NCBI RefSeq assembly: GCF_003987175.1
Contig: NZ_PIPM01000002.1
Span: 248,001-312,000 of the forward strand
DNA: 64,000 bases
Reading direction: 5' to 3'
Origin: Aliidiomarina sanyensis
GTDB lineage: Bacteria > Pseudomonadota > Gammaproteobacteria > Enterobacterales > Alteromonadaceae
Below, one piece after another: positions 1-64,000 of this stretch. Numbering within the stretch: position 1 is the stretch's first letter; every line of letters starts with the position of its first letter. The position numbers and the translations under genes are program-made. The notes under the pieces were generated by a model that ran no database searches, was not told where the DNA came from, and was given only the letters and a program-made list of their open reading frames with translations.

Positions 1-673
1 CAGCAACCGGGTTGATATAACCATAACCCATCAAAATCCCGAGGAAGGTTCCGACCAACGCATGGGCGATCATCTCACCCATAACATCTGGGGTCGCATC
101 GGCGTAGGTCAGTGCTTTTACCACGCCCAATACCGCAGCAACGATACCGAACGCCGGCATCGCATCCCCCACTTTATGCAGTGCCTCTGCAGGAACGTGG
201 GCCTCTTCTTCGAACGTTTCAATTTCATGCAGCATGAGCTCATCGAGCTCTTGAGGGTTCATATTGCCGCTGATCATCAAACGCAGGTAGTCGGTCAAAA
301 ATGCCACCATCATCGGGTCTTCAAGAATAAGGGGGTGCTCCTGGAAGATGGCGCTATCGTTCGGGGCTTCAATATCACGCTCTACCGCAAGCATCCCATC
401 ACGACGCATTTTATTCAGGAGTTTATAAAGAACAGACATGAGCTCCATGTAGAGCTGCTTATTGTATTTTGTGGTGCGCTTGAGTTTTTTCGATGCGTTC
501 ATGGTGGCTTTAATGCCCTTCATGTTATTCGCAGCGATAAAGGCCCCAACGCCTGCACCACCAATCATCAGGATTTCAAGCGGCTGATAAATGGGCCCAA
601 GGCTTCCGCCCGCTAGCACATAGCCACCGAACACGGAAAACGTCACAACTAGAAAACCAATGACAATCAGCAC
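1..673 (-). CDS. motA: Flagellar motor stator protein MotA (partial, 3' end outside window)
   Basis: This is the inner-membrane stator subunit that, with MotB, forms the ion channel driving flagellar rotation. About 224 residues are visible of the roughly 290 usual for the family, so the C-terminal end lies off the window. The N-terminus has the E. coli-type MotA arrangement: a first membrane segment at about 1-20 (VLIVIGFLVV), GGSLGPIYQP, a second segment with GAGVGAFI, then the cytoplasmic domain with the conserved VPAEALHKVGDAMPAFGIVA region before transmembrane segments 3-4. The chosen start is a GTG at 673, preceded by GAGGG and aligning with the family's usual MLI start; reading continues open upstream. 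It follows flhC after 90 bases and has its own sigma-28 promoter at 731-757, as in the E. coli flhDC-motAB layout. Ion preference (H+ or Na+) cannot be read from MotA alone. Confidence 0.93.
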   Translation of the reverse strand, partial: MLIVIGFLVVTFSVFGGYVLAGGSLGPIYQPLEILMIGGAGVGAFIAANNMKGIKATMNASKKLKRTTKYNKQLYMELMSVLYKLLNKMRRDGMLAVERDIEAPNDSAIFQEHPLILEDPMMVAFLTDYLRLMISGNMNPQELDELMLHEIETFEEEAHVPAEALHKVGDAMPAFGIVAAVLGVVKALTYADATPDVMGEMIAHALVGTFLGILMGYGYINPVA

Positions 674-730
674 GTCTGAACCCTCGCTTTCGAAAAACCA
701 ATGTAGAGCTTCGACTCCACGACACATCGG

Positions 731-757
731 TTATCGGCACAGTCTAAGGGAACTTAA
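731..757 (-). promoter_or_regulatory. Sigma-28 (FliA) promoter for motA
   Basis: On the minus strand the -35 element TTAAGTTC (757-750) is followed by an 11-base spacer and a perfect -10 element GCCGATAA (738-731). This matches the enterobacterial flagellar late-gene consensus TAAAGTTT-N11-GCCGATAA in 6 of 8 positions at -35. It lies between flhC and motA, about 58 bases before the motA start. Confidence 0.82.
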
Positions 758-763
758 GGACTT

Positions 764-1327
764 TCAATCGCGAGAATTCACGGCTTTTGAGGCCGCTTTT
801 TTGGTTTTCTTAGGTTTACCGGGCTTGCCGGCACGTGATGGAGGTTGACAAATTCCGCAGACATAATCGTCATCGGGCGTATGTGCGTGATTCACAAAAT
901 CAAGCTCACAATGTGTGCAGCGAGACAATTGGAACATATTGCTTTCGAAAAAACGCAGCAGTGTCCAGGCTCGAGTAAGCCCGAGAACCTGTTCACCCGA
1001 GGTATTTTGCACGTGCTCATTGTACAACCGATAGGCTTTGGTAAACGCCGTCATGCGATCCAAACCTTGCTCGTCATGCAAATTTCGGTACATGGAATAG
1101 AACAGGGAGGAGTGGATATTCGGAAGCCATGTTAAGAACCAGTCGGTTGAAAACGGCAACAAACCTTTCGGGGGAGACTCCCCTTTCACTTCTTTGTAAA
1201 GCCGGACAAGTCGACCGCGGTTGAGATTAACTTCGGACTCCAATACTTGTAGACGAGCGCCAAGCTCAATCAGCTCGATTGCCAATTGAACTTGGTTCAT
1301 CTCATCTAGAAGTTTTTTATCACTCAT
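764..1327 (-). CDS. flhC: Flagellar transcriptional activator FlhC
   Basis: FlhC is the subunit of the FlhD4C2 master regulator that carries the zinc site and most of the DNA contact; the complex activates class II flagellar promoters with sigma-70. The 187 residues match the family size. Cysteines C137, C140, C157 and C160 (CTHC and CGIC) fall at the same positions as the zinc ligands of E. coli FlhC. A basic, lysine/alanine-rich tail follows. The ATG start at 1327 lies 4 bases after the flhD stop, so the two are one transcript and probably translationally coupled. Confidence 0.95.
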   Translation of the reverse strand: MSDKKLLDEMNQVQLAIELIELGARLQVLESEVNLNRGRLVRLYKEVKGESPPKGLLPFSTDWFLTWLPNIHSSLFYSMYRNLHDEQGLDRMTAFTKAYRLYNEHVQNTSGEQVLGLTRAWTLLRFFESNMFQLSRCTHCELDFVNHAHTPDDDYVCGICQPPSRAGKPGKPKKTKKAASKAVNSRD

Positions 1328-1331
1328 TGGC

Positions 1332-1634
1332 TTAACGCGTTGATGCCATCAACATTGCCAGGTGAGTTTGCGACAAACCGGTCTCTCGACGGTTCCGCAA
1401 AATATGTGCTAACTGCTCGGCATTTTCGGCACATGGGCGGAGCACAAACTGACCTTGTGTCGCGAGCCAGGTAATCTCACGAACTGACAAAGACTCAATT
1501 AACTCCGCTAGTTCAGCGGTAAGCTTTAATCGAAATATTGCGGCCGCACGATCTTCTGCAATCATTTTTTGGACCAACAATAAGTATGCAAGATTAAGCT
1601 CTTGGAACTCTTCGAGTGTGCTTGACTTTTCCAA
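1332..1634 (-). CDS. flhD: Flagellar transcriptional activator FlhD
   Basis: FlhD is the partner of FlhC in the master regulator of flagellar synthesis. The 100-residue protein shows the family core (LNLAYLLLVQKMI, AAIFRLKL and SVREITWLA) and is slightly shorter at the C-terminus than E. coli FlhD (about 116-119). The start is a TTG at 1634 with AGGAG seven bases upstream; no ATG is available before the conserved core. It is the first gene of flhD-flhC-motA and is preceded by an AT-rich leader of over 300 bases. The rare start codon may keep synthesis of the regulator low. Confidence 0.92.
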   Translation of the reverse strand: MEKSSTLEEFQELNLAYLLLVQKMIAEDRAAAIFRLKLTAELAELIESLSVREITWLATQGQFVLRPCAENAEQLAHILRNRRETGLSQTHLAMLMASTR

Positions 1635-1950
1635 GACCGATCTCCTCTTCTTGCTCGGGGTAGGAGCAACATGGTGTAGTGCAACGAATAGTTATAATTT
1701 TTATAGGTACATCAAAAGTTTATAACCGTTAAAGATGAACTCTTTATGACGGTTTCGTCAACATTTCGAGTTGTGGGCTCGAAAGAAGTCCAAACCACGA
1801 TGAGTTTCAATCATCTTTACGATAACTTTATATAATAATTCTAGGGATCATTGCGATGAGGGAAAACCCCTGATCTTTGAATTATTGTTAAATTATTGAG
1901 GTGGCTTTGATTATTTTCTGATCAGCGCAGAACAAACGCGCACAAGTTGT
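1635..1950 (-). promoter_or_regulatory. AT-rich flhDC upstream region/leader
   Basis: This 316-base interval holds no convincing gene. It is much richer in A and T than its surroundings. On the minus strand it includes a TATA-rich stretch around 1820-1840 and an interrupted dyad (GATCA at 1846-1850, TGATC at 1871-1875, with GGG-AAAA-CCC between). A long leader upstream of flhD is typical, because flhDC is the point where cyclic AMP, H-NS-like, CsrA and stress signals act in enterobacteria. The exact promoter could not be assigned by eye. Confidence 0.5.
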
Positions 1951-2268
1951 CTAATTTTTAGACGCTTTTTGCGCGTCCAATGCGTTTGATCCCAAATGAT
2001 CATGTTTCGCCACATCATTTAGCCATAACAATAACTCAACGAGGATATCACGCAAATCATCGGGCAGATAATCCGACGGATTCAATTGCATCAGAAGTCC
2101 GACAAGTTCAGGCGCATCATGCACGTAAATGCCGTGTTTTTTTGCTTCTTGAAGAATCCGCTCCGCAAATTCTCCATACCCCTGCGCTAGGACTTGAGCG
2201 GATTTTCCGGTTTCATCGTAGCCGATGGCCACTGCGCCACGCCGCTTCTCCCAAGCAGAATCAGTCAT
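1951..2268 (-). CDS. Stand-alone FlhB C-terminal-domain-like protein (export switch paralogue)
   Basis: This 105-residue soluble protein resembles only the cytoplasmic C-terminal part of FlhB/YscU, the subunit that switches type III export from rod/hook to filament substrates. It begins essentially where that domain follows the autocleavage site: AVAIGYDETG, then AQGYGEFAERILQEAKKHGI and APELVGLLMQL. The NPTH cleavage motif itself is absent (KRRG stands there) and there are no membrane segments, so it mimics the released FlhB fragment. The start is the ATG at 2268 with GAGGAGAG upstream; it overlaps the preceding FliK-like gene by 8 bases. That pairing suggests a joint role in export or hook-length control. 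The family relationship is clear; the function is inferred. Confidence 0.82.
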   Translation of the reverse strand: MTDSAWEKRRGAVAIGYDETGKSAQVLAQGYGEFAERILQEAKKHGIYVHDAPELVGLLMQLNPSDYLPDDLRDILVELLLWLNDVAKHDHLGSNALDAQKASKN

Positions 2269-3238
2269 CGCCTCTCTCCTCGATGTCCCGCACGCTTGTC
2301 GAGACAACAACATCGGATAACCCTAACCGACCCAATCGCTCACGTAAATCTTTTTCCGACCCTTCGAGTTGATGGATGACAAATTCTTGTGCAGAAAAAT
2401 GCAGGTGAAGGCTTGACTGCCGCAAGGTGAGTTGTATACCCAGCTGGCCCAGCCCATGAACGGTAAGTTCAAGTTCAGATCGCCAAGTTTTTTCCTTCTG
2501 TCGCTGTGCTTCGGCCGCTTCGGAATCGCGTGTGCCCTGCTCGAAAAACGCAGGCTGGAGTAGAAGGGCCATAAAAAGGCCAGACCAAATCTCACCTTCC
2601 CAGCGTAGAGCCGGCGTGGAGAGCATTTCCAACTGATGACGAACAATTGACTGCATCGCCTCGGGGACTGGAATGCCCGGTTGACGAAGAGCGTGTGGGT
2701 TTTGTTGTTCCAACTGTTGCGCAATTTGTGCTTGGGGTTGTTGTTGCAGTTGTTGCTGTGACGCCTCACCACGAAACCATTGCACTAAGGTGCGCTCGTA
2801 AAATACACCACTTTGGCGAATGCTGTCCGTAAGTCGTTCAGCGAGTAAGGTATTGGAGGGTGTTTCTATGGATTGCATGAGAGGAGCTGCGGGCCGCAGC
2901 ACAGATCCGGGCCGCGGATAATGCATCAAAATATCGGCGATAGCTCGGCCGGCGCCACTTAGTTGCGTTTGTGCACTCGCTGCAGGACCTGCCCCGCTTG
3001 GAGGAAGCGGGGGCGCGCCGTGCCACGCCCGCGTACCAACGCGAAGCTGTGGTTGCACATGATGAGGCTGTGATTGAGGACGAGCGTCTGTGCGTGAATC
3101 GCTTTGAAGTGCGCGGGGACCTTCACCCGGCTCAACCGGTCGAACCGGTTGATTAAGATTTTTTTGTGCGGTCTGGTCACCTTTCGGACCAAGAACCTGA
3201 TGCAATAACGTATCCAATAATGGAGTGATACCGCTCAT
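2261..3238 (-). CDS. FliK-like flagellar hook-length control protein (second copy)
   Basis: This 325-residue protein has the organisation of FliK. A low-complexity, proline- and glutamine-rich N-terminal part (positively biased, with a Q-run around residue 160-180) is followed by a C-terminal domain at about 230-310. In that domain, LELTVHGLGQLGIQLTLRQ and LHLHFSAQEF resemble the FliK substrate-switch domain that binds FlhB. A separate, canonical fliK lies in the fliF operon at 16453-17787, so this is a paralogue. Its start has AAGGAG six bases upstream. It overlaps the FlhB-C-like gene, and both follow fliT in the fliD operon. Sequence match to FliK is modest outside the C-terminal domain. 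Confidence 0.75.
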   Translation of the reverse strand: MSGITPLLDTLLHQVLGPKGDQTAQKNLNQPVRPVEPGEGPRALQSDSRTDARPQSQPHHVQPQLRVGTRAWHGAPPLPPSGAGPAASAQTQLSGAGRAIADILMHYPRPGSVLRPAAPLMQSIETPSNTLLAERLTDSIRQSGVFYERTLVQWFRGEASQQQLQQQPQAQIAQQLEQQNPHALRQPGIPVPEAMQSIVRHQLEMLSTPALRWEGEIWSGLFMALLLQPAFFEQGTRDSEAAEAQRQKEKTWRSELELTVHGLGQLGIQLTLRQSSLHLHFSAQEFVIHQLEGSEKDLRERLGRLGLSDVVVSTSVRDIEERGDD

Positions 3239-3273
3239 CGTACACTCCTTACCTGCACCGGTATGAAATGAGG

Positions 3274-3627
3274 TTAGCTGCGGTAAGCGTCGTCGAGTTT
3301 TTTCTTCTGACTTGCGCTACTCAACAGTTTTTCAAGTTCTGCGCGCCGTTTTGCTAAACGCTCCCGAATCTCTTGATCTTGCGCTAGTAACTGCTCAAGC
3401 AATGAGAGCTTCAATGCTTGCTGTTCCTCGGAAAGCATGGCGTCCATTTCATATTTTTGCAAACGGTCGACTTCAGCAACATAAGCAACTTCACTATCAA
3501 TCAATGCCGTCCAATCGTCCTGTCGCGCATGCGTCAGCATACTGGCAGAGAAGTCGAGCAAGCGTTCGTAGCTCGCAATCACTTCATCGCCTGCCATGAC
3601 CGGCTTGAGATAGGCCCGTGCTGACAT
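3274..3627 (-). CDS. fliT: Flagellar chaperone/regulator FliT
   Basis: FliT is the cytoplasmic export chaperone for the filament cap FliD and, in enterobacteria, an inhibitor of FlhDC activity. The 117-residue, almost entirely helical protein has the family pattern (YERLLDFSASMLTHARQDDW, ending in a charged coiled helix). The chosen ATG at 3627 lies 4 bases after the fliS stop and has GGAGCAGGAG upstream. A longer reading into fliS is open but would overlap without reason. It belongs to the sigma-28-dependent fliD-fliS-fliT transcript. Confidence 0.8.
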   Translation of the reverse strand: MSARAYLKPVMAGDEVIASYERLLDFSASMLTHARQDDWTALIDSEVAYVAEVDRLQKYEMDAMLSEEQQALKLSLLEQLLAQDQEIRERLAKRRAELEKLLSSASQKKKLDDAYRS

Positions 3628-3631
3628 AAGC

Positions 3632-4039
3632 TTACGCTCCTGCTCCCGCTGCAGCTTGCTGGCCAATTTCTTTCCAGGCTGAGCCGATGTCTTCGAGTAG
3701 TCTTGCTGCCTCATCTAGTAACGCCTCTTCATTTTTGAGATTCGCTTTTAACAACAAGGAGGTGATATAGGTGTACAAACTCTCAAGACGTTCTGCGAGC
3801 TCTCCGCCTTTTTCTTTGTCCAGTGCTGCCAACAAACCGCTATTGACGATTTCGATTGCTTTTGAAATAGCTTTGCCTTTTTCTGCCACGTTGCCATTTT
3901 GCATGTGGAGACGTGCTGCTTTGATCGCCTGTTGGGCACCATCAAACAGCATGGAAATCAGTTGATGAGGACTCGCTGAGAGTACATTGCTCTCAACACT
4001 AACCCGTCCATAAGCGGCTGCACCGCGCATTGAATACAT
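3632..4039 (-). CDS. fliS: Flagellin export chaperone FliS
   Basis: FliS binds the disordered C-terminus of flagellin in the cytoplasm and keeps it unpolymerised until export. The 135 residues include the hallmarks AAAYGRVSVESNVLSASPHQLISMLFDGA and a helical bundle ending in WKEIGQQ. The ATG at 4039 is seven bases from GGAG; a GTG one codon earlier is also possible. It sits between fliD and fliT. Confidence 0.94.
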   Translation of the reverse strand: MYSMRGAAAYGRVSVESNVLSASPHQLISMLFDGAQQAIKAARLHMQNGNVAEKGKAISKAIEIVNSGLLAALDKEKGGELAERLESLYTYITSLLLKANLKNEEALLDEAARLLEDIGSAWKEIGQQAAAGAGA

Positions 4040-4071
4040 CACTGCTCTCCTAGAGTTTCTCTGACTGCATA

Positions 4072-5424
4072 TTATTTACGACCCATCTGCGCGTTCATGA
4101 TGTCGAACTGTTGCATCAAGTACATACTGGTGGAGTTCATACGCGCGACCATCGAATCAAGTTGCGAGAACTGTGTTCGATAGCGCTCGATGGTCCGTTC
4201 AATGGAGTCTTCCATCCGCTCGAAGCGCAAGTCCAAACGGCGAATACTGTCTTGCAACCCTTTGGTCGTGTTTTTGATCGGACCGTTGCTGTCCATCAGC
4301 TGACTGATACTGGTATTTAGCTTACCGCTCAAACCACCATCGCGCGTCTCACCCGCAAAAAAGTTAGCTAATGCAGTCATGTTGGTGGAGGTCAGGTTAT
4401 CGAGCTTACTCTCGTCGAGTTCCAGCGTGCCATCAAGCTTGAGATCGATGCCAACATCACGCAGCATGCGCATATCGCCTTCGCCCACTCCAGCCGACAT
4501 GACGTTGCGCATCCGTTGCTGAATCATTCGCAGCGTGCTGTCTCCAAGCAGCTCTCCATTCGTGCCACCCTCGCCACCGAACCGAGTTAAATCTGCCATA
4601 GTCTTTTGCAGATTGTTGTATGCCTTTACGAATTCTTTAACTGCGTCTGTCGTTAACTCGGTATCCCGAGCAACATTCACGGTGCTCGCACCGGTTTCCT
4701 CTAAATCCAAGGTCACCCCTTGGATTGCGCCCTCAACTCGATTGTTTTGACTGGTGATAGCAATGCCATTCACCGTCAATGACGCATTGCGTGCTTCGAT
4801 TTCGGTATTTGCATCGAGCGTGAGTTCACCATTCAACGCACCGCCGAAATCAATCGAGGTCAGGCCCGCATCAGTCCCCGTTTCCGTCGAAGACAACACC
4901 AAGCGATAGGGCGTACCGCTGCCATCATTCACGATGGAGGCTTGCACTCCTTGATTACTCTGGTTGATTGCATTGCGGATATCGCTCAATGAGCTTTTAT
5001 CCGGGTCAATCTCGACGGAGAAATTCGAGCCGTCTCCACGGGTGAAAGAAACCGTGCCGCCACCGAGTTGCGCATTTTGATCCGCAACCCCTTGCGTGGC
5101 CACACTATACGCTTGCGCCAAACTGTTCACATTGACTTGATACGACCCCACGGGTGCATTCGCACCAGCAGCAGCCTTGACGGACGAACCACTGACTTGG
5201 CTCGCGACCCCTTGGAAGGTCGAGCGCGTATTGAGTTTGGTCACCGCATCTTGAAAAGAGGTCAGTGCACTCTCAATCTTTCCATATGCAGAAATTTTCG
5301 CTTGCTGAGCACGCTTTTGCAGCGTAATAGGCTGTAACTTCTGGCGTTCAGCTGCCTTGAGCTGATCGAGAAGTCCGTTGAGGTCCATTCCAGAACCGAT
5401 GCCTAACACAGAAATTGAAGCCAT
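4072..5424 (-). CDS. fliD: Flagellar filament cap protein FliD (HAP2)
   Basis: FliD forms the pentameric cap at the filament tip under which flagellin subunits fold. The 450-residue protein begins with the conserved ISVLGIGSGMDLNGLLDQL and ends with the helical DSMVARMNSTSMYLMQQFDIM segment typical of FliD. An upstream TTG would add ten residues, but the ATG at 5424 matches the family start. Expression is explained by the sigma-28 promoter at 5553-5579. It heads the operon fliD-fliS-fliT-FliK-like-FlhB-like. Confidence 0.95.
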   Translation of the reverse strand: MASISVLGIGSGMDLNGLLDQLKAAERQKLQPITLQKRAQQAKISAYGKIESALTSFQDAVTKLNTRSTFQGVASQVSGSSVKAAAGANAPVGSYQVNVNSLAQAYSVATQGVADQNAQLGGGTVSFTRGDGSNFSVEIDPDKSSLSDIRNAINQSNQGVQASIVNDGSGTPYRLVLSSTETGTDAGLTSIDFGGALNGELTLDANTEIEARNASLTVNGIAITSQNNRVEGAIQGVTLDLEETGASTVNVARDTELTTDAVKEFVKAYNNLQKTMADLTRFGGEGGTNGELLGDSTLRMIQQRMRNVMSAGVGEGDMRMLRDVGIDLKLDGTLELDESKLDNLTSTNMTALANFFAGETRDGGLSGKLNTSISQLMDSNGPIKNTTKGLQDSIRRLDLRFERMEDSIERTIERYRTQFSQLDSMVARMNSTSMYLMQQFDIMNAQMGRK

Positions 5425-5552
5425 GGTGTACCCTTTGTCCGTCACTGGATGCAAAAAAGAAGGTTAGCCCTTTTTAATCCATCCCGCTTAGTTTGTCAGC
5501 TATTCACTTTTTTGATTGACCAAAAAGCGGTCATCAAAGGCGCTTATTTGGT

Positions 5553-5579
5553 TTATCGGCAAAACTCGCAGAAGCTTTA
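5553..5579 (-). promoter_or_regulatory. Sigma-28 (FliA) promoter for fliD operon
   Basis: The minus strand reads TAAAGCTT (5579-5572), 11 bases, then a perfect GCCGATAA (5560-5553). There is one mismatch to the consensus. The expected transcription start is about 120 bases before the fliD ATG. Confidence 0.85.
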
Positions 5580-5590
5580 GTGCTTAACGA

Positions 5591-7282
5591 TTAGTATTCC
5601 GCGCCCACCACCTCACGGATTTCCCCTAACCCTGCCAGCTTGTCGCCTTCCAAAATCTCGCCTAGTTTGTCGTCGGGGGGGCCCTCGTGGTCGGTTAGCT
5701 GCACCGCCCGAATAAACCGTTTGTCATCCAAGCTAATCACCCATGCCAACTGCCCGGATTTATACTTCACCAACGTACCCACCGGAATCACCCCAAAATG
5801 ACGGATATATGCCTCAATCCAATTCCGGTCATACATATTCGTATTTGTCAGCAAGAAGCGATACACCTGCTCCGGCGTCATGCCTGCCCGGTCTGCACGT
5901 GGCCTGGACATAGCGTCGACGGTATCGACCACCATTGCCATCCGTGCCAACTCGCCAAGGTCCGTCGACTTTAAGCCGAGCGGATAACCACTGCCATCCA
6001 GCCGCTCATTGATTCGCTCAATGACGCTCTGAACAACAACGGGCGCGAGCCATTTGCACTTGCCCATTTGATTGACCAGCAAAGCAACATGCGATTGCAT
6101 TCGCACGTAGGAGTCTCTGCTTAAGGTGCTTGCTTTCCATAAAGAGGAAGGCAACATGCCCTTGCCTAAATCATGAATCATCCCGCATGCCACGATGGCT
6201 TTGAGCAAATCCCGAGGAATCTTCGCCCGGCTTTGGGCCAGATCGGCCATCCGAATCGCGAGACCCAAACCATGCATAACCCAGGGAGACTCCCGATGAA
6301 TACAGCGCAAAGCAAACAGCGTTCCTTCACGATCATCTTTGAGAAGATCCAACAACCGATCCGCATGGGCTGAGAGCTGCACCGAGTTGACCTCTTGGCT
6401 TTGCCGCAATGCCACCATTTGGCTGTCTAGGTAGCCGGCGATCCGTGCTAAACGACGCGCTATCGGCGTGGCGTACTTGTGTCCTTGTCGGCGCCCAAGT
6501 GCAATGGGGTTCTCCCCTTTTTGTTCAAACAGGGGGGATGGCGTGCGATTTCCACCATCACCCGCCGATCGAGAGGCCTCCCGCTCGATCTCTCGCACAA
6601 AGTTCCACAGTTGCTTTTCTTTTTCCTGACTCGGATTATCAAACTCAAACCCGACGGTCAGAACCTGACGGTCCGCATCCGTTTTGATATGGCGCACATT
6701 CGAGACAATCGGAAACACCGTGCTATCTGGAAAACAAAGCTCAAGCTCGGCTTTCATTTCATTGAGAACTTTCGATGCACCGTCTTGGCTAAAGAACTCG
6801 ACCAGACAGCCGGTCGCGGATAAGTCACGCAGATCGCCCATCAGCTCAAGCCGCTTGCTTTCATCTTCATGGTCGGTGCGTAGCCGAACGCCGACATCCA
6901 TCCCAATGCGCAGTTGCGCCCGGAACGCTGCGCGGCGCTGCCGTAAATCGAGCCCTTTCGGCCAATCGGATTTGCATTGCAACCGCCCGTCTTTGTCAAC
7001 GAAGTCGCGCATCTTCATGGGGGTGGAACGAATAATTCCCGCGTGGCTTTGACCCAATAAAATAAACTCGACGCCCCGCCGAAGTTTAGGGGCCAAATCA
7101 CGAATTGCGGTGAGATCATAAGAAACGAAGTCATCTTCCTCGAGATCCAGGATGACGATGGGGAATGGTTCTGCGCCGCCCACATTCAAACGAATCTGTG
7201 CAGCACCCGGTTGCGTCATGGTTTCCAACAACGCAGCCACTTCCACTTTACTGGAGACGGGTGAAAACTCGGCCTCTTCCAC
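5591..7282 (-). CDS. YcgR/PilZ-HD-GYP fusion protein (c-di-GMP receptor with degenerate phosphodiesterase domain)
   Basis: The 563-residue protein joins three parts. Residues about 15-105 resemble the N-terminal YcgR domain. Residues about 112-225 are a PilZ domain with the c-di-GMP motifs R117-xxx-R121 and D153-L-S155-xx-G158. Residues about 330-500 are an HD-GYP domain with H337, H370-D371, H398 and GYP at 432-434. The usual HHE ahead of DGSGYP is INE (424-426), so two metal-binding histidines are missing and catalysis is doubtful. In E. coli, YcgR brakes the flagellar motor on binding c-di-GMP; the same role is inferred here. The GTG start at 7282 has GGAG seven bases upstream. A sigma-28 promoter lies at 7354-7380, and fliD and fliC flank it. 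Confidence 0.88.
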   Translation of the reverse strand: MEEAEFSPVSSKVEVAALLETMTQPGAAQIRLNVGGAEPFPIVILDLEEDDFVSYDLTAIRDLAPKLRRGVEFILLGQSHAGIIRSTPMKMRDFVDKDGRLQCKSDWPKGLDLRQRRAAFRAQLRIGMDVGVRLRTDHEDESKRLELMGDLRDLSATGCLVEFFSQDGASKVLNEMKAELELCFPDSTVFPIVSNVRHIKTDADRQVLTVGFEFDNPSQEKEKQLWNFVREIEREASRSAGDGGNRTPSPLFEQKGENPIALGRRQGHKYATPIARRLARIAGYLDSQMVALRQSQEVNSVQLSAHADRLLDLLKDDREGTLFALRCIHRESPWVMHGLGLAIRMADLAQSRAKIPRDLLKAIVACGMIHDLGKGMLPSSLWKASTLSRDSYVRMQSHVALLVNQMGKCKWLAPVVVQSVIERINERLDGSGYPLGLKSTDLGELARMAMVVDTVDAMSRPRADRAGMTPEQVYRFLLTNTNMYDRNWIEAYIRHFGVIPVGTLVKYKSGQLAWVISLDDKRFIRAVQLTDHEGPPDDKLGEILEGDKLAGLGEIREVVGAEY

Positions 7283-7353
7283 AAAAACACTCCATTGTAA
7301 AAACTCGCAGGCCCGTAGGGTTGATCAGCCTGCATTTATATAGTGCATGCATC

Positions 7354-7380
7354 ATATCGGCAACACGAGAGAAAACTGAA
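7354..7380 (-). promoter_or_regulatory. Sigma-28 promoter for the PilZ/HD-GYP gene
   Basis: On the minus strand TTCAGTTT (7380-7373) is followed by 11 bases and GCCGATAT (7361-7354), with 6/8 and 7/8 matches to the sigma-28 consensus at the exact spacing. The start codon is about 70 bases downstream. The interval 7283-7606 holds this promoter and the divergent fliC promoter and no gene. Confidence 0.65.
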
Positions 7381-7521
7381 GGAAAAAGCATGGCGTGGTG
7401 ATGAGCGATGACAACGGTGGACACAGGCCATACCCGGTTGACGGGTTTAACGAGAGCGATGGAAATTTCCCACCTCGTTGCACCGTAGAATCCTCAAATG
7501 AAAATTTTTTTAACATCCGCC

Positions 7522-7548
7522 TAAAGTTTTTTTTAGCCACTCCGATAA
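7522..7548 (+). promoter_or_regulatory. Sigma-28 promoter for fliC
   Basis: TAAAGTTT (7522-7529) is perfect, the spacer is 11 bases, and the -10 is TCCGATAA (7541-7548) with one mismatch. The flagellin start lies 59 bases further on. Confidence 0.88.
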
Positions 7549-7606
7549 CTAGGGGTGACGGCAGGCACCTACGCCGGCCATTTTTGAAAACAGAAGGAAT
7601 AAGACT

Positions 7607-8404
7607 ATGTCAGTAATCAATACCAACATGACCTCGCTGATTGGTCAGCAAAACCTGATGAAGTCGCAGTCTTCACTGCAAACTTCAATGGAGCGTCTGT
7701 CTTCAGGCCTGCGTATCAACAGCGCCAAAGACGATGCTGCTGGTCAAGCAATCGCGAACAAAATGACCGCGCAAATCCGTGGTTTGACTCAAGCACAACG
7801 GAACGCGAACGATGGGATTTCTTTGGCGCAAACGGCTGAAGGTAACCTGAACCAAGTGAATGATAACTTGCAGCGTATTCGTGAGTTGGCAGTGCAAGCG
7901 CAGAATAGCACAAACTCTGCTACTGACATCGCTTCTTTGCAAGCGGAAGTAGACGAGCGCTTAGCTGAAATTACCCGTGTAGTGGATCAAGCTGAATTCA
8001 ACGGTATTTCATTATTTGACCCAGCCAATGACTTCACTTTGCAAGTCGGTGCGAACGATGGTCAAGTAATTACCATCGCAGCTGCTGACCTTGCCTCAGG
8101 AGCATTTGATATTGGCGCTTACGATCTAGAGACTGGCAATCTAGCAACGCTTGACGCTGCTATCTCTGCAGTCGACGAAACACGCTCTAAGTTAGGTGCG
8201 GTCCAAAACCGTCTTGAGTCTGCAATCGACAACATTGCAACGACCGTTACTAACTTGTCAGCTGCTCGTTCACGCATCGAAGACGCGGACTACGCAGTTG
8301 AAGTATCAAACATGACACGTGCACAGATCCTCCAGCAGGCTGGTACTTCGGTCTTGGCTCAGGCCAACCAGGTTCCTCAGTCCGTGTTGTCACTGTTAGG
8401 TTAA
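7607..8404 (+). CDS. fliC: Flagellin FliC
   Basis: This is the filament subunit, exported through the flagellar type III apparatus. The 265 residues carry the conserved N-terminal D0/D1 region ([41 protein letters not shown]) and the C-terminal D1/D0 region (ENRLESAI-like stretch, then [46 protein letters not shown] in two blocks). The central region is only about 50 residues, so the exposed D2/D3 domains are essentially missing. The ATG at 7607 has AGAAGGAAT upstream. It is a single-gene unit with its own sigma-28 promoter and a strong terminator at 8436-8460. It is the only flagellin in the window. Confidence 0.97.
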
Positions 8405-8435
8405 TCATCCTCAGTTTCTCCCTGAGAGACTTACC

Positions 8436-8460
8436 AAAGGCGCCTTCGGGCGCCTTTTTT
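8436..8460 (+). terminator. Rho-independent terminator of fliC
   Basis: The hairpin AAAGGCGCC-TTCG-GGCGCCTTTTTT has a perfect GC-rich stem, a TTCG loop and a T-run, 32 bases after the fliC stop. Confidence 0.93.
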
Positions 8461-8539
8461 CATGCGAGGATGGAGTTTCCATCATCTATACTTGCTATAT
8501 GGACGTAATCTTAATAAATCCAGCAACAGAGAATTCGAT

Positions 8540-8929
8540 ATGTCGGCACAACTGACAATTTTTTATGATGGCCAGTGTCCCCTCTGTGTGCGTGAAATGA
8601 AGCACCTCAAGCGATTAGATGACACCGGCACAATAGCCTTTGAGGACATTTTGGCGGACGATTTTGAGGCGCGTTATCCGCAGGTATCGATTGCGGACGC
8701 CAACCGAGTATTACATGCTCTGAATGCCGAGGGTGAAATGCTGTATGGCCTTGATGTAACACACGCCGCCTGGTCGCTAGTGGGACGGGGCTGGCTGACC
8801 GCCCCGCTCCGATGGCCGGTGATTCGGTGGGTGGCGGATAAAGCCTATCTCTATTTTGCTCGGAATCGGTATCGGATTTCCCAAGCGCTGACCGGACAAG
8901 CGCGCTGTGAGCGCTGCTCCTTAGACTAA
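8540..8929 (+). CDS. DUF393 (DCC) thiol-disulfide oxidoreductase-like protein
   Basis: This 129-residue protein of the DUF393 family contains DGQCPLC near the N-terminus (residues about 10-16), the DxxCPxC motif after which the group is named. A thioredoxin-like core and a C-terminal CERC follow. A redox role is suggested by the motif, but substrates are not known. The ATG at 8540 is chosen because the family begins just before IFYDGQCPLC; the open frame extends 26 codons upstream with no better ribosome site. No operon partner is evident; the next gene is a transporter 81 bases on. Confidence 0.82.
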   Translation: MSAQLTIFYDGQCPLCVREMKHLKRLDDTGTIAFEDILADDFEARYPQVSIADANRVLHALNAEGEMLYGLDVTHAAWSLVGRGWLTAPLRWPVIRWVADKAYLYFARNRYRISQALTGQARCERCSLD

Positions 8930-9010
8930 GCCTTTCATTGGCACATCGCAGTGGCCATTCGGGTCGAAGTCGATATAATCGACTTACCCCCTCCCGTTGA
9001 AAGGATGTCC

Positions 9011-9925
9011 ATGAGCCCGCTCGCTGCCCACGAACGCATTGGTAAAGGCATCGTCTTTATGTTGCTGGCCGTCCTGTGTTTTGCACTCATGGACGTCGCA
9101 ATGAAGCACCTCGCCGGCCACATGAGCTCCATGCAGGTGGCATTTTTTCGGGGTTCCATGTCTCTTCCGTTTATTGTGCTGTGGCTTGTGTTGGCCAAAC
9201 GAATGGACCGGGTCCGCCCGCGTCGCGTTGGCTTGCATGTCATTCGTGGGTTTATCAGCATCGCCTTTCTGGTTTTGACGGTGATCACCCTGCGTGAACT
9301 TCCGTTGGCGAATGCCTATGCAATTTTTTTCGTGGCGCCCTTGCTGATTACACTCCTTTCCGTGCCTTTACTCAAAGAAAAGGTCGGAATCCATCGGTAC
9401 AGTGCCGTTGCCGTTGGGTTTATCGGCGTGCTGATCATGTTAAACCCCAACGCCATGGGCTTTTTATCCTATGGGGTAATTGTCGGTCTCCTCGCCACAT
9501 TGGGTTATGCATTGGTTATGGTCTTGGTGCGTTTTATGCACCGCACCGAAACCTCCGAATCACTGATGTTATTTTTCGTGCTGAGTCTTTCCGTGGGTTG
9601 CGGGTTACTGGCGCTATTCGATTGGCGCCCTGTGAGTCTTCTCGATGTGCCTTGGTTACTCGGATTGGGACTCTCGGGAGCGGTCGCACAATATTTGTTA
9701 ACGGAAGCCTATCGGATGGCACCCCCATCGGTGCTCTCATCCTTTGAATATTCCGCGATGATTTGGGCATTGGTCCTCGGTTATATGCTTTGGGGCGACT
9801 GGCCAGGCCCTTGGGTTCTCGTGGGTGCAGCCGTGGTGATCGCGAGCGGAATTTATATCAGTCACCGCGAGGCTCTGCGGAAGAAAGATCTGGTGGATAC
9901 CGACCAAAGTAAGCTGCAACACTAG
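9011..9925 (+). CDS. EamA/DMT-family inner-membrane transporter
   Basis: About 304 residues with ten predicted membrane segments in two EamA repeats (residues about 10-145 and 160-290), as in the RhaT/YdcZ-like drug/metabolite exporters. The first repeat has FMLLAVLCFALMDVAMKHL; the second has YALVMVLVRFM and LGYMLWGDWPGPW. The ATG at 9011 has AAAGG seven bases upstream; another ATG two codons earlier is possible. The substrate cannot be predicted. It lies between flagellar genes but shows no link to motility. Confidence 0.85.
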   Translation: MSPLAAHERIGKGIVFMLLAVLCFALMDVAMKHLAGHMSSMQVAFFRGSMSLPFIVLWLVLAKRMDRVRPRRVGLHVIRGFISIAFLVLTVITLRELPLANAYAIFFVAPLLITLLSVPLLKEKVGIHRYSAVAVGFIGVLIMLNPNAMGFLSYGVIVGLLATLGYALVMVLVRFMHRTETSESLMLFFVLSLSVGCGLLALFDWRPVSLLDVPWLLGLGLSGAVAQYLLTEAYRMAPPSVLSSFEYSAMIWALVLGYMLWGDWPGPWVLVGAAVVIASGIYISHREALRKKDLVDTDQSKLQH

Positions 9926-9950
9926 TGCGCATGTTACGTCGTATTATGAC

Positions 9951-9977
9951 TTAAGTTTGCGCATCGATTGCCGATAA
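9951..9977 (+). promoter_or_regulatory. Sigma-28 promoter for flaG
   Basis: TTAAGTTT (9951-9958), 11 bases, then a perfect GCCGATAA (9970-9977). Transcription would begin near 9984, which rules out the in-frame start at 9968 and fixes flaG at 10022. Confidence 0.87.
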
Positions 9978-10021
9978 ATGCATCAGAAAATGACGATTCC
10001 GGTTTCGGTGGAGAACAAAAG

Positions 10022-10372
10022 ATGACGACCCCAATCAGTGAGTATTCGGCGAACTGGCCGGCTGCATTTGCGGCATCTGAACGACAGCGTTTGGAAAAAG
10101 CTATTCAGCAGCTTCCCGTAAACAAAGGCACCACGGATGCAGGTCGCGATTACAGTGCACAAGAACTCGTGCCAGCTATTCAACAAATTAACGAAGTCTT
10201 AAGCGCTTACGATGTCCGGTTTGAAATAACACAAACGACGCCACCGGTATTGATTCAAGTGGTGGACGGACGCTCTGGCGAAGTCATACGGCAAATTCCA
10301 TCGGAAGAGATTGTAAAAGTCGCGCAACATCTTACGGAGCTGCGTGGGGTGCTGTTTCGGACCGAGGCTTAA
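10022..10372 (+). CDS. flaG: FlaG family flagellar protein
   Basis: The 116-residue protein has the FlaG core in its C-terminal half: LQFEI-like VRFEITQTTPPVLIQVVDGRSGEVIRQIP in two adjacent stretches, then SEEIVKVAQHL. FlaG proteins affect filament length and are usually encoded beside flagellin or fliD. The start at 10022 has GGAGAACAAAAG upstream and lies after the sigma-28 promoter. It converges with fliE across a long perfect hairpin. Confidence 0.85.
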   Translation: MTTPISEYSANWPAAFAASERQRLEKAIQQLPVNKGTTDAGRDYSAQELVPAIQQINEVLSAYDVRFEITQTTPPVLIQVVDGRSGEVIRQIPSEEIVKVAQHLTELRGVLFRTEA

Positions 10373-10383
10373 TCAGAAAGTAC

Positions 10384-10410
10384 GAACGTGTAAGCGCGTC
10401 TTACACGTTC
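10384..10410. terminator. 11-bp perfect hairpin between convergent flaG and fliE
   Basis: GAACGTGTAAG (10384-10394) and CTTACACGTTC (10400-10410) form a perfect 11-bp stem with a 5-base CGCGT loop. It overlaps the last codons of fliE and follows the flaG stop by 11 bases. There is no clear T-run on either side, so it may be a transcript-end stabiliser rather than a true intrinsic terminator. Confidence 0.6.
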
Positions 10411-10733
10411 ATATTCATCACTTCTTTATAGGCGTTGACCAACCGATTGCGCACCTGTACACCCATTTCAAATGCCAACGAGGCTTTTTGCATATCCATC
10501 ATGACATCATGTAATGAAACCGTTGGATCGCCCATTTGAAACGCTTGTTGTTTAGCTGCAGCAGTGCTCTGCAGTTCGTTAATCCGGTTAATAGAGCTCT
10601 TTAGTTCGGTTGCAAAACTAGGCTGTCCCGGCTGAGCTGCCTGTAATGCCTGGGGTTGAGGCTTTTGACCGCTCGCTTGGGTCTGTAAAGCTTGCATTTG
10701 CTGCAACGCAGATTGGATACCTGCAACACTCAT
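10401..10733 (-). CDS. fliE: Flagellar hook-basal body protein FliE
   Basis: FliE is the small adaptor between the MS ring and the proximal rod and an early export substrate. The 110 residues have the family's C-terminal signature (TVSLHDVMMDMQKASLAFEM, then VQVRNRLVNAYKEVMNM). The first half is glutamine-rich. The ATG at 10733 with GAGGATGA upstream is chosen over an upstream in-frame start 20 codons earlier. fliE stands alone on the minus strand, divergent from the fliF operon, as in enterobacteria. Confidence 0.95.
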   Translation of the reverse strand: MSVAGIQSALQQMQALQTQASGQKPQPQALQAAQPGQPSFATELKSSINRINELQSTAAAKQQAFQMGDPTVSLHDVMMDMQKASLAFEMGVQVRNRLVNAYKEVMNMNV

Positions 10734-11019
10734 CGCGTCATCCTCTTCTTGTCTTAAATTTCGTTCGTCGGTCTGAAAAATAAGGGCCGACAAGCGAAAT
10801 GCACTTTTTCAATGGCAGCAAGAATAGCAAGTTGTCGTTATCGCGAAGGGTTTAATTACGCGTAAAAAAGTTGCCTTTTTGTCGTTTTGATTGCGCTGCG
10901 CGCGAGGATAATGGCATCCATGAAAAAGTCCCGATGTGCTTTTTGACGAACCGCAGGATACGTTCCGAGAAACCACAAAGAAGACTCCAAATCATAAACT
11001 TAGGTAGTGCGACGAATCC

Positions 11020-12846
11020 ATGGATACGACGATGAATACAGCAGCGCAGCCCACCTCCGCGAAGCCCTCAGCGCCCGCGGGAGGCAGTCTTTCTGGCGCA
11101 ACCGCTGCAGCGCCCTCCTCACCGGTGGAGCGCATCCTAACCCAACTGCGGAGCGGCGGATTGCTTCCACTCCTGATTGGCGGTGCCGCATTTATTGCGG
11201 TGGTTGTCGCACTGGTTATGTGGGCCTCTAGTCCTGAATATCGCGTCTTATATTCGAACCTATCCGAAGCGGACGGTGGTCGCATTGTCAGTGAACTAGA
11301 AAGCCAACGGATTCCCTATCAGATCACCGGCAATGGCAGCACCATCATGGTGCCCGGCAATCAAGTTCACCGTGTTCGGTTGAGCATGGCAGAGCAAGGG
11401 CTTCCTCATGGAGGCAATGTTGGCTTTGCGTTAATGGACAATCAATCATTTGGGATCAGTCAGTTTGCCGAGCAAGTCAACTTCCAACGTGCTCTGGAAG
11501 GCGAACTCGCCAACTCCATGGAGTCTCTTGGGCCTGTACATCGGGCCCGCGTGCATTTATCGATGGCTAAACCGTCGGTTTTCGTGCGTGACCGTGAGCC
11601 AGCCAAAGCCTCGGTGGTTGTCACCTTACACCCAGGCCGTACGCTGGGCGACGGCCAGGTTTCAGCTATTGTGCACATGGTCTCGAGTGCGGTTCCGGAA
11701 CTCACTGCTGAACACGTGACCGTTGTGGATCAACTTGGTAACTTGCTCTCGCGCAATGGGCAAAAATCTGATTTAAGTGGAACTGAACTGGCGTTTACCG
11801 AAGAGGTTGAGCGGACCTTCCAACGTCGTGTGGAAGATATCCTCGCCCCCATTTTAGGCCGTCACAATGTACGAGCCCAAGTCGTTGCACAAATCGATTT
11901 CTCGCGCGTTGAAGAAACGTCTGAGCGCTATTCACCAAATCAAACACCGGAAACCGCAGCGATTCGCAGTATCCAAAGTAACTTGAGCTATGCCGGTGAT
12001 GGCGATCGCGCTCAAGGGGTTCCGGGCGCCCTCTCGAATACCCCCCCAGGTGTCGTGACTGCCCCCATTGAAACCGCTCCCGATGCCAATGAGGAGCCAG
12101 CAAATGGGGTGCAGGGAGCGATTACCCGCAGCCAGAACACGGTCCGCCAAGACAATATTGTCAATTACGAAGTAGATCGGAGTATTGCCCATATTCAACA
12201 CCAACGGGGCCGTCTTGAGCGTCTCTCAGCTGCAGTTGTTGTGAACTACAAAGATGCATTCAATGAGGAAGGTGAAGCCATTCGGGTTCCGCTCACCGAA
12301 GCAGAACTTGCTCAGGTTGAGCGTCTTGTTCGTCAAGCGATTGGATTCACCGAGCTGCGTGGCGATGCGATTGAGATCGTCAACAGTCAATTCGTCGCAT
12401 CCCGTGAAGAAGTTGGCTATGTCCAGCGGGAATGGTGGGAAGATCCACAAAATCAAATCATCTTAATGCAAGCAGGCCGTTATCTGTTGGCTGGCTTGGG
12501 AATACTGCTGTTCTATCTGTTGATTGTTCGCCCGCTCATGCGACGCTTCGCACCGCCCGCCAGTGCAAAAGATAGCGATGAAAGCGATGACGAGACAGAA
12601 ACACTTGCGAAACGTGCAGGTTCATTCCGTGCAGTCGTGGGTGACGATGAGGATGTTTCAGACAGCAGGGATGAAGACGTTGAAGAAATGACATTCAATT
12701 GGCCGAAGAAGAAAAACCTCTCGGCCTATGAACAAGCACTCAAGAAGACACAAGAGGTTGCCCGCCAAAAACCACGGCAGGTGGCACGTATCGTTCAAAA
12801 TTGGTTAGCCGAGGATGACAATGCCCGAGACGAAGTCGTTCGATAA
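11020..12846 (+). CDS. fliF: Flagellar M-ring protein FliF
   Basis: FliF builds the MS ring in the inner membrane, the base of the basal body. The 608 residues have a proline/alanine-rich N-terminus, a first membrane segment at about 50-70, ring-building motifs (YRVLYSNLSEADGGRIVSEL, LEGELANSMESLGPV, RARVHLSMAKPSVF), a second membrane segment at about 490-510, and a C-terminal FliG-binding tail. Between the second segment and the tail is a strongly acidic stretch at about 525-560, rich in D and E. The start could also be the ATG at 11032; no strong ribosome site separates them. It opens fliFGHIJKLMNOPQR and overlaps fliG. Confidence 0.96.
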   Translation: MDTTMNTAAQPTSAKPSAPAGGSLSGATAAAPSSPVERILTQLRSGGLLPLLIGGAAFIAVVVALVMWASSPEYRVLYSNLSEADGGRIVSELESQRIPYQITGNGSTIMVPGNQVHRVRLSMAEQGLPHGGNVGFALMDNQSFGISQFAEQVNFQRALEGELANSMESLGPVHRARVHLSMAKPSVFVRDREPAKASVVVTLHPGRTLGDGQVSAIVHMVSSAVPELTAEHVTVVDQLGNLLSRNGQKSDLSGTELAFTEEVERTFQRRVEDILAPILGRHNVRAQVVAQIDFSRVEETSERYSPNQTPETAAIRSIQSNLSYAGDGDRAQGVPGALSNTPPGVVTAPIETAPDANEEPANGVQGAITRSQNTVRQDNIVNYEVDRSIAHIQHQRGRLERLSAAVVVNYKDAFNEEGEAIRVPLTEAELAQVERLVRQAIGFTELRGDAIEIVNSQFVASREEVGYVQREWWEDPQNQIILMQAGRYLLAGLGILLFYLLIVRPLMRRFAPPASAKDSDESDDETETLAKRAGSFRAVVGDDEDVSDSRDEDVEEMTFNWPKKKNLSAYEQALKKTQEVARQKPRQVARIVQNWLAEDDNARDEVVR

Positions 12847-13831
12847 TATGACCGGAATTCGTAAGAGCGCCATCCTGTTATTGGCGCTCGACGAAGATAC
12901 CGCAGTGGATGTGTTTAAGCACTTTCAGCCACAACAGATCCAAAAAATCAGTAAAGAAATGTCGCGCCTCCAGCATGTTTCGCATGAAGAAATGAAATGG
13001 GTGTTAGAGCAGTTCCATGAAGATCTGGCGAACACACCACCCGTTGACAAATACGATGGATATATCCGTTCAGTCCTGACCAAGGCATTGGGCAGTGAGC
13101 GCGCGTCAACCTTGATTGAAGACGTGTTGGAGCAGAAGTCAGGCAACTACGGCATTGATGCACTAAATCTCATGGATGCCCCAGAAGTCGCTGAGCTGAT
13201 TCGGGACGAACATCCACAGATTATTGCCACCATTCTGATTCACTTGGATCGCCCCCAAGCCGCCGGTGTTCTCGAGCTGTTCGAAGAACGCCTGCGCAAC
13301 GATGTCATTTTGCGGATCGCGACCTTCACCGGTGTGCAGCCCGCTGCATTGCAGGAATTGACGGAAGTTCTGGGGGGCATGCTCGATGGCCAGAACCTCA
13401 AGCGGAGCAAAATGGGTGGTGCGCGTACTGCAGCGGAAATCTTGAACTTGATGAGTGCTGGTCAAGAAGACACTGCGCTCGAGAATATTCGCGCATACAA
13501 CGACGAATTGGCGACCAAGATTATCGACGAAATGTTCTTGTTCGAAAATCTGGTGGAACTGGACGACCGCAGCATTCAAGTGCTACTCAAGCAGATCGAT
13601 ACCAATGTCTTGGTTATTGCGCTCAAAGGTGCCGAGTCCGAGTTGGTGGACAAGTTCCTTCGCAACATGTCACAGCGTGCTGGGCAGTTGGTCCGCGAAG
13701 AAATGGAAACTCGCGGTCCCGTACGCCTCTCACAAGTGGAGACCGAACAGAAAGCTATCTTGGCAATTGTTCGCAAGCTGGCCGACTCCGGCGAAATCAT
13801 GCTGAGCAGCGGAGACGACACCTATGTTTAA
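12821..13831 (+). CDS. fliG: Flagellar motor switch protein FliG
   Basis: FliG is the C-ring protein that contacts FliF and the stators and generates torque. The 336 residues have the middle EHPQ motif (RDEHPQIIATIL at about 128) and the C-terminal charged torque helix region (MFLFENLVELDDRSIQ, then ESELVDKFLRNMS). The ATG at 12821 is preferred because GAGG stands six bases upstream; the ATG at 12815 is too close to it. It overlaps fliF by 26 bases and fliH by 8. Confidence 0.96.
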   Translation: MPETKSFDNMTGIRKSAILLLALDEDTAVDVFKHFQPQQIQKISKEMSRLQHVSHEEMKWVLEQFHEDLANTPPVDKYDGYIRSVLTKALGSERASTLIEDVLEQKSGNYGIDALNLMDAPEVAELIRDEHPQIIATILIHLDRPQAAGVLELFEERLRNDVILRIATFTGVQPAALQELTEVLGGMLDGQNLKRSKMGGARTAAEILNLMSAGQEDTALENIRAYNDELATKIIDEMFLFENLVELDDRSIQVLLKQIDTNVLVIALKGAESELVDKFLRNMSQRAGQLVREEMETRGPVRLSQVETEQKAILAIVRKLADSGEIMLSSGDDTYV

Positions 13832-14582
13832 GCCGTTCTCACCTCAGACGGAAGTCCGTTCTCGTTCTGAACGAACCGAGACGGATATCTTGTCGGGTGA
13901 AAACTGGCGGCGCTGGCGCTTGGATGAATTGAAACCCGAAAATCCTGCGCTTAAAGCAAAAATTTCCGCAGAATCGGCGGCGCGTAAAGCAGAGTTTATT
14001 CGCAATGCAGAAATCGAAGCATTGAAGGAACAAGCGCGAAAAGAAGCCTACGAGCTTGCGTATCAAGAAGGTCTCAAAGCAGGTCATGATGAGGGTTTCG
14101 AAAAGGGTTATGAAGAGGCACAGGCCGCTGTCGCCGCCGAGAAAGAACAACTCATTGGGCAAGCGGTTGAACCCGTCAAAGCGCTTGCGAGTGAATTTTC
14201 GCTACGCATGAACAAGCTCGATACATTAATGGGCGAATCCCTCGTCGAACTTGCGATGGCCGTTGGGGTGCAACTCGCACGCTGTGAGCTCGATCATAAG
14301 CCGGAGCATGTCTTGAATATTGTGCGTGATTTACTGCACAGCGAACCTGCATTAACCGATAAACCTCGCCTGTATGTGAGCCCGCATGATCTTGAGCTGA
14401 TCGAGCAACACCTAAAAGAAGAACTTCACCACGCAGGCTGGCACCTGCAAGCAGACGAGCGCCTCGAGCGGGGTGGATGTCGGCTCGTGAGCCAAAAAGG
14501 GGAACGCGACGCTTCATGGGAAACACGCAGCGAGGCGGCTCGACAACAAATTCGCAAACGTCATGGAGCGATTGAAGAATGA
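13824..14582 (+). CDS. fliH: Flagellar assembly protein FliH
   Basis: FliH is the cytoplasmic regulator that binds and restrains the export ATPase FliI and tethers it to the C-ring. The 252 residues include the glycine-repeat helix typical of FliH ([21 protein letters not shown]) at about 75-95, and a C-terminal FliH/HrpE domain with [17 protein letters not shown] and [10 protein letters not shown]. It overlaps fliG by 8 bases and fliI by 4 (ATGA). Confidence 0.93.
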
Positions 14583-15976
14583 CCTTCTCCATGGATAGCT
14601 ACACCAACGCCCGCATTGAGCAATGGCAACTTGCGCTGAGCAAAGTGAACGATCGTCTGCAGTCGATGCCCCCCTACCGCAGTAGCGGTCGTGTTGTCCG
14701 TGCAACGGGGATGGTCCTCGAGGTCGTTGGTATCCAGCTTCCAGTTGGCAGCGCATGTAAAATTGAGCTGCCCCGTGGCTATGAGGAAACACCCCATTAC
14801 GCTGAAGCGGAAGTCGTCGGATTTGCCGGTGAACGATCGTTCCTGATGCCCCTCAATGAAATTCAGGGCCTAACCCCAGGTGCGCGTGTTTTTCCTTTGC
14901 AAGAAGCCGGCAAACAAGAAGGACGTCGCTTTCCAGTCGGTCGGTCGTTACTCGGTCGGGTGGTGGATGGCAATGGCCGTCCACTTGATGACAAAGGGCC
15001 GATTACGGAAGCCCAATTTGCTCCTTTGAGCGGGGGCTCCATCAATCCGCTCAACCGAGCGCCGATAGAAACCCCGATTGACGTGGGTATTCGCGCGATC
15101 AACGCACTACTAACCGTTGGCCAAGGACAGCGTATGGGGTTATTTGCCGGTTCGGGTGTCGGTAAATCCGTTCTCCTCGGCATGATGGCTCGTTTTACCC
15201 AAGCGGATGTCATTGTGGTAGGACTCATCGGTGAGCGGGGGCGCGAAGTTCAAGACTTTATTGACAATATCCTTGGGGCAGATGGATTGAAACGCGCCGT
15301 CGTCGTCGCAGCTCCGGCAGATACATCGCCATTGCAGCGATTACAAGGTGCCTCATACGCCACGCGTGTGGCGGAAGACTTTCGCGATCAAGGCCTGAAT
15401 GTATTGTTAATTATGGATTCATTAACGCGGTATGCGATGGCCCAGCGAGAGATCGCGCTTGCCATTGGCGAACCTCCGGCCACAAAAGGATATCCGCCCT
15501 CCGTCTTTGCCCGTCTACCAGCGCTTGTTGAGCGGGCAGGAAATGGCATGAAAGGCGGTGGGTCAATTACTGCATTTTACACGGTATTAACGGAAGGCGA
15601 TGATCAGCAAGACCCCATCGCCGATTCTGCGCGCGCTATTCTGGATGGCCACATTGTGCTTTCAAGAGCACTTTCCGAATCGGGCCACTACCCCGCCATT
15701 GATATCGAAGCATCCATTAGTCGGGTCATGACGGCCGTGGTGCCAGAATCGCAAGTGAAGCAGGCGCAACGGTTCAAAAAGTATTTCTCGGTATATCAAC
15801 GAAACCGTGACCTCATTAGCGTTGGTGCATACAGCCCCGGACACGACCCCATGTTGGACGATGCGGTGAAACATTACCCGCATCTCGAAGCCTTTTTACA
15901 GCAAGGTCACACAGAAAGTGCCAACCATGCCGACTCGTGTGATGCCTTAACCGCCGTAATTGGAGAAGCCTCATGA
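14579..15976 (+). CDS. fliI: Flagellum-specific export ATPase FliI
   Basis: FliI is the F1-beta-like ATPase that powers unfolding and chaperone release during flagellar export. The 465 residues contain Walker A GSGVGKS (about 192-198), GERGREVQ, and Walker [12 protein letters not shown]. The length is as usual (about 450-460). The ATG overlaps the fliH stop; a second ATG four codons on is possible. Its stop overlaps fliJ by 4 bases. Confidence 0.97.
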
Positions 15977-16440
15977 CGCGCTCGAATGCATTAGAAACAC
16001 TGACTGACCTGGCGCGCGAAGCGCGTGATAAAGCCGGGCAGCTCCTCGCATCGGACCGAAAAAATGAGCATCAAATTCTCGCGCATCAAGAAATGCTCAT
16101 GAACTATCGGCAAGAATATGCGGATCAACTACAACAGTTGATGATGAGCGGGATCGACCCGGTCACTTTGTATAACTATCGGCAGTTCCTGATGTCGTTG
16201 GATGACTCCATTCAAAAAGCAAGTCAAGCGCTGCGCCAACAAAACCACAAAGTGCAAGCCAGTAAAAAAAATTGGCAACAGGAACAGCAAAAATTAACCT
16301 CTTACACCACCTTGCAAGACCGTCGTCATGCGCAGGTTCGACAGCAAGCCGCCCGACAAGAACAGCGTCAGACCGATGAGTTTACGACTAATCGAGCTGC
16401 GCGGACGGTCGGTCTGCATGTGGTCGGTTCAGAAGATTAA
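15973..16440 (+). CDS. fliJ: Flagellar export chaperone FliJ
   Basis: FliJ is the coiled-coil stalk of the export ATPase complex. The 155 residues are almost wholly helical and glutamine-rich, with the family pattern of an early helix, [28 protein letters not shown] and a basic C-terminal helix. Coupling to fliI is by ATGA overlap. Sequence conservation in FliJ is low, so the call rests on size, helix content and position. Confidence 0.9.
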
Positions 16441-16452
16441 GGGAGCGTTTCG

Positions 16453-17787
16453 ATGATTCAAGGTAATCAAATTCATGCCCTGCTACAAAGCTCCGGAACG
16501 CATGGAGTCAATGAAGGGACGCGCACCTCCACATGGTCCGGAGACGCTCCTGTTTCCGGGTTTCAGGCATTTCTCGCCGCGCATGCGGATCACCTCGCGA
16601 CGGAGACGCCTGTTGAGCCTGGGAAAGGCATGGTTGCGTTCACCCCGCAACAAGTTCTGCTGCACGAAGGCACGGTTGCTCGCTACACGCGAGATGCAAA
16701 TCCAGAAACTCAACCGGTGATTGACCCGACACAACCGAATGCGCACCCGCTTCCGGTTGTCGCGATGAATCCATTGAACGTCTCAAATGAACCGCGTGCA
16801 GAGTTTAACGGCGAGTCAGGAATGCGCGCCGGCGCCGCAGAGGAAGATACGTTGGCACTTGCTGCAACGCTCGAGCGCATTGCCATGGCTCAAGCGCTAG
16901 CGCAGCAAAATCAGGCGACTCCGCAGCAACAGACCACCAACGTCAGCATAGACGTGAGCTCCGCAAATCTGTTCAGCGCAGGCACGGTTGAAAGTCAAAT
17001 CTCAGGTGCCGTCAGTCGAGCCCTAACCCAAGGGCAACCCCAGACGCACCAAATGACCGATGCCATGTTAGTCCAACCAGATTCCAATGCTCGACTCAGT
17101 ACCGAAGCGGCACGGCAGTTAGCGCACATGCCGCAGGTCGTCGGACAAAATGCTGCAGGCCAACAACCGTTGCCGGCAATGAAGGACATCGCAAGCTCGT
17201 TGCCAACGGGACAAGCGAACGCACTAGGTTTCACCGTGGCAGCACCGAACGATGCCCAAGTGCAAGCGACTCTCCACGGTGGTCCCCAAGCTCAACCGAG
17301 TGTTCCTGAGCAAATTAATCTCCAAGGAATGTCCACCGCTCAGGGGCAGCCTGTCGCTGCAAGCTCTGCTACGCTCTCGGCACCGTTGGCGTCCGCCGGC
17401 TGGCAACAGCAATTGGGCCAACAGGTTCTGAATATGCACATGACGCAAGACCACATGGTCCGTTTGCGACTCCATCCCGCGGAACTGGGCCCCTTAATGA
17501 TCAGTATGAAAGTCGATGAACAAGCCGCAAGCATGCAATTTAGTTCACAGAATCCGAACGTGCGGGCTGCCGTTGAGCAAGCGCTACCGCAACTCCGGGA
17601 ATTACTTGCAGAACAGGGGATTACCCTGGGTGACACGGATGTTCGCGATCAAAATTCACAAGAAAATACCCGAGAATTCACTGAATTTTCCGATCAAGTG
17701 GCCGATAACCCCTCTCAGGAGAATATGCGAGAGCCTGAATCGGTCGAAATTCCTCTGCGCAACGGTCAGATTGACCTCTACGCTTAA
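16453..17787 (+). CDS. fliK: Flagellar hook-length control protein FliK
   Basis: FliK is the exported molecular ruler that triggers the switch of FlhB specificity when the hook is complete. In the 444 residues a long alanine/glutamine/proline-rich N-terminal ruler (1-330) is followed by a C-terminal domain. That domain contains WQQQLGQQVLNMHMTQDHMVRLRLHPAELG PLMISMKVD in two blocks and VRAAVEQALPQLRELLAEQGI, the diagnostic Flg_hook domain. The start has GGGAGCG upstream. It is the canonical fliK by position in the fliF operon; a second FliK-like gene lies at 2261-3238. Confidence 0.94.
   Translation: MIQGNQIHALLQSSGTHGVNEGTRTSTWSGDAPVSGFQAFLAAHADHLATETPVEPGKGMVAFTPQQVLLHEGTVARYTRDANPETQPVIDPTQPNAHPLPVVAMNPLNVSNEPRAEFNGESGMRAGAAEEDTLALAATLERIAMAQALAQQNQATPQQQTTNVSIDVSSANLFSAGTVESQISGAVSRALTQGQPQTHQMTDAMLVQPDSNARLSTEAARQLAHMPQVVGQNAAGQQPLPAMKDIASSLPTGQANALGFTVAAPNDAQVQATLHGGPQAQPSVPEQINLQGMSTAQGQPVAASSATLSAPLASAGWQQQLGQQVLNMHMTQDHMVRLRLHPAELGPLMISMKVDEQAASMQFSSQNPNVRAAVEQALPQLRELLAEQGITLGDTDVRDQNSQENTREFTEFSDQVADNPSQENMREPESVEIPLRNGQIDLYA
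17682..17708 (+). promoter_or_regulatory. Possible internal sigma-28 promoter within fliK, ahead of fliL
   Basis: TGAATTTT (17682-17689), 11 bases, then a perfect GCCGATAA (17701-17708). The -35 matches 6 of 8 positions. It lies within coding sequence near the end of fliK, 173 bases before fliL, so it may be a chance match. Confidence 0.35.
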
Positions 17788-17796
17788 TTCGCTGAG

Positions 17797-17821
17797 ATAA
17801 CGCCTATTGACGCGTTATTTT
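17797..17821 (+). terminator. Hairpin between fliK and fliL (weak terminator or processing site)
   Basis: ATAACGC (17797-17803) and GCGTTAT (17812-17818) form a 7-bp stem with an 8-base loop, followed by a short T-run. It stands in the only gap over 90 bases inside the fliF-fliR operon and may partially separate fliF-K from fliL-R. Confidence 0.4.
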
Positions 17822-17880
17822 GACGATTCGGGAATGAGATTAATCGGCATAATACAAGTTGAATGTGAACAGGTGACACT

Positions 17881-18375
17881 ATGGCAAAACCCCAAGCCCA
17901 AAACAAAGACTCGGGTCAAAACAAGATGATGAACGTCCTCATTGCGCTCGTGGCATTGATGGTCCTTGCGACAGCAGCAAACACGTATTTGCTGATGGAT
18001 ACTCGGAATATGACGTTCGCTGCGCTCAACGGTCAAAATCCAACTGAGCAGCGGCGTGAGCCTGTATTTGTAAAAATCGATCCGTTCACAGTGAATTTAC
18101 GCAGCGATCAATTTGGCCCGCGCCTGCTCTACACCGGGATGACGCTCGAAGTGCAAGAAGGTGTGACGCGAACCATTCTGATGAACAATATGCCGCAAGT
18201 TCGAAGCCGACTTTTAGTGCTTTTGTCAGGGCAAGATGCGGAACTGATCAGCACACCTGATGGCAAGGTCGCGCTCTCGGAATCCATCAAAGCACGGCTT
18301 TCGGAACCCTACGGAGATTCGACTCAAGAGTTGGAGATCTTCGACGTGCTATTCACTGAATTTATTGTGCAGTAA
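17881..18375 (+). CDS. fliL: Flagellar basal body-associated protein FliL
   Basis: FliL is a single-pass inner-membrane protein that surrounds the stator and supports its function. The 164 residues have a short cytoplasmic N-terminus, one membrane segment at about 18-40 (VLIALVALMVLATAANTYLL) and a periplasmic domain with FVKIDPFTVNLRSDQ and a C-terminal VLFTEFIVQ, the FliL signature. It has AGGTGACA before the ATG. It follows fliK after a 93-base gap with a hairpin. Confidence 0.95.
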   Translation: MAKPQAQNKDSGQNKMMNVLIALVALMVLATAANTYLLMDTRNMTFAALNGQNPTEQRREPVFVKIDPFTVNLRSDQFGPRLLYTGMTLEVQEGVTRTILMNNMPQVRSRLLVLLSGQDAELISTPDGKVALSESIKARLSEPYGDSTQELEIFDVLFTEFIVQ

Positions 18376-18406
18376 TTGGGCTTTGCCCAAGGGATACTAT
18401 TGATAT

Positions 18407-19498
18407 ATGGCCGGTGACAAACCACTTTCACAACACGATATCGATGCGCTGCTTGGTGCCGTATCGAAGCCGAAGGGCGAACCGCAAGGGGATGCTAAAA
18501 CATCTTCGAGAGCGGTCCGCCAAGGTGGCGTCAAACAACGTGACGTGGAAGCACGCCCATTTGACCCGGGCTCGCAGCATCGCGTTGTGCGTGAACGCTT
18601 GCACACCTTGGAAGTCATCAATGAACGATTTGCTCGTCAGTTCCGGATGAACCTATTCAATCTGTTACGGCGGAGTGCCGACATCTCTGTGGACTCAGTT
18701 CGTTACCAGCGGTTCCAAGATTTTTCTGACAATCTACCTGCACCAACCAATATCAACATCATCTCGATGAAGCCACTGCGCGGAACCGCCCTCGTGGTCT
18801 TCCCGCAAAACATGGTTTCCATGATTGTTGAGAACCTATTTGGGGGTGATGGGCGCTTCATGACCCGCAATGAGTCGCGGGAATTCACCGGCACCGAACA
18901 GCGCATTATCAATCGGGTCCTCAATCTCGCCCTGGACGCCTATCAAGAAGCATGGCGTGCCGTTTATCCGCTCAAGATGAGCTTTATTCGGTCGGAGATG
19001 CAACCCAAGTTTGCCAGTATTACGAGTTCACCGAGTGAAATCGTGGTCACGACAAACTTTCACTTAGAAGTCGGCAGCCTTGATGCGAATTTTCAGATAT
19101 GTATGCCGTACTCCATGATTGAGCCACTTCGGGATCGCCTCACCAATGTCCGCGCTGATGCGTCGAGCGCTTCGGATAATGCATGGCGGCAGCGCATTTC
19201 GAGCGAACTGCAATCATCCCACGTGGAACTCGTGACCCAATTTTTAGACATTCCAGTGCGCCTGCCGCAAGTGCTAGCCCTTAAAGTCGGTGACGTTCTT
19301 CCCGTCGAGCTCCCCAAAACAGTCACAGCAACCGTCAGTGGTATGCCTGTGTTGGAGTGTGAATACGGTTCTTTGAATGACCATCGCGCCTTGCGCGTCA
19401 TTCGTATTTTGGAAAATCACGCGAATCCGGTTTCTTCACATACGCTGCCCGAAGTGCTCGATGACGATGAAACCCTGAAGGAGTCTGATCATGACTGA
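18407..19498 (+). CDS. fliM: Flagellar motor switch protein FliM
   Basis: FliM is the C-ring subunit that receives CheY-P and sets rotation direction. The 363 residues start with the CheY-binding peptide LSQHDIDALLGAV, followed by a CheC-like middle domain with the GGDGRF motif and a C-terminal SpoA domain with LPQVLALKVGDVLPVEL. There is an unusual polar linker at about 20-50. The presence of the CheY-binding peptide implies a chemotaxis system elsewhere in the genome. It overlaps fliN by 8 bases. Confidence 0.97.
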   Translation: MAGDKPLSQHDIDALLGAVSKPKGEPQGDAKTSSRAVRQGGVKQRDVEARPFDPGSQHRVVRERLHTLEVINERFARQFRMNLFNLLRRSADISVDSVRYQRFQDFSDNLPAPTNINIISMKPLRGTALVVFPQNMVSMIVENLFGGDGRFMTRNESREFTGTEQRIINRVLNLALDAYQEAWRAVYPLKMSFIRSEMQPKFASITSSPSEIVVTTNFHLEVGSLDANFQICMPYSMIEPLRDRLTNVRADASSASDNAWRQRISSELQSSHVELVTQFLDIPVRLPQVLALKVGDVLPVELPKTVTATVSGMPVLECEYGSLNDHRALRVIRILENHANPVSSHTLPEVLDDDETLKESDHD

Positions 19499-19925
19499 TC
19501 CTAAAAAACCAACCGAAGATCAACAGCCGGATTCGGCGGACTCCGCTGATCCGTGGGCTGATGCGTTAAATGAAGACCAAAACGCGGCAAGCTCAAGCGA
19601 TGCAAAGTCCGCTGGGGAGCAAGTCTTTAAACCCCTTGAGCGGTCTCCTCAACAGGGTGCAGCGAACGACCTAGATATCATTATGGATATCCCGGTCAAG
19701 TTGAGTGTCGAGCTTGGTCGCACGCGGGTTACCATTAAGCAACTCCTCGAGCTTGCACAAGGCTCAGTCGTTGAACTTGATGGCCTCGCAGGTGAACCCA
19801 TGGATATTCTAATCAATGGCTATTTGATTGCCCAAGGGGAGGTCGTCGTGCTCGACGACAAATACGGTATACGGATTACCGAAATCGTCACGCCAGCAGA
19901 GCGAGTTCAGAAACTCAACCGGTAA
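19491..19925 (+). CDS. fliN: Flagellar motor switch protein FliN
   Basis: FliN is the SpoA-domain protein at the base of the C-ring, also docking FliH. The 144 residues consist of an acidic, disordered N-terminal region (1-55) and the conserved domain DIPVKLSVELGRTRVTIKQLL, GEPMDILINGYLIAQGEVVV and YGIRITEIV. It overlaps the fliM end. Confidence 0.97.
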   Translation: MTDPKKPTEDQQPDSADSADPWADALNEDQNAASSSDAKSAGEQVFKPLERSPQQGAANDLDIIMDIPVKLSVELGRTRVTIKQLLELAQGSVVELDGLAGEPMDILINGYLIAQGEVVVLDDKYGIRITEIVTPAERVQKLNR

Positions 19926-19933
19926 ACCAGCTC

Positions 19934-20338
19934 ATGACCAGCAGTGCCTCACAAACCAGTGTCGAAACCATCAATAGCCTTGCCCTTCTGGGGAAGGTTT
20001 CTGTGGTTTTAATTATCACCATTGGTGTCATCTTGGTGTGTGCGTGGATGTTTCGTCGGCTGAGCGCTGGCTACGGTAATCAACAACAGATCCCGATGCG
20101 TGTGCTAAGCGTCCTCAATGTCGGGCCGAAAGAAAAAGTCGTCGTTGTTCAGGTCGAGGATCAGCGACTTGTCTTAGGGGTTGCACCGGGAAGTGTCACC
20201 GCTTTGTCGGAGCTTGAACCCGCGGATAATGTCCCAAGTGCACCTGCATCCCATGGAACCATTTCCAGCCCATTCGCACGGCTGCTCAAAGGCCGATTTA
20301 CTGCCAGTTCCGAAGCATCATCGGAGCGCAACACATGA
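19934..20338 (+). CDS. fliO: Flagellar biosynthesis protein FliO
   Basis: FliO is a small membrane protein that helps assemble the FliP ring of the export gate. The 134 residues have one membrane segment at about 17-37 and a cytoplasmic domain with [29 protein letters not shown] in two blocks, the FliO hallmark. Position between fliN and fliP confirms it; its end overlaps fliP by 4 bases. Confidence 0.92.
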
Positions 20339-21078
20339 AAGTAGTGGTCGGCATTCTTCTGGTTCTAGTCACAGTACTCGCTCCGTTTGAGCTCCTGGCC
20401 CAAGAACTCCCAGCCATTCAGAGTCAAACCCTAGCGGACGGGTCCCAGCAATGGTCTGTGCCACTGCAAACGCTGTTGTTGTTGAGCAGCATGGCGTTCT
20501 TGCCCGCTGCATTGCTAATGATGACCTGTTTTGCACGAATTATTATTGTGCTCGGTCTCCTGCGGACAGCCATGGGAACACAGTCGGCGCCGCCCAATCA
20601 GGTGTTACTTGGGCTCTCGTTGTTCTTAACGTTCTTTATTATGTCACCAGTGCTGAGCCAAATTTATGAAGTGGCTTGGGTTCCACTTACCGAAGACGCG
20701 ATCACTTTTGAAGAGTTTATTACCCTCGCTGCCCAACCCCTGCGCGAATTTATGTTGGCACAGACACGACAGGATGATCTTGCCCTCTTTGTGCGGCTCG
20801 CCGATGTCGGGCCGCTTGATGGTCCTGAAGATATTCCCATGCATGTGCTCATTCCTTCGTTTGTGACGAGCGAACTGAAGACAGCATTCCAGATTGGCTT
20901 CACGATTTTCATTCCATTCCTCATCATCGATCTGGTGGTCGCGAGTATCCTGATGTCTTTGGGCATGATGATGGTTCCTCCTGCAACGATTTCGTTGCCC
21001 TTTAAGCTTATGTTATTCGTGCTGGTCGATGGGTGGCAGCTCCTCATCGGCTCATTGGCACAAAGCTTCTTTATTTAG
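20335..21078 (+). CDS. fliP: Flagellar export gate protein FliP
   Basis: FliP forms the core pentamer of the flagellar type III export gate in the MS ring. The 247 residues include a cleavable signal peptide (about 1-22), four hydrophobic segments, and the family motifs [26 protein letters not shown] (in two parts), FLTFFIMSP, and [20 protein letters not shown] near the end. Length matches E. coli FliP (245). It is followed ten bases later by fliQ. Confidence 0.97.
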
Positions 21079-21088
21079 GAGGAAGGCG

Positions 21089-21358
21089 ATGTCACCAGAA
21101 CAAGTCATGACCATCGCTTATCAGGGTATGCGGGTTACCCTGTATCTTGCAGGACCGCTTCTCCTCACTGCGCTTTTAATTGGCTTGATCGTGAGTTTGT
21201 TTCAGGCCGCGACGCAGATTAACGAAATGACCCTATCATTCATTCCCAAAATTTTGGGTGTGGTTGTAATGTTGGTGGTGATCGGACCGTTTTTACTGCA
21301 ACTCATTATCGATTTCACGGTGGATTTGTTTACCAATATTCCGCTGATGTTGATGTAG
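21089..21358 (+). CDS. fliQ: Flagellar export gate protein FliQ
   Basis: FliQ wraps the FliP-FliR core of the export gate. The 89 residues are two membrane helices with the conserved PLLLTALLIGLIVSLFQAATQINEMTLSFIPKI region in the middle. The ATG at 21089 has a strong AGGAGGAAGG upstream; a longer reading would overlap fliP without a ribosome site. Confidence 0.97.
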   Translation: MSPEQVMTIAYQGMRVTLYLAGPLLLTALLIGLIVSLFQAATQINEMTLSFIPKILGVVVMLVVIGPFLLQLIIDFTVDLFTNIPLMLM

Positions 21359-21365
21359 GTGGCCT

Positions 21366-22160
21366 ATGCTTGAGGTCACCTTCGCGCAATTACAGATTTG
21401 GGTCGCAGGCTTCTTCTGGCCTTTTGTCCGTCTTACGAGTTTTATGTTGACCTCGCCTATCTTGGGTCACTCCGCGATTCCAAACCCCTTGAAGCTCGCT
21501 ATTGGTGGCGTTTTAGCGATCGTTATTGGCCCGATCCTACCGCCGATGCCTGATGTACCCATCTATTCCTGGGCTGGCTTCGGCATTATCGTTGAGCAAA
21601 TCCTGATTGGGGCATCCATTGGTTTAATCATGCAAGTGACGTTTGCAGTCGTGCAGGCAGCGGGCGAATTTATCGGTTTGCAAATGGGTTTGGCCTTCGC
21701 AACCTTTTTCTCACCAGATTCCGGTGCAAACACCATGATTCTCTCACGCATCCTGCATGTCTTCGCGATGATGATGTTTCTTGCCCTCAATGGGCATCTG
21801 ATGATGCTTGAGCTCCTTGCTTTTTCGTTTCAAGAGCTCCCTATTGGCGTGGTGGGTTTGAATTTTGGGGCTTTTGAGATGCTCGCGCGGTTTGGCAGCG
21901 TCGTATTTCTCTCGGGAATTCTTCTTGCGCTCCCGGTGTTTGGTGCGTTATTGATCATCAACCTGACCTTGGGAATCCTCAACCGTTCCGCACCGCAATT
22001 AACTGTGTTTTCAATCGGCTTCCCCATGTCACTTACCATGGGATTGTTCTTGTTGATGACGTTAACCACAAACTTAGGTAGCTATCTCCAACGACTATTT
22101 GCCAACTCGCTCGGCTTCGTGAGTGAATTCATTCAAGCGCTAGCCCCCCTTCCTCAATAA
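21366..22160 (+). CDS. fliR: Flagellar export gate protein FliR
   Basis: FliR is the single-copy subunit of the export gate. The 264 residues contain six hydrophobic segments and family motifs (RLTSFMLTSPILG, GEFIGLQMGLAFATFFSP, LNRSAPQLTVFSIGFP). It is the last gene of the operon and is followed by a strong bidirectional terminator. flhB, which often follows fliR, is not here. Confidence 0.97.
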   Translation: MLEVTFAQLQIWVAGFFWPFVRLTSFMLTSPILGHSAIPNPLKLAIGGVLAIVIGPILPPMPDVPIYSWAGFGIIVEQILIGASIGLIMQVTFAVVQAAGEFIGLQMGLAFATFFSPDSGANTMILSRILHVFAMMMFLALNGHLMMLELLAFSFQELPIGVVGLNFGAFEMLARFGSVVFLSGILLALPVFGALLIINLTLGILNRSAPQLTVFSIGFPMSLTMGLFLLMTLTTNLGSYLQRLFANSLGFVSEFIQALAPLPQ

Positions 22161-22187
22161 CCTCGGCTCCGGTTTACGAAGGGCTAT

Positions 22188-22216
22188 AAAAAACGCCGGA
22201 TGACCCGGCGTTTTTT
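22188..22216. terminator. Bidirectional terminator between fliR and flgL
   Basis: AAAAACGCCGG-ATGAC-CCGGCGTTTTTT forms a perfect GC-rich stem with an A-run before and a T-run after. It can end both the plus-strand fliF-fliR transcript and the minus-strand flgB-flgL transcript. Confidence 0.93.
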
Positions 22217-22231
22217 AGCTTTCATTCGGTG

Positions 22232-23185
22232 TTAGCGGAGATAATCAAACAATGACAAGCCCTTAATATCTACAAACGCCTTTTGTGCCGCCTGTAAGCC
22301 GACCATCCGCAAACTGTAATCAGCTGTTGCTTGAACGTAGTCCAAATCAACCAAGTCTGACATTTGCTGCTGATAGCCAAGCATCCGATTTCCCGCCACC
22401 AGATCCAGTGTGTCGAGCTCATTCAAACGCGCCCCTAACGAAGCCCGCTTGGTCACCATGTTATCCATTCCGTTGTCGAGCTCACGCAAAACGTCATTCA
22501 TGATTTGACGTTTCTGATCCGCAGGAATCGCACCTTCACCATCTTCAAGTGCCGCAATGGCCTTCTCAAATGTGCGGAAAATGCTGGTATTTAAGTCTGC
22601 TTCCGACGTTTCCCGCGGTTTACCGACCACCGACAAGAAAGCATCTTGTCCGGAGAGTCCAACTTTCATTAAACGGTCACCATCGACACGCTCTTCGCGC
22701 ACATCCGGACTTCCGGTGTAGACCACGTTGCCATCGGCATCTCGTTCAAATGGAGGACGTCCATCGGAGTAACCGCCAAAGGTAAAGCGACCACTCCCAT
22801 CGGTGCTGTTAGCCAAGCCAATCAGACCTTCGTACAAACCTCTCATTTCACTCGCGATCGACAGTCGGTCAATATCGCTCGACGTGTCACTCGATGCTTG
22901 AACCATCAACGTCTTCGCACGCGTTAGAATATCGTTTGTACTGTTTAAGATACTCTCCTGCTGCGCCAAACTATTTCGCACACTAACCCGCGCGGTTTTG
23001 AACTGCTCGGTGACCGCAATGGACTGACTTACGTCGACTGCCCGCGCGGCAGCCTGAGGATCGTCCGATGGATTGACAACCCGACGACCAGACGCAATTT
23101 GTTGACCAATCTTCATGAACTCAGCTTGCTGACGGTTCATTGACGTGACGTTTTGGTCGAAAATAGTCACTGTACTAATGCGCAT
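22232..23185 (-). CDS. flgL: Flagellar hook-filament junction protein FlgL (HAP3)
   Basis: FlgL, with FlgK, joins hook to filament. The 317 residues show flagellin-like ends: RISTVTIFDQNVTSMNRQQAEF and IASGRRVVNPSDDPQAAARA at the start, and the helical ending YSLRMVGLQAAQKAFVDIKGLSLFDYLR in two blocks. It is the last gene of the rod/hook operon, 20 bases after flgK. Confidence 0.95.
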   Translation of the reverse strand: MRISTVTIFDQNVTSMNRQQAEFMKIGQQIASGRRVVNPSDDPQAAARAVDVSQSIAVTEQFKTARVSVRNSLAQQESILNSTNDILTRAKTLMVQASSDTSSDIDRLSIASEMRGLYEGLIGLANSTDGSGRFTFGGYSDGRPPFERDADGNVVYTGSPDVREERVDGDRLMKVGLSGQDAFLSVVGKPRETSEADLNTSIFRTFEKAIAALEDGEGAIPADQKRQIMNDVLRELDNGMDNMVTKRASLGARLNELDTLDLVAGNRMLGYQQQMSDLVDLDYVQATADYSLRMVGLQAAQKAFVDIKGLSLFDYLR

Positions 23186-23205
23186 TGTTATTTACTCCTC
23201 AGCAC

Positions 23206-24816
23206 TTAGCGACGTAACGACAAGATCGTTTCGAGGATGGTCATCCCCGCTTCGATCACTTTCGCATTGGCTTGGTAAAACTGCTGAAACTTAATCAAAT
23301 TCGCAGCTTCTTCATCGAGATTGACTCCAGACTCAGACTGTTGCAGAGCTTTAAGCTGTTGCGTCAGCCCTTCTTGCGCAGCAAGATTTGCATTGACCAC
23401 CGCAGCGCGGTTACCCGAATCACTGATAATAGCGCCGTAAGCCTGTCCAAAGGTCGCGTTGTTGCCAACCAGGCGCATACTCTGCATGCCTTGCAATGCC
23501 AGTGCATTTCGGTTGTCGCCATCATCATCGCTCTGACCAGCGGCAATGTTGGAAATGTCGTTAATCTCAACTTGGAAGCCTTGCGCCCCTCGTTGCACTG
23601 GGTTTAACCGGAAACGGTCTCCTGCTTCTGGGGTACCGCTGATTGCAACCGTCATACCACCGAAATTCAGGGTGTTGGTGTCTGGGTCAAAACCGACATC
23701 CACCGGTTGGCCGTTGTCACGCCGCACCGCCGTGTATTCGGTGCCATTGAAAGAGACATCGTAGCCAGTGGCGAGCAACTCACGTGCATCGGTAATCTCG
23801 ATATTCATAAAACCGTCGCCGGCATTATTGGTATTCGAATAGCTCAAGGGATTACCTACCGAGAAGAAATCTTGCCCTGCTTGCCCAAGCAAGTCGGTCC
23901 CTTGGCGATGTTGCTCATTAAATGTCTGCGCCATGGTGATAGCGAGTTGGCCTAACTGCGCTTGGACTTTGTCCAGGCTTTCTCGACGAAATGCCATCAA
24001 CCCGCCAATGGTTCCGCTGCGGAATGTGGTTTCTGGTAACTCCCGGACATTGCCGGATGAGTCACGATAGGCAACGACAATACGCTCAGGATCCGCTGCA
24101 GAACCCACCGCTTCGAGCGTGAAAGTGCGATCGCCCGCAACTAAAGGTTGCCCATTTGCAATGGAGACGTTGTACGCACCCCCATCTTGAACATTCACTT
24201 TAATTTCAACGCTCTTACTTAGTTCCGCAATGAGGTTATCTCGCTGATTGAGCAGCGAGTTTGATGGTTTTCCGGTAATCGCGGTGGAGGTCGCAATTTC
24301 CTTATTGAGCGCGGCAATTTGTTCGGCCATATTATTGACCTTAGCCACTTCGGTCGTCAGCTGCCCGTTCACTGAGCGTTGCATGTCGTGCAAATAACCA
24401 TCAAATGAGCGGAACTGGGCGGAAAGACTCTGGGCATTGCCAAGAACACCCTCACGGGCTGCCGGCTCTGAAGGAGCCCCCGCGAGATCGCCCAACGAAC
24501 CAAAAAAGTTTTGAATCATGGGCGCAAGACCCGCATCAAGGTCCCCCAGCAAATTATCAATCTGATTGATTTGATTCTTGTAGGTGGTCAACGATGCCAA
24601 TGACCCACTTGAACTATTCAGTCGATCGGCAACAAACGCATTGAACTGGCGCTGAACGTCGGTAACTTGCACGCCACCACCGGTTCTCGACTCGCTCAGG
24701 AGCACAAGCTCACGGTTGTAGCCTGGCGTGTAGACGTTGGAAATATTATTACTGGTCGCATTCAAAGCGGTTTGCGCTGCACCTAAACCACTGACGCCAA
24801 TATTGAAAATAGTCAT
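23206..24816 (-). CDS. flgK: Flagellar hook-filament junction protein FlgK (HAP1)
   Basis: FlgK is the first junction protein added to the finished hook. The 536 residues have the N-terminal rod-type motif (GVSGLGAAQTALNATSNNISNVYTPGYNR in two parts) and the C-terminal SGVNLDEEAANLIKFQQFYQANAKVIEAG region. It can be transcribed both from flgB and from its own sigma-28 promoter at 24845-24871. Confidence 0.96.
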   Translation of the reverse strand: MTIFNIGVSGLGAAQTALNATSNNISNVYTPGYNRELVLLSESRTGGGVQVTDVQRQFNAFVADRLNSSSGSLASLTTYKNQINQIDNLLGDLDAGLAPMIQNFFGSLGDLAGAPSEPAAREGVLGNAQSLSAQFRSFDGYLHDMQRSVNGQLTTEVAKVNNMAEQIAALNKEIATSTAITGKPSNSLLNQRDNLIAELSKSVEIKVNVQDGGAYNVSIANGQPLVAGDRTFTLEAVGSAADPERIVVAYRDSSGNVRELPETTFRSGTIGGLMAFRRESLDKVQAQLGQLAITMAQTFNEQHRQGTDLLGQAGQDFFSVGNPLSYSNTNNAGDGFMNIEITDARELLATGYDVSFNGTEYTAVRRDNGQPVDVGFDPDTNTLNFGGMTVAISGTPEAGDRFRLNPVQRGAQGFQVEINDISNIAAGQSDDDGDNRNALALQGMQSMRLVGNNATFGQAYGAIISDSGNRAAVVNANLAAQEGLTQQLKALQQSESGVNLDEEAANLIKFQQFYQANAKVIEAGMTILETILSLRR

Positions 24817-24840
24817 TCGTCGTCCCTTTTTGTTGTCCTG

Positions 24841-25197
24841 TTACTTATCGGCAACGGGACGATTTTCTTGAGGGCTTACCGGTGAAATTGGCACCTGTTG
24901 CATTTGCCGCACCATTTGCTCTGCCAACCCTACACCCCGTGTCGCTAAATGGCGTGAAAGCTGCTCGTCATACATCGACATCATGGTGCGTTGTTGGTGG
25001 CTATCAAACAGTTCGGAATCACCCACCGCTTCGCGCATGCTTTTGAGCATCATATTCAAAAACAGCGCTTCGAATTCTTCTGCAGCTTGCCGCAATCCTT
25101 CGGTTTCGTTCCGGCGATTCTCTTGTCGAATTTGATTAAGCCCTTGCACATCCATGGCGAGACGGGCTTGCTGAAAATTTGCGATGCCATCTGCCAT
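24841..25197 (-). CDS. flgJ: Single-domain FlgJ (rod-capping protein without muramidase domain)
   Basis: FlgJ caps the growing rod in the periplasm. This copy has only 118 residues and contains just the N-terminal rod-binding domain (LRQAAEEFEALFLNMMLKSMREA, DEQLSRHLATRGVGLAEQMV). E. coli FlgJ has about 313 residues, with a C-terminal peptidoglycan hydrolase that opens the wall for the rod. Here the frame ends cleanly with a short proline-rich tail, followed by flgK, so the short form is genuine and not a frameshift. A separate hydrolase must supply that activity. It overlaps flgI by one base (TGATG). Confidence 0.94.
   Translation of the reverse strand: MADGIANFQQARLAMDVQGLNQIRQENRRNETEGLRQAAEEFEALFLNMMLKSMREAVGDSELFDSHQQRTMMSMYDEQLSRHLATRGVGLAEQMVRQMQQVPISPVSPQENRPVADK
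24845..24871 (-). promoter_or_regulatory. Probable sigma-28 promoter for flgKL
   Basis: On the minus strand a perfect GCCGATAA (24852-24845) overlaps the flgJ stop codon; 11 bases upstream stands TCAAGAAA (24871-24864), a partial match to the -35. Its placement about 30 bases before flgK agrees with the class III promoter known for flgKL in Salmonella. Confidence 0.55.
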
Positions 25198-26303
25198 CAG
25201 ATAATCTCCAATTCAGCGCGCAAAGAACCAGAGGCTTTTAATGCTTCCAAAATAGCCATCAAGTCCATGGGTGTTGCGCCTAAAGCATTCAGCGCATTAA
25301 CGACTTCCATCAGATCGACGCCTTCGACCACATTCAAGACACCGTCATCTTGGGTTAACTGGATGTCGGCCTCTTCAACAATAACCGTCTGACCAGGACT
25401 GAAGGCTCGAGGCTGACTCACACCGCGACGGGTATCAATGGAAACAGCCAGATTCCCGTGGGCAACCGCCGCTTGGTGTAAACGAACATTCCCGTTCAGA
25501 ACCACCGAACCGGTCCGAGAGTTCAACACAACACGAGCTCGGCCCTCATCGGGTGTCACCCGAAGATTCTCGACCCGGGCCATAAAGCGCACCCGTTCGT
25601 TTTCATCTTGCGGCCCAAACAATCGAATAGTCCGGCCATCCACTGCACTTGCGACAAAATTGCCGAATTCTTCATTAATTCGTGTCACCACGCGCTCCGC
25701 GGTGCTGAAATCTGCCGAGCGCAAGTGAAGCTCAAGCTCACCATTTCCTTGCGCATTCATATTCAACGGTACTTCACGTTCCACAATCGCACCACGTGAA
25801 ATACGGCCGGCCGATTGATGGTTAATGGTTTCTCGACTGCCGGCAGCTTCCGCAGTGGCGCCAGCAATCAACAGATTTCCTTGCGCGAGTGCATAGATTT
25901 CTCCATCCGCACCCCGCAGCGGTGTCATTAGCAAGGTGCCCCCACGCAAGCTGCGGGCATTCCCTACCGAAGATACCGTGACATCCAGACGCTGTCCTTG
26001 GCGGGAAAAAGGCGGAAGATCAGCGGTGACCATGACCGCTGCGACATTCCGCAACTGCATGTTGGTTCCCGGAGGAACGGTGACACCAAGCTGCGAGAGC
26101 ATATTGGTCAAGGATTGACCGGTAAACGGGGCTTGGGTGGTTTGATCCCCGGTGCCATCCAGTCCCACCACCAGGCCATAGCCAACCAAAACGTTATCCC
26201 GAACACCTGCAAAGTCAGCGAGATCCTTCAGGCGCTCTGCGTGTACCGGCCCTTGTACGAGGAGTCCGAATGCGAGCAATCCAATATAAAATAAACGTTT
26301 CAT
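25197..26303 (-). CDS. flgI: Flagellar P-ring protein FlgI
   Basis: FlgI forms the periplasmic P ring around the rod. The 368 residues begin with a signal peptide ending at VHA (about 22), then the conserved ERLKDLADFAGVRDNVLVGYGLVVGLDGTGD in two blocks, MLSQLGVTVPPG and GGTLLMTPLRG. Size matches the family (about 365). It lies in the canonical order flgH-flgI-flgJ. Confidence 0.97.
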   Translation of the reverse strand: MKRLFYIGLLAFGLLVQGPVHAERLKDLADFAGVRDNVLVGYGLVVGLDGTGDQTTQAPFTGQSLTNMLSQLGVTVPPGTNMQLRNVAAVMVTADLPPFSRQGQRLDVTVSSVGNARSLRGGTLLMTPLRGADGEIYALAQGNLLIAGATAEAAGSRETINHQSAGRISRGAIVEREVPLNMNAQGNGELELHLRSADFSTAERVVTRINEEFGNFVASAVDGRTIRLFGPQDENERVRFMARVENLRVTPDEGRARVVLNSRTGSVVLNGNVRLHQAAVAHGNLAVSIDTRRGVSQPRAFSPGQTVIVEEADIQLTQDDGVLNVVEGVDLMEVVNALNALGATPMDLMAILEALKASGSLRAELEII

Positions 26304-26317
26304 TCGAGACCTCGATC

Positions 26318-27004
26318 CTAAAACGGGTTCACACGATTAAAGAAGCGTTGGAACCAACCCATGCGCTGTCCATCGTGAATGTATCCATCACCGATATATT
26401 CGATGCGCGCATCGGCCACTTGCGTGGATAACACGGTATTCTGTCCGCTGATGGTGCGCGGGTTCACCACCCCCGAAAACCGGATGTACTCAGCACCTTG
26501 GTTAATGGCAATTTGTTTTTCGCCGCGCACCCGTAAATTGCCATTCCCTAGAACTTCCATCACAGATACGGTGATCGTGCCTTGGAATGTGTTATTTGCG
26601 CGCGCTGCGCCCTGCCCTAAGAAGTTGCTGTCCGAGCCCACATTGAAACCATATTCAGCCAGACGATCGAGAACATCAGGTAAGTCCGCGAGGTTAATAC
26701 CCATGTTGCTCGAACGACTTGAACTTGCTTCCGAACTCTTGGTCGCGCTGACCTGCTCTTGCAACACAATCGTCAAAATATCGCCGGTCATGCGCGGACG
26801 ACGATCTTCGAACAAAGGTGCATAACCACGCTGTGCCTGAAAAATAGAACCATTCGCATTGACCGCGGGCATTTCAGGAACAACCACGGTTTCTGGCTCG
26901 GAGACCACCACCGGAGGGGGCGTGCCTGAGCAAGCTGCTAGCCATACCGTGGCCAACAGAACCAGTACACAGCGCCAAATGGTTTGGTTATTGAGCATGT
27001 TCAT
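26318..27004 (-). CDS. flgH: Flagellar L-ring lipoprotein FlgH
   Basis: FlgH forms the outer-membrane L ring. The 228-residue precursor has a lipoprotein signal with LAAC at about 24-27 and the family motifs [31 protein letters not shown], and the C-terminal [16 protein letters not shown]. The ATG at 27004 follows GGAG nine bases upstream; the open frame reaches 16 codons further without a ribosome site. Confidence 0.96.
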
Positions 27005-27053
27005 TGTCAAAATCTCCGGCCTTATCAAACGTCTATCCACGCCCTTCGGCACA

Positions 27054-27836
27054 TTACAATTGGGTCAAACGCGACAGCATTTCATCACTGGTTCGCAGGG
27101 CCCGACTATTAATCTCATACGCGCGTTGGGTTTGAATCATATTGACCATCTCTTCCACAACGTTCACGTTCGAGGTCTCAACATAGCCTTGGAATAAACG
27201 GCCGGTACCGTTATCCCCTGGAGTAAACTCATTTCGAGGTCCCGAAGAGGCGGTCTCGCGGTATAAATTCCCGCCCACGCTTTCAAGGCCGGTCGCATTA
27301 ATGAAGGTTGCTAAGGTAATTTGACCAACCTGGGTCGGTTGGGGATTCCCCGGTTGGGTAACACTCACAATACCATCTTCGCCAATGCTGACACTCAAGG
27401 CATTGGCGGGGATAAAAATTCCTGGCTCAAGGGGATACCCCGCAGCAGTCACCATCTGGCCATTCTGATCGACTTGGAAGCTCCCATCCCGGGTAAATGC
27501 CACCTCACCGTCCGGCATCAACACTTGGAAGAAGCCATTGCCATTGATGGCTAAATCGCGGCTATTCTCTGTGGCGACCAGACTGCCTTGCGTGTGTAAA
27601 CGCTCTGTAGCCACCGGGCGTACGCCGGTACCGACTTGTAAGCCAGATGGCAAGCGATCTTGCGCGTTATTTAAGGCACCCGGCTGACGCATGTTTTGAT
27701 AGAGCAAGTCTTCAAACACCGCACGCGAGCGCTTAAATCCAGTGGTGTTGACGTTGGCCAAGTTATTGGTAATGACGTCCATTTGAAACTGTTGCGCTTC
27801 AAGACCTGTTTTGCCCGTCCAGAGTGATTTAATCAT
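27054..27836 (-). CDS. flgG: Flagellar distal rod protein FlgG
   Basis: FlgG makes the distal rod. The 260 residues match E. coli FlgG exactly in length and show [36 protein letters not shown] in the N-terminal block, [22 protein letters not shown], and the C-terminal [24 protein letters not shown]. It lies between flgF and flgH. Confidence 0.97.
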
Positions 27837-27853
27837 GGTTCACTATCTCCGTC

Positions 27854-28594
27854 TTAACCCTGCACTGAAAGCAGGCTATTTGCGCGTTGAGCATTTTCGT
27901 CCGCAGTTGAAATCACTTTCATCTGCATATCGTATTTGCGCTGGTTATTAATCATGGCCACCATGGCTTCAACAGCACTTACGTTGCTGCCTTCTAAAGC
28001 ACCACTGGCCAACCGTGCATCTTCATTTTGTGGGAGGGGTCCGTTCACACCACGGAAGAGCCCATCCAGTCCGCGCTGTAACACAGCTGCATCGCCGCTG
28101 ACCATCTTCAAGCGGTCGATCTCAGCGATTTCAGTAGGTCGCGCGCCTTCGGCTTTCATGGTCAGCGTGCCATCTTCACCTATGGTAATTTCAGCACCCA
28201 ATGGAATGACGATGGGTCCACCGGCCCCGAGAACCGGCCGTCCATTGCTGGTAAGTACACCAGTTTCATCAATATTCAGATCGCCGCGACGCGTGTACGC
28301 CTCGGAACCATCCGCCGCCTGCACCGCAAGCCACGCATCGCCACGAAGAGCTACATCCAACGGACGGCCCGTGGTATTAATTGGCCCCGCCTGTTGATCA
28401 AAGAGGGGCGTAGACCCGACCACAGCCGTTCGCGTATCGAAGACACCAGGGCCTTCCATCGGCACAGCGCGCACCGCACTCAATTGGGCACGAAAACCAC
28501 TCGTCGAGACGTTGGCCAAGTTGTGGTTGATCACCGCTTGATCATCCAGCGTCTGACGCGCGCCACCCATCGCGGTGTAAAGTATCGGATCCAT
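27854..28594 (-). CDS. flgF: Flagellar proximal rod protein FlgF
   Basis: FlgF is one of the proximal rod subunits. The 246 residues begin MDPILYTAMGGARQTLDDQA, the family's usual start, carry NHNLANVSTSGFRAQL, and end with VEAMVAMINNQRKYDMQMKVI. The start has GAGGAGG upstream. Confidence 0.96.
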   Translation of the reverse strand: MDPILYTAMGGARQTLDDQAVINHNLANVSTSGFRAQLSAVRAVPMEGPGVFDTRTAVVGSTPLFDQQAGPINTTGRPLDVALRGDAWLAVQAADGSEAYTRRGDLNIDETGVLTSNGRPVLGAGGPIVIPLGAEITIGEDGTLTMKAEGARPTEIAEIDRLKMVSGDAAVLQRGLDGLFRGVNGPLPQNEDARLASGALEGSNVSAVEAMVAMINNQRKYDMQMKVISTADENAQRANSLLSVQG

Positions 28595-28629
28595 GCTTAC
28601 CTCCTCATCAACACGTCAATGTCCAAAAC

Positions 28630-29814
28630 TTACCGTAGGTTCACGGTGGCCTGGAGCACTTCATCTTGGGTCTTGATACTTTGCGCGTTCGCTTGGTAGT
28701 TGCGCTGCGCGATAATCAAGGCGACCAATTCTTGCGTGAGATCCACGTTCGATTGCTCAACGACACCCGATGCGATAGAGCCAAACTGGCCTTCACCAGC
28801 TAACCCAATGATGGGTGCTCCAGAATCCGCAGTTTCCATCCAACCGTTATCGCCCACGGCACGCAGCCCCTCCATGTTGCGGAAAGAGGCAAGCGCAATG
28901 GTTCCTAATGTCTGGCTTTGCTCATTGGTGTAAGTCCCAATAATGTTGCCTTGCTCATCAATTGCGATACGAATCAGCGTGCCGGAGGTATACCCGTCTT
29001 GCTGGAGGTTATTGAGTTCAAACTCATTCGCGAATTGAGTGGTTCCTGCAATATCCATTTCCACGGTCATCTGCTCAGCGCCACCGCCCGGATTGAAAGA
29101 AAAATTGTCGAGGTTATTGGTGTTCGCGAGCAGACCATTCGAGTCAAAACTAATCTCACCAACTTCTGGAGAGAGCTCTCCATCACGACTTAGACGAACT
29201 TCCCACTGATTGTCAGCAACCTTCGTGAAATACATCAGCGCGCTGTACTGGCGGCCCAATGAGTCATATACACTCACGGTGTTGGCGTAGTGGTACGACT
29301 CAGGATCATTGACATCAAATGGCAAGACCCCCCGGTCGATGTTTTCTGAACGTGCATCGAGATTGAAACTTGCACCGATATTGGTTGTTGGTTGTGCTTG
29401 CAGGCCACCGGATGGAATCCGTAACTCTTGCGGTTGTGAGCCAATCGCTGCACCCGCTGGATAGCCGGTAAGACGAGCACCTTGGGCATTCACGACAAAG
29501 CCGTCATTGGTCATGGTCAGTTGGCCGTTACGCGAATACATGACTTGATCGCCTTGAATAAAGCGGAAAAAGCCATTTCCAGCGATCGCGAGATCCATAT
29601 TTCGGTTAGTGGTCTCGAAATTCCCCTCATTGAAGTTCTGCACAATGGCAGAAACTCGGGTTCCAAGACCCCCTTGGGAATTTGCATAAACATCCGCGAA
29701 CTGTACGCCGGAGCTTTTAAAGCCGACGGTTTGGGCGTTAGCAATGTTGTTTCCGACGACACTCAAATTGGTCGCTGAGGCGCGGAGTCCACTTAGTGCT
29801 TGTGAAAAACTCAT
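28630..29814 (-). CDS. flgE: Flagellar hook protein FlgE
   Basis: FlgE polymerises into the hook. The 394 residues are near E. coli FlgE (402), with FSQALSGLRASATNLSVVGNN, NAQTVGFKSSGVQFADVYA, and the C-terminal SNVDLTQELVALIIAQRNYQ. AAGGAG precedes the ATG. A 108-base gap with a perfect dyad separates it from flgD. Confidence 0.97.
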   Translation of the reverse strand: MSFSQALSGLRASATNLSVVGNNIANAQTVGFKSSGVQFADVYANSQGGLGTRVSAIVQNFNEGNFETTNRNMDLAIAGNGFFRFIQGDQVMYSRNGQLTMTNDGFVVNAQGARLTGYPAGAAIGSQPQELRIPSGGLQAQPTTNIGASFNLDARSENIDRGVLPFDVNDPESYHYANTVSVYDSLGRQYSALMYFTKVADNQWEVRLSRDGELSPEVGEISFDSNGLLANTNNLDNFSFNPGGGAEQMTVEMDIAGTTQFANEFELNNLQQDGYTSGTLIRIAIDEQGNIIGTYTNEQSQTLGTIALASFRNMEGLRAVGDNGWMETADSGAPIIGLAGEGQFGSIASGVVEQSNVDLTQELVALIIAQRNYQANAQSIKTQDEVLQATVNLR

Positions 29815-29884
29815 ATCGAAGCTCCTTTTAAGCTTGCTCTTTGTTCGGCGCCGCGTGTTCGCGGACGTCCTAAATGATATTTCC

Positions 29885-29901
29885 CCAACCGAATCGGTTG
29901 G
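29885..29901 (-). repeat. Perfect inverted repeat in the flgD-flgE gap
   Basis: CCAACCGA and TCGGTTGG flank a single central A. On the minus strand it forms a 6-bp stem with a 5-base loop, about 70 bases before flgE. There is no T-run, so it is more likely an RNA-stability element that raises flgE mRNA over flgBCD than a terminator. Confidence 0.5.
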
Positions 29902-29922
29902 CTACCTTGCTGTTATTCAGTG

Positions 29923-30600
29923 TCAGATCACCTGACGTATTTCTTCCAAACGAACGGGCTCGTAGATACCGCCCAAATCCAAGCGAGGACCGTCCGGATA
30001 ACCCGAGCTGACCGCAAGAACTTGTGCGTAATTAAAGCTTTTATGTGAAATCGTACGTCCCTCGGCCATCGCCTCCACACGGAATCGATAGGCTCCGTCC
30101 GGCGCGCGCGTGCCATCTGCTAATTTGCCGTCCCATGTGATGGTGTGCATCCCTGGGTTCAGCTTGCCCATCTCAAGTTCCCGAACGACCTGTCCACTGC
30201 CATCGACAATAGAGACTTTGACTTGCTCTGCATTGCGGCCCAACTCAATTCCAAAGGGTGTTGAATCCCCGTCGCCCACCAACACGCGCTCTCCCGGCAC
30301 CAGCACAGCCTTGCCAATCAGGGAGGTCGCTTGCATAAAGCGGCTCGCGTCAATCTGGTCGTTAATGCCATTCATGGTTTCGTTCAGTTGTTCAATTCCA
30401 CTGACGGTATTAATCTGGGCCAGCTGGGAGGTCATTTCCGCATTGTCCATAGGGTTCAGCGGGTCTTGGTTGCGCAATTGCGCAACCAAAAGAGTCATAA
30501 AATTTTCCCGCATTTCCGCGCTCGCGCGCTGACCGCGTCCGGTATCACCATTGATTGCATTAACAACCGATGGGTCGATTTGATTCATGGCTGGTGTCAT
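29923..30600 (-). CDS. flgD: Flagellar hook cap protein FlgD
   Basis: FlgD is the scaffold that caps the growing hook. The 225 residues include the N-terminal MTLLVAQLRNQDPLNPMDNAEMTSQLAQI hallmark (in two blocks) and a C-terminal FlgD-Ig-like region (GKLNPGMHTITWDGKLADG). It starts 3 bases after flgC and has GAGGG upstream. Confidence 0.96.
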   Translation of the reverse strand: MTPAMNQIDPSVVNAINGDTGRGQRASAEMRENFMTLLVAQLRNQDPLNPMDNAEMTSQLAQINTVSGIEQLNETMNGINDQIDASRFMQATSLIGKAVLVPGERVLVGDGDSTPFGIELGRNAEQVKVSIVDGSGQVVRELEMGKLNPGMHTITWDGKLADGTRAPDGAYRFRVEAMAEGRTISHKSFNYAQVLAVSSGYPDGPRLDLGGIYEPVRLEEIRQVI

Positions 30601-30603
30601 GGT

Positions 30604-31011
30604 TTAGCCCTCACCGATACGCAGCGTGCTCATGAGCAGCTGCTTGCTGGTATTCATCACCTCAACATTGGCCTGATAGGAGCGCGAGGCGGAAATCATA
30701 TTGACCATCTCCGCCACCGGGTCGACATTCGGCATCTGGACATAACCCTGCTCATTCGCAAGCGGGTGTCCTGGGCGATACTCCATGCGTCCCGGTGTCG
30801 GGTCCGTAATCACTTCGCGGACTTGAACGCCACTCACGCCATCCTTGCCGTTGTACTGGCTTTGAAAAACCACTTGTTTAGCCTGATAAGGCGTTCCATC
30901 TGGTCCCGTTACACTATCGGCGTTGGCCATATTGCTCGCCGATACATTCATGCGTTGTGATTGGGCGGTCAGGGCCGAACCCGAGATGTCAAAAATTGAG
31001 AACATACTCAT
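30604..31011 (-). CDS. flgC: Flagellar proximal rod protein FlgC
   Basis: FlgC is a proximal rod subunit. The 135 residues match E. coli FlgC (134), with [29 protein letters not shown], and the C-terminal [30 protein letters not shown] precedes the start. Confidence 0.97.
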
Positions 31012-31023
31012 TTGTTAGGTCTC

Positions 31024-31440
31024 CTACTCAGACTGCATGGCATTGCGAAGTCCGCTGATCCGGCTATTCACAAAGGTTAAACTGGCTTGATAGCGCACGG
31101 CGTTATCAAGAAACTTGCTGCGCTCTACATCCATATCCACGGTGTTTCCGTCGAGACGATTTTGCGCAGGAATGCGATACTGCATGTGCTGAACATGACC
31201 TGCACCCACCCCTGCACCTGCAATGTGCCCAGCATTCGTGCGATTCAGTTGCGTGGCCGACTGCTGAGGTCGACCTTGTTCTACGGCACGTTTCAGCTCG
31301 CTCGCAAAATCAAAATCGCGGGCTTTGTAATTCGGCGTATCTGCATTTGCGATATTGCTCGCCAATACCTGCTGACGCTGGTCCCGCAGATTCAATGCTT
31401 CTTGGTGGAAATGCAGTGCTCCGGTCAATTTATCGATCAT
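31024..31440 (-). CDS. flgB: Flagellar proximal rod protein FlgB
   Basis: FlgB is the first gene of the rod/hook operon and a proximal rod subunit. The 138 residues show LTGALHFHQEALNLRDQRQQ, ASNIANADTPNYKARDFDF, and a C-terminal KFLDNAVRYQASLTFVNSRISGLRNAM region in two parts. The ATG at 31440 is chosen over a start seven codons earlier because AGAAGG precedes it and the family begins at MIDKL. Divergent flgA lies 256 bases away. Confidence 0.96.
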   Translation of the reverse strand: MIDKLTGALHFHQEALNLRDQRQQVLASNIANADTPNYKARDFDFASELKRAVEQGRPQQSATQLNRTNAGHIAGAGVGAGHVQHMQYRIPAQNRLDGNTVDMDVERSKFLDNAVRYQASLTFVNSRISGLRNAMQSE

Positions 31441-31594
31441 GGCGCTACCTTCTCGTTGCAATCACGGCTGAATAAACAGCCACCGTTTAAACTTTCCGGC
31501 CGTGTTGCCCCGCGTGTTTGAAGACGTTCAACACCGTGCGTTGAGCGCAGGGGAATTTCGGCACGGTCAAGAGTACCGATGGATTTGTCAAAAC

Positions 31595-31637
31595 AAAGGA
31601 TGAAAAAGGCCACTTTTTGATCGGTATTTCTGCGGTT
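31595..31637 (+). promoter_or_regulatory. Candidate FlhD4C2 operator in the flgB-flgA divergent region
   Basis: CGGTATTTCTGCGGTT (31622-31637) matches 13 of 16 bases of the enterobacterial FlhDC half-site CGCTATTTCTGCCATT as I recall it. Exactly 11 bases upstream, AAAGGATGAAAAAGGC (31595-31610) is a looser inverted half-site (about 10 of 16). The pair ends 19 bases before a TATAAT, the position expected for a class II activator site. Confidence 0.5.
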
Positions 31638-31656
31638 AGCTTTCGCAACATCCCCC

Positions 31657-31662
31657 TATAAT
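31657..31662 (+). promoter_or_regulatory. Sigma-70 -10 element of flgA promoter
   Basis: A perfect TATAAT with no good -35, as expected when FlhDC replaces -35 contacts. A transcript starting near 31669 excludes the in-frame ATG at 31661 and supports a flgA start at 31697. Confidence 0.55.
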
Positions 31663-31696
31663 GAGCATCGACAAATTCCCTCTCGAGGCCGTCGAC

Positions 31697-32419
31697 ATGG
31701 TAAGACTGAATACGCTAACCGGTTGGATTAAAATGACTTTTGGTATCTTTATGATGCCAGGGTGTTTGTATTTTTTAGCGGTGGGCATCGCTCATGCAGA
31801 CGATGCCGAATTGTTTGAGGTGGTCCAGTCTTTTCTTTATCAGCAAACCCAGAGCTTGACCAAAGATGGCGGTGAAGTGGTAATTGAGATCATGCCGACC
31901 GCAGCGCGCTTTGGTGCCTGTGTCCAACCATCTCCGTTTTTTCCTAATCCCGCGCAACGCCCTGTCGGACGCGTAGCCGTTGGGGTGCGCTGTGGTGACC
32001 AAGGCCAGCAAGTGCGGTACTTGCAAGCTCAGGTTACCCTGTATGGCCACTATGTCTCGGCTAAGCGAGATATCTTGCCCGGTTCAATCATCACACTCGA
32101 CATGCTCGAGATGAGCTATGGTCCGCTTTCCTCCGGTTCAGGTGAACCTTTGCAGCAAAAAGAACGGGCGCTCGGTAAACTTGTTCGCCGCCAGTTACGG
32201 CAAGGCGCCATGGTGCAGGAACACATGCTGCAAACTGCGCCAGTTATTCGCCGTGGCGAGCGTGTGCAGGCAACGGTTCAAGGACAAGGGTTTGAGATCT
32301 CCCGCGAGGGAGAAGCGCTCGATGAGGGCGGAATCGGCGATACGATCCGGGTACGAATTGGCGCGCGTGAGATCCTCAATGGAACCGTCATAGGTGAAGG
32401 GCGAGTGCGGGTACAATAA
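31697..32419 (+). CDS. flgA: Flagellar P-ring assembly chaperone FlgA
   Basis: FlgA is a periplasmic chaperone for P-ring (FlgI) assembly. The 240-residue precursor has a signal peptide ending at AHA (about 35) and the SAF-type C-terminal domain: AKRDILPGSIITLDML, LGKLVRRQLRQGAMVQ, GERVQATVQGQGFEIS and VRIGAREILNGTVIGEGRV. The ATG at 31697 has CGAGG eight bases upstream and lies after the promoter. It is divergent from flgB, and flgM follows under its own promoter. Confidence 0.93.
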   Translation: MVRLNTLTGWIKMTFGIFMMPGCLYFLAVGIAHADDAELFEVVQSFLYQQTQSLTKDGGEVVIEIMPTAARFGACVQPSPFFPNPAQRPVGRVAVGVRCGDQGQQVRYLQAQVTLYGHYVSAKRDILPGSIITLDMLEMSYGPLSSGSGEPLQQKERALGKLVRRQLRQGAMVQEHMLQTAPVIRRGERVQATVQGQGFEISREGEALDEGGIGDTIRVRIGAREILNGTVIGEGRVRVQ

Positions 32420-32449
32420 AGGGCTGATGGCGAATTCCCACGGCCCTTT
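32418..32449 (+). terminator. Weak hairpin after flgA
   Basis: AAAGGGC (32418-32424) and GCCCTTT (32443-32449) can pair across an 18-base loop and overlap the flgA stop codon. No T-run follows, so it may only partly end flgA transcription before the flgM promoter. Confidence 0.35.
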
Positions 32450-32500
32450 CTCCACCGAAATTTAAACAACGAACCGATGAATTTTTGTTCACAATTGTGC

Positions 32501-32527
32501 TAAAGTTTTCCCAATGAATGCCGATAA
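32501..32527 (+). promoter_or_regulatory. Perfect-consensus sigma-28 promoter for flgM
   Basis: TAAAGTTT (32501-32508), 11 bases, GCCGATAA (32520-32527): both elements match the consensus at every position. It drives flgM and flgN, so the anti-sigma factor is made under its own target sigma factor. Confidence 0.93.
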
Positions 32528-32562
32528 ATAGGGCATCACCCATTAGAGATTAGGGGAACATT

Positions 32563-32838
32563 TTGAAAGTTAACGGTATTTCATCTCTGCCACTGGCAAG
32601 TCAGTCGGATCAGGGAAAACAAGTGAACAAGTCGGCTTCATCTGAGAAAGCAGACGCTTCAGGTGCACCCGGTGCGGTCACTCATCTGAGCCAAGCGCTT
32701 GAAAACACAAGCCAAGATATTGATATGGCTCGTGTGGAAGAACTTCGAGAAGCAATTCGCGACGGCAAGCTCGATATTCGAGCCGATCAGATTGCGGATA
32801 AACTGATCGAGAGTGTCCGAGAGCTCCTCGACGAGTAG
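32563..32838 (+). CDS. flgM: Anti-sigma-28 factor FlgM
   Basis: FlgM binds and inhibits FliA (sigma-28) until it is exported through the finished hook. The 91 residues have a disordered, serine/lysine-rich N-terminal half and the conserved C-terminal helices (VEELREAIRDGKLDIRADQIADKLIESV in two blocks). The start is a TTG at 32563 with AGGGGAA upstream. It lies 36 bases after a perfect sigma-28 -10 element, giving negative feedback. flgN follows. Confidence 0.93.
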   Translation: MKVNGISSLPLASQSDQGKQVNKSASSEKADASGAPGAVTHLSQALENTSQDIDMARVEELREAIRDGKLDIRADQIADKLIESVRELLDE

Positions 32839-32880
32839 GCGATCTGTACAACACGATAACCAAAGGATGTATCTGAACCT

Positions 32881-33330
32881 ATGAGCTTGCAAACATTGCT
32901 TGGGCAACAGCAAAATCGCTTAGAGTCGCTCATCACCTTGCTTCAGCGTGAACAATCACTGCTGAGTGAGGGGAGTGTCGACGGTGCGGAACTTCGTCAT
33001 GTTGCCGATCAAAAGCACGCTCTTTTTTCAGAACTTGAGTCGTCCGAAGCGGCACGCCGTTCCGTGCAGCAACGACTCGGTTATCCCCTGACCCCAGAGG
33101 GCGCGTTACAAGCCGCTACGGATGCTCATTGCGCAGAGCAGTGGGACACCACCCTTGCGATGACGGAACAGGTTGCTCAGCTTAACGCGCTGAACGGTGA
33201 ACTCATTCAACACCGCTTGCAACACAACCAGCACATGCTCAATCTTTTGCGTGATGCAGCAGGCTCGTCACTGTATGGCCCTGATGGACAGGCCAATAAA
33301 CAGCGTCAACGCGTCAATTCACGAGCCTAG
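32881..33330 (+). CDS. flgN: Flagellar export chaperone FlgN
   Basis: FlgN is the cytoplasmic chaperone for the junction proteins FlgK and FlgL. The 149-residue helical protein has LITLLQREQSLLSEGSVDGAELRHVADQKH in two blocks and a C-terminal helix ending in a Q/R-rich tail including YGPDGQ, as in many FlgN proteins. It follows flgM after 42 bases on the same transcript. Confidence 0.93.
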   Translation: MSLQTLLGQQQNRLESLITLLQREQSLLSEGSVDGAELRHVADQKHALFSELESSEAARRSVQQRLGYPLTPEGALQAATDAHCAEQWDTTLAMTEQVAQLNALNGELIQHRLQHNQHMLNLLRDAAGSSLYGPDGQANKQRQRVNSRA

Positions 33331-33350
33331 CGTACACCGCGAGGACGTCT

Positions 33351-33920
33351 ATGCCCGGTTTAAATCCTCCCGACTCTCTCATACATGCTGATCACAGCGT
33401 GCTTTTGCTAATTGATATCCAAGGTAAACTTGCTCCGGCGATTCACCAAGGCCCTGAGCTAATTCGTGTAAACGAGCGACTTGTTCAAGTTGCAAATGAG
33501 CTCCAGGTTCCGGTGGTTTACACGGAACAATATCCAAAAGGCTTAGGCGTAACCGTGCCGCAGCTCGCCGTGCATTTAGACAACGCCGCCGTGTATGAAA
33601 AGATTCATTTTAGCGCGGCCAAAGAGCCGGCTTTTCGTGACTTGATGGCAAGCATGAATCGAACCCAAGTGGTCGTCACTGGTACCGAAACACATGTCTG
33701 CGTGCTGCAAACCGTGCTGGATTTAATTGAACTGAATTATCAGGTGTTCGTGGTTGCGAATGCGGTTGGCTCGCGCGCCGAGGCAAACAAAAACCTAGCC
33801 TTAAAGCGGATGGCCGCAGCAGGTGCCCATGTTGTATCAGAAGAAATGGTGATGTTTGAGTGGTTGGAACGTGCCGGCACCGACACGTTCCGCTCCATTA
33901 GTAAGCGCTTTATCGTGTAA
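33351..33920 (+). CDS. Isochorismatase-family cysteine hydrolase
   Basis: The 189 residues belong to the isochorismatase-like hydrolases (YcaC/nicotinamidase superfamily). The expected triad is visible: D in LLLIDIQGKL (about 20-22), K in YEKIHFSA and C in TETHVCVLQT (about 122). The substrate is not predictable; such proteins are often annotated as hydrolases of unknown amides. The ATG at 33351 has GAGGAC upstream and follows flgN by 20 bases, so it may be co-transcribed with flgMN. No tie to flagella is known. It converges with the next gene, with only 9 bases between. Confidence 0.86.
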   Translation: MPGLNPPDSLIHADHSVLLLIDIQGKLAPAIHQGPELIRVNERLVQVANELQVPVVYTEQYPKGLGVTVPQLAVHLDNAAVYEKIHFSAAKEPAFRDLMASMNRTQVVVTGTETHVCVLQTVLDLIELNYQVFVVANAVGSRAEANKNLALKRMAAAGAHVVSEEMVMFEWLERAGTDTFRSISKRFIV

Positions 33921-33929
33921 CCTTATGCC

Positions 33930-35291
33930 CTAGCGATAAGCCTCGGCAATTTCCGCGAGCTTCTTATCCAATTGATCACGGGTCCACACGTGCCCACGGA
34001 CGACAACAAGCTCTGGGTCATATACGGAGTCGATCGACTCCAGTGGATTGCCTGATACGAGCAACAAATCGGCGCGCTGACCCGGCATCACCTGCCCGAA
34101 CGCGTCTTGCTCCGCAAAGTAGCGCCCAACGGCCACGGTGCCCGAATAGATAATCGAATAGTTCGACATGCCAGCCGCCGCCATATGCGGTATCTCACGG
34201 CGCATGGATAAACCAGGCACACTAAACAGTTGCGGAGCGTCTGTCCCTAACAGGATCTCGACACCTTCCTCATACAGCGCAGCCAGTAATCGGCGACGAT
34301 TCTCTGCATGTAACCGCGCAGTTTCGCCCGTATAATATTGACTCCGCGGTTCGTTCAGGAAATTAATCCAGCCTTCCCGCACCCGCTGAGGTACATATTG
34401 CAACTCATCAAATGACAGCAACTCATCGCGATCGCCCGCCCCAATAATGGTCTCCCAAAGCGCCATCGTAGGGACTACGCCGACATTATGAGCCCGCGTG
34501 AATTGGGCTAACTCCCGCAGGTCTTCATCGCTTACCTCGTTCTCAAACCCATCGATTTCTGCCATGTAGCCATCGAGGTGATCAACCGTGCGAATGCCTA
34601 GAATAACAGCATGGCGTATGCCTACATCAGTTGGAACATGCCCAGCAAAGTCTATCCCTCGCTCCTTTGCTTCGTCCGCCACGGCTTGGAAGTTCCGCAG
34701 CGAGAGTCCCGGATGAATTTTCAGTAAATCCCATCCCTCGGCGACATGGTCGCGCACCCGCTCACGCCCTTGTTGCTCACTGGTCACGGTATTGCCATTA
34801 AAGCTTGGTCCCGCCAGGTACAAAGTTGGGCCAACCCGAGTTCCATTGGCAATATCCTCTTTGAGGCGCAATTGATGTGGATGGCCGAGCATTCCCCGGA
34901 CCGTGGTGACACCGCCCGCTAAGTAAAGGAATAGCGCATCATCTAGATAACGCTCCGGAATACCCTCAAAGGATTGCATGGGAGGGACATGGCCGTGCAT
35001 CTCGGCTAGCCCCGGCATCAAATAACGTCCAGCGCCATCGATGCGGGTTGCGCCTTCCGGTACGGCCAATGAACCCATGGGCGCCAGGGCCTCAATCCGA
35101 TCCCCTTGGACAAACACCATGTAATTGCGACGAATCGGATTATCACGCCCGTCTGCCATAGTGAGTACATGGACATTTTCAAAGACAATCCAATCGGAAC
35201 TAGATTCTGCATGCGCTGTGGAGTGCAGAGAAAGTAAAGCGACGAGGACAATACTCGTAAGGGCCCCGCAAATGAGACGAAAACCGTTCAT
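33930..35291 (-). CDS. Exported amidohydrolase-family metallohydrolase
   Basis: The 453-residue precursor has a signal peptide (about 1-28, ending AHA) and an amidohydrolase-superfamily barrel. Visible are PGLAEMHGHVP (metal-binding HxH), DLLKIHPG (likely bridging lysine), DFAGHVP and TVDHLDGY (histidine ligands), and LLGTDAPQ (aspartate). Related periplasmic enzymes cleave dipeptides or cyclic amides; the substrate here is not known. AAGGAGGAG precedes the ATG. It probably forms a single-gene unit. Confidence 0.87.
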   Translation of the reverse strand: MNGFRLICGALTSIVLVALLSLHSTAHAESSSDWIVFENVHVLTMADGRDNPIRRNYMVFVQGDRIEALAPMGSLAVPEGATRIDGAGRYLMPGLAEMHGHVPPMQSFEGIPERYLDDALFLYLAGGVTTVRGMLGHPHQLRLKEDIANGTRVGPTLYLAGPSFNGNTVTSEQQGRERVRDHVAEGWDLLKIHPGLSLRNFQAVADEAKERGIDFAGHVPTDVGIRHAVILGIRTVDHLDGYMAEIDGFENEVSDEDLRELAQFTRAHNVGVVPTMALWETIIGAGDRDELLSFDELQYVPQRVREGWINFLNEPRSQYYTGETARLHAENRRRLLAALYEEGVEILLGTDAPQLFSVPGLSMRREIPHMAAAGMSNYSIIYSGTVAVGRYFAEQDAFGQVMPGQRADLLLVSGNPLESIDSVYDPELVVVRGHVWTRDQLDKKLAEIAEAYR

Positions 35292-35434
35292 GACTCCTCC
35301 TTTTCCACGGGAACAACCCGTGTTGATGCACTTCGGAATATCCGAAAACAGGTAGAAAAATATAGTCCCTAAACGAGGTTCACGCCAAAGGGGATCAGGG
35401 ACGATTCACCGCAGCACCCCCTCATTTGAACGGA

Positions 35435-36271
35435 TTAAGGGCGTTCCTTCGGTGTTTGCACCGCCTGATAAATGTGATCGAGTTTATCGTGCATGGCACG
35501 AACTTCGTCACGCAAGTGCTGAATATCCGCGGCCTCGCCCACGCCCTGCTCAAGATCAAATGCAGTGCTCTCCTTTTGCATCACATCCAAAACAATCCCA
35601 ATCATCATGTTCAAGAAAATGAACGCGGAGAAGAAAATGAAACTCACATAGTACATCCACGACCACGGGTAGACCTCCATGGTCTCGTACATGATCGAGG
35701 TCCAACTCTCGAATGTCGCGATCCGGAAGAGCGTTAGCATCGCAACCGCAACATTTTCCCAATAAAACGGATTAATCTCCCGGAAAATCAGGCTACCCGC
35801 CGCTCCGTATATATAAAAGATAATGAACATAAAGAGTGCGACATAAGCCATTTTCGGCAATGCTTTGAGAAACGCACTGAGTAAGACCCGCAATTCCGGG
35901 ACAATCGAAACCAGACGAAGCACGCGGAACACGCGCAACAACCGCGCCAGCAATACGCTCTCAGCGCTATCGAGTGGAATTAAGCTCGCCACCACGATGA
36001 TAAAATCGAACAGATTCCAACCACTTTTGAAAAAGTTTTTTAGACGCGGTTCTGCGGCCATACGGATTGCGATCTCAATGACAAAAAATATCGTCACCGC
36101 ATAATCAAGCCAATCCATAATTTGAGAAAAACGCGTGGTTTCTTCGTAAGTTTTGGCACCAATCACCAAAGCAGAGAAAATAATGATGGCGATCACAATG
36201 GTCTCGAAGACCTTATTACTGCGGATGCGCTCAAACTTGACTTGCCAAGCGCGGTACTCTGCTTGCTCCAT
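35435..36271 (-). CDS. NaChBac-type voltage-gated sodium channel
   Basis: The 278 residues form one six-segment ion-channel unit that would assemble as a homotetramer in the inner membrane. S4 carries arginines at every third position (LLARLLRVFRVLRLVSIV). The pore has LTLFRIATFESW, corresponding to the selectivity filter TLESW of bacterial sodium channels with F for L. The C-terminal tail (about 245-270) has the heptad pattern of the tetramerising coiled coil. In Bacillus pseudofirmus the related NavBP supports motility and pH homeostasis. Here the gene stands head-to-head with the Mrp antiporter operon, 230 bases apart, suggesting a Na+ re-entry route. Selectivity is inferred. Confidence 0.9.
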   Translation of the reverse strand: MEQAEYRAWQVKFERIRSNKVFETIVIAIIIFSALVIGAKTYEETTRFSQIMDWLDYAVTIFFVIEIAIRMAAEPRLKNFFKSGWNLFDFIIVVASLIPLDSAESVLLARLLRVFRVLRLVSIVPELRVLLSAFLKALPKMAYVALFMFIIFYIYGAAGSLIFREINPFYWENVAVAMLTLFRIATFESWTSIMYETMEVYPWSWMYYVSFIFFSAFIFLNMMIGIVLDVMQKESTAFDLEQGVGEAADIQHLRDEVRAMHDKLDHIYQAVQTPKERP

Positions 36272-36339
36272 GGGACAACAGCTCTCTGAGGTGATTTAAT
36301 ATTAAGCTCGAATGGCGAGGCTTGATGTTAGGGTGGATG

Positions 36340-36368
36340 GCGTAAATTTCAAGCGCATTTACGCGCTT
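36340..36368. repeat. Two overlapping, mutually exclusive inverted repeats upstream of mrpA
   Basis: GCGTAAAT (36340-36347) pairs with ATTTACGC (36357-36364). AAGCGC (36351-36356) pairs with GCGCTT (36363-36368). The two perfect dyads cannot form together. They lie between the sodium channel and mrpA and could be an operator or an RNA switch. Confidence 0.45.
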
Positions 36369-36501
36369 TAACCGATTAGTCGCCTGCTTTGAAAGACGGG
36401 TTCACTTCACCACAATTTCGGATTTGTGCTAAATTATCCCATCGTGCGTATGATTTAGCAGTTAACTTATTGATTTATTGATCGGCTGAAGAGGATTCTC
36501 G

Positions 36502-39054
36502 ATGCAAGTTGCCGTACTGGTAATCTACCTTGCCGCACTTTTGACACCATGGCTGTTTCCCCGCCATCAGCATCGCACCGCATGGGCGCTCGCTGCCGTT
36601 CCCGCAGCATTAACCATTTGGTTCTTGGGTTTTATCCCAGCGATCGCCGGGGGTGAGACCATTATTCACGAATTTGCGTGGATTCCGGGTCTCGATATCT
36701 CCTTCAACATGGTGTTAGACGGCCTGTCTCTGATGTTCGCCCTGCTGATTTGCGGGATCGGAACATTTATCGTGTTGTACGCAGGTGCGTACCTTCAAGG
36801 ACATCCGGCTCAAGGCCGGTTTTTAGTTGTTTTGATGTCGTTTATGGGGTCAATGCTTGGCCTCGTACTCGCCGACAACCTCATCACTCTCTTTGTGTTC
36901 TGGGAATTGACCAGCATCACATCCTATTTATTAATTGGGTTTAATCACCATCAGGCAGAGGCACGCAAAGCTGCATTACAAGGCTTGATTGTGACTGTAG
37001 GCGGAGGCTTGGCCTTGCTCGCGGGTATCATTATGCTCGCCATTATGAGTGGGACCTACTCCATTCAGGGCATTCTCGCCAGTCCGGAGGTGCTCGCCGA
37101 GCATCCGTGGTTCATTGGCATGATGATCTGTATTTTGTTAGGTGCATTCACCAAGTCCGCCCAATTCCCGTTCCATTTCTGGTTACCCAATGCCATGGCG
37201 GCACCTACGCCAGTGAGTGCTTACTTACACTCCGCAACCATGGTAAAAGCGGGGGTCTACTTGCTCGCGCGACTTCATCCGGAACTGGGCGGTACCGATT
37301 TCTGGATCGTGACCCTATCAGCCTTCGGTGCATTTACCATGTTAACCGGTGCTTTTATGGCCGTTCGTAGCACTGATATGAAAAAGTTGCTCGCGTACTC
37401 AACGGTGATGGCGTTAGGTTCATTGATCTTCCTGTTGGGCGTGAGTACCGAGCTCGCCATGCTCGCATTTGCGGCATACCTACTTGCGCACAGCCTGTAC
37501 AAAGGCGCGCTCTTTATGCTCGCCGGGATCGTTGATCATGAGGCCGGCAGCCGAGATGTAACCGAAGTCGGTGGATTGCGCAAACAACTGCCCTTGAGCG
37601 CTGGCTTAACTGTGGTTGCCACCCTTTCGTTAGCAGGTATTCCACCGCTCTTTGGCTTCGTCGCCAAAGAAGCACTGCTTGAAAGCATGGTTGAAGGGAG
37701 CGTATTTGTTGGATTAATGGCATTGGTCGTGATTGCTTCGATCTTTGTCGTGACTGTCGCTGCCGTCATTGCCTTGCGCCCTTTCTTCGGAACATTCAAA
37801 GCACCCAAGAAAGCTGCGGATATTCATGAACCACCGATTGGCATGCTCGCCGGCCCAGTCACCTTAGTCGCACTCTCACTGATTGCAGGGCTCTTGCCTG
37901 GTCTGGTCGGTGACTGGATTACGCTGCCTGCCAGTCACGCAGTGGCCGGCTATACGGTCGATGGTTACCTTGCCCTCTGGCACGGATTTAACCTTCCGTT
38001 GCTGCTTTCGGGGGTGAGTATTGCCATCGGTCTTCTTCTCTACAAACACTGGGATGCCTTCCGCGAGAAAATCGCGGTACTCAATCCCATCATTGCCCGT
38101 GGTCCGGAGCGTGGTTATTTCCATTTCATGGATGCTATTGTCTGGATTGCTGAGTGGCAAACACGGAAACTGCAAAATGGTTCCATGCGGAACTACCTGC
38201 GAACAATCACCCTGACCTTTGTGGTGGTCACCGGCTATACGCTGTTAACTCGCTATCAACTCCATTGGAACTGGGACGTTACCCTGCACTTCCACGAGTT
38301 GGTTGCAGCAGGTATTCTGGTTGCTGCTGCTATTGCGGCAAGTATCACGCACTCTCGTCTCGGTGCGGTGGCTGCGATGGGGGCCGTGGGCTTCTCCGTT
38401 GCGTTTATCTTCATTTTATTTAGCGCGCCGGATTTAGGCATCACGCAAATTCTGGTGGAAACCTTGACGGTTATTCTCTTGGTCTTGGTCCTATTCCGCT
38501 TGCCGAGCTTTTCCAACATCTCCACCACACGAGAGCGCATTCGCGATGCCGCAGTTGCCTTGACTGTGGGTGTTCTGATGATGTTCCTGATTATGATCAC
38601 GATTGATGTGCAGCTATTTGAGCCCATCTCTGATTACATGATCGCCAACAGCTATCCGTTAGCCCATGGTCGGAATATCGTGAATGTCATCTTGGTGGAC
38701 TATCGTGCACTCGATACGCTGGGTGAGATTTTCGTACTAGCACTTGCTGCCATGGGGGTTTACGCGATGATTAAATTCAATCCGCAAACTGAGCCAGGCG
38801 CAAACCACTTCGCCGGCACCTTGATTCTGCCGCCGAAAAAAGTGCCAGAAAAAGATATCGTGCACTCGCTCGATGAAATCCATCAGAAAATGTTGGAGGA
38901 ACAAAACATCCTCGATGCGGAAGTGAATAAAGATGTGGTTGCTCCAGATACCAGCAGCGAACATCCGCCGGGCGATTATCCGCACAACGATGAACGCAAT
39001 GGGGAGAATGACGCCTCAGATGAAGACAACCACAAGGAGGACAACCGCTCATGA
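36502..39054 (+). CDS. mrpA: Mrp/Mnh Na+/H+ antiporter subunit A
   Basis: MrpA is the largest subunit of the multi-subunit Na+/H+ antiporter, homologous to NuoL. The 850 residues have the NuoL-like core (FVFWELTSITSYLLIGF, FPFHFWLPNAMAAPTPVSAYLHSATMVKAG in two blocks, LLAYSTVMALG) and the fused MnhB-like C-terminal helices (ETLTVILLVLVLFRLP). The last roughly 75 residues are a hydrophilic, strongly acidic tail rich in D, E and N. An antiporter of this type exports Na+ and keeps the cytoplasm neutral at high pH or salt. It starts the operon and overlaps mrpB by 4 bases. Confidence 0.97.
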   Translation: MQVAVLVIYLAALLTPWLFPRHQHRTAWALAAVPAALTIWFLGFIPAIAGGETIIHEFAWIPGLDISFNMVLDGLSLMFALLICGIGTFIVLYAGAYLQGHPAQGRFLVVLMSFMGSMLGLVLADNLITLFVFWELTSITSYLLIGFNHHQAEARKAALQGLIVTVGGGLALLAGIIMLAIMSGTYSIQGILASPEVLAEHPWFIGMMICILLGAFTKSAQFPFHFWLPNAMAAPTPVSAYLHSATMVKAGVYLLARLHPELGGTDFWIVTLSAFGAFTMLTGAFMAVRSTDMKKLLAYSTVMALGSLIFLLGVSTELAMLAFAAYLLAHSLYKGALFMLAGIVDHEAGSRDVTEVGGLRKQLPLSAGLTVVATLSLAGIPPLFGFVAKEALLESMVEGSVFVGLMALVVIASIFVVTVAAVIALRPFFGTFKAPKKAADIHEPPIGMLAGPVTLVALSLIAGLLPGLVGDWITLPASHAVAGYTVDGYLALWHGFNLPLLLSGVSIAIGLLLYKHWDAFREKIAVLNPIIARGPERGYFHFMDAIVWIAEWQTRKLQNGSMRNYLRTITLTFVVVTGYTLLTRYQLHWNWDVTLHFHELVAAGILVAAAIAASITHSRLGAVAAMGAVGFSVAFIFILFSAPDLGITQILVETLTVILLVLVLFRLPSFSNISTTRERIRDAAVALTVGVLMMFLIMITIDVQLFEPISDYMIANSYPLAHGRNIVNVILVDYRALDTLGEIFVLALAAMGVYAMIKFNPQTEPGANHFAGTLILPPKKVPEKDIVHSLDEIHQKMLEEQNILDAEVNKDVVAPDTSSEHPPGDYPHNDERNGENDASDEDNHKEDNRS

Positions 39055-39482
39055 TGAAGCCAGGTACGCTCATTTTGCATGCGGCGGCACGTTTTTTGGT
39101 GCCCCTGCAGTTGCTCTTCTCAGTATTTTTGTTACTGCGCGGCCATAACGAACCGGGGGGCGGGTTCATCGCTGGTCTGGTTGCCTCCGGCGCATTTGCC
39201 CTCTACCTGTTTACCTTTGGTGCGGCAGTAACCCGTGACCTGTTGCGCGTCGACCCGCGGAATTTAATCGGGATCGGACTGTTCTTTGGCATGATTTCTA
39301 TCTTCCCCGCCATTTTTAATGGCGAACCCTTTCTTACCGCCCAATGGTGGCCGGTAATGCTTCCGGGAGGAACCGAAATCAAGCTATCAACCCCGCTAAT
39401 CTTTGATATTGGCGTCTATTTCGCAGTATTTGGTTCGGTCATGATGATGCTCATCGGCCTGACTGAAGCTGAAGAACATTAA
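39051..39482 (+). CDS. mrpB: Mrp Na+/H+ antiporter subunit B
   Basis: MrpB is a small membrane subunit. The 143 residues have four hydrophobic segments and the MnhB motif LLRGHNEPGGGFIAGLV, with the charged PGGGF stretch conserved in the family. Translational coupling to mrpA is by ATGA overlap, and mrpC follows in 12 bases. Confidence 0.96.
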   Translation: MMKPGTLILHAAARFLVPLQLLFSVFLLLRGHNEPGGGFIAGLVASGAFALYLFTFGAAVTRDLLRVDPRNLIGIGLFFGMISIFPAIFNGEPFLTAQWWPVMLPGGTEIKLSTPLIFDIGVYFAVFGSVMMMLIGLTEAEEH

Positions 39483-39494
39483 AGGAGAGCGTAA

Positions 39495-39842
39495 ATGGAA
39501 CCTATTATGGCCATTGTCGTTGGCCTCCTCTATGCCGCTGCAATTTACATGATGCTCCGCCGGAGTATCGTGAAGCTCGTGATCGGCTTAATGCTGCTCT
39601 CAAATGCGGCTAACTTACTTATTTTTACCTCCGCAGGAATGAGCCGTGGGGCCCCTCCGCTAATTCCTTTGGGATCTGCGCTGCCCGACGGTCCAGTCGC
39701 CGACCCACTCCCCCAAGCGCTCATTCTGACAGCCATCGTGATTGCCTTCGGCGTCTTGGCGTTTGCGGTGGTACTTATTCACCGGGCGTATAACATCATT
39801 CGTACCGACAACCTGGATCAGATGAAGGATACCGATACGTGA
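39495..39842 (+). CDS. mrpC: Mrp Na+/H+ antiporter subunit C
   Basis: MrpC is the NuoK-like subunit. The 115 residues form three membrane helices with the motifs [17 protein letters not shown] and [17 protein letters not shown], the usual MnhC signature. AGGAGAG precedes the ATG. It overlaps mrpD by 4 bases. Confidence 0.97.
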
Positions 39843-41350
39843 GTTTAGAAGTTGCTCTGCCCGTCATTATCCCGCTCCTGACAGGCACATTCTGCGTCAT
39901 GTTATGGCGCCACAATGTCATTCAGCGGGTTCTATCGCTTGTAGGAAGCATTGCACTACTTGCCAGCAGCATCTGGCTCATGGTGTCGGTGCTCCGTGAA
40001 GGCCATGTCGTGATGTACATGGGGAATTGGGTTGCGCCATATGGCATTACCCTTGTGGGAGATATGCTGAGCGCCATCATGGTCGTACTGACCGGTATGA
40101 TGGCGGTCGCCATTGCTATTTTCTCGCTCTCTTCTGCCTCTAAAAGTCACGAGCGCTTTGGCTATTACCCACTGATGCACTTGTTGTTGGCTGGGGTCGC
40201 TGGGTCGTTCCTAACCGGTGACATCTTCAACCTATTTGTTTGGTTTGAGGTGATGCTGATCGCATCGTTCGCTTTACTCATTTTGGGTGGTGAACGGGCA
40301 CAGATGGAAGGTGCGGTGAAATACGTCACTCTGAACCTCCTGTCGTCCGCCATCTTCCTCAGTGCCATCGGTCTGCTTTACGGCATTACCGGCACCCTGA
40401 ATTTTGCTGACATCTCCGTCAAACTTGCGGCGGCAGAACACACCGGCATGGTCGATGTCATTGCCGTCATGTTCATGATTTCATTCGGCATCAAGGCTGC
40501 GGCATTCCCCTTGTTCTTCTGGCTACCCGCGTCCTATCACACGGGTCCGGTCGCCGTGTCTGCCCTGTTTGCTGGATTGTTGACGAAGGTTGGTGTCTAC
40601 GCACTATTCCGCGTGTTTACCCTTATCTTCAACCAGAATCCGGATTTCACCCATGAGTTATTGTTGTGGGTAGCAGTAGGCACCATGCTGACCGGTGTAC
40701 TCGGTGCGGCGGCACAGTTCGAGTTCCGTCGGATTTTGTCATTCCATATCGTCAGTCAGATTGGTTACATGATTTTGGGGCTTGCACTATTTACACCGCT
40801 CGCGATTATTGGCGGCGTGTTCTACATCATGCACCACATCATTGTGAAGACGAATCTCTTCTTGATTAGCGGGATTACCCATCGCTTGCTCGGAACTTAC
40901 GATCTCAAGCGCCTGGGAGGCATGTACAAAGCAAGGCCCTTCTTGAGCATCTTGTTCCTGATTCCTGCTCTCTCACTCGCCGGAATTCCTCCGCTCAGTG
41001 GGTTCTTTGCCAAGTTCATCATCATTAAGGCGGGTATTGAAGTCGAAGCATGGTTTGTCACCTTTGTCGCCTTACTGGTTGGCTTACTGACCTTATACTC
41101 AATGATTAAGATTTGGGCCGAAGTGTTTTGGAAGAAGCTTCCTGAGGGGATTGACCCCACCCCGCTTAAAGAAGGAAAAACATCCGGTTCGTTGGCTGTC
41201 TTGTATTTGCCGGTTGTCTTACTGGCGGCCTGTACGCTCGTAATCGGCTTACACGGCCAGCCCATTTATGAGTGGGCCGAATTCTCAGCCAGTCAGTTAT
41301 TAAATCCGGAAGGCTACATTGACGCCGTATTGGGAGGAAATCGCCCATGA
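39839..41350 (+). CDS. mrpD: Mrp Na+/H+ antiporter subunit D
   Basis: MrpD is the NuoM/N-like ion-translocating subunit. The 503 residues contain about fourteen membrane segments with [15 protein letters not shown] (the conserved glutamate), [15 protein letters not shown], and [14 protein letters not shown]. It starts with GTG overlapping the mrpC stop (GTGA), and its end overlaps mrpE. Confidence 0.97.
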
Positions 41351-41820
41351 CAGGATTTATGTGGAATCTGTTACTCGCGCTCATGTGGGTCGTTTTGACC
41401 GGAGACGTGGGTGGAATCAATCTCTTGTTCGGCTTGCTGATTGGATACTGTGTGCTTGGTGTAATGCAGCGGCAAATGCCTAGTTTGCGCGGCTATACCC
41501 GCCGTTTGCCGCGCTTGATTCGCTTTATTGGATTCTTTATCAAAGAATTGATCGTTGCGAATCTGCAGGTTGCATTCGACATCATCACACCCGTTTGGCA
41601 TATGAAGCCTGGTGTGATTGCGATGCCACTGGAAGCGAAAACAGAGCTTGAAATCACCATGGTGGCAAATCTTATTTCGATGACGCCGGGAACCCTCAGC
41701 TTGGATGTATCCGATGACCGCCGGGTTCTCTACATTCATGCGATGTTCTTGGATAACGAACAAGAACTGCGTGACAGTCTTAAAGATATGGAGCGTCGGG
41801 TTCTCGGAATCCTGCGCTAA
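41347..41820 (+). CDS. mrpE: Mrp Na+/H+ antiporter subunit E
   Basis: MrpE is a subunit with no complex I counterpart. The 157 residues have two or three N-terminal membrane segments, then a cytoplasmic domain with VANLISMTPGTLSLDVSDDRRVLYIHAM in two blocks, the MnhE hallmark. It overlaps mrpD by 4 bases. Confidence 0.97.
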   Translation: MTGFMWNLLLALMWVVLTGDVGGINLLFGLLIGYCVLGVMQRQMPSLRGYTRRLPRLIRFIGFFIKELIVANLQVAFDIITPVWHMKPGVIAMPLEAKTELEITMVANLISMTPGTLSLDVSDDRRVLYIHAMFLDNEQELRDSLKDMERRVLGILR

Positions 41821-41837
41821 ACGCTGAAGGAGGCATT

Positions 41838-42107
41838 GTGCATTATATTTATTTGATTACCTTCGGCTTGCTTAGCATAGCGCTCGTGCTTATTTTTGCA
41901 CGCTTGCTTATCGGGCCGACTTTACCGGACCGCGTTGTGGCACTCGAACTGCTGGCAACCGTCATTGTTGCCATGACAGGAACCTATGCAATTTTCCATG
42001 ATCGCTCCAATTTTATCGATGTAGCTATCGTGGCCGCATTGACCGCATTTTTAGCGGCCATTGGTTTTGCCCGTTTCTTAGAGCGAGGAGGCCCGCGCGA
42101 TGACTGA
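41838..42107 (+). CDS. mrpF: Mrp Na+/H+ antiporter subunit F
   Basis: MrpF is an 89-residue subunit of three membrane helices, with LLIGPTLPDRVVALELLATVIV at about 28-49 as in all MnhF proteins. The start is a GTG at 41838 with AAGGAGG upstream. It overlaps mrpG by 8 bases. Confidence 0.96.
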   Translation: MHYIYLITFGLLSIALVLIFARLLIGPTLPDRVVALELLATVIVAMTGTYAIFHDRSNFIDVAIVAALTAFLAAIGFARFLERGGPRDD

Positions 42108-42534
42108 GACCGTGATTAATGTATTGATCTCCATCTTCATGCTGTCGAGCGGAATCTTTATTCTGGTCGCTGCGGTCGGTATCTTGCGCTTACCGGATTT
42201 GTTGACCCGCATGCATGCGAGCACGAAAGCGGGGGCGCTCGGCGTTGCTTTGATGATGGTTGCAGCTATGTTGCACTTCAATGACTTGGTATTGATCGCC
42301 AAGGCCATGGCGGTGATTTTGTTTATTTTCATCACTGCACCGGTTGCCGCTCATGCCATTGGGCGTGCCGGATACTTTGTAGGCGTGCCGATCTGGGTCA
42401 AAACCGTCAAGGATGAGCTATTTAGCAATTATGATGCGGACACACACCGATTGCGCAGCGGGATGGAAACTAAAGAAGAGCTCGCGAAGCCATCGAAAGA
42501 TAAACCTCGCATACGCATAAGCTCGAAGAAATAA
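42100..42534 (+). CDS. mrpG: Mrp Na+/H+ antiporter subunit G
   Basis: MrpG is the last subunit. The 144 residues have three membrane helices with VGILRLPDLLTRMHASTKAGALG, the MnhG signature, and a lysine-rich cytoplasmic tail that is longer than in many MrpG proteins. A strong terminator follows directly. Confidence 0.96.
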   Translation: MTETVINVLISIFMLSSGIFILVAAVGILRLPDLLTRMHASTKAGALGVALMMVAAMLHFNDLVLIAKAMAVILFIFITAPVAAHAIGRAGYFVGVPIWVKTVKDELFSNYDADTHRLRSGMETKEELAKPSKDKPRIRISSKK

Positions 42535-42562
42535 AAAAACGGGAACTTCGGTTCCCGTTTTT
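42535..42562. terminator. Bidirectional terminator between mrpG and cysK
   Basis: AAAAACGGGAAC-TTCG-GTTCCCGTTTTT is a perfect stem with a TTCG loop, A-run before and T-run after. It closes the mrp operon and, on the other strand, cysE-cysK. Confidence 0.94.
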
Positions 42563-42589
42563 GTTACGTTGGTTCGTGAGGTGAGGTGC

Positions 42590-43585
42590 CTAAGGCTCGA
42601 GCTCCTGCTCGGTAAATAACTCCTTAAACAACGGAGTACTCAAGTAACGCTCAGCGGAACTTGGCAAAACCACCACAATGTTCTTGCCCGCATAATTCGG
42701 GAGCTGCGCAATGCGGATCGCAGCCACAACTGCTGCACCGGAAGAAATCCCCGCTAGAATCCCTTCTTCACGACACAGCCGCAACGCCATGGCATAAGCG
42801 TCTTCATTGGTGACTTGCTGGGTACCCGCTAATAAACTGAGATCGAGGTTTGCAGGCACAAATCCGGCACTAATTCCCTGGATTTTATGAGGCACATGCG
42901 TCAATTCCGCGCCTGCCAAGGTTTGGCTAATCAAAGGGCTATCAGCTGCTTCGACCGCCCAACAATCCACCGCTTTGCCGACTTTCTGAAAGTATCGGCC
43001 GACGCCGGTCAAGGTTCCGCCGGTGCCAACCCCAGCAACAAAGGCGGCAATTTTTCCCCGTAAGCTATGATCAATCTCCGGACCGGTTGTCTGCTCATGA
43101 ATCGCTGGATTTGCAGGGTTTTCGAATTGCCGAACGTAGATATATTTGTCGGGCTCCGCCTCCATCATCTCTGCAACTTTCGCTAGCGCGCCCTTCATGC
43201 CGTTTTCTGCCGGCGTCAGCACGAGCTCTGCACCAAGGGCTTTCATCAACTTGCGTCGCTCGAGACTTGCGGATCGCGGCATCACCAATGTCACCGGAAT
43301 TCCTTTACTCGCCGCCACCGATGCCAAGGCAATCCCGGTATTTCCTGATGTTGATTCCAGAAGGACTTTACCGGGCCGAATCAGACCTTTGGCCTCCGCA
43401 TCGGCAATCAGGCCATATCCCAGACGGTCCTTCACGCTTCCCGCGGGATTTCGACTTTCGAGTTTTGCATAGATGTTTGCCTGGAGCCCAGCCGGAAGCA
43501 CGCGATTAAGCTTTACCAGTGGCGTGTAGCCAATGCTCTCGGCAACATCAGAAAAAACCGTTGGGATTTGTGGCGATTCTTGCAT
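42590..43585 (-). CDS. cysK: Cysteine synthase A (O-acetylserine sulfhydrylase)
   Basis: CysK makes L-cysteine from O-acetylserine and sulfide with pyridoxal phosphate in the cytoplasm. The 331 residues carry the PLP lysine in RNPAGSVKDR, the STSGNTG phosphate/substrate loop, GVGTGGTLTGVGRY, and the CysK-type ending HKIQGISAGFVPANLDL and LPSSAERYLSTPLF. That ending favours CysK over CysM. Its ATG overlaps the stop of cysE (TAATG), so the two enzymes that form the cysteine synthase complex are translationally coupled. Confidence 0.95.
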   Translation of the reverse strand: MQESPQIPTVFSDVAESIGYTPLVKLNRVLPAGLQANIYAKLESRNPAGSVKDRLGYGLIADAEAKGLIRPGKVLLESTSGNTGIALASVAASKGIPVTLVMPRSASLERRKLMKALGAELVLTPAENGMKGALAKVAEMMEAEPDKYIYVRQFENPANPAIHEQTTGPEIDHSLRGKIAAFVAGVGTGGTLTGVGRYFQKVGKAVDCWAVEAADSPLISQTLAGAELTHVPHKIQGISAGFVPANLDLSLLAGTQQVTNEDAYAMALRLCREEGILAGISSGAAVVAAIRIAQLPNYAGKNIVVVLPSSAERYLSTPLFKELFTEQELEP

Positions 43586-44397
43586 TACTCCTCCGATTCC
43601 ATTTGACTCCGCGCTTTTTCGGCCTTGTCCTTCTCCGCGAGCACTTCTTCGTCTTCCAGCTCAATTTTTGGCAGTTCGCTGCAAACATTACCACCCATTC
43701 GATTGATGGCATTGCACATTTCTGCAACCCGCTCGTCCAAAATATACATATGGTCGAGCATTCGGCCCATGGAAGTTGCGACGGGGTCGGGGTTATCTGC
43801 CGAAACCGCGTAAGCATCAAATCCATATTTGCGGGCGATGGCCTCGCGCTTGCCGTCTTTATCGGCCGCAGCTTTGACGGAACTTGTGGCGACGATACGG
43901 CCAGGAATCCCTACCACGGTCGCGCCAGCGGGAACATCTTTCACCACAACCGCATTCGAACCGATTCGCGCATGCTCACCAATTTGCAGCGGCCCAAGAA
44001 CCTTCGCGCCAGCACCAATCACCACACCATTGGCAAGCGTTGGATGACGCTTCCCGGCCTTCCAACTTGTTCCGCCTAGCGTAACGCCATGATAGAGCGT
44101 ACAGTCATCGCCGATTTCAGCGGTTTCTCCGATCACCACACCCATACCGTGATCGATAAAGAAACGCCGTCCAATTTTCGCGCCGGGATGGATTTCCACT
44201 CCGGTAAGCCATCGCGCGATGGTCGAAATCCAGCGGGCAAGCCACTTCAAGCGCCACTGCCAAAGACAATGACTGAACCGATGAATCCAAATCGCGTGGA
44301 GCCCCGGATAATTGGTCAACACTTCAAAGAAATGACGAGCCGCAGGGTCACGTTCGTACACGCTGGCAATATCTTCACGGATTCCGCGAAATAACAT
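43585..44397 (-). CDS. cysE: Serine O-acetyltransferase
   Basis: CysE acetylates serine with acetyl-CoA, the first step of cysteine synthesis. The 270 residues have a short N-terminal helical region and a left-handed beta-helix of hexapeptide repeats: [28 protein letters not shown] in two blocks, [23 protein letters not shown] and the GIPGRIV ending. After this comes a C-terminal extension of about 85 charged residues ending in ESEE. The start gives a short N-terminus of the EpsC type. cysK follows with overlapping stop and start. Confidence 0.93.
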
Positions 44398-44475
44398 AGA
44401 ACACTCTCGCTCAGCAGATGATGTTTTGCGGCAAGGCGTCTGTCGAGCCGCTCGAAATATGCTACTTTGTGGTAA

Positions 44476-44526
44476 GTATATCGTTTATCAAGGGCCTCGG
44501 TGAAGCCAAGGCTGGGAATGATATAC
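44476..44526. repeat. Nested inverted repeats between cysE and the divergent amidohydrolase gene
   Basis: An outer perfect 7-bp dyad GTATATC (44476-44482)/GATATAC (44520-44526) encloses an inner hairpin GCCTCGG-TGAAG-CCAAGGC (44494-44512, one mismatch). The whole could fold as one 51-base structure in either transcript. It may be an operator pair or a structured leader; no known riboswitch was recognised. Confidence 0.4.
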
Positions 44527-44601
44527 GCAGCATACGGACTTACAGCCTAAACCTTAGCAAAAAAACCAGTGAAAACGCTGATACAAGCCGCCGGAGTTCC
44601 A

Positions 44602-45906
44602 ATGAAAAAAACAATCTTCGCCCTGCTTGCTGGAGCCACCTTGAGCGCAAGTTTCCTTGCCACCTCGGTCACAGCCGAAGCCGCCACCCTGATTCATGCT
44701 GGGCGTCTTATTGATGGCACCAGTAATAACCCACAACAAAACGTCACCATTCGTATTGATGGAAATGAAATCGTTGCCATTGAGCGCGGATTTTCACAAG
44801 CCAGCGAAGGCGATACGGTTGTTGATATGCGTCACGCGACTGTCATGCCCGGTTTTATCGACATGCACACGCATATCACGTCGCAACTCGAACCCGGCTC
44901 CTACATGCATCGCTTTACACTCAATGAAGCGGATATCGCGTATCGTGGTCAACATTTTGCCAATATCACCTTGCAAGCAGGTTTTACAACCGTCCGCGAT
45001 CTGGGTGATTCCTTTGGTGTCAGTATTGCGCTGCGAAATGCAATCAACAACGGCTTAGTAGATGGCCCGCGTATTTTCACCTCCGGGAAATCGCTTGCCA
45101 CCACGGGGGGGCATGCAGACCCAACCAATGGATACCGTCGAGGACTGGTGGATACTCCCAGTCCAGCCGACGGCGTGCTGAATGGCCCCTATGAAGCCCG
45201 ACAAGCGGTGCGCGCGCGTTATCAAGAAGGCGCCAACGTCATCAAGCTAACGGCCACCGGAGGCGTCCTGAGTCTGGCTGATAGTGGGGACAATCCGCAG
45301 TTTATGGATGACGAGTTGGCCGCTATTGTCGCCGCCGCTCGCGATTACGGCATGAAGGTTGCCGTTCATGCCCATGGTAAGGACGGAATGGTGCGCGCAA
45401 TCAAGGCAGGTGTCGATTCGATTGAGCATGGCACCTATATGGATGACGAAGTCTTTGCACTGATGAAGGAATATGGCACTTACTATGTGCCGACCATTAC
45501 CGCCGGAAAATCAGTCGCCGAGCGTGCAGAGATCGAAGGTTACTTCCCAGCGCAGGTCCGCCCAAAAGCACGCGCTATTGGTCCCTTGATTCAAAACACC
45601 TTTAGCCGTGCTTATGCCGCAGGCGTGAAGATTGCCTTTGGCACCGATGCGAGTGTCTATGACCATGGCGAGAATGCGCGAGAGTTTGTTTACATGGTCG
45701 AAGCGGGCATGCCTCCGATTGAAGCCATTCGTTCAGCGACTTACCACGCATCTATCCTATTAGGACAAGCGGATCGACTAGGAACAATTGAGGTCGGAAA
45801 ATTAGCGGATATCGTGGCGGTAGAGGGGAATCCTCTCGACAACATTGCTTTACTTCACGACATTCACTTTGTCATGAAAGATGGGATAATTTATAAACAG
45901 CCCTGA
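44602..45906 (+). CDS. Exported amidohydrolase, Xaa-Pro/Xaa-basic dipeptidase-like
   Basis: The 434-residue precursor has a signal peptide (about 1-26) and the amidohydrolase metal set: DMHTHITS (HxH), [10 protein letters not shown] (carboxylated lysine), [10 protein letters not shown] and SIEHGTYMD (histidines), and FGTDAS (aspartate). The [10 protein letters not shown]-like loop and spacing recall the Sgx9260/Cc2672 group of exported dipeptidases and imidazolonepropionase-like enzymes; the actual substrate is not known. The ATG at 44602 is preferred because GGAG lies six bases upstream and the signal peptide begins there. It is unrelated in detail to the amidohydrolase at 33930-35291, so they are not recent duplicates. 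Confidence 0.88.
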
Positions 45907-45920
45907 AGGTATTCAGAGAA

Positions 45921-45958
45921 AAGCGCCCTACCTGTGAAGGTGGGGCGCTTCGTATTTT
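45921..45958. terminator. Terminator between amidohydrolase and DUF2489 gene
   Basis: AAGCGCCCTACC and GGTGGGGCGCTT form a 12-bp stem with one G-T pair and a 6-base loop, followed by CGTATTTTA on the plus strand and TTTTC on the minus. It lies between convergent genes. Confidence 0.8.
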
Positions 45959-46421
45959 ATTGTGCAGCCGATCGTTGCTCGCGTACCCACACCAATATCG
46001 TTTGCACATCGGTTTGAATACCGGCTTCCATTTCCACTTCATAGCCTTCACGCTCGCGATCCATCTTACGAATCTCTTTTTTCGGATATTCCTTGCGCGC
46101 CTCGTGCGTGGGCATGTGTTTGATGCGATCGTACATCGCATGAATCGACGGCCAACGCATTGCATAATTGGCTGTGTCAGCATCTGGAAGGTTATCGAGC
46201 AACACGGCGATTCGAATGCACCCTTCGGATAGAGGGCATTGTTCTTGTTGCATCGCTTTCGCGATCGTCTCAATACTCTCGTGCACGTAATTCAAGCGTT
46301 TGCTCTCTGCCGCTCGTGTTGCTTTGGTTTGCGCCCGCAACCGCGTCAGCAACATCCCTGCATAAATACTGAGCACAGCCACGACCGCAATCGCACAAAT
46401 AATCAGAATCCACATGAACAA
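45957..46421 (-). CDS. DUF2489 family membrane-anchored protein
   Basis: About 154 residues: one N-terminal membrane helix (about 3-26), a basic stretch, and a C-terminal domain with ESIETIAKAMQQEQCPLSEGCIRI and DREREGYEVEMEAGI, which I recognise as DUF2489. Function is unknown. The start is uncertain: AAGGAG is seven bases before a TTG at 46421 and thirteen before an ATG at 46415; I chose the TTG. It lies downstream of yihI on the same strand, a pairing common in Vibrio and Alteromonadales. Confidence 0.78.
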   Translation of the reverse strand: MFMWILIICAIAVVAVLSIYAGMLLTRLRAQTKATRAAESKRLNYVHESIETIAKAMQQEQCPLSEGCIRIAVLLDNLPDADTANYAMRWPSIHAMYDRIKHMPTHEARKEYPKKEIRKMDREREGYEVEMEAGIQTDVQTILVWVREQRSAAQ

Positions 46422-46475
46422 GGTTCTACTCCTTAGCAACCCTAAAAAGGGCGTACAGCGTTTGTATTGCGTCTG

Positions 46476-46973
46476 TTAGGACTTATCTAAGTCGGGCAAA
46501 TCCTCGTCTAGCATATCCGAGGTGTCATACTCCCAATCGTCATCATCTTCGCGATCGTCATCCTCTGCTTCAAGGTCAATTCCTAGCTCGGCTGCCAACG
46601 CTTGATAACGCTCAAGTTGGCTATCCACGTAAGCTTGATCCGTTTTATTGAGGACTTGTCCATCTTCAATACGCGCCAATAATGATTGTAGTTTTTCATC
46701 GTCCTCAATGGCCGCAAAAGCCTCGGCGGGCGTCAATGCTGCTTTTGACACTGCGAGAGGAATGGGTTTTTTACTCCCATGACGCGGATCCGTCGAACCC
46801 GGTACTTTCTGATTGGATATTTCCTTTGGCTTTACAGGAGCGAGGCGGCTTCCTGCTGGACGTCCTTTGCCTTTTGCCTTTTTAGGCGTACTTGCAACTT
46901 TGGGTACCGAGAGGCGATCAACTTTACGAGGGGCAAGGGGGCCTGATTTACGGCTTTTCTTCTGACGCGTCAT
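46476..46973 (-). CDS. yihI: Der GTPase-activating protein YihI
   Basis: YihI stimulates the GTPase Der (EngA) and so tunes late 50S ribosome assembly. The 165 residues consist of a very basic N-terminal half (KKSRKSGPLAPRK, KKAKGKGRPAGSR), a middle domain with TPAEAFAAIEDDEKLQSLLARIEDGQVL in two blocks, DQAYVDSQLERYQAL, and an acidic tail of D/E residues. This charge division is characteristic of YihI. It is transcribed away from a long non-coding gap. Confidence 0.92.
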   Translation of the reverse strand: MTRQKKSRKSGPLAPRKVDRLSVPKVASTPKKAKGKGRPAGSRLAPVKPKEISNQKVPGSTDPRHGSKKPIPLAVSKAALTPAEAFAAIEDDEKLQSLLARIEDGQVLNKTDQAYVDSQLERYQALAAELGIDLEAEDDDREDDDDWEYDTSDMLDEDLPDLDKS

Positions 46974-47820
46974 AGCGGTCCTTTCACAAGATTACTGAGT
47001 CAACGAACATGTAATGTCTATTTTAGCCTATCCCGCGGGTTGGTACGAGCCATGCGCAGTGGTTAGAAGATCAATAGGTATCCTGAGGTGGGACAGCGAA
47101 CGGAGGGTTGAGCCAACATCAAGCAATAAAAAAGGCGATGAAAATCATCGCCTTGATATGAACCCGTTGCACCCCCCAGGGTGATTTCGAGAACGATTGT
47201 CGCATTGTCCGTTATTTTTTGTTTTTCTTCCCTGTGCTTGGCCGTTTCTTTTTATCGACCTAGTTCTCTAGGTCCCTTATTCACAACGGTCAAAGTCTAT
47301 TTTTTCGCGCATTGGACGCTTTCTCAGCGTGCGGGCCCGCGCGAATGCCCTCTCCCAAAATGTTTCCGCCTCAAAAAGCGCGGATGCGTTTCTTATTATT
47401 GTTTGTTGTTATTTTTGTTTTCTTTCTTGTTTTATTGAAAAGATTTTGGGGTTTTCGATGAGTGGTTCGAAAACCGCGCCAAAATCATGAGTCCACGTTG
47501 TTCTCTCGCGCGAAACAATTTGTTAACACGTAAGATTTCCCCGCAACGTTTCCTCGCTTCCCCCTCGCGAGCCTTTATTTATAAGGCTTTTGCTCGGTAA
47601 CTCTGTTTATCACGGAGCCTAGATTACGTGATTCAGCGAGATTCGCAACAACTTTATTGATCTATAAAATCATTTTTTATTACAAAAGACGATAAAACAC
47701 AACAAAACACATAACATTTGTTATTGCAAGAACACCTCCGACGGCTCTGCTACAGGCTAGTATTCTTGGGGCGTTCGTAGCAGAATGAATTTCTCTTTCA
47801 AGAACTTCGAGGTACTTTTC
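46974..47820. other. Long non-coding gap between yihI and the DUF885 gene, with structured elements
   Basis: This interval of about 850 bases has no convincing gene. On the minus strand it contains a hairpin GGTTTTCGA/TCGAAAACC (47450-47475), GACCTAG-AGAA-CTAGGTC near 47255-47275, CACCC-TGGG-GGGTG near 47170-47185, and an intrinsic terminator at 47132-47154. No minus-strand gene exists for that terminator to serve, so a non-coding RNA ending near 47130 is possible. In E. coli the csrC RNA lies next to yihI, but GGA motifs here are no denser than expected and the CsrB/C repeat AGGATG is absent. The right part (about 47640-47760) is AT-rich and probably holds the DUF885 promoter. Confidence 0.5.
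47126..47154 (-). terminator. Orphan minus-strand intrinsic terminator
   Basis: On the minus strand AAGGCGATGA-TTT-TCATCGCCTT forms a perfect 10-bp stem followed by a T-run (TTTTTTATT). On the plus strand the stem is followed by GATATG, so it works only leftwards. No coding gene lies upstream on that strand between it and 49,710. Confidence 0.8.
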
Positions 47821-49620
47821 ATGCGTAAGTTGAGTCTGTTGAGCACAGCACTTACTGCTCTCTTGGTCCTGGCTGCTTGTCAGACCACCTCTGCACCCGA
47901 ATCAGCCCGCTCGGCTCCGTCTGCAGATCAAGCGTTTACTGACCTGGCCGATCAAGCCTGGGCTTTTAATCAGCAAAATAGTGGCCTACTAGCGCCAGGA
48001 GCACGAACTGCAGGCGCGGAAGCGCGACTTGCCGATATCAGCCCCGATACACTCGCTGCAGCGACCGAGCAGCGGAAAGCATACTACGCACAAATTACCG
48101 CAATTGCTCCGAGTCAATTGAGCGAAGAGAACCAGATTAATCGCGACATGATTTTGTACGCATTGCGCAACCAAATTTCGCGCATTGAGCACAATATGCA
48201 TTTAATGCCGCTCACGAACGAAACCGGTCCACATAATGCCATTGCACGGCTCGGTGACATGTTCCGCATTCAGAACGAGCAAGACGCACAAACTTACCTA
48301 GCGGTCCTGCGCGATATCCCGACCTGGCTTGGGCAGCAAACAGCGTACATGCGTGAAGGCGTGGCACGGGGAATCACGCAACCACAGGTGGTTTTGCGCA
48401 CCTTCCCGCAAGGCGTAGAAGCCTATGTAACCCAAGATCCGAGCGAGAGTGTGTTTTACCGTCCCATGGTGCACGCACAGCGCAATTTAAGCGACGAACA
48501 AGCCAGAGCGTTTGAAATTGAATTGCAAACGGTCATTGCCACAGTCGTCAACACGGCCCTGATGGATTTTCACGATTTCTTAGTGGAAGAATATATCCCG
48601 AACGCACGCACCGATATTGCAGCACACAATCTGCCAAATGGTGAAGCCTTCTATGCCAACCGTGTGAAACACTACACCACGCTCGATTTAAGCCCAGAAG
48701 AGATTCACCAAATTGGTCTCGAGCAGGTTGCGTTGATTCGTGCCGAGATGGAAGCGGTCATTGAGCAAGTCGGCTTTGAAGGAACATTCGCAGAGTTTAT
48801 TCACTTTTTACGAACCGATCCCCAATTCTACACAGATTCCGCCGATGAATTACTGCGCGAAGCCGCATGGATAGCCAAGCAAGCCGATGCGGTATTGCCG
48901 CGTTTGTTCTACCGGATGCCACGCACACCATACGGCGTTGCTCCTGTTCCAGCCGAGATTGCGCCGAATTACACGCAAGGGCGCTATGTTCGCCCCAGCG
49001 GAGACGATCAGCCTGGGTACTACTGGGTAAACACCTATGCGGTCGAAACGCGTCCGCTCTACGAGCTTGAAGCATTAACATTGCATGAGGGTGTTCCGGG
49101 TCACCATTTCCAAATCGCTTTGGCCATGGAAATGGAAAACGTCCCTGCGTACCGCCAATTCACATACATTTCTGCCTTCGGTGAAGGCTGGGGTCTCTAT
49201 GCGGAGTATCTTGGACTTGAGACCGGATTCTACCAAGACCCCTACAGTAACTTTGGTCGCTTGACCTACGCAATGTGGCGTGCGGCGCGTCTGGTCGTAG
49301 ATACCGGCATGCATGCGCTTGGATGGAGCCGCGACGAGGCGGTTGAATTCCTCGGGAGCAACACGGCACTTTCATTGCACAACGTCAATACTGAAATTGA
49401 CCGTTACATCAGCTGGCCTGGGCAAGCCTTGTCTTACAAACTAGGTCTACTCACCATCCAGCAGTTGCGAGCTGAGGCAGAAGAAGCGCACGGTCGCCAC
49501 TTCGACGTTCGTGAATTCCACGACGAGGTGTTGCGCAACGGCAGTGTTCCTCTTGCGACCCTTGAGCAGCAAGTTCGTGCTTACATCGAGCGCAAACGTC
49601 AAGAACTTGAAGATGCGTAA
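47821..49620 (+). CDS. DUF885 family lipoprotein (putative metallopeptidase)
   Basis: The 599-residue precursor begins with a lipoprotein signal (LVLAAC, lipidated cysteine at about 20). The DUF885 signature LHEGVPGHHFQIAL (about residues 420-433) provides HExxxHH-type zinc ligands, and EGWGLYAEYLG supplies a further glutamate. DUF885 proteins are considered zinc peptidases, but activity here is inferred. The ATG at 47821 (GAGG nine bases upstream) is the start of the lipoprotein signal; an in-frame start 12 codons earlier is less likely. A terminator follows. Confidence 0.87.
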   Translation: MRKLSLLSTALTALLVLAACQTTSAPESARSAPSADQAFTDLADQAWAFNQQNSGLLAPGARTAGAEARLADISPDTLAAATEQRKAYYAQITAIAPSQLSEENQINRDMILYALRNQISRIEHNMHLMPLTNETGPHNAIARLGDMFRIQNEQDAQTYLAVLRDIPTWLGQQTAYMREGVARGITQPQVVLRTFPQGVEAYVTQDPSESVFYRPMVHAQRNLSDEQARAFEIELQTVIATVVNTALMDFHDFLVEEYIPNARTDIAAHNLPNGEAFYANRVKHYTTLDLSPEEIHQIGLEQVALIRAEMEAVIEQVGFEGTFAEFIHFLRTDPQFYTDSADELLREAAWIAKQADAVLPRLFYRMPRTPYGVAPVPAEIAPNYTQGRYVRPSGDDQPGYYWVNTYAVETRPLYELEALTLHEGVPGHHFQIALAMEMENVPAYRQFTYISAFGEGWGLYAEYLGLETGFYQDPYSNFGRLTYAMWRAARLVVDTGMHALGWSRDEAVEFLGSNTALSLHNVNTEIDRYISWPGQALSYKLGLLTIQQLRAEAEEAHGRHFDVREFHDEVLRNGSVPLATLEQQVRAYIERKRQELEDA

Positions 49621-49656
49621 CGCCGGCTTAAGGTAAAGCAAGCGACGAAGCGCAAT

Positions 49657-49690
49657 AAAAAAGGTCGGCATCTGCATGCCGACCTTTTTC
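49657..49690. terminator. Bidirectional terminator between DUF885 and EamA genes
   Basis: AAAAAAGGTCGGCAT-CTGC-ATGCCGACCTTTTT has a perfect stem with A-run and T-run, between converging genes. Confidence 0.93.
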
Positions 49691-49709
49691 ATTTCTGATT
49701 CAGAAGCCG

Positions 49710-50657
49710 TTACTTAACTGTTCTTTCCTGTCCAGGTTGTTGTCCCGGCTCACTCGCGACCGGCGTCACTCCCGCGGTTGCGAGTGTCTTCCGATTCGCG
49801 AGCCAGACACCCAATAGAATCAGTCCCATTCCGGTAATTTGCCAAACCCCAATCATTTCGCCATCCAAAACGCCAAGCGTCATTGCGACGACCGGGATCA
49901 AATACGTCACCGAGCTGGCAAACACAGTACTCGCAACCTGCACAAGATGATTAAATAAAATGAGGGCCAAAGCAGTACCGACCACCCCAAGAATAATCAC
50001 AGCAACCAGTGAACCCCATGCTTGCGCATCGGTAAGTTTTGGCATGATCTCCGCAGGCCCGAGGAGATACAAGCAAGCAACCGGCAAGACCATCAAAAGT
50101 GAAACACCGGTAATAGTGAGCGGACTTTGGTCCGGCAAAAATGTCCGAATTAAGTTGACGTTCGCGCCGTAACAGACGGTCGCAATCACAACAAACAAAG
50201 CATAGCCATTCAAGGCGAGCTCTCCAGACGCATTCATTAGCACAAGCAACAAGGTTCCAAAGAACCCAACGAAGAGACCTACGACCGTTGGGCCGGTCAC
50301 GACTTGGCGGAAAATCAGCGCACCAATAATCAGGGTGAACAACGGTGTCAACGCATTCAAAGCGCCCGTTACACCGCTATCAATTTGCGTTTGCGCCAAG
50401 GCAAATAGGAATGCAGGTAATAAACTACCGGTCATTCCAACCGAGAGCAGCACAGGCCATTGATGCTTGCGCACACGACGAATTCGAACGAGGGCGAATG
50501 GCGCTAAACAAGCGGCCGCAGCAGCTAAGCGCAAGGCGGCAACTTCCGTTGGAGTGAACGTTTGTAATCCGGTTTTAATGAGCCAAAACGAACTGCCCCA
50601 CACAAGTGCGAGCAAAAAGAGTTTCGCCCACGAGCTCAGTGGATGGGCTTGATTCAT
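49710..50657 (-). CDS. EamA/DMT-family transporter
   Basis: The 315 residues form ten membrane segments in two EamA repeats (about 10-140 and 155-290) with [16 protein letters not shown] near the start and [17 protein letters not shown] and [11 protein letters not shown] in the second repeat, typical of the YddG/RhtA-like exporter group. The C-terminal tail is short and polar. It overlaps engB by 4 bases (ATGA), so both are probably one transcript. The substrate is not known; similarity to the transporter at 9011-9925 is only at family level. Confidence 0.88.
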
Positions 50658-51277
50658 GAACGCTCCGGTGCGGTCGCCTCAAACCATTGAAAGAGCACAT
50701 GCTCCATATCAGCGAGACCGCTTTTGTTAAGAGAAGAGAAAGTAATGACAGATACGTCGCCACCGAAGCCTGGGATCGCTTCTTGGACCTTCATCAGGGT
50801 TGCTTTGCGTACGCCGCTCTTCAATTTGTCTGCTTTCGTCAAAACAACGAGCACCGGGAGATCACTCGCAACCGCCCAATGAATCAATTCTTGATCCAAA
50901 TCTTTCAGCGGGTGCCGAATATCCATCAATACCACAAGGCCACGTAAACATTTGCGTGCTTGCAAATATTCCGAGAGCGCCTGCTGCCACTTGAGCTTCA
51001 TTTCAAGCGGAACCTTGGCAAACCCGTATCCGGGCAAATCAATAAGACGACGTTTTTCGTCTAGCGCGAACACGTTGATCTGTTGCGTGCGACCGGGCGT
51101 TTTACTGGTACGTGCGAGGCTTTTTTGCCGAGTCAGTACGTTGAGGGCGCTGGATTTTCCGGCATTTGAACGCCCCGCGAATGCGACCTCCATTCCCTCA
51201 TCAGCAGAGAGATGACGAATGTCGGGTGCGCTCGTCACGAACCGCGCATTTTGAAAATTCAAGATATCCTGACTCAC
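50654..51277 (-). CDS. engB: Ribosome biogenesis GTP-binding protein EngB (YihA/YsxC)
   Basis: EngB is an essential GTPase in 50S subunit assembly. The 207 residues show G1 GRSNAGKSS, the switch region [13 protein letters not shown]3 [11 protein letters not shown]4 TKADKL and a G5 region FSSLNKSG. Length matches the family. It begins 188 bases from the divergent cytochrome c4 gene. Confidence 0.96.
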
Positions 51278-51465
51278 ACTAAGCCTCGATTACACAAAAA
51301 GGACGCACATTATGACGGATCTATGCCCGATCTCCAAACACAGATCCTGCATTCAGACGTTTCATCACGCGCAGAATCGTGTAAAATAGCGTCTGAAATT
51401 TTTAATATTCTCAGCCAAAATTTTCCGGGCAGCTAAGCCCAACCGAAGACTAGAGAAGAGAGATC

Positions 51466-52107
51466 ATGAAAAAACTCGCGATTCTATGTGGTTTTGTGTT
51501 GTTCGCCAGTGGCGCAGCGTTCGCGTCTGAGTCTGATCGCCTGGTGGGCGATGCTGAAGCCGGACAAGAAAAAGCAGCCGTCTGTGCGGCTTGTCACGGT
51601 CCGACCGGAAACAGCCCGTCGGGTGATTTCCCGAACATCGCTGGGCAAGGCAAAAAGTACCTTGTAAAGCAATTAAAAGACTATCAACTCGGCAATGAGA
51701 CCGATGGTGAGCGCGGGCGCTACCACATGTTGATGGCAGACCAAGTCCGAAATTTGAGCGCACAAGACATTTATGACTTGGCGGCATTTTACGCGGCACA
51801 AGAACACGAAGTGGGTAGCACACCAGAGGACGTCATCGAAGAAGGCCGTCGGCTGTGGCTTGGTGGCGATGTTGATCGCGGAATTACGGCGTGTGCAGCA
51901 TGCCATGGTCCAAGCGGTCTTGGTATGAGTCTGGCGACCTTCCCATTAGTCAGTGGCCAGCATCCAGAATACACGCGCGCGCAACTCGAAGCGTTCCGCT
52001 CAGGTGAACGTGCGAACGATCCAAACGGCATGATGCGGGATATCGCAGTCAAGCTGACCGATCGCGACATCGAAGTACTTTCGCAGTTTATCCGCGGATT
52101 GTACTAA
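51466..52107 (+). CDS. Dihaem cytochrome c4
   Basis: Cytochrome c4 is a periplasmic or membrane-associated electron donor to cytochrome oxidases. The 213-residue precursor has a signal peptide (about 1-20) and two class I c-domains, each with a CAACH haem site (about 41-45 and 145-149); the methionine ligands probably fall in the YHMLMADQ and MMRDIA regions. AGAGAAGAGAG precedes the ATG. A TAAAAT at 51382-51387 may be the -10 of its promoter. The order engB-cyt c4-polA is the same as in Pseudomonas. Confidence 0.94.
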   Translation: MKKLAILCGFVLFASGAAFASESDRLVGDAEAGQEKAAVCAACHGPTGNSPSGDFPNIAGQGKKYLVKQLKDYQLGNETDGERGRYHMLMADQVRNLSAQDIYDLAAFYAAQEHEVGSTPEDVIEEGRRLWLGGDVDRGITACAACHGPSGLGMSLATFPLVSGQHPEYTRAQLEAFRSGERANDPNGMMRDIAVKLTDRDIEVLSQFIRGLY

Positions 52108-52135
52108 CGCAGCAGGCGCTAAGGCTGCAACAAAG

Positions 52136-52160
52136 AACCCGGCTTTCGCCGGGTTTTTTT
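52136..52160 (+). terminator. Terminator of cytochrome c4 gene
   Basis: AACCCGGC-TTTC-GCCGGGTTTTTTT, a perfect stem with a T-run, 28 bases after the stop. Confidence 0.94.
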
Positions 52161-52185
52161 ATGGTTGAAACAATCACGCATGCAT

Positions 52186-52210
52186 AAAAAGCCCCGGCAA
52201 AAGCCGGGGC
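52186..52210 (-). terminator. Minus-strand terminator of the polA-side transcript
   Basis: GCCCCGGC/GCCGGGGC, an 8-bp all-GC stem with a 4-base loop, followed on the minus strand by TTTTTA. It ends the candidate small RNA and any read-through from polA. Confidence 0.92.
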
Positions 52211-52276
52211 AAAAGTGATGTCCAGGGAAAACATCTTAGGAGAGAGCGCATTGCGCTCACTAAGTCAGAGTCTCCC
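52186..52276 (-). ncRNA. Candidate small RNA downstream of polA (Spot 42/ErsA position)
   Basis: On the minus strand the roughly 91-base stretch starting at GGGAGAC (52276) folds into three modules. The first is a 5' stem-loop with GAGCGC-AAT-GCGCTC (52258-52244) inside an outer GGAGA/TCTCC pairing. The second is a small hairpin GATGT/ACATC with TTTCCCTGG in the loop. The third is a strong terminator GCCCCGGC-TTTT-GCCGGGGC plus TTTTTA. TTGACG (52308-52303) stands at a suitable -35 distance, though the -10 is poor. Spot 42 (enterics, Vibrio) and ErsA (Pseudomonas) are small RNAs in this same polA-engB interval. The sequence is not Spot 42; the position and shape are the evidence. It may alternatively be only the 3' UTR of polA. 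Confidence 0.6.
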
Positions 52277-52311
52277 TTTACAAAAAAGTTCGGTTAAAAT
52301 TTCGTCAATTA

Positions 52312-55113
52312 TCAATGGGCTTCATCCCAGTTATCGCCCACCCCTGCTTCCGCGATCAGCGGCACATCAATTTTGACCGCCTGCTCCATGACCTCAACAA
52401 GCGCTTTCACATAGTGATCAACTTTTGATTCGCGGATTTCGAACACCAATTCATCGTGAACTTGCATGGTCATGAACACATCCCCTTCTTCACGATTTTC
52501 TGGATTGTCCAACCATGCCGCGACATCCAGCATGGCCTTCTTCATGATGTCAGCCGCAGAGCCTTGCATTGGTGCATTAATCGCAGCACGCTCCGCTGCT
52601 TTGCGGCGCGGTACATTACGCGCATTAATTTCCGGCAAATACAGGCGACGTCCAAAGATGGTCTCTACGTAACCTTGCGCAGAGGCCTGCTTCCGGGTCC
52701 GCTCCATATAATCTTGCACCCCCGGGAAGCGCTCAAAATACACATTCATATAATGCTGTGCGTCTTTTTGCGGAATTCCAAGTTGTCGTGACAGGCCAAA
52801 CGCCGACATGCCGTAGATCAAGCCGAAGTTTACCGCTTTTGCACTGCGTCGTTGCTCACTGGAAACCTGCTCCAGGGACACCCCAAAAACTTCTGCGGCG
52901 GTTGCCTTATGAATATCGCGTCCCCGCGCGAACGCTTCGAGTAAGCCCTTTGACTGAGACAGATGCGCCATGATTCGCAATTCGATTTGACTGTAATCAA
53001 TCGCGACCACACGATAGCCTTTCGGCGCAATAAATGCCTTCCGAACGCGTCGGCCGGCTTCATTTCGGATGGGAATATTTTGCAAATTCGGATCGGTCGA
53101 TGACAGACGCCCTGTTGCAGTCACTGCTTGATGATACGAAGTATGAATCCTTCCGGTCTCGCTGTTGATCATGCGTGGCAACTTGTCGGTGTACGTCGAT
53201 TTGAGTTTCGCTAAACCACGATGACGCAAAATAAGATCCGGCAACGGATAATCGAGCGCAAGCTCTTGTAGCACTTCTTCCGCAGTCGATGGCGCACCTT
53301 TTGGCGTTTTTTTCGTGACGGGCAGTCCAAGATCCTCGAATAAGATGGTCTGTAGCTGCTTCGTCGAGTTCAAGTTAAACGGCTGCCCGGCGATATCGTA
53401 GGCCTGCTTTTCGATCGTCGCCAATTCCTTACGAATCGTCTCACTCTGGGCATTCAATAACGCAGGATCAATCAACACGCCGCGACGCTCCATCATCGCG
53501 AGAACGGGCAATAGAGGAAGCTCTAGCTGGCGCAGTACCTCGGGTAACTTGCCCTCTTTCTGTACCTTGGGCCAGAGCACTTCATGCAACTGTAGCGTGA
53601 CGTCGGCATCCTCAGCTGCGTAGCGCGCTGCTTCGGCGATAGGGATCTCATCAAAGCGTTTTTGCTTCGCGCCTTTGCCAGCAATCTCCTCAAACGAAAT
53701 CGGCTTATGGCCAAGGTACTGTAATGAAAGGGTGTCCATGTCGTGGCGGGATCCTGTGCTATTGAGCACATAGGAATTCAACATGGTGTCATTCAAAATT
53801 CCCCGTAAATGGATGCCTTGCGTTCTTAAAACGTGGAGATCGTACTTGAGATTTTGCCCAATCTTTTTTGGTTCCGTATCCTCAAGCAACGGCTTAAGTT
53901 GCTCAAGAACCCAAGCTCGGTCAAGCTGTTTAGGGCCTTCCATATCCTGATGGATCAATGGAATATAGGCTGCTTCCCCAGGCGCAACGGCAAAGGAAAT
54001 CCCGACGAGGTCCGCCTGCATGTAATCGAGGCTTGTGGTTTCAGTATCGACCGCATAATAAGGCGCCGAACGAAGCTTTTCGAGCCACTCATGGAGTGTC
54101 GCTTCGTCGGTAATGGTCACATAATCATCATGGCGGATGCCGCCGAGATCGAGGGCGCCTGAAGAACCGGAGTCGTCTGCAGTTCCACCCGCAGTATCCG
54201 TGTCACCGCCATGCTCCGGCGATTTTTCGCCCTTCTCAAGCAGTTCACTGAGCCACCGACGGAATTCACAGGCCTTGTACAATTCCGCGAGACGTTGATC
54301 ATCGGGCTCGCTTAAGGTCAATTGCTCTGGTTTAAACTCCAGCTCAACATCAAGCTTGATGGTCGCTAACTCTTTCGATAGCAACAGAATGTCTCGATGT
54401 TCGCGAATCTTATCGGGCATTGATTTGGCTCCGCGAAAACTCAGTTCGGCAAGCTTATCAGGCTCCTCTAACATCGCATCAATACTCCCCATGCCCTGAA
54501 GCATCGCGAGCGCCGTTTTCTCACCGACACCGGGTAAGCCGGGAATATTGTCTGAGCTATCGCCCATCAATGCGAGAAAATCAATCATTTGATCGGGGCG
54601 AACCCCATATTTCTCAATCACCGCATCATGATCCAATACGGTATTCGTCATGGTGTTGATTAGGATGACATGGTCGTTCACCAGCTGCGCCATATCCTTA
54701 TCACCAGTACTAATCAGCGTCGTCCGCCCCTCTTCTGAGGCCTGCATCGCTAAAGTACCAATCACATCATCGGCTTCAACGCCTTCAATTGATATCAATG
54801 GCAAACCCAATGCTCGGATTATTTGATGGAGAGGCTCGATTTGACTCCGTAAATCGTCTGGCATCGGCGGTCGGTTGGCTTTGTACTCAGCATACATGTC
54901 GTTGCGAAAGGTCTCGCCTTTGGCATCAAAAATAACCGCCATGTGGGTCGGATTGTATTGCTTTAATAAACTACGGAGCATATTAACCACCCCGTAGATT
55001 GCACCGGTCGGCTCCCCTGCCGAGTTTGTTAAATGAGGGGGGGCATAATAGGCACGAAAGAGATAAGAAGAACCATCTACCAAAATAAACGGTTGTGCTG
55101 GAATGCTTGCCAT
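52312..55113 (-). CDS. polA: DNA polymerase I
   Basis: PolA fills gaps and removes RNA primers. The 933 residues (E. coli 928) hold a 5'-3' exonuclease domain (1-290; [24 protein letters not shown]), an intact 3'-5' proofreading domain ([27 protein letters not shown]) and the polymerase domain ([11 protein letters not shown] motif [11 protein letters not shown] motif C). An acidic/glycine-rich linker lies at about 310-330. The ATG at 55113 matches the usual start; the longer open reading adds 19 unlikely residues. A candidate small RNA lies immediately downstream. Confidence 0.97.
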
Positions 55114-55586
55114 AACCGAGACCTTGTTCCAAAAGCGTTGCGAATAACGGTAAGGATGCCACATACGCACGAATCAAGCGACAGGCGGCTCAAAAATTGC
55201 TGCGGGCGTTGCTCAAAAAGCCATCAAACGTGGCGAATAACCTGTGGATAACTCTGTGAAGAAATAGCGGAATCTGCCGTGAATCTGACAAATCAGATGG
55301 CAGCATAGAATGCGTAAGTGTTTGATTTAACGGGACGAAACAGCGGAACCCGGATCACTTTCTTTGTTATTTTTGTACTACCCGAGAATGTGGAAATTAA
55401 TTTCTGGCGGGTTGACTTCTGCGCCTGACTGTTGCCGTATAGTGAAAACTTTTTTGAAGTTTTGTACGTTATTTCCACATCAGGAAGACAGATTAGCACA
55501 ACCAGAAACGAGCGCTAGATCAAATTGTGATCTTTTTTAACATTTTTTGATCTGAAGAATGCGCGATTTAGACGAGGAGCGACATA
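55114..55586. other. Gap between polA and elbB
   Basis: This 473-base interval has no convincing gene. It holds one perfect DnaA-box match, TGTGGATAA (55243-55251), and two looser TGTGGAAAT-type sites near 55388 and 55470. Its right half is AT-rich with the palindrome at 55517-55533. It should contain the divergent promoters of polA and elbB. Confidence 0.45.
55517..55533. promoter_or_regulatory. Palindromic operator-like site upstream of elbB
   Basis: AGATCA-AATTG-TGATCT is a perfect 6-bp dyad with a 5-base centre. A third half-site TTGATCT lies 15 bases on. It is about 55 bases before the elbB start, where a regulator could act on the promoter. The regulator was not identified; the spacing does not fit CRP well. 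Confidence 0.45.
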
Positions 55587-56240
55587 ATGAAAAAAATTGC
55601 CGTTTTATTAAGTGGTTGCGGAGTTTTCGACGGGAGTGAGATCTATGAAACCGTCGTCACATTGCTCTCGATCGAACGAAATGGTGCTCAATATCAATGC
55701 TTTGCGCCGGATAAGGCACAAATGCACGTGATCAATCACCGGACGCAAGATATCAATGCAAACAGCAAACGAAATGTACTCACGGAGTCAGCACGCCTCG
55801 CTCGGGGCGAGATCAAAGCGATCCAAGATCTTGATATCCGTGACTTCGACGCATTGATCGTCCCCGGAGGATTTGGGGCTGCCAAGAATTTTTCCGACTT
55901 TGCACTGAAGGGACCTGATGCGACCGCGGATGAAAAGGTGGTTGAATTCTGTAAAGCCTTTGCGAATAACCAAAAGCCTGTGGGTTACATGTGCATCGCT
56001 CCCTCCCTCCTTCCGTTTGTTTACGGAAAAGGCGTCAAACTGACCATCGGCAATGACAAGGGAACGGCCGAGGCACTCACAAAACTCGGCGCCGAACATG
56101 TGGACTGTGCGGTCAATGATATTGTGGTTGACGAGACGAATCGTGTTGTGACCACACCGGCTTATATGCTGGCAAACTCTATATCAGAAGCCGCAGAAGG
56201 CATTGAGAAGCTGGTGAAGCGAGTCGTATCGATGACCTAA
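55587..56240 (+). CDS. elbB: Isoprenoid biosynthesis glyoxalase ElbB
   Basis: ElbB (YhbL) belongs to the DJ-1/PfpI class I glutamine amidotransferase-like superfamily and has weak glyoxalase activity; a role in isoprenoid metabolism has been proposed. The 217 residues show KKIAVLLSGCGVFDGSEIYE, LIVPGGFGAAKNFSDF and the nucleophile-elbow cysteine in PVGYMCIAPS. Length is as in E. coli (217). GAGGAGCG precedes the ATG. Confidence 0.95.
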   Translation: MKKIAVLLSGCGVFDGSEIYETVVTLLSIERNGAQYQCFAPDKAQMHVINHRTQDINANSKRNVLTESARLARGEIKAIQDLDIRDFDALIVPGGFGAAKNFSDFALKGPDATADEKVVEFCKAFANNQKPVGYMCIAPSLLPFVYGKGVKLTIGNDKGTAEALTKLGAEHVDCAVNDIVVDETNRVVTTPAYMLANSISEAAEGIEKLVKRVVSMT

Positions 56241-56245
56241 TCAAG

Positions 56246-56271
56246 AAAAGGAGCGCTCTGCGCTCCTTTTT
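56246..56271. terminator. Terminator between elbB and the DUF945 gene
   Basis: AAAAGGAGCGC-TCT-GCGCTCCTTTTT is a perfect stem flanked by A and T runs, between converging genes. Confidence 0.92.
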
Positions 56272-56292
56272 CATACACTCAGGCCATCCGCA

Positions 56293-57495
56293 CTATTGTG
56301 GGAGCCCGAAATCCGAGAGGTTCAGGACCTCGTTGTTCAGTAATAGCTCACCATCATGGAAATCGAAAGTCCAAGGCAATGGATCGGTGGTAATCATCAT
56401 CATGGTCATCATTGCCAGCAAAGGCAGCTCCTCTACCTTTAAATGGACGCGAATATGGCGAATCAAATCATCCGAGTTCTCACCGAATAGTAACTCAACT
56501 TCTTCATCATTGAGGCCTCGACGATCAAAGCGAAGATAACCATTCATTTGTGTTCGACCAATCTCTTCGATAGTCAAATCAAAGGTATCAATATGCAGCA
56601 CCGGCTCACCTTGCGTCATGAGTAAACGAAGAGCTCCTGATTGAGCGCTCGTGTCATTGGTATTCGTTGAATCGCCCCATGCTTGAAGGGCTGAAAAACT
56701 GAAATCTTCATAGCGCAAACCCAGTTCCGCGAACCCGGCTACCTCGCCAAATTGGAAGCTGCCAAGCTCATACATCAGGGTTCCGTTCACAACGTCCTGA
56801 TCCACGGAGAAATCACTGGTCAGCACGGAGTCTTGCATACTAAAAGCGGCGTCAGCAGCGGTGGATACAACCGAGTTAATCCGATACTCCATTTGCTGCT
56901 GGCGTAACTGGTTGTCTGCTAAAACTGATTGAGACGCGATGCGAATTCCTTCAACCTGAATCTCCTCTTCAGAGTCAGGCATCGTCAACGTGACGCCTTC
57001 ACTATCTAACTCGTAATGCATCGCGCTATCGGTGAAGACCATCTTCACGGTAAATGGAGGGGCGCTTAAAAGAAGACGGCCAAAATGCTCCGAACTAATT
57101 GCTGGAAAGCGATACTCCGTAGAATAACCCTGCATGGATGCCAAGCCTTTCGAGGTGATCTTCCCATCAAAAAGCTGCTCTGATAGCGATTCTCCATCCA
57201 ACAAAATGTTGGCCTCTCCGGTCACACGGGTGCGCAAAAATCCGTAGCGCAGTTTCATTGCTTCTTGGAATGTAAGTTCAGACTCATCGAATTGCATGGT
57301 CGCGGTAACCTGAAGGTTGCCTCTGAAAAAGCCGTTATCAAGCCATTGAATATCAACGTCATAGCCACTTTCTTCCGCCATGCGCTCTGTTATATTTTCA
57401 ATAATTGAGCCGGTCGCATTACGAGTGACAGCCGTGCCAACAAAGTAGGCGCCCACCACGAGCAGCAATACTGCAATGATGATTCCCTTTTTCAT
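56293..57495 (-). CDS. DUF945 (YdgA-like) family protein
   Basis: The 400 residues start with a hydrophobic signal or anchor (about 3-24) and continue as a long, beta-rich, acidic periplasmic region with ENITERMAEESGYDVDIQWLDNGFF in two blocks, typical of DUF945/YdgA proteins. Function is unknown in the family; a link to the cell envelope is often supposed. A short AAAGGAG precedes the ATG. It lies 72 bases before the SLC13-like gene end and may be on the aroE-SLC13 transcript. Confidence 0.83.
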   Translation of the reverse strand: MKKGIIIAVLLLVVGAYFVGTAVTRNATGSIIENITERMAEESGYDVDIQWLDNGFFRGNLQVTATMQFDESELTFQEAMKLRYGFLRTRVTGEANILLDGESLSEQLFDGKITSKGLASMQGYSTEYRFPAISSEHFGRLLLSAPPFTVKMVFTDSAMHYELDSEGVTLTMPDSEEEIQVEGIRIASQSVLADNQLRQQQMEYRINSVVSTAADAAFSMQDSVLTSDFSVDQDVVNGTLMYELGSFQFGEVAGFAELGLRYEDFSFSALQAWGDSTNTNDTSAQSGALRLLMTQGEPVLHIDTFDLTIEEIGRTQMNGYLRFDRRGLNDEEVELLFGENSDDLIRHIRVHLKVEELPLLAMMTMMMITTDPLPWTFDFHDGELLLNNEVLNLSDFGLPQ

Positions 57496-57567
57496 GATTT
57501 TTATTCTCCTTTCGCTATTCCTGCTTTTTGTGGGTCAATACCGACGAACGATCGCCTTATCATACGC

Positions 57568-59493
57568 TTACAACGGCCAGAAGAACAACAACGCAGGGAT
57601 TCCAACAGCCACCACAAGAATTTCCACCGGCAAACCGAGTCGCCAATAATCCCCAAACTTAAATCCACCCGGACCGAGGATCAGGGTGTTATTTTGGTGA
57701 CCGATGGGCGTCAGGAAGGCACATGAAGCACCGACCGCGACGGCCATCAAATAAGCATCGGGGTTGACCCCAAGCTGCGCTGACGAGCTCAGGGCAATTG
57801 GACACATAACCGCTGCTGTCGCGGCATTGTTCATGACATCAGACAAGAACATGGTTAAGACAAGAATTACAACCAAGGCGACCACCGCATTACCGAGGGC
57901 CATGTACTCAAGAATAAAGCTTGCAAGGGTATCCGCTGCGCCTGTTTCGGCAAGGGCAAACGCAACCGGAATCAAGGCCGCAAGAAGCACCACAACCGAC
58001 CAATCGATACTCTCATACACCTGCCGCAGCGGAATCACGCGCAGCATCATGATCATGAGGACACCCCCAACAAAAGTGACGGCTGCCGGAGCGACGCCAA
58101 ACGCTGCGAGAGCCACCGCACCAATCATAATGGCCGATGCAAACATCGCGCGTTTCTTGGACGGTACTCGGACCGTTCGCTCCGCTAATGGAACACACCC
58201 AAAGACGCTGGCAAATTGCGTCAGTGTTTCTGGATCTCCTTGCATCAGTAGCACGCTGCCTGACTGAATTTTGGTTCGGCGCAAACGGCGAACGCGCTGA
58301 CTCCCCTCATATGAAATAGCTAACAGGTTAATCCCCATTCGACTCCGGAGACGTAAGTCCGCAGCAGTATTATTAATAAGCTTGGAGTCCGGCATGACGA
58401 CCATCTCGACGAGGATAACTTCGCTATTGTCCGAAGCGCGAGGAACAGAATCTGCATCCCCTCGGCTCGTCACGCTGGTACGTATGCTACTTTTGCCGTA
58501 GGCCGTTACCTTTCGGTCAAACCAAGGCGGTCGCTCTTCGAACTCTTCATCCACATGCGGGGGCACATCCTCTTCATCCTCATCTTTCTCCAGCTCAGGC
58601 GGACGGACGTTATCGACTAAGCGTAATCCAAGTACATTTAATGCTTGGCTCAGGGTTTCCGGTTCGGCTTTGATCACCAGTAGATCGCCTTTGCTCAGGC
58701 GTTCAAATCCACGGGTGTTGACCACTTTCATTTTTCCACGAACCAAGCCAATAATCTCCGCATCGGATTCCTGCAATGCTTCATCGAGCTCTCGTACCGT
58801 GAGTCCTTCTGCTTTCCCACCCTCAATCACACGAACTTCTGTGAGGTATTTTCCAATATCAAAACCTTCTGCATCGGAGCGCTCACGTTTGGGTACGAGC
58901 CGCCAACCCACAATCGCAATAAACACGACACCCACCAACGCGACCAATACGCCAACTGGTGCAAAATCGAACATTCGGTAACCCTCTCCCAGGGCCTCGG
59001 CCCGAATCCCCGAAACAATCAAGTTCGGTGGTGTCCCGATCAAGGTGGTCATGCCCCCAAGAATCGAACCAAAGGCGACCGGCATCAAAACCCGCCCCGG
59101 TGGGATCCCAATTTTGTTCGCAAGTTGAATGGCTATGGGCATAATTAAGGCCATGGCCCCAACGTTGTTCATAAATGCTGAAAGAACGGCCGCAAGTCCG
59201 GTTAATGAAGCAATGGTTGAAATGACACCGCCGCCGGATGGCGTTAATTTGTGGGTGACCACATCAATCGCCCCAGTAATCTGCAAACTTGCACTCAACA
59301 CTAAAACGGCTGCAACGGTGATGACGGCCGGGTGGCCAAAGCCATAAAAAGCAGTTTCAGGGGAAACAAGTCCAAGCGGAATGCACACGATCAGCGCGAA
59401 CAGTGCGACGACATCATGACGCCATTTGCCCCAAATAAAGAGTGCCATGGTCACCAAAAGCACAGTGAAGATCTTAATTTCCGGTAAGGTCAT
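57568..59493 (-). CDS. SLC13/DASS-type permease with two TrkA-C domains
   Basis: The 641 residues form an inner-membrane permease of the divalent anion:Na+ symporter superfamily (YfbS-like). N-terminal helices carry AFMNNVGAMALIMPIA and GGMTTLIGTPPNLIVSGI. Two cytoplasmic RCK/TrkA-C domains lie at about 210-290 and 365-445. The second helix bundle has LSDVMNNAATAAVMCPIA and CAFLTPIGHQNN. Between the two TrkA-C domains is an acidic linker (about 300-330). Possible substrates include sulfate and dicarboxylates, not decided by sequence. It overlaps aroE by 4 bases. Confidence 0.9.
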   Translation of the reverse strand: MTLPEIKIFTVLLVTMALFIWGKWRHDVVALFALIVCIPLGLVSPETAFYGFGHPAVITVAAVLVLSASLQITGAIDVVTHKLTPSGGGVISTIASLTGLAAVLSAFMNNVGAMALIMPIAIQLANKIGIPPGRVLMPVAFGSILGGMTTLIGTPPNLIVSGIRAEALGEGYRMFDFAPVGVLVALVGVVFIAIVGWRLVPKRERSDAEGFDIGKYLTEVRVIEGGKAEGLTVRELDEALQESDAEIIGLVRGKMKVVNTRGFERLSKGDLLVIKAEPETLSQALNVLGLRLVDNVRPPELEKDEDEEDVPPHVDEEFEERPPWFDRKVTAYGKSSIRTSVTSRGDADSVPRASDNSEVILVEMVVMPDSKLINNTAADLRLRSRMGINLLAISYEGSQRVRRLRRTKIQSGSVLLMQGDPETLTQFASVFGCVPLAERTVRVPSKKRAMFASAIMIGAVALAAFGVAPAAVTFVGGVLMIMMLRVIPLRQVYESIDWSVVVLLAALIPVAFALAETGAADTLASFILEYMALGNAVVALVVILVLTMFLSDVMNNAATAAVMCPIALSSSAQLGVNPDAYLMAVAVGASCAFLTPIGHQNNTLILGPGGFKFGDYWRLGLPVEILVVAVGIPALLFFWPL

Positions 59494-60374
59494 TGGGCAT
59501 CCTTTTCGTTCGCTCGGATTGACGCTCTAAGGTCATGTAGGACCGTCGCGCGATCGGGGCGAAATCCTGTCCATAAATAAAAACTCTCGGCCGCTTGACC
59601 GACTAACATGCCCAAGCCATCGGCAATCGGACATTGTTGCTCACTCGCCCACTGCAAAAACGGTGTCGGAGCGGCGCCATACACCATGTCATAACAGAAT
59701 GGTCTGTGCTGCAATATAGCATTCGGCAATGGCGGGCGTTCGCCCTGTAAGCCACTGGAGGTGGCATTGATGATTACCGCCCAAGGCGTTTCATTCTGGG
59801 CTAAGTCACTGAAGGATGATGCAGACACGGGAATTTGGCGGGGATTCGCCCGCTCGCTTTGCCATACATCCGCGAGACGTTTCGCGCGCTCTAACGTTCG
59901 ATTTGCGATGACCAGAGTTCGCGGTTCGGCTGCTAATAGTGCTGGAATGACGCCCCGAGCCGCACCGCCGGCACCAACCAACAAAATATCGGCATCTTTC
60001 AAAGCAACGTGCAGATCACATAAATCGACATAGAGCCCAATTCCGTCCGTATTTTCGCCATGCCAGCCTTGCTCAGTTCGCACCAAGGTGTTCACGGCTC
60101 CCGCAAGCTCTGCTTGAGGGCTTCTCGTCGTGGCAAGCTCCCACGCTAACTCCTTCAGTGGAACGGTGACATTCGCCCCCATTCCGCCGAGGGCTCGAAA
60201 GGCATTGAGCAGCTCCGGAAATTCTCCACGGGATGCTAAAGTCCGCGTATAATGAATCCCAACTTGGGGATCCACCATAGACGCCTGCCATTGTTGAGCA
60301 AACGCCGAATGAATTTGCGGCGAACGACTATGGGCTATCGGATCGCCAAAAACCGTCAATTGATAATATTTCAT
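59490..60374 (-). CDS. aroE: Shikimate dehydrogenase (NADP+)
   Basis: AroE reduces 3-dehydroshikimate to shikimate in aromatic amino acid synthesis. The 294 residues have VFGDPIAHSRSPQIHSAF, the catalytic lysine in NVTVPLKE, NTDGIG (aspartate), and the nucleotide loop VGAGGAARGV. The ATG is only 5 bases from the divergent globin ATG. Its end overlaps the SLC13-like gene (ATGA). Confidence 0.96.
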   Translation of the reverse strand: MKYYQLTVFGDPIAHSRSPQIHSAFAQQWQASMVDPQVGIHYTRTLASRGEFPELLNAFRALGGMGANVTVPLKELAWELATTRSPQAELAGAVNTLVRTEQGWHGENTDGIGLYVDLCDLHVALKDADILLVGAGGAARGVIPALLAAEPRTLVIANRTLERAKRLADVWQSERANPRQIPVSASSFSDLAQNETPWAVIINATSSGLQGERPPLPNAILQHRPFCYDMVYGAAPTPFLQWASEQQCPIADGLGMLVGQAAESFYLWTGFRPDRATVLHDLRASIRANEKDAQ

Positions 60375-60379
60375 ACCTT

Positions 60380-60838
60380 ATGAACCGATTCTTCCAACGC
60401 TGGCTCGAAAAGTTTCAGTCTGACCACAGAACGCCCGATCCGCAAGTCCTTCCTGCCGATAATTCATCAATTTATGCGCAACTTGGAGGTGACCAGGGAG
60501 TGCGCGCAATGGCGCATCGCTTCTATCAAATCATGGATGAGGATCCCGAAGTGCATGCGCTCCGCTCGATCCACCCTGAAGCATTAGCGGGAAGCGAAGA
60601 CAAGTTTTTTGATTTTCTGAGTGGCTGGTTTGATGGCCCGCAACGCTATGTTGAGAAGTATGGGCATCCTATGCTGCGGGCGCGGCACCTGCCATTTCGA
60701 ATTGATATCGCGATGCGTGACCAATGGCTCCATTGTATTTATCAGACGCTGGACGAACAGGTTACGGATCCGGTGCTTAAAAATGAATTGCGCCAGCGGT
60801 TTACCCGACTGGCGCATCATATGATCAATACCGACTAA
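60380..60838 (+). CDS. Group II truncated haemoglobin
   Basis: The 152 residues have a short N-terminal extension and a 2-on-2 globin fold: SIYAQLGGDQGVRAMAHRFYQIM (tyrosine B10), then KYGHPMLRARHLPFRI with the proximal histidine, and DQWLHCIYQTLDEQV with tryptophan G8 diagnostic of group II. Such globins bind O2 or NO and are linked to oxidative or nitrosative stress. The ATG lies 5 bases from the aroE ATG on the other strand; no ribosome site is seen. Its message must therefore start within aroE or be leaderless. Confidence 0.92.
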   Translation: MNRFFQRWLEKFQSDHRTPDPQVLPADNSSIYAQLGGDQGVRAMAHRFYQIMDEDPEVHALRSIHPEALAGSEDKFFDFLSGWFDGPQRYVEKYGHPMLRARHLPFRIDIAMRDQWLHCIYQTLDEQVTDPVLKNELRQRFTRLAHHMINTD

Positions 60839-60864
60839 GATATTAGAGCGGTGTCGACGCCCGA

Positions 60865-61509
60865 TTATGCTTTTGCTTTTTGCTTCTCAATGCGCGCTTT
60901 ACGCCCTGCAAATCCGCTTTTTGTCTTATCGTCTAAACCAAAACGAATAGCGGCTTCGCACACAGCGATCGCGCCATCAAACTCACCATCTTCCGCCAAC
61001 AAGTTTGCGTAATTTTGGAACGTCGCCACGTGCGGCAGCTTACCACCGTTGGCCTTTTTCAGTGGTTTGCTGATTGCACCAAACTCATCCACATGGCGTT
61101 GTGAATAGACTTTGCAAAGTGCACGCGTTGCTGCATCATCACGATTCTTATAACTTGCTTCCGTGATGGTTTGGTACAAGCGATGACGAGCGACTGGATC
61201 CTTTTCATGTTCGAGCGCTGCAATGGATTGTTCAAGTTCAGGAGGTACGTCAGCCGCTAAGGGCGAAGGAGCCGTTTGACTCTCGCCTTTGATGACAGGT
61301 TCTGCTTTCGGCCGTGCTGCAGACTTTTCTGTTTCGCTGGGCTCTGGACTTGGTGGCGCAGAAACCTTGGTGTCTTGCTTCGGCGGTTTAGCTGCCTTTG
61401 CCGCAGGTGCAACTGGTTTGCTCTCCGATGCACCCTCTGTTTTTGATTTTCGCACCGCGATGATCGCGATCACAACAACCGCAACAACGATAAGAAATAA
61501 GATTTCCAC
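60865..61509 (-). CDS. Unknown membrane-anchored protein with proline/lysine-rich linker
   Basis: I do not recognise this 214-residue protein. An N-terminal helix (about 2-20) would anchor it in the inner membrane. Residues 22-90 are low-complexity, rich in P, A, K, E and S. Residues 95-214 are predicted helical, with a TPR-like feel (NYANLLAEDGEFDGAIAVCEAAIRFGL) and a basic C-terminus. It lies between the globin and hemF, transcribed with hemF or alone. Confidence 0.7.
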   Translation of the reverse strand: MEILFLIVVAVVVIAIIAVRKSKTEGASESKPVAPAAKAAKPPKQDTKVSAPPSPEPSETEKSAARPKAEPVIKGESQTAPSPLAADVPPELEQSIAALEHEKDPVARHRLYQTITEASYKNRDDAATRALCKVYSQRHVDEFGAISKPLKKANGGKLPHVATFQNYANLLAEDGEFDGAIAVCEAAIRFGLDDKTKSGFAGRKARIEKQKAKA

Positions 61510-61622
61510 GAGTATCCTCTGCTTCGTTTATTTTTTATGCAAAACAGCATAATAGCAAAGCGACGCCCTGACAAGGCTTGTGGCCCACGAGGATTTATGA
61601 CCGCCGGCCGGCGAATGCGCTA

Positions 61623-63145
<1,523 letters not shown>

Positions 63146-63179
63146 GATTTTCGCCTCGCGATCAATAAAACTGAGGCTA

Positions 63180-63740
63180 TTATACGGATTCTTGCCGGTG
63201 GCCGCAGGACTTTTGCGGGCAACGGAGGTAGGGTCCATCCGCGCCTTCCCGCTCGACCATGACGGCCCAACCGCATGCAGGACAGGCAATCGGCTTGGGG
63301 GGCTCGTTTAATGCGTATTCACATTTGGGATAACGATTACAGGCGTAGAACAGGCTCCCTCGCTTGGATGCTCGTTGCACAAGGGTTCCTTGCTGACAGG
63401 AAGGACACGCAATCCCCGGTTCTGCCGATTTCGGCGCGCTCGGATCCAGCATAAAATGACAGGTGGGAAAACCACTGCAACCAATAAAGAAGCCGTATCG
63501 GCCTTTTTTGAGCAGCAACTCCATCCCACATTCTGGGCAATGCTCGCCGGGTAACGGCTCCGGCTCAAAATCACCGGTTTCATGCAATGATTGGGTATAG
63601 GAACATGTGGGGTAAGCTGTGCAACCCCAGAACGAATGATGCCCAGAATGTTTGAGTGTCACCGGATTTGCACAAAGCGGACAAGGCTCGTCGCGCTCAT
63701 TTTTACGATCCGGCGCGTCAAAAAGGTGTGATGGAGTCAT
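63180..63740 (-). CDS. Topoisomerase-type C4 zinc-finger protein
   Basis: The 186 residues contain four C4 zinc ribbons like those at the C-terminus of DNA topoisomerase I: CPLC...CTAYPTC, CPEC...CSGFPTC, CPSC...CNRYPKC, and a degenerate CPAC...CPQKSC. There is no catalytic domain. The same gene (YrdD-like) often lies between smg and tsaC. A nucleic-acid binding role is likely but unproven. Confidence 0.92.
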   Translation of the reverse strand: MTPSHLFDAPDRKNERDEPCPLCANPVTLKHSGHHSFWGCTAYPTCSYTQSLHETGDFEPEPLPGEHCPECGMELLLKKGRYGFFIGCSGFPTCHFMLDPSAPKSAEPGIACPSCQQGTLVQRASKRGSLFYACNRYPKCEYALNEPPKPIACPACGWAVMVEREGADGPYLRCPQKSCGHRQESV

Positions 63741-63754
63741 CAGGGGCCCTGCGT

Positions 63755-64000
63755 TTAGTGCATGAAACCCTGCGGCTCTTCGAACAACAAGTCTTCCATC
63801 TGAGAATATGCATCCTCACGACCTGGCACATTAAATAGCACCATGAGAATTACCCACTTCATATCATCCAGACAGAATTGCGGTGTATCGAGCTCCATCA
63901 CTCGATCTATCACCATTTCGCGTGTGGTGAAATCGAGTACACCGATTTGCTCTAAATACATTAAAAAACCACGTGACTGGACGTCGAGACGTGCCAGCTC
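63755..64000 (-). CDS. smg: Smg family protein (DUF494), partial at right edge
   Basis: Only the C-terminal 81 residues are in the window (reading open at the edge); the family is about 155 long. The visible [29 protein letters not shown] in two blocks and [16 protein letters not shown] identify Smg/DUF494, a protein of unknown function encoded near dprA in most gammaproteobacteria. The ATG at 63961 is internal. It is 14 bases upstream of the zinc-finger gene. Confidence 0.92.

Follow-up and report, generated by a model that had tools for sequence, protein, structure and literature searches.

The stretch of DNA analysed here, referred to as the window, comprises 64,000 nucleotides of Aliidiomarina sanyensis, and the comparative evidence leaves little doubt that its interval between polA and engB contains a genuine small RNA (sRNA) gene. 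This sRNA is positioned as Spot 42 is, and it is probably a sigma-E-dependent, trans-acting base-pairing repressor of a TonB-dependent receptor, expressed from its own promoter behind polA. Its predicted promoter layout, hairpins, terminator and seed, together with a complementary site in the putative target, are conserved among the relatives carrying the gene. The features of the locus are listed below in window coordinates, with fractions out of eight referring to the carrier sequences of the genus.

52312-55170, minus strand: polA (DNA polymerase I), upstream of the sRNA; open reading frame, NCBIfam NF004397 at 1213.9 bits, stop codon at 52314-52312
52303-52308, minus strand: TTGACG, earlier proposed as a -35 element, probably not a promoter
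52286-52291, minus strand: sigma-E-type -35 element GAACTT, with the best matrix score; AACTT in 8/8, GAACTT in 4/8
52265-52269, minus strand: sigma-E-type -10 element TCTGA, 16 nt past GAACTT; TCTGA in 3/8, TCATA in 5/8
52186-52258, minus strand: predicted sRNA of about 73 nt, its 5' end placed by the promoter-to-start distance of micA
52244-52258, minus strand: stem-loop 1, GAGCGC-AAT-GCGCTC
52239-52246, minus strand: pyrimidine box CUCUCUCC, a possible accessory pairing region; CTCTCC in 8/8
52217-52235, minus strand: stem-loop 2, GATGT-TTTCCCTGG-ACATC; one variable position in 19 across eight sequences
52221-52231, minus strand: seed UUUUCCCUGGA, able to pair with UCCAGGGAGAA in the receptor mRNA
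52211-52218, minus strand: UCACUUUU, a second stretch complementary to the leader of the genome's own receptor (AAAAGUGA)
52191-52210, minus strand: terminator stem, all G-C
52186-52190, minus strand: U tract of the terminator
52136-52155, plus strand: terminator stem of the convergent cytochrome gene, distinct from the sRNA
51466-52107, plus strand: cytochrome c-type gene, convergent with the sRNA; open reading frame, c4-like by our own label, with NCBIfam matches to PdsA (59.6 bits) and ccoP (22 bits) both below cut-off
50654-51277, minus strand: engB (yihA), on the other side of the interval; TIGR03598 at 236 bits

The three minus-strand hairpins described behind the polA stop codon in the original prediction are present in the sequence at the positions it assigned to them, as are the 8-bp all-GC stem GCCCCGGC-TTTT-GCCGGGGC (52210-52191) followed by TTTTTA and the string TTTCCCTGG (52230-52222) inside or adjoining the middle loop. 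The TTGACG that had been taken as the -35 element also exists (52308-52303), but its role as a promoter was rejected, since no sigma-70 promoter-like site was detected on either strand of 51500-52700 (shuffle mean 0.7) and the motif is kept at that spacing in one of the seven carrier relatives, that is, in two of the eight genus sequences including the window.

RpoE was searched for in 58 related genomes and 30 rpoE loci were examined for upstream sites, of which 29 displayed GAACT(T/A)-N16-TC upstream of rpoE, while the remaining one is truncated at a contig end. A sigma-E matrix was built from 27 distinct rpoE-upstream sites, with no polA sequence in the training set. It assigned 17.5 bits to the site at 52294, the top score among about 128,000 window positions on both strands, the next best being 12.9 bits; this second site lies at 10386 on the minus strand. 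The eight carriers scored 17.5, 18.0, 20.2, 4.9, 9.7, 8.6, 9.7 and 11.2 bits, the promoter being weak in one of them (L007, 4.9 bits), and the rpoE training sites themselves scored from 8.4 bits upwards with a median of 27.5. The site in the window reads GAACTT-N16-TCTGA (52291-52265, minus strand), and the layout AACTT-N16-TC followed after 6 nt by GAGC was found in all eight genus carrier sequences. On this basis the sRNA promoter is very likely an RpoE (sigma-E) promoter. For comparison, E. coli micA carries GAACTC-N16-TCTGA, and its start is annotated 7 nt past TCTGA; this distance places the predicted start of the window RNA at about 52258 (+/- 2) and gives it a length of about 73 nt. These values are to be preferred to the 5' end near 52276 and the length of about 90 nt given originally, as the sigma-E-type promoter sits 17 nt further on, and the GGGAGA (52276-52271) that had been paired in the first hairpin would fall within its spacer.

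Conservation in the genus was assessed using eight carriers, window included, out of 17 genus genomes. The seed hairpin was found at polA with at most one mismatch in these eight and was absent at that stringency from the other nine; three-mismatch sites occur in four of the nine non-carriers, and such sites occur in carriers too. Mean pairwise identity (28 pairs) was 0.82 for the RNA, 0.73 for the promoter and 0.49 for the 75 nt past the terminator, while the 5' flank, comparable in three pairs only, gave 0.56. Stem pairs were counted on hand-set arms, as MAFFT misregistered the terminator. Of the five pairs counted in stem-loop 1, four are invariant and the fifth is G-C, A-U or G-U, with none broken in the eight sequences; in the terminator, three of the eight pairs show G-C/A-U changes and the last pair is broken in two of the eight sequences, this being the only one of the 20 stem pairs counted that is ever broken. 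Two-sided pair changes between G-C and A-U were observed in both stem-loop 1 and the terminator, and the stems are kept in all seven carrier relatives, which was the test of conservation that had been proposed for them. Folding of 52276-52186 and 52265-52187 gave z scores of -5.3 and -6.7, respectively, with none of 200 shuffles equally stable in either case. A role as a CsrA sponge was set aside, as one GGA was seen in the RNA by eye.

It is very unlikely that these hairpins represent the polA terminator or 3' UTR and no separate RNA. They do constitute the first terminator past the polA stop codon on the same strand; however, a terminator would need neither a sigma-E-type layout 6 nt before the first hairpin, seen in 8/8 sequences, nor a nearly invariant 19-nt loop hairpin, and the distance from the polA stop to the -35 element varies from 20 to 111 nt among carriers with the unit intact throughout. 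The earlier proposal that the polA-engB locus holds a discrete RNA gene is upheld by the comparative evidence.

Family membership was assessed using Rfam covariance models, including that of MicA, which we take to be RF00078. The window RNA gave no match at gathering, in agreement with the earlier remark that its sequence is unlike Spot 42 and ErsA: the Spot 42 model (RF00021) scored 17.9 bits (E 0.62) against a gathering threshold of 80, and neither RF01719 (Pseudomon-1/ErsA) nor the MicA model matched at E<=10. The same library detected, at gathering, RF01719 behind polA in two Pseudomonas loci (L066, L090) and Spot 42 in the Vibrio locus L037 and in L028, and detected neither ErsA nor Spot 42 at gathering in five Idiomarina-type loci (L004, L011, L022, L034, L052). 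Sub-threshold matches (PrrF at 28.5 of 90 bits, anti-hemB, suhB and mir families) were ascribed to GC terminators and CUCCC strings. The polA RNA of Pseudidiomarina marina (L034:3990-4071) barely passed the mmgR/suhB threshold (41.4 bits against 41); its alignment shares mainly CUCCCU and the terminator, and the match was read as convergence.

The distribution of the gene beyond the genus was surveyed in 52 genomes of the same family, representing 51 genera, using as the criterion GAACT(T/A)-N15-17-TC followed by a terminator, on the polA strand and at most 650 nt from polA. This combination was found behind polA in 22 of the 52 genomes and on the reverse strand in none, with single-base shuffles giving a mean of 0.1 and a maximum of 1 over 20 rounds. 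A Spot 42 motif accompanies it in the interval in 16 of the 22 and is missing in six; by the same criteria, six of the 52 genomes have Spot 42 alone and 24 have neither. Several Spot 42-only loci nevertheless score well with the sigma-E matrix (11.2 bits for L115, 15.0 for L140, 15.6 for L152, and 16.7 for L056, a duplicate of the Spot 42-only case L136), so that 22/52 is probably an undercount. The matrix was also applied to 168 polA-downstream stretches, made up of 90 (from 113 genomes with a polA match) and 80 named contig loci minus 2 duplicates; scores of at least 12 bits were reached by 25 on the polA strand, by none on the reverse strand and by six of 840 dinucleotide shuffles. Among 29 segments from outside the Idiomarina-type set, the pyrimidine core TTTTCTCTC occurs between promoter and terminator in 7 (shuffle maximum 2) and TCCC in 13 (shuffle maximum 8), while CTCTCCCTGGATTG is found in Pseudidiomarina marina (L034), P. 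aestuarii (L052) and a third genome (L022), and TTCTCCCTGGATTG in a fourth (L024). Four Pseudoalteromonas loci (L080, L081, L091, L093) display a different conserved terminator-ended unit (TGTAGGACATCCTGTTGATGATGTATCTCTC) in the first 330 nt past polA. The original description of the RNA as lineage-specific is not supported in the narrow sense, given a similar gene behind polA in 22 of 52 other family genomes, and neither is its implied status as the Spot 42 counterpart, given that 16 of those 22 genomes have Spot 42 as well. Among the open-licence papers listed in literature searches, none was seen to describe a sigma-E sRNA behind polA in Alteromonadales, and the main text of a study of Alteromonas macleodii describing 127 chromosomal and 11 plasmid sRNAs is without polA (PMC5864184).

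Spot 42 is also a short, terminator-ended RNA of the polA-engB interval, described between polA and yihA (PMC3295665), and the two share a GC terminator on the 3' side and, by eye, the short string TAAGATGTT. That the window RNA is a spf gene changed past recognition is nonetheless highly improbable, as the model score is 17.9 against 80, the sequences differ, and 16 of the 52 family genomes hold both RNAs as separate units, in either order. This co-occurrence further implies that ErsA-like RNAs need not be altered Spot 42s. By its predicted sigma-E-type promoter, the window RNA is of a shared kind with ErsA rather than with Spot 42.

Like ErsA/Pseudomon-1 of Pseudomonas, the RNA lies directly behind polA with a predicted promoter of the sigma-E (sigma-22) type. 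ErsA is described as a sigma-22-dependent RNA of 132 nt that acts on algC and negatively on the porin mRNA oprD (PMC5819304, PMC7565897). A second RNA of the interval, VSsrna24 of Vibrionaceae, is described as about 60 nt long and located 262 nt downstream of spf (PMC3295665), and is similarly short. It is possible, although we consider it the less probable alternative, that ErsA, VSsrna24 and the window RNA are true orthologues descended from one ancestral polA-interval sRNA gene. The shared locus (RF01719 behind polA in L066 and L090) and the described promoter type of ErsA (PMC7565897) would fit such an origin, as would the TTTCTCTCCC seen before a terminator downstream of Spot 42 in L037 and L028, which we take to be VSsrna24 from its described position (PMC3295665); these Vibrio loci carry the string UCUCCC. 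However, the RF01719 model did not pick up the window RNA at E<=10, ErsA is 132 nt long (PMC5819304) as opposed to about 73 nt and has another seed, and VSsrna24 lies behind Spot 42 (PMC3295665) and is reportedly glucose-repressed, with no GAACTT-N16-TC, or other sigma-E-type site, seen by eye before TTTCTCTCCC in L037. Since the covariance-model matches fail, the RNA was placed in neither the MicA nor the ErsA family.

The earlier suggestion that the middle loop exposes a possible seed gains support from a receptor mRNA in which a complementary site is conserved. The target search was carried out in the eight carrier genomes with the pattern TCCAGGGA-N0-20-ATG and gave 55 sites, a few of them double-counted places or complements of the sRNA itself, against 11 for the backward pattern; AGGGA being similar to a ribosome-binding site, some of this excess would arise in any case. 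One kind of site was common to all eight carriers; it reads AATCAC-N5-GTGATCCAGGGAGA-N6-ATG, with minor variants, and lies at the start of a TonB-dependent receptor gene. The start of this receptor, 898-943 amino acids long, is preceded by TCCAGGGAGA-N6 in all eight, and in each of them the ribosome-binding site of its mRNA (UCCAGGGAGA) shows complementarity to the seed. The receptor of the window's own genome (P0001), one of 16 PF00593 matches there, gave 121.6 bits with PF00593 and 83.4 bits with the Plug domain, the best 25 of its 27 NCBIfam matches all being below cut-off. In the own pair, UUUUCCCUGGA pairs with UCCAGGGAGAA, and a second pairing, between UCACUUUU and AAAAGUGA, lies immediately upstream in the leader; this second pairing was also seen in the G013 and G016 pairs and is unclear in the other carriers. 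A second receptor shares the TCCAGGGAGA leader, with TCCAGGGAGAGCTC before its start, in four of the eight carriers. The 64-kb window itself contains no exact copy of TCCAGGGAGA. With one mismatch there are six occurrences, including the complement of the sRNA, where 2.66 would be expected, and 4 of 100 shuffles gave at least as many.

Beyond the genus, C(C/U)AGGGAG precedes, by our own count, 13 of the 27 receptor starts inspected out of 30 receptor loci, in 12 of 15 genomes. In a general sample of PF00593 receptors from four genus genomes, the site was present at three of 30 starts, all orthologues of the predicted target (all 30 starts were counted, including an implausible one, L279, 11 amino acids before the barrel), which indicates that the target is one receptor subfamily. 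Four other TonB-receptor starts (L290, L283, L280, L293) share a different ribosome-binding region, GGGGGA(A)GCA, which could be the site of another sRNA. The leader of the receptor at L329:276-3086 (minus strand) contains a hairpin, its sequence changing across genera with the pairing kept, followed by UCCAGGGAGA; hairpin and UCCAGGGAGA together are a candidate cis-regulatory element in their own right.

The specificity of the pairing was assessed in 18 genomes, namely seven of the eight carriers (G016 was omitted, since in the part compared its sRNA and leader strings are identical to those of G013), joined by 11 of the 15 genomes from other genera (omitting G043, G020 and G046, for which no receptor start displayed bore C(C/U)AGGGAG, and G019, which has the gshA RNA described below as its only sequence of this type). 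In 12 of the 18 genomes, no more than 6 of 300 shuffled sRNAs attained the longest ungapped sRNA:leader run (G-U pairs allowed); in the other six, 40 to 206 of 300 did so. Runs over the ribosome-binding site extend to 15 bases in G041 and G058, 13 in G037 and 11 in the own genome. Cognate pairs exceeded permuted pairs, with 232 of 5000 permutations reaching the observed mean over the 18 genomes and 159 of 5000 over the ten genera outside the genus; inside the genus, an sRNA mostly pairs with its cognate leader no better than with the leaders of other genomes. As the leaders were pre-picked for the motif, the shuffle test is favoured by this choice and the permutation test is not, and the permutation results are modest and the genomes related. 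Whole-duplex energy was unspecific, 503 of 3198 random 65-nt window stretches matching the value for the own receptor leader (-26.2), while 1-7 of 200 shuffled sRNAs equalled the energy of the real sRNA on the first receptor.

The complementarity suggests that the receptor mRNA is a direct target of the sRNA, and on balance we favour this assignment. It is rather unlikely, though worth weighing, that a sigma-E sRNA is present whose real targets lie elsewhere, UCCAGGGAGA being conserved as a ribosome-binding site or for another sRNA. The persistence of the receptor leader in genomes without the polA RNA and across genera whose sRNA cores differ is consistent with such an explanation, as is the unspecific duplex energy, but the receptor is favoured by pairing that covers the ribosome-binding site with 11-15 consecutive bases in several genera, that beats shuffles in 12/18 genomes and that shows an advantage of cognate over permuted pairs. 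The window RNA displays two features of the sigma-E-controlled class of sRNAs that repress outer-membrane proteins, namely a predicted sigma-E-type promoter and complementarity to the translation start of an outer-membrane protein mRNA, whole-duplex energy alone being unspecific; in this reading it would be of that kind and would work like MicA and ErsA.

Loss of the target site in the absence of the polA RNA was looked for in the nine non-carrier genomes and not found: the best N-terminal receptor match keeps TCCAGGGA in 9/9 (the G003 copy has an internal stop), indicating that the leader does not depend on the polA RNA alone. A search for a sigma-E-type promoter followed by CCCTGGA in the 17 genus genomes returned 15 places (three for the backward control), comprising six polA RNAs, seven copies of a second RNA at gshA and two others (L383, L393), which were judged to be chance. 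The second RNA lies between gshA, with which it is convergent, and a divergent gene for a transglycosylase-domain lipoprotein (PF19489 in the G012 copy), in six of the nine non-carriers and one carrier. The ends of gshA were inspected at 24 of 30 loci, 17 from the genus and seven from other genera or families, and a similar unit was seen by eye in 17/17 genus genomes (L394-L410; CCCTGG in 15, CCCTTGG in two) and at two of the seven other loci (G019, G021). The copy in the window's own genome is located as follows:

L405, about 1400-1510: gshA sibling RNA, convergent with gshA

E. coli micA occupies the same place in the same orientation relative to gshA, so by position the predicted gshA RNA is the counterpart of MicA, a sigma-E sRNA repressing ompA that is described as located between luxS and gshA and conserved in enterobacteria (PMC4618604). 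The window RNA itself resembles MicA in GAACT.-N16-TCTGA, a UCCCUG core and a predicted start 7 nt on and length of 73 nt, and like MicA (PMC4618604) it would act on the mRNA of an outer-membrane protein; in contrast, it lies behind polA and is not convergent with the 3' end of gshA, the place taken by its sibling. The Rfam MicA model matches neither RNA; for the gshA RNA, seven loci were searched and no hit appeared at E<=5. The gshA RNA may explain the persistence of the receptor site in the nine non-carriers. Its promoter reaches at least 8 bits in nine of 17 genomes (4.8 for the own copy) and the pairing of its seed UCCCCUGGU with the receptor leader is weaker, being equalled by 442 of 3198 random stretches; given this weaker fit on both counts, redundancy of the two RNAs is a hypothesis.

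The arrangement behind polA also differs in non-carriers. In all nine, a relative of the transporter gene at window 49710-50657, EamA-like in our reading, lies on the strand opposite to polA and has its 3' end directly after it, with engB beyond; the cytochrome gene is at the far end, with the peptidase-like gene of window 47785-49620 behind it in eight of the nine. In our interpretation, the cytochrome-engB-transporter block is inverted in these genomes, and one end of the inversion would lie at the place of the sRNA (L012-L020, L227, L231-L238).

In the mechanism proposed for the window RNA, misfolded outer-membrane proteins would lead to the release of RpoE, and transcription of the RNA of about 73 nt would follow from its predicted promoter. 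Its UUUUCCCUGGA loop, possibly with the aid of Hfq, would then pair in vivo with UCCAGGGAGA, the ribosome-binding site on the receptor mRNA, and block translation, the regulation being negative, so that less of a large beta-barrel protein would flow to the outer membrane; the gshA-convergent sibling, with its related seed, may share this job. A comparable arrangement is described for ChvR of Caulobacter, which is controlled by envelope signals and base-pairs with and represses the mRNA of the TonB-dependent receptor ChvT (PMC6237742); the likeness is one of description, and ChvR, in contrast, is under ChvI-ChvG and is described as Hfq-independent (PMC6237742). More tentatively, an ancient second sRNA gene of the gammaproteobacterial polA-engB interval, controlled by sigma-E and separate from Spot 42, may have given rise to ErsA, VSsrna24 and the window RNA as its branches, and in Alteromonadaceae the polA RNA and the MicA-like gshA sibling might jointly form a redundant pair that, through related CCCUGG seeds, silences a TonB-receptor subfamily by way of a leader motif (hairpin and UCCAGGGAGA) preserved across genera.

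The analysis tells apart two genes at one address, Spot 42 and the predicted sigma-E-type sRNA. With a testable seed and target, it would carry the concept of sRNA-mediated silencing of outer-membrane proteins under envelope stress into a group that has many TonB-dependent receptors, and the gshA sibling suggests that MicA-type RNAs may exist beyond enterobacteria.
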